A stretch of 35,674 nucleotides of DNA, taken from assembly GCA_030448005.1 (NCBI GenBank), contig JAUJNT010000004.1, positions 258,925 through 294,598 on the forward strand. Direction: 5' to 3'. This document shows positions 1 through 35,674 of this stretch, piece after piece. Within the stretch, counting starts at the first letter, position 1. Each line of letters opens with the position of its first letter. The DNA comes from Thermoleophilaceae bacterium. Its GTDB lineage: Bacteria > Actinomycetota > Thermoleophilia > Solirubrobacterales > Thermoleophilaceae. A model generated the notes under the pieces. The model saw only the letters and a list, made by a program, of their open reading frames with translations, did no database searches and was not told the DNA's origin. The position numbers and the translations under genes were made by a program.

Positions 1-304
1 GGAGGCACCGGTATCTCGTGGATCAACCTCGGCGAGGTCTACTACCAACTCGCCCGCTGAAGCGGCAGGGGGGGCCGCCTAGCAAGGGCTACGAGCAGTT
101 CTCGCGGCCGTGCGAGCCGAGGAGCCCGACGCGGCGCTCGTGCTCCAGGCAGCTCGCATCGAGGTCGCAGGCGGACTCTCGTATGCGGACTGCTTCGCGG
201 TAGCCACCGCACAACGTCATGGCGCGCCACTTCTGACCGGCGATCCGGAGATCGTCGCCCTGTCCGGTGAGGTCGAGGTCCTGGACCTTCGGTCCGCCTC
301 CTGA
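1..304 (+). pseudogene. Broken PIN-domain (VapC-like) toxin, 5' end outside window
   Basis: Two pieces of one PIN-domain ribonuclease-like protein lie in different frames. Frame 1 (bases 1-60) encodes a segment ending WINLGEVYYQLAR, typical of the region around the second acidic residue of PIN domains, and stops at TGA 58-60. Frame 2 resumes the homology after a TAG at 80-82 and runs to TGA 302-304. It contains the PIN C-terminal half, with GLSYADCFAVATAQRHGAPL followed by LLTGDPEI, the usual 'D-x-x-A-t-A-x-x-x-x-x-x-L-l-T-x-D' pattern. So at least one frameshift near 58-61 and one nonsense codon separate the halves. A sequencing error could explain the frameshift but not easily both defects. 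The partner antitoxin would lie upstream, outside the window. Confidence 0.7.
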
Positions 305-328
305 GCGCTTCGGCTCGTCGGCGGCTGG

Positions 329-334
329 GACAAT
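329..334 (+). promoter_or_regulatory. Possible leaderless -10 box for hisIE
   Basis: GACAAT lies six bases before the GTG start of hisIE, the spacing expected if transcription starts at the start codon itself. No Shine-Dalgarno sequence is visible upstream of that GTG. No good -35 element is seen 16-18 bases further up. The call rests on spacing shared with the moxR, polA and 13465 promoters. Confidence 0.35.
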
Positions 335-340
335 CCCCTC

Positions 341-949
341 GTGAACCCGATCCGCTTCGACGAGAACGGCCTCGTGCCCTGCGTGATGCAGGACGCGCGC
401 ACGGGCGAGGTGCTCACCCTGGCCTACATGAACCAGGAGGCGCTCGCTCGGACGCGGGAGACCGGGGCGATGCACTTCTGGAGCCGCTCCCGCGGCGAGC
501 TGTGGCGGAAAGGGGCAACCTCAGGAAACGTGATGCACGTGCGCGCGCTGCGCTACGACTGCGACGAGGACGCGGTCGTGGCTCTCGTCGACCCCTCGGG
601 TCCGGCCTGTCACACGGGCGAGCGCACCTGCTTTCATCGGGGTGAGACGGAGCCCCAGCCGGCCGAGGCCCTTCCCGCCCTCGAGCGGACGATCGCCGAG
701 CGCATCGCCTCCGCGGCCGAGGGCGGCGCGCGCGGGAGCTACACCGCCGAGCTGCTCGCCGAACCGCCGCAGATCGGCGAGAAGGTGCGCGAGGAGGCCG
801 ACGAGGTGGCGCGCGCGGCCGCAGGGGAGTCCGATCAGCGGGTGCGGGAGGAGGCAGCCGACTTGCTGTATCACCTGGCGGTGCTGCTGGCCTCGCGCGG
901 ACTGACGCTTCCGGACGCCTACGAGGTGCTCAATGCGCGTCGCCGCTGA
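341..949 (+). CDS. hisIE: Bifunctional phosphoribosyl-AMP cyclohydrolase / phosphoribosyl-ATP pyrophosphatase
   Basis: 202 aa, GTG start. Carries out two early steps of histidine synthesis in the cytoplasm: hydrolysis of PR-ATP to PR-AMP (HisE) and opening of the purine ring (HisI). The HisI domain covers about residues 1-105: SGNVMHVRALRYDCD (61-75) and the metal-binding cysteines C74, C90 and C97 within ACHTGERTCFHR. The HisE domain covers about 110-202, with EKVREEADEVARAA (147-160) and the helix EEAADLLYHLAVLL (170-183), the MazG-like acidic motif. The two domains are often separate genes in actinobacteria, so the fusion is worth noting. The 3' end overlaps trpE by 17 bases in another frame, so the two genes are almost certainly co-transcribed. 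Confidence 0.95.
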   Translation: MNPIRFDENGLVPCVMQDARTGEVLTLAYMNQEALARTRETGAMHFWSRSRGELWRKGATSGNVMHVRALRYDCDEDAVVALVDPSGPACHTGERTCFHRGETEPQPAEALPALERTIAERIASAAEGGARGSYTAELLAEPPQIGEKVREEADEVARAAAGESDQRVREEAADLLYHLAVLLASRGLTLPDAYEVLNARRR

Positions 950-2422
950 GCCCTCCGGCCTCGAGGTCACGCCGAGCCTCGAGCAGGTGCGCGAGCTCGC
1001 GCGCGAGAGCACCCTGGTGCCGCTCCGGCACACCTTCATCGACGACTGCGAGACCCCGGTCTCCGCCTACCTCAAGCTGCGTGGAGACGGGCCGTCCTTC
1101 CTGCTCGAGTCCGCCGAGCAGGGTCAGCGCTTCGGGCGCTGGTCCTTTTTGGGCTTCCAGCCGCGCACGCTGATCCGGCTGGAGGACGGCGTCCTCACGG
1201 TGGGAGGCGAGCGCCGCGACGGACGCGACCCCTATGCGGCCGTCGCGCTCGAACTCGAGCGCTACAGCGTGGCACCACTCGAAGGGCTACCGCCGTTCGC
1301 CGGCGGTGCCGTGGGCCTCTTCGGCTACGACCTCGTCCGCCACGCCGAGCCCTCGGTCGGGCAGGGCAACCCCGATGACGTGGGCACCCCCGAGCTGGCG
1401 CTGATGGTCTCGGACGTGCTCGTGGCCTTCGACCACCTGCGCCACGAGGTCACGATCCTCGCGAACGTCTTCGTCGAGGACGACGTGGACCGCGCCTACG
1501 CCGCCGCCATCGCGGCGATCGCGGGGGTGCGAGACCGGCTGTCGGAGCCGGTGCCGCGCGGCGGGCGCCGCGTGCGGGAGGCGCCCCTCTACACCTCGAA
1601 CGTCGGATCGGACGGCTACGCCGCGGCGGTCGAGCGCTGCAAGGAGTACATCCGCGCCGGGGACGCCTACCAGGTGGTGCCGAGCCAGCGTTGGAGCGCC
1701 GACGCGCCGGTGGACGCGTTCTCGATCTACCGCGGCCTGCGGGCCATCAACCCCAGCCCTTACATGTACTTCCTGGACTTCGAGGACTTCGAGATAGCCG
1801 GCGCGTCACCGGAGGCCCTGATCAAGGTGACCGGCCGCCACGCCGAGCAGCGCCCCATCGCGGGCACCCGGCCGCGGGCGGACACGGTCGAGGGGGACCT
1901 CGAGCGCGCCGAGGAGCTGCTTGCCGACGAGAAGGAGCGCGCCGAGCACGTCATGCTGGTGGACCTGGCGCGCAACGACCTCGGGCGGGTGTGCGAGTAC
2001 GGGTCGGTCACCGTGGACGAGCTGATGGTGGTGGAGACCTACTCGCACGTGCTGCACATCGTGTCGTCGGTGTCTGGCACCCTGCGCGAGGGGGTGAGCG
2101 CCATCGACGGGCTGCGCGCCTCCCTGCCGGCGGGCACCCTCTCCGGGGCTCCCAAGATCCGCGCGATGCAGATCATCGACGAGCTCGAGCCCGTGCGCCG
2201 CGGTCCGTACGGGGGATCGGTGGGCTACATCTCCTATACCGGAGAGCTCGACACCTGCATCTACATCCGGTCGGCGCTCGTGAAGGACGGCCGCGTGCAC
2301 ATCCAGGCGGGCGGCGGAATCGTGGCCGACTCAGACCCGGCCTACGAGGTGCGCGAGACCGAGCACAAGGCGGGAGCGGTGTTCGGAGCGATCGAGCTGG
2401 CGTGCCGCCAGAAGGATTGGGC

Positions 2423-2426
<4 letters not shown>
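933..2426 (+). CDS. trpE: Anthranilate synthase component I
   Basis: 497 aa, ATG start inside the end of hisIE. Converts chorismate plus ammonia (from TrpG) to anthranilate, the committed step of tryptophan synthesis. The chorismate-binding domain fills the C-terminal half: PIAGTRPR, DEKERAEHVMLVDLARNDLGRV, the YSHVLHIVSSVSG segment, LPAGTLSGAPKIRAMQIIDE and the closing IQAGGGIVADSDP with YEVRETEHKA. The N-terminal LLES motif (57-60) is the feedback site that binds tryptophan in characterised TrpE proteins, so end-product inhibition is likely. These features favour TrpE over the paralogues PabB and salicylate synthase, as does the adjacent trpG-trpD-trpC. The stop overlaps an ATG (ATGA at 2423-2426) used, or formerly used, by trpG. 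Confidence 0.96.
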
Positions 2427-3088
<662 letters not shown>

Positions 3089-3096
3089 GGCCACAT

Positions 3097-4125
3097 ATGC
3101 CCAACCCCATACTCACCGAGGCCATCGACCGGCTCTGCCGGAGCGAGGCCCTCACCGCCGACGAGGCCACCGTCGTCCTTCGGGAGGTGATGGCCGGTCG
3201 GGCCTCCGAGGCCCAGACCGCGGGGCTCCTGATCGCCTTTCGAACGAAGGGCGAGACCGTCCATGAGATCGCGGGCATGGCACGGGCCATGCGGGAGGTG
3301 GCCGTGGCGGTGCAGCCGGCGGGCGATCTCCTGGTGGACACGGCGGGCACGGGGGGCGGGCGACCGACGTTCAACGTGTCCACCACCGCGGCTTTCGTGG
3401 CGGCCGGCGCGGGCTGCCGGGTGGCAAAACACGGGAACCGCTCTGCCACCGGCAGGTCGGGTTCGGCAGACGTGCTCGAGGCACTCGGGGCGCGCATCGA
3501 CCTGGAACCGGGCGCGGTGGCCGCGTGCATCGACGAGCTGGGCTTCGGGTTCATGTTTGCGCCGAGCCATCACCCTGCGATGAGGCACGTGGTGCCGGTG
3601 CGCAAGGAGCTCGCGGTCCGCACGATCTTCAACTTCCTCGGCCCTCTCACAAACCCCGCGGGAGCCACCCGGCAGCTCATCGGAGTCTCCGACAGGCGTT
3701 TTCTCGACATAGTCGCCGGGGCACTCGCCGAGCTGGGTTGCGACCATGCGCTCGTGGTCTCGAGCGATGACGGACTGGACGAGCTGAGCGTTTCGGGCCC
3801 GACACGCATGGTGGAGCTCCGAGACGGGCACATCCATGCTCATGAGATCTCTCCTGAGTCCGTGGGCTTGACCAGCGCCCCGCAGGATGCCGTGGCCGCC
3901 GGCACGCCGGAGAAGAACGCCGGCATCGCCCGCCGAGTGCTCGAAGGCGCCCTAGGAGCCGAGCGCGACCTGACAGCGCTCAACGCCGGCGCCGCGATCT
4001 ACGTGGGGGGCGGCGCCGACTCGATCGAGGCAGGCGTGCGACGAGCCGAGGATGCCATCGATTCCGGGGCCGCGCGCGATGTGCTGGAGCGCTTCGTGGC
4101 GCGCACGCGGGAGCTGGCGGCGTGA
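3097..4125 (+). CDS. trpD: Anthranilate phosphoribosyltransferase
   Basis: 342 aa, ATG start eight bases after the trpG stop. Transfers phosphoribose from PRPP to anthranilate. Family motifs are all present: the PRPP/diphosphate loop DTAGTGGG (81-88), the NVST segment (93-96), KHGNRSATGRSGSADVLEALG (from residue 111), and RHVVPVRKELAVRTIFNFLGPLTNP, which carries the anthranilate-binding region. Length is normal for the family. The stop overlaps the GTG start of trpC (GTGA), so trpD and trpC are translationally coupled. Confidence 0.96.
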   Translation: MPNPILTEAIDRLCRSEALTADEATVVLREVMAGRASEAQTAGLLIAFRTKGETVHEIAGMARAMREVAVAVQPAGDLLVDTAGTGGGRPTFNVSTTAAFVAAGAGCRVAKHGNRSATGRSGSADVLEALGARIDLEPGAVAACIDELGFGFMFAPSHHPAMRHVVPVRKELAVRTIFNFLGPLTNPAGATRQLIGVSDRRFLDIVAGALAELGCDHALVVSSDDGLDELSVSGPTRMVELRDGHIHAHEISPESVGLTSAPQDAVAAGTPEKNAGIARRVLEGALGAERDLTALNAGAAIYVGGGADSIEAGVRRAEDAIDSGAARDVLERFVARTRELAA

Positions 4126-4910
4126 ACCCGCGGCTCGAGGGGCTGGTAGCGGCCACCCGCCAGGCGCTCGAGGGCCGGCGAGCGGCCGCTCCGCTCGAGG
4201 AGGTACGACGGGCCGCACTCGAGGAGCAGCACGAAGCGCGTCCGTTCTCGGAGGCGCTTGCCCGGCCGGGAACCTCCCTGATCGCCGAGCACAAGCGGCG
4301 CTCGCCGTCTGCCGGGGCCATTCGCGACGGGGCGACCTGCGCCGAGATCGTTGCGGCGTACGCGCGCGGCGGTGCGGCGGCCTTGTCGATCCTCACCGAG
4401 GAGGCCCACTTCGGAGGCTCGCTGCAGGACCTGCGCGAGGCCCGTGCCGCGAGCGACCTTCCCATCCTGCGCAAGGACTTCACCATCGATCCCTACATGC
4501 TGTTCGAGGCCAAGGCCGCGGGTGCCGACGCCGTGCTGCTCGTGGCGGGGTCGATGCGGGAGCGCGACGCCGACGAGCTGCTCACCACCGCCCGGTCACT
4601 GGATCTCGACGCCGTCGTCGAGATCTCGCGCCCCGATGAGCTCGACACCGCCTTGCGCATCGATGCCGACGTGATCGGCATCAACAACAGGGACCTCGAG
4701 GACTTCACGGTGGACATCACGCGCACCTTTGAGCTCCTGACCGACGTCCCGGCCGGCAAGACCGTGGTCTCCGAGTCCGGCATCGTCTACCGCGAGCAGA
4801 TCGAGGAGCTCGAGCGAGTCGGCGTCGACGCCGTGCTCGTGGGCGAGACGGTCATGCGCGCGGAGGACCCCGAGGACGCCGTCCGCCGGCTGGTCGGAGG
4901 CGCGGAGTAG
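4122..4910 (+). CDS. trpC: Indole-3-glycerol phosphate synthase
   Basis: 262 aa, GTG start overlapping the trpD stop by four bases. Closes the pyrrole ring of CdRP to give indole-3-glycerol phosphate. TIM-barrel signatures are clear: IAEHKRRSPSAG (54-65, catalytic Lys and phosphate-loop serine), LRKDF (116-120, catalytic Lys), the VVEISRPDEL strand, GINNRDLEDF, and SESGI near the C-terminal phosphate site. This is a stand-alone TrpC, not a TrpC-TrpF fusion; trpF is 6 kb downstream. The first trp block ends here. Confidence 0.96.
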   Translation: MNPRLEGLVAATRQALEGRRAAAPLEEVRRAALEEQHEARPFSEALARPGTSLIAEHKRRSPSAGAIRDGATCAEIVAAYARGGAAALSILTEEAHFGGSLQDLREARAASDLPILRKDFTIDPYMLFEAKAAGADAVLLVAGSMRERDADELLTTARSLDLDAVVEISRPDELDTALRIDADVIGINNRDLEDFTVDITRTFELLTDVPAGKTVVSESGIVYREQIEELERVGVDAVLVGETVMRAEDPEDAVRRLVGGAE

Positions 4911-4974
4911 TAGGGCCGGGGGCTCCCGCCCACGGCGGCAGTTGCCCGAGGGCTTGCCGAGGGCGCCAGCATGG

Positions 4975-5002
4975 GTGACGGGCCGGCGGCGTTCTTTACC
5001 AT
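4975..5002 (+). promoter_or_regulatory. Predicted promoter of moxR block, leaderless
   Basis: GTGACG (4975-4980) and TACCAT (4997-5002) are separated by 16 bases and resemble the -35 and -10 boxes of a housekeeping sigma factor. TACCAT ends eight bases before ATG 5011, so transcription would begin at or next to the start codon. The 100-base gap after trpC (4911-5010) also holds GC-rich dyads such as CGGG-GGCT-CCCG, but no convincing terminator. Confidence 0.45.
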
Positions 5003-5010
5003 CGTTGCGG

Positions 5011-5961
5011 ATGGCCACGGTGCCCGAGATCGATCCGGCGGCGGTCGCTGAGCTTGCCTCGCGCCTGCGTGAGAACGTGGCCCGTGCGGTCAAGGCCCCC
5101 GATGATGTCGTCCGTGACGTGCTCGTGGCGCTCTTGGCGGAAGGACACGTCCTCATCGAGGACAACCCCGGGGTCGGCAAGACGGCGCTCGCTCGCGCCC
5201 TGGCCCGGTCCGTCGAAGCCGAGTTCGCGCGTGTGCAGTGCACCGCCGACCTCCTCCCGGCGGACGTGGTGGGCACCAACGTCTTCAACCAGCGCGAGGC
5301 GCGGTTCGAGTTCCGGCCCGGACCGGTATTCGCGAACGTCGTCCTCGTGGATGAGATCAACCGTGCGTCCCCCAAGACTCAGTCGGGCCTGCTCGAGTGC
5401 ATGCAGGAGCGCCAGGTCACGGTGGACAAGCACACCCACGACCTGGCCAGGCCGTTCATCGTGCTCGCCACCCAGAACCCCATCGAGTATGAGGGCACCT
5501 ACCCCTTGCCCGAGGCGCAGCTCGATCGCTTCATGGTGCGGGTGTCGCTCGGCTACCCCTCCATCGAGCAGGAGCGGGAGATGCTCGATGAGCATTCCGG
5601 ACACGATCGCGTGCTAGATCTCGAATCCGTCACGGACGTCGGGGAGGTGCTCGCGGCACAGGCCACGGTGGCGGCGGTACACGGCAGCGAGGCACTGCGT
5701 CGCTACGTGGTGGACCTTCTCGACGCCACTCGGGCCGATCCCCGCGTGGAGCTGGGTGCAAGTCCCCGAGCCGGGTTGATGCTCTTCCGCGGGGCCAAGG
5801 CCCTGGCCGTGCTGAAGGGCCGCGACCATGCGCTGCCCGACGACGTCCAGGCGCTGGCGCCCTCGGTGCTCACCCACCGGCTGCTCCTTGCTCCCGAGGC
5901 ATCCAACGAGGACCGCGCGTCGGTCGTGCGCGATGCGCTCGAGCAGGTTCCCGCGCTGTGA
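5011..5961 (+). CDS. MoxR-family AAA+ ATPase
   Basis: 316 aa from ATG 5011, chosen because the residues upstream of it are not family-like and because a -10 box lies eight bases before it. MoxR ATPases act as chaperone-like activators, usually of VWA or DUF58 partner proteins. Visible motifs: Walker A in EDNPGVGKTAL (50-60), FEFRPGPVFANVVLVDEINRASP with Walker B and sensor residues, QERQVTV, and ATQNPIEYEGTYPLPEAQLDRF, the hallmark MoxR segment. A C-terminal lid domain follows. It begins a block with the DUF58 and transglutaminase genes, a common actinobacterial trio of unknown exact role. Confidence 0.93.
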   Translation: MATVPEIDPAAVAELASRLRENVARAVKAPDDVVRDVLVALLAEGHVLIEDNPGVGKTALARALARSVEAEFARVQCTADLLPADVVGTNVFNQREARFEFRPGPVFANVVLVDEINRASPKTQSGLLECMQERQVTVDKHTHDLARPFIVLATQNPIEYEGTYPLPEAQLDRFMVRVSLGYPSIEQEREMLDEHSGHDRVLDLESVTDVGEVLAAQATVAAVHGSEALRRYVVDLLDATRADPRVELGASPRAGLMLFRGAKALAVLKGRDHALPDDVQALAPSVLTHRLLLAPEASNEDRASVVRDALEQVPAL

Positions 5962-5998
5962 CCCTGAGGCGCGCGCCGAGTCCTTCCGCTCAGTCCGC

Positions 5999-7132
5999 GT
6001 GATCCGAGCGGCGTGGGCAGCTCTGCTCGGCGCCGTGATGGTGCTGACCGCCGCCGCCTTCGACACGGCTTCCCTCTACCTGCCCGGGGTGGGCGTGCTG
6101 CTCCTGGCTCTCGGCGCGGCGCTGTGGGTGGGGCTGGCTGCACACGGCCTTGCCGTGGAGCGAGAGCCGGGGCCACACAGCGTGCAGGAGGAGGAGCCCT
6201 ACCCCGTTCGCCTGGAGCTCCGGCCGGGCCTGCTGCCGCCACCCGCGGCGGAGCTACACGATCCGCTGCTGGCGCATCCGGTCGCGCTCGGTGGTCGCGC
6301 GCCGAGCCGGATGCGCATCGACGTGCGCTTCGGGCGCCGTGGACGGCGCCGGTTCGAGCCGGGCGTGCTCGTTGTCCACGACCCCTTGCGCCTCGCGGTG
6401 CGCGAGGTGGCGGTGGCCGGCGGCAACGACGAGGTGCTGGTGCTGCCCCGTATCGAGCCGGTCGTTGCGGGCGCCGCGGGTGGCGCCGGCGGCGCGGGAG
6501 CGGCCCCCGACGCAGGCGGGGACCGGGTCGGCCTGCGCGGGCGGGTGGACGGCTCGGCCGCCGAGCTGGACCTCGACGGCCTGCGGCCCTACCGGCTCGG
6601 CACCCCCGCGTCCCGGATCCACTGGCCCGCTGTCGCGCGGAGCGGGGAGATGCTCGAGCGGCGGCTCACCTCCGACGCCGACTCCGCACCGCTTGTGGTG
6701 CTCGACAGCGCCCGGCCCGAGTCCGAGGAGGCGCTCGACAAGGCGGTCCGCGCGGCGGCATCGCTCTGCCTGCACCTCGCGCGACGCGGCGGCTGCGCGC
6801 TACTGCTGCCGGGCGATCGCCGCCCCACCGCCGTCGGCACCGACCTCGGGACGTGGCCGATGCTGCACGCTCGGCTGGCCCTCGTGGAGGCCGGCTCGCG
6901 TCCGCCGCTGCCGGCTCGCACGCGCAGGGCCGGGGCCGTGATGTGGGTAAGCGCCAGTGGGCTCTCCCCGCGCGACCTGCCACGCAGCGCCGCCGGTGGC
7001 AGCTGGCTCGTGACCGCTCAGCCGCGCCAGGGCGCACGGACTGATTTCACCGTGGCGGGCTGCGCCGGCTACCGCCTCGGCCGGGGCGCGCGCACGGCGG
7101 GACCCGCAGCCGAGGCGCGAGCGGCCGGATGA
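5999..7132 (+). CDS. DUF58 domain protein, membrane-anchored
   Basis: About 377 aa from GTG 5999, 37 bases after moxR. The frame continues upstream inside moxR, but that part is not protein-like; ATG 6037 is an alternative start. Two hydrophobic N-terminal segments (WAALLGAVMVLTAAAF and YLPGVGVLLLALGAALWVGLA) form a hairpin anchor, followed by a soluble part. The DUF58 signature lies at LRPYRLGTPASRIHWPAVARSGEMLERRL, a variant of the family's 'REY-x-x-GD-x-x-R-x-I-x-W-x-x-x-AR' pattern. A VWA-like end follows (PLVVLDSARPE). DUF58 proteins are genetic partners of MoxR ATPases. No biochemical role can be read from the sequence. Confidence 0.85.
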   Translation: MIRAAWAALLGAVMVLTAAAFDTASLYLPGVGVLLLALGAALWVGLAAHGLAVEREPGPHSVQEEEPYPVRLELRPGLLPPPAAELHDPLLAHPVALGGRAPSRMRIDVRFGRRGRRRFEPGVLVVHDPLRLAVREVAVAGGNDEVLVLPRIEPVVAGAAGGAGGAGAAPDAGGDRVGLRGRVDGSAAELDLDGLRPYRLGTPASRIHWPAVARSGEMLERRLTSDADSAPLVVLDSARPESEEALDKAVRAAASLCLHLARRGGCALLLPGDRRPTAVGTDLGTWPMLHARLALVEAGSRPPLPARTRRAGAVMWVSASGLSPRDLPRSAAGGSWLVTAQPRQGARTDFTVAGCAGYRLGRGARTAGPAAEARAAG

Positions 7133-7169
7133 TGGACCGTGTAGCGAGCGTCCACCTCGAGGCGAGACG

Positions 7170-9470
7170 GTGAGCGCCGTCGCGGCGAATGCCGCGCCAG
7201 GCGTCCTCGCACGGCCGCGCGAGTGGCGGTTCACGGCCGCGGCGGTGCGGCTGGCCGCGTTTGCCGGGCTGGCCGGGTTTGCCACGGGTCACTGGGCAAG
7301 GCTCGTGCAGGAGCCTCCTGCACTGGGCCTTGCGGGCGCCGTCCTGGCGGCCGTCGCGCTCGCGGCTACCCTGACCCTGGTCGGCCGGCTGGGCCGGCCG
7401 CGCTGGGCGGTCCACCTGGGCGCCGTGGCCGCCACGCTGGCCGGGCTCTCGATAGCGCTGGTGGCGGCGGGGCTTTCGGCCTCGCTGCTCGAGCCGGCGC
7501 GCTGGGACGACCTCGCCGACGAGATCGACAGAGGCCTTTCGGGCATCCACAACGTCGGATGGCCGTACGCCGGCCAGGACGAATCCGTGCGGCTCGTCAT
7601 CCTCATGGGGGCCCCGCTTCTGCTGTCGCTCGCGGCAGCTCTCGCGTTCTGGCCGCTGCGGCGGGTCGCCGTCCCTCGGGCCCTCGGGCTCATCGCCCTG
7701 CTCGTGCTCTACGGCCTGCCGGCCACGGAGTACGACCCGGGCCGGCCGCTCCTGCGAGGCGCCGCTCTGCTCGCGCTCGTGGCCGCCTGGCTGTGGCTTC
7801 CACGTCTCGGAAGGAGAGAGGCGCTCCCCGCGGTCCTCGCGGTGCTCGCCGTCGGCGCTCTGTCACTGCCGCTCGCGGCGCGGCTCGACTCCCAGGGCGC
7901 GCTGATCGACTACCGCTCGTGGAACTGGTTCGCCGGCAAGGACGTGACCTTCAACTGGAACCACTCCTATGGCCCGCTCGACTGGCCGCGTGAGGGCACC
8001 ACCCTGCTGAACGTGCGGGCGGGCCGGGCCCATTACTGGAAGGCCGAGACACTCGACCACTTCGACGGCCTGCGCTGGGTCCGCTCGGGCGCCAACGAGC
8101 GCACCGGTCCCCTCGCCGAGCTGCCCGCTCGCCCGGATCGCCGTTGGGACGAGCGGCTCCGTGTCACGGTGCGAGCGCTGCGCACAGACTTCTTGGTAGG
8201 CGCGGGCACGCCGTACCTGGTGACCGGCGCGGGCGAGTCGGTGAGCGGCTCCTCCGACGGCACGTGGAGCAGGCTCGAGGAGCCGCTGCGGCGCGGTGAC
8301 GCCTACACCGTCAGGACCTACGCGCCCAAACCTGACGCCCGCGAGATGCGCGCGTCAAGCGACGCCTACGTCTCCTCCCTTGCCCAGTACACCAGGCTCG
8401 GGCTCCCCGCGCGTGGCGTCGACGCGCTGAAGGCCGGGCCGCAATCGAGCTCCGAGACCCCGCGGCTCTGGCCTCGCGGGGAGCCGGTGCAGGTGCCCCT
8501 GCGCGGCGGCGCCTCACGCGGAGTGCCCGCGGTGGACCGCCGTCTGGCCGCGTCGCCATATCGGCAGACCTTCGAGCTGGCCGAGCGGCTCGTGCTCGGC
8601 GCGCCCACCGCCTACGACGCCGCAAAGCGGATCGAGCGCCATCTCGAGCGCAACTACACCTACAGCGAGCGGCCCCCGAGCCGGCGCTATCCGCTCGAGT
8701 CCTTTCTGTTCGAGGACCGGATCGGCTACTGCCAGCAGTTCTCGGGCGCGATGGCCCTGATGCTGCGGATGGTGGGGATTCCCGCCCGGGTGGTCTCCGG
8801 CTTCTCCCCCGGGTCGTTCAACCGCGACACCGGGGAGTACCGCGTCCGCGACCTGGATGCCCACTCCTGGGTGGAGGTCTACTTCACCGGGATCGGCTGG
8901 GTCACCTTCGATCCGACCCCCGCGGCCGCGCCGGCGGACCGCCCGGGCGGCGAGTCCGACCCCTCCCGCGCTTCAGGGGAAAGCGCCGGCAGGATCAGCG
9001 GCGACTCTGGCGGCAGCCCCGGAGGTGACCGGCCGGGCCGACCGGCAGCCCGTGCCTCGGATGGGGAAGGAGGAGCGCTGCCCGGCTGGGCGCCAGGGCT
9101 CGGGCTCGCCGCTCTCTCCCTCTTGGTCGTGGCATGCCTTGCGCTTCGGAGGAGGCGCCTGACGCCGGCCGCCGCCGCCGAAGCCTCGTTGCGCGAGCTG
9201 CAGCGGGCGCTGCCGCGGCTGGGGTGGGAGGTCGGAGCCGGCACGACCCTGCTCCAGCTCGAGCGCCGGCTCGGGCGGACGGCGGGCCCTCGGTCCGAGG
9301 GGTACGTGGCGCGGCTGCGCGCCGGCCGTTTTGGGAGAAGCGGCGCTTCGTCGCCCGGCCGGGCTGAGCGACGGGCGCTCAGGCGGGAGCTGACCGCTAA
9401 TCGCGGCCTGCGGGCGCGCCTGCGGGGCTTCGTGGCGATTCCGCCGGTCACGCCGTTTACCGGCTCTTAA
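7170..9470 (+). CDS. TgpA-like membrane protein with transglutaminase domain
   Basis: 766 aa, GTG start. The N-terminal ~235 residues hold several membrane segments (for example VLAAVALAATLTLVG, LLLSLAAALAFWPL, LGLIALLVLYGL), followed by an extracytoplasmic region with a transglutaminase-like fold. The catalytic triad is visible: Cys521 in GYCQQFSGAMALMLR, His565 in DAHSWVEVYF, Asp581 in TFDPTP. A Gly/Ser/Asp-rich linker and a last membrane segment (GLGLAALSLLVVACLAL) precede a basic cytoplasmic tail. Such proteins form the third member of MoxR-DUF58 blocks. The family includes TgpA of Pseudomonas. Substrate unknown; cell-envelope work is likely from topology. Confidence 0.9.
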   Translation: MSAVAANAAPGVLARPREWRFTAAAVRLAAFAGLAGFATGHWARLVQEPPALGLAGAVLAAVALAATLTLVGRLGRPRWAVHLGAVAATLAGLSIALVAAGLSASLLEPARWDDLADEIDRGLSGIHNVGWPYAGQDESVRLVILMGAPLLLSLAAALAFWPLRRVAVPRALGLIALLVLYGLPATEYDPGRPLLRGAALLALVAAWLWLPRLGRREALPAVLAVLAVGALSLPLAARLDSQGALIDYRSWNWFAGKDVTFNWNHSYGPLDWPREGTTLLNVRAGRAHYWKAETLDHFDGLRWVRSGANERTGPLAELPARPDRRWDERLRVTVRALRTDFLVGAGTPYLVTGAGESVSGSSDGTWSRLEEPLRRGDAYTVRTYAPKPDAREMRASSDAYVSSLAQYTRLGLPARGVDALKAGPQSSSETPRLWPRGEPVQVPLRGGASRGVPAVDRRLAASPYRQTFELAERLVLGAPTAYDAAKRIERHLERNYTYSERPPSRRYPLESFLFEDRIGYCQQFSGAMALMLRMVGIPARVVSGFSPGSFNRDTGEYRVRDLDAHSWVEVYFTGIGWVTFDPTPAAAPADRPGGESDPSRASGESAGRISGDSGGSPGGDRPGRPAARASDGEGGALPGWAPGLGLAALSLLVVACLALRRRRLTPAAAAEASLRELQRALPRLGWEVGAGTTLLQLERRLGRTAGPRSEGYVARLRAGRFGRSGASSPGRAERRALRRELTANRGLRARLRGFVAIPPVTPFTGS

Positions 9471-9493
9471 GCTCACCTGCCTAGAACGAAGGC

Positions 9494-10741
9494 ATGAATC
9501 AGAACGTGCCCTCACCTTCGCGACGTCCCGCGCTGTCAAGCTTTCTGGCAGCCGTCCTCGGCGGGCTGGTCGTGCTCGTGGTGGGCGCCGTGCTGATAGC
9601 CACCGATGTGATCGACACGGGGGACACCACCCGCGAGGTGGTGAGGGGCACGTCGATCTCTCGGCCGGCAACGAGCGGCGGCGACGGCGAGGGTCGCACC
9701 GTGTCGGGCATCTACAAGGAGGAGGGCCCTGGCGTTGTCTTCGTGCAGGCGCGCGGCACCAGTTCGGACTCGCCGTTCGGGCTTCCCGACCAGCAAGGCG
9801 GCACGGCCACGGGCTCCGGCTTCGTAGTGGACAAGGACGGCACGGTCATCACCAACGCCCACGTGGTGGAGGGCTCGAACGACGTGTCGGTGCGCTTCGA
9901 GGAGGAGGGCGAGTTCGTGGACGCCAAGGTGGTCGGACGCGATCCCTCGACCGACATCGCCGTGCTCGAGGTCGACCCCGACAAGGCCAAGCTCCAGCCC
10001 ATCCCGCTGGGTGACTCCTCGAAGGTGGATGTCGGCGACCCCGTCGTCGCCATCGGCAACCCGTTCGGCTTCACCCGCACCGTGACCACCGGCATCGTGT
10101 CAGCGCTCCAGCGCCAGATCGAGGCGCCCAACGGGTTTCCCATCCGCGACGTGATCCAGACCGACGCATCGATCAACCCCGGCAACTCGGGGGGTCCGCT
10201 GCTGGACGCCGACGGCAGGGTGATCGGGATCAACTCGCAGATAGCGACCGGGGGCACGAGAGCCTCCGTGGGCATCGGCTTCGCCGTTCCCATCAACACC
10301 GCCAAGTCGCTGCTCCCGAGCCTCAAGAAGGACGGCAAGGTGGAGCGCCCCTACCTGGGGGTGGAGATGGCGCGGGTGACCGACCAGGTGGCCGAGGATC
10401 TGAACCTGCCGGTAGGTGACGGGGCCCTTATCACGAGCGTCGTGCGGGGCGGCCCGGCTGCCCGCGCAGGTCTCACCGGCGGGCGAACCCCCACGAGCGG
10501 GGGCATCGTGGCCGGGGGCGACCTGATCGTGAAGGTGGACGGCAAGGCCGTGAAGGACCCCGACGACGTGGCCGGCGCGATCGCCGACGACAAGCCCGGC
10601 GACACGGTGGAGGTGGAGTACTACCGGGGTGAGGACAAGAGGACGGCCAGGGTGAAGCTCGGCAAGAGGCCGACGACGCTCAAGAGCTCCCAGCCGTCCG
10701 AGGACGGCGGCGGCGGCGGCGGCCGCGGGCTCTTCCCCTGA
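9494..10741 (+). CDS. HtrA/DegP-type serine protease with PDZ domain
   Basis: 415 aa, ATG start. One N-terminal membrane anchor (about residues 16-38) places the protease outside the membrane. The trypsin-like triad is complete: His123 in ITNAHVVEG, Asp154 in STDIAVLEV, Ser232 in NPGNSGGPL. A PDZ domain follows at about 290-395 (YLGVEMARV ... GLTGG ... GGDLIVKVDGKAV), and the protein ends in a Gly-rich tail. HtrA proteases degrade or refold damaged envelope proteins. A possible -10 box TAGAAC (9482-9487) lies six bases before the ATG, so the gene may have its own leaderless promoter. It is the last gene before the second trp block. Confidence 0.94.
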   Translation: MNQNVPSPSRRPALSSFLAAVLGGLVVLVVGAVLIATDVIDTGDTTREVVRGTSISRPATSGGDGEGRTVSGIYKEEGPGVVFVQARGTSSDSPFGLPDQQGGTATGSGFVVDKDGTVITNAHVVEGSNDVSVRFEEEGEFVDAKVVGRDPSTDIAVLEVDPDKAKLQPIPLGDSSKVDVGDPVVAIGNPFGFTRTVTTGIVSALQRQIEAPNGFPIRDVIQTDASINPGNSGGPLLDADGRVIGINSQIATGGTRASVGIGFAVPINTAKSLLPSLKKDGKVERPYLGVEMARVTDQVAEDLNLPVGDGALITSVVRGGPAARAGLTGGRTPTSGGIVAGGDLIVKVDGKAVKDPDDVAGAIADDKPGDTVEVEYYRGEDKRTARVKLGKRPTTLKSSQPSEDGGGGGGRGLFP

Positions 10742-10780
10742 CCCGGGTGCCGCGCGGGGCTCCGTGCCACCATTCCTACA

Positions 10781-11425
10781 GTGACCCGCGTAAAGATCTG
10801 CGGCATAACCACAGTGGAGGACGCGCGCCTGGCCGCCGACCTGGGCGCCTGGGCGGTCGGGCTCGTGCTGTGGCCCGGCAGCTCGCGGGCCTGCGCGCCC
10901 GACGAGGCTGCCGCTATCGGCGCCATGCTGAGGAGGGAGGTCGAGGTCACGGGCGTGTTCGTGAACGCCACGCTCGACGAGGTCGCCCTTGCCGCGGACA
11001 GGTTCGGGCTCACCCTGCTCCAGCTCCACGGTGACGAGGGGCCGGCCTACTGCCGCGAGGCCGCAAGGCGCACGGGCTGTCGCGTCATGAAGGCCGCCCG
11101 GGTCAAGGACGCGGCCTCCATCCGCGGCCTCGAGCCCTTCCGGACCGATCTCCACCTGTTGGACGCGCACGCCCCTGGCCTGCGCGGAGGCAGCGGCGCC
11201 ACCTTCGACTGGGGGCTGGTCCGCGAGCATCGTACCGGGGTACCGATGGTGCTATCCGGAGGCCTGACACCCGACAACGTGGCCGGCGGCGTCGCAGCGG
11301 TGAGGCCCTTCGGTGTGGATACCGCCAGTGGCACGGAGGCCGCGCCGGGCGTCAAGGACCCCGGCAAGGTCACGGCATTCTTTCGAGCCGTGACCGAGGC
11401 CGACCGCGAGGCCGCGGCCGCATGA
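10781..11425 (+). CDS. trpF: Phosphoribosylanthranilate isomerase
   Basis: 214 aa, GTG start. Amadori rearrangement of PRA to CdRP. The TIM-barrel motifs are present: KICGIT with catalytic Cys7, LQLHGDE, the catalytic Asp in LLDAHAPG followed by [19 protein letters not shown], and the phosphate-binding end. In that end, the usual 'DvsSGvE' is [11 protein letters not shown]. Many actinobacteria lack trpF and use the dual-function PriA in its place, so a complete TrpF suggests that this organism's HisA may not need the second activity. It overlaps trpB by four bases (ATGA). Confidence 0.94.
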
Positions 11426-12609
11426 GGGCGCCCGACCCGGGGGCGGCAGCGCCAGCCCGGGAGCGTGAGTTCGGCCCCTATGGGGGGCGTTTCGTTCCCG
11501 AGACGCTGATACCCGCGCTTGACGAGCTTGAGCGGGCCTGGCTTGCGGCCCGCGCCGATTCCGCCTTCGGCGAGGAGCTCGGCGCCCTGCTCGCCGACTA
11601 TGCCGGGCGCCCGACGCCCCTCTACCGGGCCGCGCGCCTGTCGGAGGAGTGCTCCTCCACGGTCTACCTCAAGCGAGAGGACCTGCTGCACACCGGGGCG
11701 CACAAGATCAACAACGCGCTCGGCCAGGCGCTGCTGGCGGTGCGGATGGGCAAGCGGCGGGTGATAGCCGAGACCGGCGCCGGCCAGCACGGGGTGGCCA
11801 CGGCCACCGCCTGCGCACTGCTAGGGCTCGAGTGCGTGGTGTACATGGGCAGCGAGGACATGCGCCGCCAGCGCCCGAACGTGGAGCGCATGGGGCTGCT
11901 CGGTGCCGAGGTCACGCCGGTCGAGGCCGGGGCACGGACGCTGAAGGAGGCCGTGAGCGCCGCCATCCGGGACTGGGTCGCCAACGTGGAGAGCACCCAC
12001 TACATCATCGGCTCTGCCGTCGGCCCGGCGCCCTATCCGGGGCTCGTGCGCGACCTCCAGCGCGTGATAGGCGACGAGATGCGGCGGCAGATCCGAGCGG
12101 TCGAGGGGCGGCTGCCCGATCGCGTGATCGCCTGCGTCGGGGGCGGCTCCAACGCGATCGGAGCGTTCGTCCCGTTCGTGGCCGACCCGGATGTCGAGCT
12201 GGTGGGCGTCGAGGCGGCGGGGGAGGGCCTCGGCTCGGGCCGGCATTCCGCTCCACTGACCATCGGCGCGCGAGGGGTGCTTCACGGCGCGATGTCGGCG
12301 GTGCTCCAGGACGAGTACGGGCAGGTGCTCGAAGCACACTCGATCTCCGCCGGGCTCGACTACCCCGGGTCCGGTCCCGAGCACGCCTGGCTGCGCGACG
12401 AGGGCCGCGTGCGCTACGTGGCCGTGCCCGACGAGGACGCGATCGCCGCATTTCGCCGCCTGTGCCGGCTCGAGGGCATCATCCCGGCGCTCGAGCCCTG
12501 CCACGCGCTCGCCTGGCTGCTGGCGAACACGGGCCAGCGTGGTGGGCTCGACGTGCTCGTGCTCTCCGGTCGAGGTGACAAGGACCTGGCCGAGGTCCTC
12601 TCGCGGTGA
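11422..12609 (+). CDS. trpB: Tryptophan synthase beta chain
   Basis: 395 aa, ATG overlapping the trpF stop. Condenses indole with serine using PLP. Clear TrpB1 features: [13 protein letters not shown] near the N terminus, the PLP lysine K95 in [32 protein letters not shown], the VGSAVGP-like stretch [11 protein letters not shown], the PLP phosphate loop [12 protein letters not shown], and [12 protein letters not shown] at the C terminus. Length and N-terminal FGPYGG motif fit the TrpA-partnered TrpB1 form, not TrpB2. The stop overlaps trpA. Confidence 0.97.
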
Positions 12610-13400
12610 GCGCGCCCGAGGCGGGCGCGGACGGCGACCGCGTCGCACGGGCGTTCGGGGGACACGGCCGTCGAGCGGCGCTCATGCCGTACCTGATGGG
12701 CGGCTACCCGGACATCCCGGCCTCGCGGGCCTGCCTCGAGGCCGCGGCTGCGGCGGGCGCCGATCTGGTCGAGCTCGGAGTGCCGTTCTCCGACCCCCTC
12801 GCCGACGGCCCGGTCATCCACGCGGCGGGCACCGAGGCTCTTGCCGCCGGCGTGACGCCCGACGACGTCCTGGCTGTGTGCGAGTCGGTGGCGGATCGCG
12901 TTCCGGTGGTACTGATGGTCTACGCCAACGTCGTCCTGAACGCCGGAGCCGAGGAGTACCCGCGGCGAGCGGTGGCCGCGGGTGCCGCCGGGCTGATCGT
13001 CCCAGACCTGCCTCGCGAGGAGGCGGGCGAGCTGGCCGAGGCCTGCCGCGCAGTTGGCATCCCGCTCGTTCCGCTGGTGGCACCCACCACACCCGCGGCG
13101 AGGATGGCCGAGATCGGCCGCGACGCCCGGGGCTTTGTCTACGCCGTCTCCCTGACGGGCACCACGGGCGAGCGGCGGGAGCTGCCGCCCGAGCTGCACT
13201 CGATGGTCGACCGGGTAAGGGCTGCCACGTCGGCCCCGGTTGCGGTGGGCTTCGGCATCTCCACGCCGGCGCAGGCAAGCGCCGTCGCCGATCTCGCCGA
13301 TGGCGTCATAGTGGGCACCCGCGTGGTGCGAGCCGCGGGGGAGGGCGGTGCCGCGGCGGTCGGCGGGCTCGTTGCAGAGCTCGCCGCCGCGCTGGCCTGA
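12606..13400 (+). CDS. trpA: Tryptophan synthase alpha chain
   Basis: 264 aa, GTG start overlapping trpB by four bases. Cleaves indole-3-glycerol phosphate to indole, channelled to TrpB. The catalytic pair is visible as Glu56 and Asp67 in [16 protein letters not shown], with the same 11-residue spacing as Glu49 and Asp60 of the E. coli enzyme. Further motifs: [44 protein letters not shown] and [10 protein letters not shown]. It is the last gene of the tryptophan locus. No strong terminator is visible in the 64 bases after it. Confidence 0.96.
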
Positions 13401-13427
13401 GCGCGCGCGGCATCCGCGCCCACGCTA

Positions 13428-13456
13428 CTGACCCGTCCCGATCCGACTGCTAGGGT
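13428..13456 (+). promoter_or_regulatory. Predicted leaderless promoter upstream of 13465 gene
   Basis: CTGACC (13428-13433) and TAGGGT (13451-13456) are separated by exactly 17 bases, a good match to -35 and -10 spacing. The -10 box ends eight bases before ATG 13465. There is no Shine-Dalgarno sequence, so the mRNA is probably leaderless. This is the best promoter match I find in the window. Confidence 0.6.
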
Positions 13457-13464
13457 GCCGAGCC

Positions 13465-14406
13465 ATGGCAGAGTCAGAGAGTGGCGGCCCGAAGAAGCCG
13501 GGCAAGAGCACGAGCCCCGCCGCGAAGTCCCCCAAGCCCGCCGCCAAGAAGCCCGCAAAGGCCCCTGCGAAGAAGGCCGCGAAGCCATCCGCCAAGAAGC
13601 CGACCAAGGTCACGAGCGCGACCGCGAAGGGCGCCGCCTCCGCGGCCAAGAAGCCCGCCACGCGCACCCGCAAGCCGGCGAAGGCCGCCACCCCGGCGAA
13701 GAAGGCCCGCCCCTCCGCTCCCAAGGTCACCCCCGCTGCCAAGCCGGCCGGGCCCGTGCCCGCCCCCAAGCCGGCCGCACCGGCCGCCCCCGGAGCTCTC
13801 CTCGAGTCGGCCGGGTCTGCTGCGGCGCCGGCTGGTCCGGCTGAGCCAGTGGCCCCGGTGAAGCCGGCGGCCCCACACAGGGAGGCACCCTCGAGGGCTC
13901 CGGCGAAGCGCACGGTGGTGCAGGCCACCGCGGGGGCCTACTTCGAGGCCCTGGCCGCGCGCGACGCCGATGCGGCGGTCCGCGTCTGGGACGCCGAAGG
14001 CGTCAATGACATCGTGCCGCTTGGGATCTTCCGCGGCCCGGCGGCCATCCGGACGCTGCTGAAGGAGATGTTCACGGCGATGCCGGATGCCAGGTTCACG
14101 ACTGAGCGGATCACGGCCGATGACAAGGTCGCGGCCGTGCAATGGCGCCTCGCGGGAACGTTCAGCGAAGGCACGTTCCAGGGCCTCCAGCCCACGGGCC
14201 GGCGCGTCGATCTGCGCGGCGTCGACTGCCTGGAGATCGTGGACGGCAGGATCGTTCACTGCACGAGCACCTTCGACGGGGCGGCGTACGCCCGCCAGGT
14301 CGGCCTGCTCCCTCCCGAGGACTCCGGTGCCGACCGCGCGATACGGGCAGGGTTCAACACCGTCACCAAGCTCAGGCGCACCATGGCAAAACGGACCGCC
14401 CGATGA
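13465..14406 (+). CDS. SnoaL-like (NTF2-fold) protein with long Lys/Ala/Pro-rich N-terminal tail
   Basis: 313 aa, ATG start. Residues ~5-150 are low-complexity Lys, Ala and Pro, rich in AAKKPAKA-type repeats like the tails of histone H1-like and mycobacterial HU-type proteins. The charge falls after residue ~90, where Pro/Ala/Val dominate. Residues ~152-280 form an NTF2/SnoaL-like domain: AGAYFEALAARDADAAVRVWDAEGV, a conserved 'G-x-x-a-I-x-x-l-l-k-e-m-f' helix, and the closing strands VDCLEIVDGRIVHCTSTFDG. SnoaL-fold proteins include cyclases, isomerases and non-enzymatic binders, so no reaction is assigned. The tail suggests binding to DNA, RNA or acidic polymers (inference). ATGA overlap with the next small gene. 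Confidence 0.8.
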   Translation: MAESESGGPKKPGKSTSPAAKSPKPAAKKPAKAPAKKAAKPSAKKPTKVTSATAKGAASAAKKPATRTRKPAKAATPAKKARPSAPKVTPAAKPAGPVPAPKPAAPAAPGALLESAGSAAAPAGPAEPVAPVKPAAPHREAPSRAPAKRTVVQATAGAYFEALAARDADAAVRVWDAEGVNDIVPLGIFRGPAAIRTLLKEMFTAMPDARFTTERITADDKVAAVQWRLAGTFSEGTFQGLQPTGRRVDLRGVDCLEIVDGRIVHCTSTFDGAAYARQVGLLPPEDSGADRAIRAGFNTVTKLRRTMAKRTAR

Positions 14407-14567
14407 CCGTCCTCGTCACCCTCACGGTCGGCCTGGTCCTGTGGATCGTGGCCTGGGCGTTCGGGGTGAAGGCGTTCGATGCCTTCCTCTTCACATCGCT
14501 CATCACCGTGATGGCGGCCGGCGTGCAGATCGCTCGGCCACGCAAGCCGGCCTCGGGCGAGCAGTAG
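14403..14567 (+). CDS. Small two-helix membrane protein, unknown function
   Basis: 54 aa, ATG overlapping the preceding stop by four bases, which supports real translation. Two hydrophobic segments, VTLTVGLVLWIVAWAFGVKAF without a loop break and FLFTSLITVMAAGVQIA, are followed by a short basic tail RPRKPASGEQ. I do not recognise a family. Coupling to the SnoaL-like gene suggests joint expression. Confidence 0.6.
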   Translation: MTVLVTLTVGLVLWIVAWAFGVKAFDAFLFTSLITVMAAGVQIARPRKPASGEQ

Positions 14568-14608
14568 CCGGCGCCTGGCGGCGAGCTCGCCCCGCGTCTT
14601 TGCGCGCC

Positions 14609-15802
14609 ATGAGGCGGTCCGGTGGCCGTGCGCTCGCCCTGGCGCTCCTCCTGGCCGGGTGTGGCGGGGGAGGTGCAGAGGACGCCAACCGGGCGAGGGG
14701 CGAGACCCTCACGATCTATTCGAGCGGTCCGCGCCACGGGGTGTCCGCAGCGGCGGGAGAGGCCGTCTTCGCCGGACAGCGACTGGCGTTGCAGGAGGCG
14801 GGCGGGCGAGCGGGCGGACGCCGCATCCGCCTGGTGAGGCTGGCGGCAACGCGGCCGGGCGACACCCTGTGGGACCCCGGAATCGTCAGGGCAAACGCGG
14901 ACAGGGCTCGTAAGGACCCCTCCGCGATCGCCTACCTCGGCGAGCTCGACTACGGCGGCTCCGCGATCTCCCTGCCGGTGACCAACCGGGCGGAGCTGCT
15001 GCAGGTGTCGCCAACCGACGGACTCACAAGCCTCACCAAGGTCCCTCCCGGGCGGCCGCGCGCCGGGCCCGAGCGCCTCTACCCGGAGGACGTGCGCACC
15101 TTCGCCCGCATGGTCCCGAACGACCTGGTGGTGGCCGACGGGGTCATGGCGCTGCTGCCGGGGAAGGGCACGGGGGCAACGGCGATCCTCCACGGCCAGA
15201 ACATCGCGGACCGTGAGCTGACCGCGATCCTGGTCCACCGGCTGCGCCAGGTCGGCGCCGAGCCGGCCTTCGTCGAGGTGCTGCGAGACGACGTGGAGGC
15301 GGTTCCGGGGTTGATCCGCAGGCTGGCCGCCTCGCACCCCGCCGCCATCGTCGTGGTGGGAAGGCACGGGCCGGCCACGGCAGCGGCCCTGGGGGCAATC
15401 GCCCGCCAGGAGCCAGGGGTCGCCGTGGTGGGTACCGCGGGCCTCATCCCCCACGGTCGGCGACCCGGGTCGCCCGACCTGCGGGCGGTCACACCCGTGC
15501 TGCCAGGCGGAGCCCAGCCCGCCGGCGGGCGACGCCTGCTCCGAGACCTCGAGCGCCGCACCGGGGCCCCGGTCCGTGCGGATGCGCTGTATGGCTATGC
15601 GGCGATGAGGCTCGTGCTCGCCGCGATCGACCGGTCCGGGGCGGATCGCCGCGGGGTAGTGCGCGCCGCGCGGGCGCCGGGGACGCGCCGCACGGCCCTC
15701 GGAAGCCTCTCGCTCGACCGGGACGGCGACGTACGTACACGGCGCCTGGCGGTGGCGAGGCTCCGCCGCGGCCAGGTGACCCTCGAGCTGATGGCGCCGT
15801 GA
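14609..15802 (+). CDS. Divergent ABC substrate-binding lipoprotein (Leu/Ile/Val type)
   Basis: 397 aa from ATG 14609, chosen because it gives a complete lipoprotein signal: MRRSGGRALALALLLAGCGG, lipobox LAGC. The frame is open further upstream, but that part overlaps the SnoaL gene. The mature part starts GETLTIYSSGP, matching GETLTIYSSLP of the next gene, and keeps the periplasmic-binding fold (FAGQRLALQEAGG, AYLGELDYGGSAISLPVTNRA, LLQVSPTD). It is more diverged and Arg/Ala-rich. It is probably an old duplicate of the binding protein at 15885, with a changed ligand. It could be a regulator or scavenging variant for the same transporter. Confidence 0.82.
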   Translation: MRRSGGRALALALLLAGCGGGGAEDANRARGETLTIYSSGPRHGVSAAAGEAVFAGQRLALQEAGGRAGGRRIRLVRLAATRPGDTLWDPGIVRANADRARKDPSAIAYLGELDYGGSAISLPVTNRAELLQVSPTDGLTSLTKVPPGRPRAGPERLYPEDVRTFARMVPNDLVVADGVMALLPGKGTGATAILHGQNIADRELTAILVHRLRQVGAEPAFVEVLRDDVEAVPGLIRRLAASHPAAIVVVGRHGPATAAALGAIARQEPGVAVVGTAGLIPHGRRPGSPDLRAVTPVLPGGAQPAGGRRLLRDLERRTGAPVRADALYGYAAMRLVLAAIDRSGADRRGVVRAARAPGTRRTALGSLSLDRDGDVRTRRLAVARLRRGQVTLELMAP

Positions 15803-15816
15803 CTGCACGAACCCGC

Positions 15817-15844
15817 TTACTGATGGGCCCAACCGGAGTAGGAT
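15817..15844 (+). promoter_or_regulatory. Predicted promoter of the liv transporter operon
   Basis: TTACTG (15817-15822) and TAGGAT (15839-15844) are separated by 16 bases. Transcription would start near 15851, leaving a leader of roughly 34 bases before the TTG start at 15885. Unlike the other promoters noted here, this one is followed by a real Shine-Dalgarno sequence. Confidence 0.45.
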
Positions 15845-15869
15845 GTGGCGCAGTTTGACCAACCCCTTG

Positions 15870-15877
15870 AAGGAGGG
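15870..15877 (+). promoter_or_regulatory. Ribosome binding site that fixes the TTG start of the binding protein
   Basis: AAGGAGGG is a near-perfect Shine-Dalgarno sequence, seven bases before TTG 15885. The alternative in-frame ATG 15843 lies inside the predicted -10 box and would add 14 residues before the lipoprotein signal. TTG 15885 is therefore preferred. Confidence 0.75.
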
Positions 15878-15884
15878 ACCTATC

Positions 15885-17168
15885 TTGCGAGCACGATGGA
15901 CGGTGATTCTCTGCCTCCTCGGCGCCCTCGCCCTGGGCCTGACGGCCTGCGGCAGCGACGATGATGGCGGAGGCGGAGGCGGAGGCGGCGGAACCGCCGC
16001 GGGGGAGACCCTGACGATCTACTCGAGCCTGCCCCTGCAGGGCACCTCCAAGGAGCAGTCCGAGGCGGTGATCAACGGCGAGCGGCTCGCCTTGAAGCAG
16101 TCCGGGAACAAGGTCGGCAGGTTCAAGATCAAGTACGTGTCGCTCGATGACTCGACAGCTCAGAACCCGGGCACAGCCGATGAGGGTCAGACCGCGCAGA
16201 ACGCGCGCAAGGCCGTTCAGGACAAGTCGACGATCTTCTACCTCGGCGAGTTCAACTCGGGTGGCACGAAGGTGTCGCTGCCGATCCTCAACAAGGCCGG
16301 CATCCCGCAGATCAGCCCGTCCAACACGGCGGTGGGCCTGACCACCGACGAGGCGGGGGCCGATCCGGGCGAGCCGCAGAAGTACTACCCCGCCAAGACG
16401 CGCACCTACGCCCGCGTCGTGCCGAAGGACACCATCCAGGGCGCCGCGCTGGCCACGACGATGAAGGAGGACGGCTGCAAGTCCGTCCACATCTTCAACG
16501 ACAAGACCACCTACGGGGCCGGTCTGGCCAGGAACGTCTCGACCTCCGCCAAGGAGCAGGGGATCAAGGTCGCGGGCAACGACGGAACGGACAAGAACTC
16601 CCCGAACTACCGCTCGCTGGCCGCGAAGATCAAGGCCGACTGCTTCGTGGGCTCGGGAGTCACCGGCGAGAACTACGTCCAGGTATTCAAGGACGTCGGC
16701 GCAGCCAACCCGGACATCAAGCTGTACGGGCCCGACGGCGTGGCCGAGAAGGCGTTCACCAACCCGAAGAAGGGCGGCATTCCCGCCGAGCTGGCCAAGC
16801 GGACCAAGATCACGGTGGCCACGCTCGGGCTCGAGGAGTTCAAGAAGCGGGGGAACGCGGAGGCGGAGAGGTTCTTCAGGGACTTCGAGGCCACCTACAA
16901 CGAAAGCAATCCCGACCCGTACGCCATCTACGGCTACGAGACGATGGCGCTGGCCCTCGACACGCTGAAGGCGGTTGGCGACAAGGCCAACGACCGGAAG
17001 GCGGTCGTGGAGCAACTCGTGGGCAACACGAAGGGCCGCAACAGCGTGCTCGGCACCTACGACATCGACGAGAACGGTGACACCACGCTGACCGACTACG
17101 GCCTGTATACGATCAACGAGGCCGGAGAGCCGGAGTTCCAGAAGGTGATCAAGGCCCAAGAGGGCTGA
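15885..17168 (+). CDS. livJ: Branched-chain amino acid type ABC transporter substrate-binding lipoprotein
   Basis: 427 aa from TTG 15885. Signal sequence MRARWTVILCLLGALALGL with lipobox LTAC, then an acidic and poly-Gly spacer (DDD plus nine Gly). The mature type-I binding fold includes GETLTIYSSLPLQG, AVINGERLALKQSG, FYLGEFNSGGTKVSLPILNKAGIPQISPSNT, RVVPKDTIQG, and YGYETMALALDTLKA near the end. Such proteins hand Leu/Ile/Val, amides or short peptides to the LivHM channel. The ligand cannot be read from sequence. A strong hairpin follows the gene, probably to limit transcription of the downstream transporter genes. Confidence 0.9.
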   Translation: MRARWTVILCLLGALALGLTACGSDDDGGGGGGGGGTAAGETLTIYSSLPLQGTSKEQSEAVINGERLALKQSGNKVGRFKIKYVSLDDSTAQNPGTADEGQTAQNARKAVQDKSTIFYLGEFNSGGTKVSLPILNKAGIPQISPSNTAVGLTTDEAGADPGEPQKYYPAKTRTYARVVPKDTIQGAALATTMKEDGCKSVHIFNDKTTYGAGLARNVSTSAKEQGIKVAGNDGTDKNSPNYRSLAAKIKADCFVGSGVTGENYVQVFKDVGAANPDIKLYGPDGVAEKAFTNPKKGGIPAELAKRTKITVATLGLEEFKKRGNAEAERFFRDFEATYNESNPDPYAIYGYETMALALDTLKAVGDKANDRKAVVEQLVGNTKGRNSVLGTYDIDENGDTTLTDYGLYTINEAGEPEFQKVIKAQEG

Positions 17169-17187
17169 TCGCCACGAAGAGTCCGGC

Positions 17188-17215
17188 GGGGACGGGCCCA
17201 CCAGGGCCCGTCCCC
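17188..17215 (+). terminator. Strong hairpin between binding protein and permease genes
   Basis: GGGGACGGGCCC (17188-17199) pairs perfectly with GGGCCCGTCCCC (17204-17215) around loop ACCA, giving 12 base pairs. It is followed by GTCTCTTC instead of a pure T-run. It lies 20 bases after the binding-protein stop and 28 bases before livH. Partial termination or 3'-end protection here would give more binding protein than permease, a common pattern in ABC operons. Confidence 0.75.
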
Positions 17216-17243
17216 GTCTCTTCACGCCTCGAATAGGCCCACT

Positions 17244-18308
17244 TTGGAATCAGCTTCGATCGCATCCCCGACGGCGCGCTTGCGAGGCGCGGCCGCCGTC
17301 TGGGAGTTCGTCTCGAAGTACGGGCTGATCGCGCTGCTGATTGCCTTTCCAGCGTACTTCGCGATCACGGATCTGAGCAACGGGGAGGGGCTCACCCGGA
17401 TCGGCAACAACCTCGTGGCCGGCCTCTCCAACGGCTCCATCTGGGCTCTCGTGGCCCTCGGCTACACGCTGGTCTACGGCATCATCGAGCTGATCAACTT
17501 CGCCCACGGCGAGGTGTTCATGATCGGCTCGTTCGTCGCCTTCGCCCTCTACGGCACCCTCGGGCTGACGCTGGCGACGGGGCCGCTCGGCCTCGCGGTG
17601 GGACTCTTCGTGGCGCTCATCCTGTCGATGCTGGCCAGCGGCACCCTCAACGTGATGATCGAGCGCGTGGCGTACCGGCCGCTGCGCAACGCGCCGAAGC
17701 TGGCGCCGCTGATAACCGCGGTCGGAGTGTCGTTCATCCTCCAGAACGTCGGGATACTCTGGCTCGGCAGCTCCCAGAAGGCCATTCCGGACCTGATCGG
17801 GGCGCAGAGGGTCCTCGTGGACGTGGCCGGCGTGACGATCTCGCGCGCTGACGTTCTCGCCGTCGGGGTCACCGTGCCGCTCGTGTTCCTGCTCACCGCC
17901 TTCGTGTCCCGCAGCAGGCTCGGGAAGGCCATGCGCGCCACCGCCCAGGATCCGGAGGCCGCGCGACTCATGGGCATCAACGTGGATACCACCATCTCCC
18001 TGACCTTCCTGCTGGGAGGCCTGCTGGCCGGGGCCGCCGGGCTCATCAACGCGCTCTACCAGACCAACGTGTGGTACTTCCAGGGCTTCACCGCCGGACT
18101 GATCGCATTCACCGCCGCGGTCATGGGAGGCATCGGCAACCTCCGTGGGGCCGTGCTCGGCGGGCTGATCATCGGCGTGATCCAGCAGATCTCCGACAAC
18201 CGGATCGGCAACCAGTGGACCCCCGCGGTGGTCTTCGCCTACCTGGTCCTGATCATGGTGTTCCGGCCCCAGGGGCTGATCGGCGAAGAGACGCGCGAGG
18301 CCGGATGA
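17244..18308 (+). CDS. livH: Branched-chain amino acid ABC permease LivH
   Basis: 354 aa from TTG 17244; no better start is seen, and no clear ribosome site. Polytopic membrane protein of the LivH/LivM family. It has the signature GLSNGSIWALVALGYTLVYG followed by IIELINFAHGEVFMIGSF, then several further membrane helices and the cytoplasmic EAA-like loop FVSRSRLGKAMRATAQDPEAARLMGIN, which contacts the ATPases. The end AYLVLIMVFRPQGLIGEE is typical. The N-terminal ~55 residues, with one extra membrane helix (YGLIALLIAFPAYFAIT), are longer than in E. coli LivH. The stop overlaps livM (ATGA). Confidence 0.93.
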   Translation: MESASIASPTARLRGAAAVWEFVSKYGLIALLIAFPAYFAITDLSNGEGLTRIGNNLVAGLSNGSIWALVALGYTLVYGIIELINFAHGEVFMIGSFVAFALYGTLGLTLATGPLGLAVGLFVALILSMLASGTLNVMIERVAYRPLRNAPKLAPLITAVGVSFILQNVGILWLGSSQKAIPDLIGAQRVLVDVAGVTISRADVLAVGVTVPLVFLLTAFVSRSRLGKAMRATAQDPEAARLMGINVDTTISLTFLLGGLLAGAAGLINALYQTNVWYFQGFTAGLIAFTAAVMGGIGNLRGAVLGGLIIGVIQQISDNRIGNQWTPAVVFAYLVLIMVFRPQGLIGEETREAG

Positions 18309-18353
18309 GCCTCACCGAACTTCGCAGCCGGATGAGCCCTACGAAGCTCCGCA
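18300..18353 (+). repeat. 27-base tandem duplication of the livH/livM stop-start junction
   Basis: Units 18300-18326 and 18327-18353 match at 21 of 27 positions, and the first 12 bases (GCCGGATGAGCC) are identical. Each unit contains an ATGA. In the first, the TGA is the livH stop and the ATG is the livM start; in the second, both are in the livM frame context, giving a second in-frame ATG at 18332. The encoded leader is MSLTELRSR then MSPTKLRRS. Confidence 0.75.
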
Positions 18354-19501
18354 GGTCGAGGTGGGCCTCGATGCTGCCGGCGGCCGTGGCGCTCACCGCA
18401 CTGGTGATCTTCCCGGTCTTCCGCGATCCCCTCGACAGCTTCCTGGGGGACTCGATCCTTGCCCTGGCCTTCGTCGTCATGGCACTCGGTCTCAACATCG
18501 TGGTCGGGTTCGCGGGCCTGCTCGACCTGGGGTACGTGGCGTTCTACGCCTTCGGGGCGCTGGCCACCGGCTGGTGGGCCTCCGACTTCTTCACGGGCGT
18601 CAACGGAGAGAGGGGCATCCACATCGGGGCGAGCGAGTTTGCGTCCTCGCTTCCGGGCGTCCACCTCAACTTCCTCCTGATCCTGGTCGGCGCGGTCATC
18701 ATCACGGCGATCGCCGGGGCCATCATCGGCCTGCCGACCTTGCGGCTGCGCGGGGACTACATAGCCATCGTGACGCTGGCGTTCGGCGAGATCATCGGGC
18801 GCATCGCCCAGAACGGCGACGAGCTCACCCTGATCGGCGACTACAAGTTCTCCAACGGCCGTCAGTCGATCTCGCCGATCGACCAGATCAACCTCCCGCT
18901 CATAGGCGAGTTCGACCAGGCCACCAACCTCAGACCCTACTTCTGGATGGGCCTCGCGCTGGTTCTGGTGGTCCTGTTCGTGAACTTCCGCCTGCGCGAC
19001 TCCCGGATGGGGCGGGCATGGATCGCCCTGCGCGAGGACGAGGTGGCGGCGGCCAGCATGGGGGTGCCGCTCGTGAAGACCAAGCTGATGGCCTACGCGG
19101 TCGGTGCCGGGTTCGGGGGCATCTCCGGAGCGTTCCTCGGGGCCTTCCTCAACAGCGTGAACGCCAACCAGTTCCAGTTCGGCTTCTCGATCTTCATCCT
19201 CGCCATGGTGATCCTCGGCGGCCTCGGCAGCATCTGGGGGGTCGTCATCGGCGCCGTGCTGCTCTCGTTCGTCAACACCCGCTTCCTCACCCAGTTGGAT
19301 CAGGGCATCGGCAACGACGTCCTGAACGCGCTCGGCCTCGACTTCACCTTCAACGAGGTCAAGTTCGGCGTGTTCGGCTTCATCCTCGTGCTGGTGATGG
19401 TGCTCAGACCCGAGGGTCTACTGCCCGAGCGACGCCGCAAGCTCGAGCTGACAGAGGGCGTCGGAACCGGAGGCGAATCCGTGTACGAGGCGCGCGCTTG
19501 A
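18305..19501 (+). CDS. livM: Branched-chain amino acid ABC permease LivM
   Basis: 398 aa from ATG 18305; ATG 18332 is an equally placed alternative created by the duplicated junction. Polytopic permease partner of LivH: ALAFVVMALGLNIVVGFAGLLDLGYVAFYAFGA is the LivM hallmark, followed by GLPTLRLRGDYIAIVTLAFGEI, the cytoplasmic loop RDSRMGRAWIALREDEVAAASMGV that contacts LivG/LivF, and FILAMVILGGLGSIWGVVIGA. The hydrophilic leader made by the repeat precedes the first membrane helix. TTGA overlap with livG. Confidence 0.94.
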   Translation: MSLTELRSRMSPTKLRRSRWASMLPAAVALTALVIFPVFRDPLDSFLGDSILALAFVVMALGLNIVVGFAGLLDLGYVAFYAFGALATGWWASDFFTGVNGERGIHIGASEFASSLPGVHLNFLLILVGAVIITAIAGAIIGLPTLRLRGDYIAIVTLAFGEIIGRIAQNGDELTLIGDYKFSNGRQSISPIDQINLPLIGEFDQATNLRPYFWMGLALVLVVLFVNFRLRDSRMGRAWIALREDEVAAASMGVPLVKTKLMAYAVGAGFGGISGAFLGAFLNSVNANQFQFGFSIFILAMVILGGLGSIWGVVIGAVLLSFVNTRFLTQLDQGIGNDVLNALGLDFTFNEVKFGVFGFILVLVMVLRPEGLLPERRRKLELTEGVGTGGESVYEARA

Positions 19502-20328
19502 CCCCCGAGCCAGCCCCCGAGAAGGCCCAGCCCGCCGCCGCCGCAGCCAACGGGAGCGCGCTGCTCGCGGCCAAGGACGTCTCCAAGATCTTCGGTGGCC
19601 TCGTGGCCGTGGACGACGTGAGCTTCGGTATCGCCCCGAGGTCGATCGTCTCGATCATCGGCCCGAACGGCGCGGGCAAGACCACCTTCTTCAACATGCT
19701 CACCGGGCTCTACAAGCCGAGCATCGGGACCATCACGTTCGAACGGCAGGACATCACCGGCAGGCGCCCCGACCGCATCACCGCGCTCGGCGTGGCCCGC
19801 ACCTTCCAGAACATCCGCCTCTTCGCCACCATGTCGGCGGTGGAGAACGTGATGGTGGGCCAGCACGCGCGCATGAGGGCCGGCATGTTCGGCGCCATCC
19901 TGCGGACCCCGGCGGCCCGCAAGGAGGAGAGGCGCGTACGGGAGCACGCGCGCGAGATGCTCGACTATGTCGGCCTCAAGCCGGCTGCCTTCGACCAGAT
20001 CGCGGCCAACCTGTCCTACGGCGACCAGCGCCGGGTCGAGATCGCCCGTGCGCTCGCCAGCGATCCCAGGCTCCTCCTGCTTGACGAGCCCACCGCGGGG
20101 ATGAATCCGAACGAGTCGGCTCGGCTGACCGAGTTCATGGTGAAGCTCCGAGATGAGCGGGACGTAGCGATCCTGCTGATCGAGCACGACATGAGGGTCG
20201 TGATGGGGGTCTCCGAGCACATCACCGTGCTCGACCATGGGCACAAGATCGCCGAGGGCCGGCCGCAGGAGATCCGCGAGGACGAGCGCGTGATCGAGGC
20301 CTACCTCGGCAAGGCGGCAGGTGATTGA
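19498..20328 (+). CDS. livG: Branched-chain amino acid ABC transporter ATP-binding protein LivG
   Basis: 276 aa from TTG 19498, overlapping the livM stop by four bases. A Pro/Ala-rich leader of ~20 residues precedes the ATPase. Walker A GPNGAGKTT (55-63), Q-loop in ARTFQNIRLF, the ABC signature in the LivG form LSYGDQRRVEIARAL, Walker B LLLLDEPTAGMN, and the H-loop in LLIEHDMRVVMG are all intact. The C-terminal end RVIEAYLGKAAGD is the usual LivG tail. It would pair with LivF under the LivH-LivM channel. Confidence 0.95.
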   Translation: MTPEPAPEKAQPAAAAANGSALLAAKDVSKIFGGLVAVDDVSFGIAPRSIVSIIGPNGAGKTTFFNMLTGLYKPSIGTITFERQDITGRRPDRITALGVARTFQNIRLFATMSAVENVMVGQHARMRAGMFGAILRTPAARKEERRVREHAREMLDYVGLKPAAFDQIAANLSYGDQRRVEIARALASDPRLLLLDEPTAGMNPNESARLTEFMVKLRDERDVAILLIEHDMRVVMGVSEHITVLDHGHKIAEGRPQEIREDERVIEAYLGKAAGD

Positions 20329-21037
20329 CGTGGCGATGCTCGAGCTCAGCGACGTCCACACCTTCTACGGCAACATCGAGGCGCTCAAGGGCATCTCGAT
20401 CACCGTCGAGGAGGGCGAGATCGTCACCCTTATCGGGTCCAACGGCGCGGGCAAGTCCACCACGCTGCGCTCGATATCCGGGCTGACTCCCCCGCGGGAG
20501 GGCTCCATCAGCTTCGAGGGGAACGAGATCGGCGATACACCGCCCCAGGAGATCGTCGCGCTCGGGATCTCCCAGTCGCCCGAGGGTCGCAAGTGCTTTC
20601 AGCGGATGACGGTGCGGGAGAACCTCGAGCTCGGGTCCTACCTTCGCCGTGACTCGAAGGTGGGGGAAGACCTGCGCCGCGTGTTCGATCTGTTTCCGCG
20701 GCTCGAGGAGCGCGAGGGTCAGAAGGCCGGCACGATGTCGGGCGGCGAGCAGCAGATGCTCGCGATCGGGCGTGCCTTGATGGCAAGCCCCAGACTGCTC
20801 CTGCTGGACGAGCCCTCCATGGGCATAGCGCCCATCCTCGTCGAGCGGATCTACGAGACCATCGCGGAGATCAACAGGCAGGGAACTACGATCCTCCTGG
20901 TCGAGCAGAACGCAAACTTCGCCCTCGCCGTCAGCCACCGCGGCTACGTGCTCGAGACCGGGCACGTGGCCCTTTCCGACGAGGCGTCTGCCCTGCGCGA
21001 CAACCCCGACGTGCAGAAGGCCTACCTCGGCGCATGA
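20321..21037 (+). CDS. livF: Branched-chain amino acid ABC transporter ATP-binding protein LivF
   Basis: 238 aa from GTG 20321; GTG 20330 and ATG 20336 are in frame and plausible. AGGTGA (20319-20324) could serve as ribosome site for GTG 20330, and family members usually begin near MLEL at 20336. Walker A GSNGAGKST, Q-loop SQSPEGRKCF, signature MSGGEQQMLAIGRALM, Walker B LLLLDEPSMGIAP and H-loop LLVEQN are complete. The end DNPDVQKAYLGA is typical. It overlaps both livG and the small gene at 21034. Confidence 0.94.
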   Translation: MIDVAMLELSDVHTFYGNIEALKGISITVEEGEIVTLIGSNGAGKSTTLRSISGLTPPREGSISFEGNEIGDTPPQEIVALGISQSPEGRKCFQRMTVRENLELGSYLRRDSKVGEDLRRVFDLFPRLEEREGQKAGTMSGGEQQMLAIGRALMASPRLLLLDEPSMGIAPILVERIYETIAEINRQGTTILLVEQNANFALAVSHRGYVLETGHVALSDEASALRDNPDVQKAYLGA

Positions 21038-21315
21038 CCGTCATCGCTCTGCTCGGGGCAAAGGCCTTCTTCCTGCTGTTCGGCTGGCTGGCGTCGGCCA
21101 TCGCAGCCTCATACCTGTCGGACCGAAAGGGCTATGGGGAGAAGCCCGGCATGGTCACGGGCATCCTCCTGAGCTTCCTCGCCGTCATCATCTGGCTGCT
21201 CTGGCCGCCCAAGCCGGACTCGCGGTGGAAGCTGCAGGGGCCGCTCGGGCGTGGCGACGGACGCACCGTTGCGCAGCTGCGCGCAGAGCGCGCCGAGGGG
21301 CCGGGAGAGAAGTGA
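21034..21315 (+). CDS. Small membrane protein coupled to livF
   Basis: 93 aa, ATG overlapping the livF stop by four bases. Two membrane segments (ALLGAKAFFLLFGWLASAIA and GMVTGILLSFLAVIIWLLW) flank a short basic loop, SDRKGYGEKPG. The tail is polar and charged. The pattern of a hydrophobic hairpin with WLLWPPKP after the second helix is seen in short superinfection-immunity-like and DUF-type membrane proteins, but I cannot assign a family. Coupling to the ABC operon suggests a role as an accessory subunit or as an unrelated passenger. Confidence 0.65.
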   Translation: MTVIALLGAKAFFLLFGWLASAIAASYLSDRKGYGEKPGMVTGILLSFLAVIIWLLWPPKPDSRWKLQGPLGRGDGRTVAQLRAERAEGPGEK

Positions 21316-21650
21316 CGCCCGACTCCGGCCTCTCGTTCAGCCTCTTCATGCCCCTCGTACTGGCCGGGGCGCTCTACGCCGTCCTGCTGATCGCCGGCAG
21401 CGTTCTCCACAGCCGCGGCAGCGGCTTCGCGGAGACCGCCCGCGACGCCGCTTTCCTGTGCCTCCTCGCGGGCGGCGCCTATGCCGTGGTGCTTGCGGTC
21501 ACCACCTTCGTCTCGAAGTTCGGCGTGATCGACGACTTCATCTACATCACGCTGGTCGTCGTGGCGTTCTTCGCGCTGCTCGTGGGTGTCCTGCTCCTCG
21601 TCGAGTTGCTCGCGGGGGCGATCGGCAGGTTTCGCGCCCGCCGCTCGTGA
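21312..21650 (+). CDS. Small three-helix membrane protein at operon end
   Basis: 112 aa from GTG 21312, which overlaps the preceding stop by four bases. Three membrane segments: FSLFMPLVLAGALYAVLLIAG, AAFLCLLAGGAYAVVLAVTTF and FIYITLVVVAFFALLVGVLLL. A short basic C-terminus (RFRARRS) suggests a cytoplasmic tail. No family is recognised. The stop lies seven bases from the convergent epimerase gene. Confidence 0.62.
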   Translation: MTPDSGLSFSLFMPLVLAGALYAVLLIAGSVLHSRGSGFAETARDAAFLCLLAGGAYAVVLAVTTFVSKFGVIDDFIYITLVVVAFFALLVGVLLLVELLAGAIGRFRARRS

Positions 21651-21661
21651 GCGTGGCTCAC
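21647..21661. terminator. Small dyad between convergent stop codons
   Basis: GTGAGC (21647-21652) and GCTCAC (21656-21661) form a six-base-pair stem with a three-base loop. The dyad contains the stop of the + strand gene and the stop of the minus-strand epimerase. It is short and lacks a T-run on either side, so it may be only a weak bidirectional terminator. Confidence 0.3.
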
Positions 21662-22572
21662 TCCTTGCCGGTGGCAGAGCGAAGCGCGGCCTCTAGCTCT
21701 GGCCGGCGAAAGTGGTACCCGAGCTCCTCCAGGCGCCGCGGCACCACCCGCGCGCCCGTGGTCACGATGCTCGACATCTCCCCGTAGAGCGCTTTGACCG
21801 CGAGCGCCGGCACCGGCGCCACCGCCGGCCTGCCGAGCACGCGGCCGAGAGCCTTCGAGAGCTCTCCGTTGGTCACCGGCTCCGGAGCCGTGAGGTTCAC
21901 CGGGCCGCTTGCGTCCGGGCTGTCGAGGCAGAACAGCAGGGCGCCCACCACGTCGTCGGCGTGGATCCACGGCACGTACTGGCGACCGCCGGCCACCGGC
22001 CCGCCCACGCCGAGCTTGAAGAAAGGCAGCATCTTCTCGAGCGCGCCGCCCGACTCGGAGAGCACGACGCCGGTGCGGGTCAGCACCACCCGCATACCGA
22101 GCTCCCCGGCCTCCGATGCTTCCGCCTCCCAATCGGAGACCACCTGCGCCAGGAAGTCGCCCGCCGCGGGCGCGGACTCGTCCACCGGCTCGTCTCCCCG
22201 AGGGCCATACCACCCGGTGGCGGATTGGGACACGAGCGTCTGCGGCCGTCGCTCGGTCCGAGCTAGCGCATTCACCAGGTTGCGCGTGGAGAGCACGCGG
22301 GAGTCGCGGATCTCCTCCTTCGCGCCCTCGCTCCAGCGCTGCGCCACCGGCTCGCCCAGCAGGTGCACGACCGCGTCCTGTGCCTCGAGGGCCTCGAGCG
22401 GGGGCTCGGCGGCCTTCGGCTCCTTCCATTCGAGCGCCCGGACCCCACCCAGCGTCGACTGCGCCCGTCGGGGCTCGCGCGAGAGCACGGTCACCGAGTC
22501 GCCGCGCTCGAGCAGCGCGCCCGCGAGGTCGCGGCCGAGCGTTCCGGTGGCGCCCGTGACGGTTACCTTCAA
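21658..22572 (-). CDS. TIGR01777-type NAD(P)-dependent epimerase/SDR
   Basis: 304 aa, ATG start. Extended short-chain dehydrogenase fold: the dinucleotide loop TGATGTLG (6-13), VVHLLGEPVAQRWS, and ETRVL-like RDSRVLSTRNLVNAL are followed by SQSATGWYGPRGDEPVDE, the family hallmark in which the usual YxxxK Tyr sits in GWYG. The central VLTRTGVVLSESGGALEKMLPFFKLGVGGPVAGG and [13 protein letters not shown] are also diagnostic, as is the DUF1731-like end (VPRRLEELGYHFRRPELEAAL). E. coli YfcH belongs to this group; the substrate is unknown. It starts 12 bases after the malic enzyme stop, in the same direction, so the two are likely one operon. Confidence 0.92.
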   Translation of the reverse strand: MKVTVTGATGTLGRDLAGALLERGDSVTVLSREPRRAQSTLGGVRALEWKEPKAAEPPLEALEAQDAVVHLLGEPVAQRWSEGAKEEIRDSRVLSTRNLVNALARTERRPQTLVSQSATGWYGPRGDEPVDESAPAAGDFLAQVVSDWEAEASEAGELGMRVVLTRTGVVLSESGGALEKMLPFFKLGVGGPVAGGRQYVPWIHADDVVGALLFCLDSPDASGPVNLTAPEPVTNGELSKALGRVLGRPAVAPVPALAVKALYGEMSSIVTTGARVVPRRLEELGYHFRRPELEAALRSATGKE

Positions 22573-22584
22573 GCCGGCCTCCTC

Positions 22585-24030
<1,446 letters not shown>

Positions 24031-24112
24031 GAGGGGCGGCGATGATATCCGGCGGAGAAGGGAGAGGCCCGGGGCTTGCGCAGCCGGCCCCAGGCGCGGC
24101 CTGCCCGCCTCG

Positions 24113-24118
24113 TAGGAT
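24113..24118 (+). promoter_or_regulatory. Leaderless -10 box of polA
   Basis: TAGGAT lies six bases before GTG 24125, so the transcript would begin at the start codon. No Shine-Dalgarno sequence is present, and no good -35 box is seen. The 94-base gap (24031-24124) must hold the divergent promoters of polA and the malic enzyme. Confidence 0.5.
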
Positions 24119-24124
24119 GAGCGG

Positions 24125-26848
24125 GTGTCCGACGACTCCCCGCGCGAGCTGTTCCTGATCGACGGGAACAGCCTGGTCTACCGCGCCTTCTTCGCGCTCC
24201 CCGAGACGATCGCGACATCGCGCGGGCAGCCTACGAACGCGATCTTCGGCTTCGCGTCCATGCTCGTGAAGCTGCTCACCGAGTACGGCCAGAAGCCCAC
24301 GATCGTGGCGTGGGATGCCGGCATGTCGGGTCGGGAGGTGGCCTACCCCGAGTACAAGGCCGGCCGCAGGTCTCGCCCCGACCTCCTGCGCGAGCAGTGG
24401 CCGCACATGGAGCCGCTGGTGGACGCCTTCGGCTACGCCAACGTCAAGGTCGAGGGCTACGAGGCCGACGACGTGATCGCCACCCTTGCATGCAAGGCCC
24501 GTGCGCGTGGCCTCGAGGTGATGGTGGTCACCGGTGACCGGGACACCTTTCAGCTGATCGAGGATGGGGTGAAGGTGATGGCCACCGGCCGGGGCATCAC
24601 CGACACGAAGATCTACGACCGCGAGGCGGTCGCCGACCGCTACGGGATCCCGCCGGAGCTGATTCCCGACTTCTACGGCCTCAAGGGCGACACTTCGGAC
24701 AACATTCCAGGGGTTCCCGGCATCGGTGACAAGACGGCCGCTCAGCTGCTGCAACAGTTCGGCGACCTCGAGACGGTTCTGGCGAGCATCGACCAGATCT
24801 CCGGCGCCAAGCGCAAGGAGAACCTAGTGGAGCACGCCGAGGACGCTCGCGTCTCGAAGCAGCTGGCCAGCTCGATCCGCGACGTACCGATCGACCTATC
24901 AGACCTCGACGGGTCGCTGGTACGAGAGCCCGACCGGTCACGCCTGCGCGAGGTCTTCCGCGAGTTCGAGCTGCGCGACCCGTTGAGGCGCCTCGAGGAG
25001 GCGCTGGGTAGCGAGGAAGCCGCGGCTCCCCGTCCAGAGCCCTCGGCTGCCCTCTCCGCGCGCGCGCGAGCGGTGCCGCCCGCCACCCTGGGGCAGCTCG
25101 TCGGCGAGCTGGCCACGCTGTCGCTCGAGCGCCCGCCGCCGCCGGAGGACCAGCTTCCCGGGATGGTCGAAAAGGAGCCGCTCCGCTTCGCGGCCTATGC
25201 GGGCGGGCGCGAGGTGCTGTTCGGGGAGGCAGGGTCGCTTTCCGAGGTGATGTCGGCCTGGGGGAGCCGGGCCGTGGTGGCGCATGATTGGAAGTCCGTA
25301 GCGGCGGCCGAGGAGGAGTGCGCCACGCCGCCGCTCGAGCATGACACGGAGGTGGCTGCCTACCTGCTCGATCCGGCACGCCGCGGCTATCCCCTGGCCG
25401 AACTGATCGAGGAGGCGGGGCTCGGCGCCCAGATCGAGGGCGGGGAGGCGCTGGCCGAGCTTGCCGTCGTCACCCGCGCGCTAGCCGAGCGCCAGCGGGG
25501 GATTCTCGAGGAGCTCGACTTGATGAGGTTGATGAACGAGGTGGAGCTGCCGCTCGTGGAGGTGCTGGTGGAGATGGAGCGCGCCGGGGTGAAGCTCGAC
25601 GTGGACACCGTGCGGGCGATCGCCGCACGCGTCGACCAGCAGGCGCTTCAGCTCGAGCGCGAGATCTGGAAGCTCGCCGGTGAGGAGTTCACCATCGGCT
25701 CGCCCCAGCAGCTGGCGCCGATCCTCTTCGAAAAGCTCGGGCTGTCGAAGAAGCGCCGCGGGAAGACCGGGTTCTCCACCGACGCCCGAGTGCTCCATGC
25801 GATCCGGGGCGAGCACGAGATCGTGCCGAAGATCGAGGCCTGGCGAGAGCTGACCAAGCTGAAGTCGACCTATCTCGACGCCTTTCCCTCCCTGCTCGGC
25901 CCCGACGGGCGGCTGCACACCACCTTCAACCAGACGGCGGCCACCACGGGCCGCCTGTCGAGCACCAACCCCAACCTCCAGAACATCCCTATCCGCACCG
26001 AGCTGGGACGCGAGATCCGCGCCTGCTTCACGGCCGAGGAGGGCCATCGGCTGATCTCGGCCGACTACTCGCAGGTCGAGCTGCGCCTGCTGGCCCACAT
26101 CGCCGGGGAGGACGTGCTCAAGGACATCTTTCGCCGGGGAGAGGACGTGCACACGGCCACCGCGGCCCAGATCCTCGGCGCGGGCGGGAAGGATTCGGCA
26201 GGGACGCCGAATGCTTCGCAGTCCGGGAAGGATTCGGCAGGGACGCCGAATGCTTCGCAGTCCGGGAAGGATTCGGCAGGGACGCCGAATGCTTCGCAGT
26301 CCTTCCCCGACCCCGGCACGAGGTCGAAGGCCAAGATGGTCAACTACGGCATCGTCTACGGCCTCTCGGCCTTCGGGCTGGCCGATCGCCTCCAGATCCC
26401 CCAGGAGGAGGCGCAGGAGTTCATCGACCGCTACCTCGAGCGCTTCCCCGCCGTGCGCCGCTTCATCGAGGGCACCGTCGAGCGGGCCACCGACGAGGGC
26501 TTCGTGGCCACGCTCCACGGCCGCATCCGGCGGATCCCCGAGCTGCGCGCGCGCCAGCGCCAGACGCGGCTGCTGGGCGAGCGGCTGGCGGTGAACATGA
26601 TCATCCAGGGCACTGCTGCGGACATCATCAAGGTGGCGATGGTGAGCTGCCGAACCGCTCTCCGCGACGCCGGCCTGTCCACGCGCCTCGTCCTTCAGAT
26701 CCACGACGAGCTGCTCTTCGAGGCGCCCGAGGCCGAGGTCGAGCAGGCGTGCGGGATCGTCCGCACCGAGATGGCCGGCGCCTTCGAGATGGACCCACCG
26801 CTCGAGGTCGACGTGGCGTCGGGCCTCAACTGGCTGGAGGCCAAGTAG
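24125..26848 (+). CDS. polA: DNA polymerase I with in-frame repeat insertion
   Basis: 907 aa, GTG start. Acts in repair and Okazaki-fragment processing. Domain order: 5'-nuclease (1-~290; LFLIDGNSLVYRAFF, EGYEADDVIATLA, VTGDRDTFQLIEDG, LKGDTSDNIPGVPGIG); a degenerate 3'-5' exonuclease region (~330-470) lacking the DEDD catalytic acidic residues; polymerase (~480-907). Polymerase motif A is LISADYSQVELRLLAHI; motif B/O-helix is R733, K737 and Tyr741 in KMVNYGIVYGLSAFGL; motif C is QIHDELLFEAP. Tyr replaces the Phe of Taq and E. coli at the ddNTP-discrimination site, as in mycobacterial PolA. Residues 688-726 are three copies of GKDSAGTPNASQS, placed in the loop before the O-helix. Without them the loop is near Taq length. 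Proofreading is probably absent. Confidence 0.95.
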   Translation: MSDDSPRELFLIDGNSLVYRAFFALPETIATSRGQPTNAIFGFASMLVKLLTEYGQKPTIVAWDAGMSGREVAYPEYKAGRRSRPDLLREQWPHMEPLVDAFGYANVKVEGYEADDVIATLACKARARGLEVMVVTGDRDTFQLIEDGVKVMATGRGITDTKIYDREAVADRYGIPPELIPDFYGLKGDTSDNIPGVPGIGDKTAAQLLQQFGDLETVLASIDQISGAKRKENLVEHAEDARVSKQLASSIRDVPIDLSDLDGSLVREPDRSRLREVFREFELRDPLRRLEEALGSEEAAAPRPEPSAALSARARAVPPATLGQLVGELATLSLERPPPPEDQLPGMVEKEPLRFAAYAGGREVLFGEAGSLSEVMSAWGSRAVVAHDWKSVAAAEEECATPPLEHDTEVAAYLLDPARRGYPLAELIEEAGLGAQIEGGEALAELAVVTRALAERQRGILEELDLMRLMNEVELPLVEVLVEMERAGVKLDVDTVRAIAARVDQQALQLEREIWKLAGEEFTIGSPQQLAPILFEKLGLSKKRRGKTGFSTDARVLHAIRGEHEIVPKIEAWRELTKLKSTYLDAFPSLLGPDGRLHTTFNQTAATTGRLSSTNPNLQNIPIRTELGREIRACFTAEEGHRLISADYSQVELRLLAHIAGEDVLKDIFRRGEDVHTATAAQILGAGGKDSAGTPNASQSGKDSAGTPNASQSGKDSAGTPNASQSFPDPGTRSKAKMVNYGIVYGLSAFGLADRLQIPQEEAQEFIDRYLERFPAVRRFIEGTVERATDEGFVATLHGRIRRIPELRARQRQTRLLGERLAVNMIIQGTAADIIKVAMVSCRTALRDAGLSTRLVLQIHDELLFEAPEAEVEQACGIVRTEMAGAFEMDPPLEVDVASGLNWLEAK
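26186..26302 (+). repeat. Three identical 39-base palindromic units inside polA
   Basis: Units at 26186-26224, 26225-26263 and 26264-26302 are identical and directly adjacent, 13 codons each, encoding GKDSAGTPNASQS. Within each unit, GAAGGATTCGGC and GCCGAATGCTTC form a 12-base hairpin arm pair with a single G-G mismatch, around loop AGGGAC. In the first unit the arms are 26188-26199 and 26206-26217. The palindrome and the frame-preserving length suggest a mobile or amplifying element that tolerates coding sequence, not slippage of a native polA sequence. Confidence 0.95.
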
Positions 26849-26850
26849 CC

Positions 26851-27294
26851 GTGGACAAGTGGTTGCCGCTCGTTGCCACGGTCGTGGCCGGAGCCCTCGT
26901 GGCCATGCAGGCACCGATCAACTCGACGCTTGGCAAGTCGGTGGGCACCTTCGCCGCAGCGTCGGTCTCGTTCGCGATCGGCCTGGCGGTGCTGATCGCC
27001 ATCACGCTGGTTGTGGGAGGCGGCTTCGGCGAGGTCTCCCAGGCAGGAGGTCTGCGCTGGTACTACCTGACCGGCGGTCTGCTCGGGGCCGCCTATGTGA
27101 CCACCGTCCTGCTGACGGTGCGAGAGCTCGGTGCCGGTGGGGTCACGGCGGCCACGATCGCCGGCCAGCTCACGATGTCGGTGTTCATCGACCGCGCGGG
27201 CGTGCTGGGTTTGTCGGAGCGAGGGCTCACCGCCCAGCGCCTGCTGGGCATCGCGCTGCTTGCCGCAGGCACGGTGCTGATCGTGAGGGAGTAG
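26851..27294 (+). CDS. YdcZ/DUF606-type small multidrug-transporter-like membrane protein
   Basis: 147 aa from GTG 26851, two bases after the polA stop. GGAGG at about 26836-26840 could serve as ribosome site inside polA. The family signature is near the N-terminus: ATVVAGALVAMQAPINSTLGKSVGTFAAASVSFAIG, with the QAPINS-like motif of DUF606 (half-size members of the drug/metabolite transporter superfamily). Four to five membrane helices follow, including LGAAYVTTVLLTV and LLGIALLAAGTVLIV. Family members usually occur as pairs or dimers; only one copy is seen here. Substrate unknown. Confidence 0.85.
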   Translation: MDKWLPLVATVVAGALVAMQAPINSTLGKSVGTFAAASVSFAIGLAVLIAITLVVGGGFGEVSQAGGLRWYYLTGGLLGAAYVTTVLLTVRELGAGGVTAATIAGQLTMSVFIDRAGVLGLSERGLTAQRLLGIALLAAGTVLIVRE

Positions 27295-27429
27295 CTGTGG
27301 GGGCGCTGTCCCTCCGGGACGATGTCCGAGGGCCGCCTCCGGTGGTGGCCGGTGGCTGCGGGCCCGCGCGGGCTCCCGGGGAGACGAGCTTCTCACGAGC
27401 GCTCGTCGTGGTGACGCGAGGCAAGCCGA

Positions 27430-27783
27430 TCAGCCTGGGGTGACGATGCGGAGCTCTGCGACGCTGTCGAAGTGGCGCCGGTTGCGTGTCATCAGCGGGA
27501 TGCGGTGCTGGAGGGCCGTGGCGGCGATAAGCGTGTCCGGAGTGGCGATCCGCGTGCGCTGTCGCGTGAGCCCCGCCCGTTCGGCGACGGTCGCGTCGAT
27601 CGGCAGCTCGATCATCGGCCACAGGAGGCGGTGCAGCCGTTCCGGCTCGTCGCTCCCAGCGAACAGCTCGCATCGGGTGACGACCGACACGCCCAGCTGC
27701 CGAACGTCCGCCGGCAGCCGGCGCCTCCCGCGAAGGTGATCGACGAGGACATCGGTATCGACGAGGAGCTCAGCCGTACCCAC
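27430..27783 (-). CDS. VapC-type PIN-domain ribonuclease toxin
   Basis: 117 aa, GTG start. The PIN-domain acidic residues are intact: Asp in LLVDTDVLVDHL, Glu in TRCELFAG, Asp in ATPDTLIAATALQ, and the last acidic site in LMTRNRRHFDSV. VapC toxins cut tRNA or rRNA and are held inactive by their antitoxin. The start overlaps the end of the antitoxin reading frame by 14 bases, the normal vapBC arrangement. That antitoxin is frameshifted here, so either the toxin is kept in check by another mechanism or it is weakly expressed. The gene points toward polA's downstream region, with no gene between 27295 and 27429. Confidence 0.88.
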   Translation of the reverse strand: MGTAELLVDTDVLVDHLRGRRRLPADVRQLGVSVVTRCELFAGSDEPERLHRLLWPMIELPIDATVAERAGLTRQRTRIATPDTLIAATALQHRIPLMTRNRRHFDSVAELRIVTPG

Positions 27784-28014
27784 GATCCCATTCGCTGCGT
27801 GCAGGGACCTCGAAGTCCGGCATCGAGCCGAACGTCTCGTCGAGCACGACCATCAAGTCGGGGGGCTCCTGTGACACGTAGGCGTCCACCGCCTCCGCAC
27901 CACCTCGGCGAGCGTCTTGCCCTCGCGCTTTGCCAGCTCGTAGAGCCAGCGCCGCTGCTCTTCGGTGAAAGTAGACCTATCTGCGCGTGCCCGACATACA
28001 GCACTAGCATGCAT
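27770..28014 (-). pseudogene. Frameshifted ribbon-helix-helix antitoxin (VapB-like) split at a TGATG overlap
   Basis: From ATG 28014 the first frame encodes an RHH DNA-binding N-terminus, RSTFTEEQRRWLYELAKREG then KTLAEVVRR. After about 27892-27899 the homology jumps one frame: AVDAYVSQEPPDLMVVLDET continues as the usual antitoxin C-terminus and stops at 27770-27772, overlapping vapC. One missing G would restore a single 80-residue protein. The first frame stops at TGA 27855-27853, which shares its A with an in-frame ATG (27853-27851) of the C-terminal part. A 27-residue C-terminal peptide beginning MVVLDE could therefore be made by reinitiation. Sequencing error is a possible cause. Confidence 0.72.
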
Positions 28015-28131
28015 CACTTGTAGGGTCCGGGGCGTGATCTTCCACTGACGATCACACGTCCGGGGGTTGTCCTTCTGGGAGGTGCTGGCGTGACGCCGAC
28101 CTTCGGCCGACGCTGGCGACTGCCTTGTGGC

Positions 28132-28153
28132 GTGGCTGTTGCGTAAACCCCGG
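28132..28153 (+). repeat. Left terminal inverted repeat of the IS
   Basis: Begins GTGGCTGTTGCGTAAACC and ends CCGG at 28153. It matches the reverse complement of 29674-29694 over GTGGC(T/C)GTTGCGTAAACCC, with one substitution and one base more in the C-run. Confidence 0.75.
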
Positions 28154-28185
28154 TTGCGTCCGGGCTGGTGGGGACGATTCGGGGC

Positions 28186-29595
28186 ATGTCCCAGAACTTC
28201 ATCGCTGTTGATCGTGAGCAGGATCTTTTGTTGCCACCTTCGTTGCGGAAGTGGCTGCCGGACGGGCATTTCGCGTGGTTCGTTTTGGACGCGGTCGGGC
28301 AGATGGACTTGTCCGGTTTCTATGCGGCCTACCGCCAGGACGGGCACGGCCGCGCGGCGCACGAGCCGACGCTGATGGTGGCGCTGCTGCTCTATGGGTA
28401 CGCGCGTGCCCTGCGGTCCTCACGACGGATCGAGCGGGCGTGTGTCGAGGACGTCTCGTTCCGGGTCGTCGCGGCCAACCAGGCGCCCGATCACACGACG
28501 ATTGCGCGCTTCAGGCAGCGCCACGAGGCGGCACTCGCGGGCCTGTTTAGCGACGTGCTCGAGCTGTGCGTGGAGGCTGGTTTGGTCGAGCTCGGGGTGG
28601 TCGCGATCGACGGGACGCGGGTGCACGCCAACGCTGGTCGTGACGCGAACACCAAGTACGAGGAGATCGCGAAGGAGATCCTGGCGGAGGCCGACGAGGT
28701 CGATCGCGAGGAGGATGAGCGCCTCGGCGACGGCTCGAGCGTGGACGTGTTGCCGGAGGGGTTTCGCACCCCGGCCGGCCGCAAGGGCTGGCTGCGCGAG
28801 GCAAACCGCCGGCTCGAGGAGCGCCGCGCACAGCAGGCGCAGCCGATCCCGAAGTCGCGCCCTGACCGGCTGCGCGAGTGCAGGCGCAGGCTGGAGGAGG
28901 ACCTTGCGGTCGAGCGCGGGGCAGTCAAGCGCCAGGCGGAGTTCTGGGCGGCCGGGGTCGCCTCTGATGGGAAGCGCCTGAGTCGGCGCCCGAACCCTTA
29001 CACGCCGCCCGCGACGCCGGCCGGTCGCAAGATCAACACCTCCGATCCTGACTCGCGCCGGCTGAAGGCGCCGCAGGGCTACCTGCAGGGCTACAACGCC
29101 CAGAGCGCCGTCAACGACAAGCAGGTCGTGCTCGCCGCCGAGATCAACGCCGAGACCGCCGACTTCGGCCACCTCGAGCCGATCGTCGACGCGACGCTCG
29201 GCGAGCTCGAGGCGGTCGGCGTCAGTGACAGGCCAGCGGTCGTGGTCGCCGACGCGGGCTACTGGCACTCCGAACAGGTGGATGCGATCGTCAGCCGCGG
29301 AATCCAGGTGATCGTGCCCCCCGACGCGGCCGGGCGAAAGACACCCCGGCCGGGCTGGGACGGCGGGCGCTACGCGTTCATGCGACGGGTGCTCGCAACA
29401 GATGCCGGCGGCGAGCTCTACCGAAAACGCCAGGGGATGATCGAACCCGCTTTCGCAGACATGAAGTTCAACCGGCGGATCGACCGTTTCTTACGCCGCG
29501 GGCGCTCCGCCGCACGCTCGGAGTGGCGGATGATCACCGCGACCCACAACCTAATGAAGCTCCACCGCCACCAAATCGCGCCCGCGACCGGGTGA
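28186..29595 (+). CDS. DDE transposase, IS1182-like
   Basis: 469 aa from ATG 28186 (MSQNFIAVDREQDLLLPPSL); six further codons are open upstream. The N-terminal DUF772-like region includes LPDGHFAWFVLDAV, PTLMVALLLYGYARAL, SSRRIERACVEDVSFRVVAANQAPDHTTIARFR. The catalytic triad is Asp142 in VVAIDGTRVHANAG, Asp356 in VVVADAGYWHSEQ and Glu420 in GMIEPAFADMKFN. A charged segment between the first two Asp residues (~165-290) is the usual family insertion. The gene is full length and looks functional, so the element may be recent. Confidence 0.92.
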   Translation: MSQNFIAVDREQDLLLPPSLRKWLPDGHFAWFVLDAVGQMDLSGFYAAYRQDGHGRAAHEPTLMVALLLYGYARALRSSRRIERACVEDVSFRVVAANQAPDHTTIARFRQRHEAALAGLFSDVLELCVEAGLVELGVVAIDGTRVHANAGRDANTKYEEIAKEILAEADEVDREEDERLGDGSSVDVLPEGFRTPAGRKGWLREANRRLEERRAQQAQPIPKSRPDRLRECRRRLEEDLAVERGAVKRQAEFWAAGVASDGKRLSRRPNPYTPPATPAGRKINTSDPDSRRLKAPQGYLQGYNAQSAVNDKQVVLAAEINAETADFGHLEPIVDATLGELEAVGVSDRPAVVVADAGYWHSEQVDAIVSRGIQVIVPPDAAGRKTPRPGWDGGRYAFMRRVLATDAGGELYRKRQGMIEPAFADMKFNRRIDRFLRRGRSAARSEWRMITATHNLMKLHRHQIAPATG

Positions 29596-29673
29596 GAGAA
29601 GTCCGAGGGCGACCCAGACCAACAATCCGCGCCGCCTCGGGCCGAAGCACACACCCCACCACGAGCGGTTCGG

Positions 29674-29694
29674 CCGGGTTTACGCAACGGCCAC
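29674..29694 (-). repeat. Right terminal inverted repeat of the IS
   Basis: Read on the minus strand it begins GTGGCCGTTGCGTAAACCC, the counterpart of the left end at 28132. The core GTTGCGTAAACCC is identical in both ends, which fixes the element boundaries to within about six bases. Confidence 0.75.
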
Positions 29695-29709
29695 TGGCCA
29701 AACCAGTGG
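29691..29709. other. Palindrome at the right IS border
   Basis: CCACTGG (29691-29697) and CCAGTGG (29703-29709) are perfect inverted repeats around CCAAA. The first arm overlaps the outer end of the right IS repeat. It could be the target hairpin, a terminator-like structure or part of the element. Confidence 0.5.
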
Positions 29710-29732
29710 CGCGTTGCTCCGCCGCTTCCTCT

Positions 29733-30103
29733 TCACAACGCGAACTCCCCGTCCTCAGGCAGCACCCCGGTGGTGAACACCGCGGCATCCACCGTCGGAA
29801 AGAAGAATGGCGCCGCGCATACACCACGTCTGGAGGAGGGTCCGCTCCCCCTCGATCGCACCTCATATCGGAGACCCGGGCGTGCAAGGCAACCAAGGCC
29901 GAGCCAGGCGGGCTGTTCTGCACTCCACAGGCACCAGCCGCGTCGAGCATGCCCTGCTCCGAGAGGCGCTGGCGAAGATTGTGCGCGTTCACCCGGAATG
30001 CCACGACTTCGTCGTTGCCGACGCTCGGGGTTCCCCGACCCTTCCTGGCGCTGTCTCGACCTGGCACTGCCAGCCTCCGTAACGTCCCTCGCGCGCAAGA
30101 CAC
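29733..30103 (-). pseudogene. Winged-helix (HTH_42-like) protein remnant, frameshifted and truncated
   Basis: Homology starts near 30016 with NDEVVAFRVNAHNLRQRL and continues through AGACGVQNSPPGSALVALHARV, a family-like 'G-x-Q-d-x-P-P-G-S-A' motif of winged-helix DNA-binding proteins related to the YcaQ/AlkZ group. It then changes frame to AIEGERTLLQTWCMRGA, and again to PFFFPTVDAAVFTTGVLPED, stopping at 29733-29735. Only the first ~110 residues of a normally 350-400 residue protein are left. The break lies about 40 bases from the IS, so IS insertion or a linked deletion probably removed the rest. No continuation is recognisable on the other side of the IS. Confidence 0.62.
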
Positions 30104-30193
30104 CCGCGTACGATCGTCGGTCGCTGGGAGATTGCAGAGGATGGCACTAACTATGGGACCGACTTCGACCTGATCTACAGAAGGGTCAAGTGA
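30083..30193 (+). pseudogene. Orphan C-terminal gene fragment
   Basis: The reading frame ending at TGA 30191-30193 encodes TIVGRWEIAEDGTNYGTDFD followed by LIYRRVK. This looks like the terminal beta strands of a lipocalin- or DUF1579-like beta-barrel protein. There is no start codon or family sequence upstream; a stop lies at 30080-30082. I take it as a remnant of a gene lost by rearrangement. The family assignment is a guess. Confidence 0.4.
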
Positions 30194-30430
30194 GGCCCTT
30201 GCCTAGCCCTGCCGCCGTCGAGACGACGGGCGCCAGCCGTCGGCCACGAGCCGCCCGTCTCAGCGCCGAGGCCGATCGGGATCACATTCGTGCAAAGCGC
30301 TCTGCCACGCCCGGTGATGCCACGACTGCCTCGGCCACGAAGCGTCGCGCCGGCACACTGCGGTCAGACGGCTCGGTGTGCCGGGCTCATCCGAGTCGAC
30401 GATCGCCACATCCGGTCGCGTTGCCGTCGG
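30194..30430. other. Intergenic, no feature recognised
   Basis: I see no protein-like frame, promoter or hairpin here. Together with the two remnants, 29695-30430 is a 0.7 kb stretch with no intact gene, consistent with decaying DNA next to the IS. Confidence 0.5.
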
Positions 30431-31180
30431 CTAGCTCGCCTGCGGCTTGCCCTGCTCTTGCAGCGCCTCCCAGAACGCGGCGCGCACCGCGTCAGCACCC
30501 CACGCGTTGGGCTCGATGACGTCGCAGTACCACAGGGCGCGGTCGCCAGGACGCGCGTCCGGCTGGGCGGGGTCACCCGCCTGCAGGCCGTGGCCCAGGA
30601 AGCGCCCGTGGATGTCGGCCACAACGCTGCCGTGCTCGCTCGCCACCGCGCGAAGCGCCGCGTTCAGCTCGGCCACCACGTCGACGACATCCGGCCAGGG
30701 CGGCAGCCCGACCCGCCATGTCTCGCCGGTGCCGTCGCTGGGGTCGTAGACGGTGCCGACGACGACCGGGTCCCCCGGCGCGATCAGGGCGTTTAGGCGG
30801 TCCAGCACCCGACCAACGCCGTCGCGGACGACGCCGACAACCTCAAGCGCCCGCCGCGTGTCACCGTACGCGCCGAGCACGTCGTTGCCGCCGACAGTAA
30901 GCGTCACGACCCGTGGCACGCGACCGCAAGACTTCAGGCGCGGCAGCTGATCCTCAAGCACCGAGCCGGTCGTCCCCCCGTCGCTGGCCAACAACGCGAA
31001 ACCCAACTCGGGGCGCGTCGTGGCCAGGTCGCGGTGGCGCCAGTCCGGAAAGTCGTCGTCACGGTTACGCGCGAGCAGACTCGCGCCGCCCCGCCCGGGG
31101 CCGCCCGCGTACGTGTCGATGGAGATCGAGTCGCCGAGCGAGACATACAGCGCCAAGGCAGCGCCCTCCAAGACCATCAT
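30431..31180 (-). CDS. SGNH/GDSL-type hydrolase with atypical block V
   Basis: 249 aa from ATG 31180, preceded by a GAGGGTGGGG ribosome site; GTG 31186 and ATG 31177 are alternatives. Block I is LYVSLGDSIS (nucleophile Ser18), block II is probably the Gly of LLASDGGTTGSVL, and block III is VTLTVGGNDVLGAY. Block V, usually 'D-x-x-H', reads CDVIEPNAWGADAVR: the Asp is present but Glu stands where the catalytic His is expected. Either the enzyme uses a modified dyad, the true His is elsewhere, or the whole subfamily has this variation. No signal peptide is seen, so it is probably cytoplasmic. Substrate unknown; lipase or esterase activity cannot be assumed. Confidence 0.8.
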   Translation of the reverse strand: MMVLEGAALALYVSLGDSISIDTYAGGPGRGGASLLARNRDDDFPDWRHRDLATTRPELGFALLASDGGTTGSVLEDQLPRLKSCGRVPRVVTLTVGGNDVLGAYGDTRRALEVVGVVRDGVGRVLDRLNALIAPGDPVVVGTVYDPSDGTGETWRVGLPPWPDVVDVVAELNAALRAVASEHGSVVADIHGRFLGHGLQAGDPAQPDARPGDRALWYCDVIEPNAWGADAVRAAFWEALQEQGKPQAS

Positions 31181-31491
31181 CCCCACCCTCTTTTCCAGTC
31201 ACGTGCTGCTGCACGCCCGCGCATCTAAGCATCACCAGCGATCAGCTGGAACATCGTCGGAGTCGAGTCCCTGGTGGTAAGCGTCGGTCAGTCAAGGAGT
31301 TGCGCCGCCGCCCGCCGACCGGTCCGTGGTCAAAGCAATCACAGAGCCACGCGGCGCTCGCGTGATCGCTGTGCGCCGGAAGCAATCGCCGGCCCCGCCA
31401 TGCGGTCGCTACTGCTTTCCGCCAAGGCAGAGGCCAGGAGGGGTTCAGGGTGGGGTGAGAAGCGGCCGCTCGGTTGGACCGCGCGCGCGCC
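31181..31491. other. 311-base intergenic stretch with one dyad
   Basis: No protein-like frame is convincing. CCAGC (31235-31239) and GCTGG (31245-31249) form a dyad around GATCA about 55 bases upstream of the hydrolase start. It lies within the spacer of a weak promoter on the minus strand (TTCCAG, 17 bases, TTAGAT), so it might be an operator. The rest shows nothing. Confidence 0.3.
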
Positions 31492-32493
31492 TCAGTCGGC
31501 GACGGCCTCAAGGATCGAGATGCCGACGCGGGTGTCGATCTCGCGCTCGAGCAGGAAGCCAGCGCCCGCGAGGAGCGCTTCGAACTCTTGCACGGTGCGT
31601 TGGCGCCCGCCGAGCAGCGTCAGCATGTGGATGTCGAGCATCTTCGACCAGTCCGGTCCTGGATCGTCGGGGACGATCGTCTCGATCAGCAACAACTTTG
31701 CCGCGGCCGGCGCCGCGTGCCGGATCGCCCGGAGTATCGCGGCGGATTCTTCGTCTCCCCAGTCGTGGATGACCTCCATCAGGAGGTATGCGTCGCAGGT
31801 CGGGAGGGGATCTTGGAAGAAGTCACCGGCCTGCAGCGTCAATCGCTCGAAGGCGATGCCCGACGCCTCCTCGATCACGTGTGGCAGTTCGAAGAGCACG
31901 CCGCTGGCGTTTGGCGCAGCGTCGGTGAGGATGGCGCGCAGCAGGTGCCCGCTGCCGCCGCCGATGTCTCCGATCACCTCGAAGGGCGAGAAGTCGTAGC
32001 TCGATAGGATTCCTGCGATCGCGCCGTGTGCCTTGGCGGCCATCGCCGCGTTGAAGATATGGCCCTCCTCGGGGCGGTTGGCGAGGTAGTCAAAGAAGCC
32101 CTCTTTGAACACTTCGCTCGCTGCCGGGAGCCCCGTCCGCAGCGAGTGCGCCATCGCGCCAGAGGTCTCCCAGCAGATCGGTAGGCCGAACATTCGGGCG
32201 AAGGGCCGCATCGACTGCGGGTGGTCGCTGCGCAGGAGACGCGATGCGGGTGAATGGCGAAACGTCTCGCCCTCGATTTCGAACACGCCGTGGGCTGCCA
32301 GGAGGCGCAGGGCGCGACCAAGCGCGTCAGCGTCAGCGTCGACGGCGGCCGCGATGTCACCTGCGCTTTTCGGCGTCTCATCGAGCTCGTCGGCGATACC
32401 GAGATCCGCGACGACGTGGAGGGACCGCGGCAGGCAGTAGCCACCGGCGATCTGTTGCAAGGTCTCTACTGGGTTTGCGGCGGTGGTGGGCAT
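31492..32493 (-). CDS. SAM-dependent O-methyltransferase (methyltransferase_2 type)
   Basis: 333 aa from ATG 32493, fixed by GGGAGG (32501-32506 on the minus strand) seven bases upstream. Residues ~10-95 are the winged-helix dimerisation domain (SLHVVADLGIADELDE, AAAVDADADALGRALRLLAAHGVFE). The SAM site is IGDIGGGSGHLL (174-185), followed by FELPHVIEEA and GDFFQDPLPTCDAYLLMEVIHDWGDEES, in which His243 is the usual catalytic base. The end (LLLIETIVPDDP ... DIHMLTLLGGRQRT) matches hydroxyneurosporene/tetracenomycin-type methyltransferases. The acceptor is unknown. No biosynthetic cluster surrounds it; it follows the membrane protein gene by 82 bases in the same direction. Confidence 0.9.
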   Translation of the reverse strand: MPTTAANPVETLQQIAGGYCLPRSLHVVADLGIADELDETPKSAGDIAAAVDADADALGRALRLLAAHGVFEIEGETFRHSPASRLLRSDHPQSMRPFARMFGLPICWETSGAMAHSLRTGLPAASEVFKEGFFDYLANRPEEGHIFNAAMAAKAHGAIAGILSSYDFSPFEVIGDIGGGSGHLLRAILTDAAPNASGVLFELPHVIEEASGIAFERLTLQAGDFFQDPLPTCDAYLLMEVIHDWGDEESAAILRAIRHAAPAAAKLLLIETIVPDDPGPDWSKMLDIHMLTLLGGRQRTVQEFEALLAGAGFLLEREIDTRVGISILEAVAD

Positions 32494-32575
32494 CGGTTGT
32501 CCTCCCTGCTGGAAATGGCTAAGTGCGATTGCGTGTGTGTCGCTCTCGTGCTTCGGCAGGCTGCTGCTTCGGGGT

Positions 32576-33244
32576 TCAGCCGGACACAGGAGCCGCGTCT
32601 CTGCGATATGTCGGCGCCTGCTCACGCCGGGACTGCACGTAGAGCACGATGCCGGTCACGAGGCACCAGAAGGTGAAGATGATGGCCGCGATGTAGCTGA
32701 TCGGCGGCACGAACGAGACGATCCCGAGCACGACGCTCAGCCCCGCGAGCCATGTCGGCAGCACGGAAGTGCGGAACGCGAGCACCGCGGTCGCCAGCAC
32801 GGCCACGCCGAAGGCGATCGGAGCCGCGAGGCCGAACAGCACGTTGTGGCCGTCGGCGAGCGTGGCCGCGGTGTCGGGCGCGATCGATCCCTGCTCGTCG
32901 ACTCGCAGCGCGCCGGCGGCATCGAGCGCGGTGCCGGCCAGCGCGGCCGCCGCGCCGGCGACGATCCCGGCGAACGCGATCCCCGCGAGCAGGCCGTCGC
33001 CGCCCTCTGCGCGGCTGAGGATCGAGCGCAGGGCTCCGGCGAAGACGATCATGAGCGCGCCGCCCAACAGGTACATCCAGCTGGCGCCCAGCAGTGCGCC
33101 GCTGTTGTCGCCGTAGAACGCGGCGATCTTCGCCGGCTCATCGACGAATTCCGGAGCCGTCGGGTAGGCCAGTGTGGCGGCCACCCCGAGCAGGCAGAGG
33201 CCGGCCCCGCTGAGTGCGGCAAGCGACCGTGTGGTGTCCTTCAT
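32576..33244 (-). CDS. Six-helix integral membrane protein, unknown function
   Basis: 222 aa from ATG 33244, with GGAGG five bases upstream on the minus strand. Hydrophobic segments: LAALSGAGLCLLGVAATLAYP, GASWMYLLGGALMIVFAGAL, LLAGIAFAGIVAGAAAALAG, VLFGLAAPIAFGVAVLATAVL, LAGLSVVLGIVSFVPPISYI and AAIIFTFWCLVTGIVLYV. The first loop, PTAPEFVDEPAKIAAFYGDN, is reminiscent of DUF4386-like proteins, in which such a loop precedes the second helix, but I cannot confirm the family. It is divergent from the histidine kinase and upstream of the methyltransferase, so these three may share regulation through the 183-base intergenic region. Confidence 0.7.
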   Translation of the reverse strand: MKDTTRSLAALSGAGLCLLGVAATLAYPTAPEFVDEPAKIAAFYGDNSGALLGASWMYLLGGALMIVFAGALRSILSRAEGGDGLLAGIAFAGIVAGAAAALAGTALDAAGALRVDEQGSIAPDTAATLADGHNVLFGLAAPIAFGVAVLATAVLAFRTSVLPTWLAGLSVVLGIVSFVPPISYIAAIIFTFWCLVTGIVLYVQSRREQAPTYRRDAAPVSG

Positions 33245-33427
33245 GGGTTCCTCCGTTTCTTCGGTGGATTCGAACGCCGCCGACGCTAAGCCGCCGCGGC
33301 CCGCCGCACAACGGGGCGTGCTGCATGTCTGCGGGCCGGGGTCCTCCGGCTCGCCTGCGGAAAACCGCATCTATGCGTGGTGGGCGGCCCCATCGACAGA
33401 CGGGCGCTCGTGGAGGAAGATGGGCGC

Positions 33428-35500
33428 GTGCCGACTGCTCGGCAAGCACACGCGCTGCTGGCGGTCGGGTTGCTGGCTGGGGTGGCTTTTGCCGCCATGG
33501 CCGCGTCGGTGGCGGCCGACACGGCGTCGCCGTACGTTGTCTGGGCGCTGCCGTTCGCGGTCGGTTTCGCCGGCGGCGTCGTCGCTGTTCGCGCCCGCGG
33601 CGAGAATCTGGCGGCGCGGCGACTGCTCGCCTTCGGCGCGGTCGGGCTCGTCTGGATAGCCGGGAACCTTGCGCTCCACCTGGCCTATGACGCGCACGGA
33701 GAAGGCGGGTGGCTCGTCGCTGCGAACCTGGTCCACCAGATGGTCGGGCTGCTGCTGCTCGCCGCGATCGTCGCCCTGCTGGCGGTGTATCCGGACGGTG
33801 TCTACCAGCGGCGGTCCGACACGCGGCTGGTCCAGGGATTGGTGGCGGCCAGCGTGCTGCTACCGCTGCTCCTGCTGCTGGCGAGCGCCGAGATCCACCC
33901 CGCATGGGTCCTCGACTGGGCGGCCGAGGAGGGAACGCTGCCGCCCCTAGATCAGGTCGAGAGCCCGCTCTACGTGGGTGCGCTGGCGTGGCTGGCGCCG
34001 CCGCTCGCCGCCTTCATGGAGGCCGCCCTCGCCGTCGTGCCGCTGATCGGGTGCCTGGTCGCGGTGCGTCGTTACCGGCGCTTCGGCCCCGAGCGCCGGC
34101 TGCAGATGAAGTGGCCGATGGCGGGTGCGATCCCCCTGGCGCTTGCCCCGTTGATCGACGCTGCCGTGGCTGCGGGCGCGATCCCGTTTCCTCTCGGCGA
34201 CGCCGACGAGATCGTGGCGATCGTCGTGTTTCCGTGCGCGATCACGATCGGCCTCGTGCGCCCTCAGCTGTTTGACATCGAGGGCGTCGTGCGCCGCGCC
34301 GCCGCCTATGGCTTGCTGCTGATCGTGGTGGCGGGTGTGTACGTCGGTATCGCCGCGGCGCTGGGCGTCGCGCTCGGCGGCGAGAACCTGCAGGTCGCGG
34401 CCGCGATGGCGATCGTGGCGACGCTGGTCTTTGAGCCGGCGCGCCGCGCGCTCACGCGACGCGCCGCGCGCTTCGCGGGCGGCGAGCGCGTCAGCGGCGA
34501 GGAGCTGATGCGGCGGCTCGGCGCGACGCTCGAGCACACACTCGACCGCGGGGCGCTCATGCGCGCGATCGCGGCGACGGCGCGCGAGGGGATCGGCGCG
34601 CGCTGGGCGCGCATCCGGCTCGACGACGGTGGCGAGGTGCTCGACGGAGCGCAGCCGCGGCCCGACGAGCTGCCGGCGCTCTCGGCGCCGATCGTCCACG
34701 CCGGAGAGCGCGTCGGTGAGATCGAGTGCGGAGCCAGCGCGCACGGCCGCCTCTATGGCTCCGAGCAGGAGCTGCTCGACACGCTCGCGCGCCAGGCGGG
34801 TTTGGCGATCGCAAACGCGCGGCTGGCCGAGGAGCTCGGCACCCGGCTGCGCGAGCTGCGCGCCTCGCGGGCGCGGATCGTGCAGGCCGAGGAACGGGCA
34901 CGACGGCGCATCGAGCGCGACATTCACGACGGCTCGCAGCAGGACATCGCCGCCCTGATCGCACGCATCGGGCTGGCGCGCAACCAGCTGCGGCGTGACT
35001 CCGCACTGGCGAGCGAGACGCTAGCCGACGTGCAGTCAGAGGCCCAGCAGGCGCTCGACAACTTGCGCCAGCTGGCCTCGGGGATCCATCCCTCGGTACT
35101 CACAGACCGCGGGATCGTCGAGGCGATCGAGGCGCGCGCAGCGCGGCTGCCGCTGGGCGTCACGATCGAATGCGATCCCGACCTGCGCCTAACACGCTTC
35201 GACGAGGCCGTCGAGGGCGGCGTCTGGTTCCTCGTCAGCGAGTGCTTCGCGAACACGCTGAAGCACTCCCGAGCGGAGCGCGTGGTCGTGCGGATCACGC
35301 GCACGGAGGGCGAGCTGCGCGTAGAGGTCTACGACGACGGCGTCGGGTTCGATCCGGCCGCCGGCGAGGCGGGCGGCGGGCTGGGCGGCCTTGCCGACCG
35401 GATCGCGGCGCTCGGCGGAGCACTCGACTTGGAGTCCGCCCCCAACGCCGGCACGCGGGTGCGCGCGACGCTTCCAGCGCGGGAGCGCTCGCTTGCCTGA
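33428..35500 (+). CDS. Membrane sensor histidine kinase, HisKA_3 (NarL/DesK type) with GAF-like domain
   Basis: 690 aa from GTG 33428, chosen because GGAGGAAG (33412-33419) lies eight bases upstream; GTG 33377 would add 17 residues. About eight to ten membrane helices fill residues 1-~330. A GAF-like region follows (~360-470; LGATLEHTLDRGALMRAIAATAR, RQAGLAIANARLAEEL) and then a coiled coil. The dimerisation/phosphoacceptor box RRRIERDIHDGSQQ carries His500. The ATPase has an N-box in FANTLKHSRAERV, DDGVGFDP, and GGLGGLADRIAALGG. Its response-regulator partner starts at 35493. Signal unknown; a membrane-internal or intracellular cue is likely because no large external loop is seen. Confidence 0.9.
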   Translation: MPTARQAHALLAVGLLAGVAFAAMAASVAADTASPYVVWALPFAVGFAGGVVAVRARGENLAARRLLAFGAVGLVWIAGNLALHLAYDAHGEGGWLVAANLVHQMVGLLLLAAIVALLAVYPDGVYQRRSDTRLVQGLVAASVLLPLLLLLASAEIHPAWVLDWAAEEGTLPPLDQVESPLYVGALAWLAPPLAAFMEAALAVVPLIGCLVAVRRYRRFGPERRLQMKWPMAGAIPLALAPLIDAAVAAGAIPFPLGDADEIVAIVVFPCAITIGLVRPQLFDIEGVVRRAAAYGLLLIVVAGVYVGIAAALGVALGGENLQVAAAMAIVATLVFEPARRALTRRAARFAGGERVSGEELMRRLGATLEHTLDRGALMRAIAATAREGIGARWARIRLDDGGEVLDGAQPRPDELPALSAPIVHAGERVGEIECGASAHGRLYGSEQELLDTLARQAGLAIANARLAEELGTRLRELRASRARIVQAEERARRRIERDIHDGSQQDIAALIARIGLARNQLRRDSALASETLADVQSEAQQALDNLRQLASGIHPSVLTDRGIVEAIEARAARLPLGVTIECDPDLRLTRFDEAVEGGVWFLVSECFANTLKHSRAERVVVRITRTEGELRVEVYDDGVGFDPAAGEAGGGLGGLADRIAALGGALDLESAPNAGTRVRATLPARERSLA

Positions 35501-35674
35501 CGGCCCGCTCAGGGTCGTGATCGCCGAGGATCACTACCTCGTCCGGGAGGGCGTGCGGGCGCTGCTCGAGGACTCCGGCGAGGTGGAGGTGGTCGCCGCG
35601 GTCAGTACCGCGGTCGAGCTGCTCGACGCCGTCGCAGAGCTGGCGCCCGACGCCGTCCTGACCGACATCCGCAT
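35493..35674 (+). CDS. Response regulator, N-terminal part (cut by window end)
   Basis: At least 60 residues from TTG 35493, overlapping the kinase stop by eight bases; GGGAG lies seven bases upstream. RVVIAEDHYLVREGVRALLE is a receiver-domain start with the acidic pocket (Glu-Asp). DAVLTDIR carries the phosphoacceptor Asp shortly before the window end. The partner kinase type predicts a NarL/LuxR-type DNA-binding C-terminus outside the window. GTG 35517 is a less likely start, because it would remove the first strand. Confidence 0.88.
   Translation, partial: MPDGPLRVVIAEDHYLVREGVRALLEDSGEVEVVAAVSTAVELLDAVAELAPDAVLTDIR

What the first reader, a model, noticed from the sequence alone, without database searches (positions are those of the whole stretch)
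26186..26302. Three palindromic 39-base units inserted in-frame in polA next to the O-helix
The units are identical, adjacent, exactly 13 codons long, and each can form a 12-base hairpin with one mismatch. They encode GKDSAGTPNASQS three times, in the loop seven residues before Arg733 of the O-helix. Without them the loop (AG plus FPDPGT, 8 residues) is close to Taq's 10. The shape is that of a selfish palindromic element tolerated by an essential gene, comparable to the Rickettsia palindromic elements described in coding genes. Identity of all three copies implies recent expansion or gene conversion.
Basis: partly seen in the sequence, partly recalled or inferred. Interest (0 to 1): 0.82.

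Follow-up and report, generated by a model that had tools for sequence, protein, structure and literature searches.

The report
Mobile palindromic repeat inserted in polA
A 40-base DNA hairpin that has spread to dozens of places in one group of uncultured soil bacteria has landed in the gene for DNA polymerase I and tripled there; wherever it sits inside a gene it is read in the same frame, so it behaves like a tolerated genomic hitchhiker rather than a damaging mutation.

Summary
Window 26186-26302 is three identical, adjacent 39-nt units, in frame in polA, just before the O-helix. The unit is not local. It belongs to a dispersed family with 68 covariance-model hits in this 3.2-Mb Thermoleophilaceae genome (a few are one palindrome scored on both strands), also found in three congeners and once in another genus; it is absent from a fourth congener and other relatives searched. 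Each element is a 12-bp hairpin with an A-N-G-G-A-N loop and a 12-nt 3' tail, in arrays of 1-4 copies, between and inside genes. Sister polA genes show the empty site; one congener has its own insertion, opposite orientation, in a different polA loop. At 11 independent sites in Pfam-supported genes it is read in one frame only (K-x-S-A-x-x-P-N-P-S), whichever way it points. I conclude it is an undescribed REP/RPE-like selfish element, kept where it encodes a harmless linker and triplicated locally in polA. It lacks GTAG/CGTC tags and its genus lacks RAYT transposases, so it is not a described REP class. The loop matches the CsrA/RsmE consensus and CsrA is encoded, but orientation relative to genes is random, so a regulatory role is unproven.

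The parts
24125..26848 (+). polA, DNA polymerase I, 907 aa, host gene of the insertion
   Evidence: ORF; Pfam DNA_pol_A 2e-135, 5_3_exonuc_N, 5_3_exonuc; Taq polymerase best solved homologue
26186..26224 (+). unit 1 (39 nt): hairpin 26188-26217, loop AGGGAC 26200-26205, short tail
26225..26263 (+). unit 2 (39 nt, identical): hairpin 26227-26256, loop 26239-26244
26264..26302 (+). unit 3 (39 nt, identical): hairpin 26266-26295, loop 26278-26283
26296..26307 (+). terminal 3' tail of the element, GCAGTCCTTCCC, compare family tail GCATCnnTCTCC; accounts for the one extra codon relative to sister polA genes
   Evidence: tail information profile over 63 arrays; sister alignment
26321..26323 (+). codon of Arg733, aligned to Taq R659 of the O-helix, seven residues after the array
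   Evidence: (codon 733 = 24125 + 732 x 3) and Taq alignment

Best explanation
The array is a local triplication of one copy of a non-autonomous, mobile palindromic element. The element is about 42 nt: a 30-nt hairpin with an ANGGAN loop plus the 3' tail GCATCnnTCTCC. It has multiplied in one Thermoleophilaceae genus. Shown: dispersal, empty sites, an independent second hit in polA of a sister species, tandem copies, compensatory stem changes, and use of a single reading frame inside genes. Inferred: the element inserts by an unknown host or mobile enzyme, sometimes duplicating 23-36 bp of target. Its consensus has no stop codon in any of the six frames. Insertions that read as a short polar linker (K-x-S-A-x-x-P-N-P-S) in surface loops survive selection, and others inside genes are lost. 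Slippage or unequal recombination then adds identical copies in place, as in polA, where the linker lengthens the loop ahead of the O-helix without obvious harm.
For: Family: 25 places within 3 mismatches of the polA core, 68 model hits in G000, 37 in G002, 19 in G003, 5 in G004, 1 in G009, 0 in G001 and in 55 other relatives; 0 reversed-pattern controls. Empty polA site in G001, G002, G003, G007, G016. Independent opposite-orientation in-frame insertion in another loop of G003 polA. Empty sites for leuD and cobA-hemD copies and two ribosomal-operon copies. One frame at 11 independent Pfam-supported gene sites: polA twice, leuD, pspAB, bipA, carB, putA, rlmN, dnaE2, cobA-hemD, response regulator; chance about 3^-11. 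Stem covariation: 7 of 12 pairs changed on both sides, 0 of 500 shuffles. Copies agree within arrays but not between them. Conserved one-sided tail. Target duplications of 36 bp (zwf-opcA) and 23 bp (rpsC start).
Against: No mobilising enzyme was identified. Only 2 of about 44 arrays show a clear target duplication. Several sites are shared by congeners (dnaE2, putA, cobA-hemD, the rib3 site), so many copies are old and transposition was not seen in action. Copy number in polA rests on one assembly, and other arrays in this genome are broken by 100-N scaffold gaps.
Confidence: 0.85

Rival explanations
1. The hairpins are CsrA-binding RNA sites, a dispersed sponge or regulatory network like CsrB/RsmZ modules. 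The ANGGAN loop is kept because CsrA binds it in transcripts.
For: The loop and closing pair read C-ANGGAN-G, the RsmE/CsrA consensus hexaloop (PMC7652899, PMC3791407). 46 of 48 G000 stems found without regard to the loop carry ANGGAN, while the two N positions are the most variable of the loop. A canonical CsrA with the LVLTRK and R44-type residues is encoded. Hairpins are often tandem, as in CsrB.
Against: Orientation relative to transcription is random: about 10 sense to 15 antisense between co-directional genes and 4 to 7 inside genes, and antisense copies keep the loop equally. Strand-specific wobble preference is absent outside one pair. 12-bp stems are longer than typical CsrA ligands. 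At least 34 of 38 csrA-bearing relatives lack the family.
Confidence: 0.12
2. Ordinary REP element moved by a RAYT (Y1/TnpA_REP) transposase.
For: Size, palindrome, extragenic bias and intragenic hits in polA and dnaE2 match published REPs (PMC3733652).
Against: No GTAG or CGTC tag at either end. No Y1_Tnp (PF01797) in any of the five congeners, with positive controls in E. coli and others.
Confidence: 0.05
3. Local old tandem expansion within polA or an assembly artefact, with no mobility.
For: Arrays in this genome do trouble the assembler: 100-N gaps at six other arrays.
Against: Dozens of dispersed copies, empty sites in sisters, and independent in-frame copies in other genes and species. 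The 117-nt array is shorter than a normal short read.
Confidence: 0.03

Closest known systems
Rickettsia palindromic elements (RPE, Ogata et al., as summarised in PMC10969869 and PMC3733652)
   Same: Palindromic, selfish-looking, inserted in frame in many unrelated genes, encoding a conserved peptide, and tolerated; no dedicated transposase known for the short RPE-4/RPE-6 types.
   Different: About 42 nt instead of about 150 nt, a different sequence, an ANGGAN loop, high-GC actinobacterial host, mostly tandem copies with locus-specific spacing; the same frame results from either orientation because the unit is a palindrome.
GTAG and CGTC REP elements (PMC3733652)
   Same: 20-40 nt hairpins, mainly between genes, often near gene ends and supplying a stop codon; intragenic copies reported in DNA polymerase I and DnaE2.
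   Different: No GTAG or CGTC tag, no RAYT in the genus, direct tandem arrays rather than inverted dimers, conserved loop instead of conserved foot.
CsrA/RsmE-binding hairpins of CsrB and RsmZ
   Same: C-ANGGAN-G hexaloop hairpins, often repeated.
   Different: Inserted in DNA in both orientations, inside genes, with long stems; binding untested.

Membership tests
REP (GTAG/CGTC classes) | terminal GTAG or CGTC tetranucleotide | tested here: not met
   5' edge GAAGG and 3' tail GCATCnnTCTCC over 61-63 arrays
REP (GTAG/CGTC classes) | RAYT (Y1_Tnp) transposase in genome (GTAG class) | tested here: not met
   PF01797 absent in G000-G004
REP (GTAG/CGTC classes) | short palindrome, many dispersed copies, mainly extragenic | tested here: met
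Rickettsia palindromic elements | in-frame insertion in unrelated genes | tested here: met
   11 Pfam-supported gene sites
Rickettsia palindromic elements | conserved encoded peptide | tested here: met
   K-x-S-A-x-x-P-N-P-S in both orientations
Rickettsia palindromic elements | length about 100-150 bp | tested here: not met
   unit about 42 nt
Rickettsia palindromic elements | sequence kinship with RPE families | tested here: inconclusive
   exact-pattern scan of 84,980 genomes gave no Rickettsia record; no profile of RPEs was available to test distant kinship
CsrA-binding hairpin | ANGGAN hexaloop closed by a C-G pair | tested here: met
   46 of 48 loop-blind stems in G000
CsrA-binding hairpin | located on the transcribed strand | tested here: not met
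   random orientation
CsrA-binding hairpin | binds CsrA | not testable with these tools
   needs gel shift or CLIP

The most novel reading that the evidence does not exclude
A mobile element that spreads CsrA-binding hairpins. Its loop is held to the C-ANGGAN-G consensus, with exactly the two positions CsrA does not read left free, because CsrA binding to its RNA (or an equivalent loop-reading protein) is needed for the element's propagation. The genome thereby acquires dozens of transposed CsrA sites, including tandem ones inside polA mRNA.
Probability: 0.13. Interest if true: 0.85.

Novelty: new variant of a known kind. Interest (0 to 1): 0.6.

Why it matters
It shows that RPE-like in-frame colonisation of essential genes is not peculiar to reduced intracellular genomes but also occurs in soil actinobacteria. 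It gives a clean natural experiment: a palindrome open in all six frames is retained in genes in only one frame, so protein-level selection on inserted linkers can be measured. Two independent hits in polA and one in dnaE2 echo the reported excess of REPs in DNA synthesis and repair genes. The fixed ANGGAN loop makes a CsrA link directly testable.

Tried and rejected
A CsrA sponge as the main explanation was rejected because orientation is random and antisense copies keep the loop. Wobble asymmetry as evidence for an RNA strand was rejected: T.G 18 versus C.A 19 outside pair 9-22. RAYT mobilisation was rejected. Viral origin: no exact match in IMG/VR. Rfam: no family in the window. Long target duplications as a general rule: only 2 of about 44 arrays. 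CsrA loss in G001 as the cause of element absence: a single genome, in which polA is as far from G000 as in another genus (74% for both G001 and G016), so not informative. Apparent frame-0 copies were traced to N gaps (G000 dnaE2, abhydrolase), an uncertain N-terminus (G004 carA) or a weak ORF. The exact matches in a Solirubrobacterales and a Phycisphaerales MAG (L144, L152) lack the outer stem and tail and are probably chance or remote. Structure prediction of PolA was not run, because without a deep alignment it would say little.

Full report
Observation. The three 39-nt units at 26186-26302 are exactly as described. They occupy codons 688-726 of a 907-codon polA. In the alignment to Taq polymerase the break lies between Taq 649 and 654, and R733 falls on R659 of the O-helix. 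The unit folds as a 12-base-pair hairpin with one G.G mismatch and the loop AGGGAC.

A dispersed family. The core occurs 25 times within three mismatches in the genome and over 50 times with a degenerate pattern, with no hits for the reversed pattern. A covariance model built from 34 units finds 68 places in this genome, 37 in congener G002, 19 in G003, 5 in G004 and 1 in G009 of the same family. It finds none in congener G001 or in 55 other relatives. A few of the 68 are the same palindrome scored on both strands. A 121-genome pattern search agrees, apart from one weak two-mismatch hit in G116. Public records identify the carriers as uncultured Thermoleophilaceae MAGs: the contig lengths of G002, G003 and G004 equal those of JAUJOQ, JACCUE and JACCUO. 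No virus contig matches.

Anatomy. The element has a sharp 5' edge, a 30-nt hairpin and a conserved one-sided tail GCATCnnTCTCC. Stems covary: 7 of 12 pairs have changes on both sides, against 1.8 in shuffles. Searching by stem alone, 46 of 48 places with at most one stem mismatch have the loop A-N-G-G-A-N (my count). The two N positions take all four bases while the other loop positions are fixed. Arrays of 1-4 copies repeat every 38-44 nt, or 29 nt in one case. Copies agree within an array and differ between arrays, including the spacer, so arrays grow in place. Six arrays are interrupted by 100-N gaps, so array lengths in this assembly are minimum values.

Insertion and inheritance. The polA insertion is absent from G001, G002, G003, G007 and G016. 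G003 carries its own single copy of the family in another polA loop, in the opposite orientation (VSKDSASVPNPSR, absent in G002). The rib1 and rib2 copies are missing in the relatives that could be aligned. rib2 is flanked by a 23-bp duplication covering the rpsC start, and the zwf-opcA copy by a 36-bp duplication (gene names of these two flanks are my reading of the translated sequence). Other sites are shared between congeners: dnaE2, the rib3 site in the tuf-fusA region, the carA region, cobA-hemD, putA and the response regulator. Some copies have decayed or inverted. This is the pattern of repeated insertion, vertical inheritance, local duplication and decay.

Inside genes. Copies lie inside polA (two sites), leuD, pspAB, bipA, carB, putA, rlmN, dnaE2, cobA-hemD and a response regulator, identified by Pfam or by alignment. 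At all 11 sites the coding strand reads the element in the same frame, AAG GAT TCG GCN NNN NNN CCN AAT CCT TCN, whether the element is sense or antisense. All three frames on both strands of the consensus are open, so stop codons do not explain this. The chance of 11 agreements is about 3^-11. My inference is that only this frame yields a polar, turn-rich linker that proteins tolerate. The other two frames give EGFG.DAESF and RIR.GRRILR-like peptides. The frame-0 readings come from ORFs broken by N gaps, an uncertain N-terminus or a weak ORF, and I did not count them.

CsrA question. The loop with its closing pair is the consensus recognised by RsmE and CsrA (PMC7652899; PMC3791407), and a canonical CsrA is encoded. 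Against a host-regulatory role: the loop strand is transcribed in only about half the cases (roughly 10 sense to 15 antisense between co-directional genes, 4 to 7 inside genes; my tally), antisense copies keep the loop, and nearly all relatives have CsrA without the family. The loop could equally be read by the unknown mobilising protein on single-stranded DNA.

Known relatives. Short palindromes inside polA, dnaE2 and repair genes have been reported for REPs, and the short RPE-4 and RPE-6 of Rickettsia belong to the CGTC class, which has no dedicated transposase (PMC3733652). RPEs encode a conserved peptide in frame (PMC10969869). The present family works like these. It carries neither REP tag, and its genus has no Y1 transposase. 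I found no paper describing it. I therefore call it a new variant of a known kind.

Limits. The polA copy number rests on one assembly. The mobilising enzyme is unknown. The intragenic census covers regions that were fetched because they contain hits. E-values from the short calibration are rough. Gene orientation was scored with a simple codon-usage gene caller of my own. The loop-consensus match is tested by sequence only.

Noticed in passing
2432-2519: A perfect 40-nt direct repeat (GAACCCGCCAATCATCAGCGGGGGGTACGGGGGGCGCGAG, twice, 48 nt apart) lies at the trpE-trpG junction; a different, GC-rich repeat not found in the other fetched loci.
   Followed up: partly
L191 (G003 C82:2000-5448), about 1510-1539: Sister species G003 has its own in-frame copy of the same element, opposite orientation, in a different loop of polA.
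   Followed up: yes
L019:1501-1530 (G000 C6:200492): A copy of the element lies just downstream of the 16S rRNA 3' end, in the 16S-23S spacer, antisense to the rRNA.
   Followed up: no
L001, L016, L058, L059, L020, L062: Scaffold gaps of exactly 100 N sit within or beside tandem arrays of the element, so arrays may be longer than assembled.
   Followed up: partly
L060:2417 and L070:1908: The element's 5' GA, after a T, supplies the TGA stop codon of the upstream gene, similar to GTAG REPs that supply TAG stops.
   Followed up: partly
28168-29595: ORF of 475 aa that looks like an IS1182-type transposase (from memory, not tested), close to polA; no link to the element was found or tested.
   Followed up: no
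18300-18354: Imperfect 27-nt tandem duplication at the start of a branched-chain amino acid ABC permease gene (82% match).
   Followed up: no
G001 (congener without the element): It is also one of the few relatives in which no csrA was detected (3 of 41), though its assembly is only 94% complete and in 270 contigs.
   Followed up: partly
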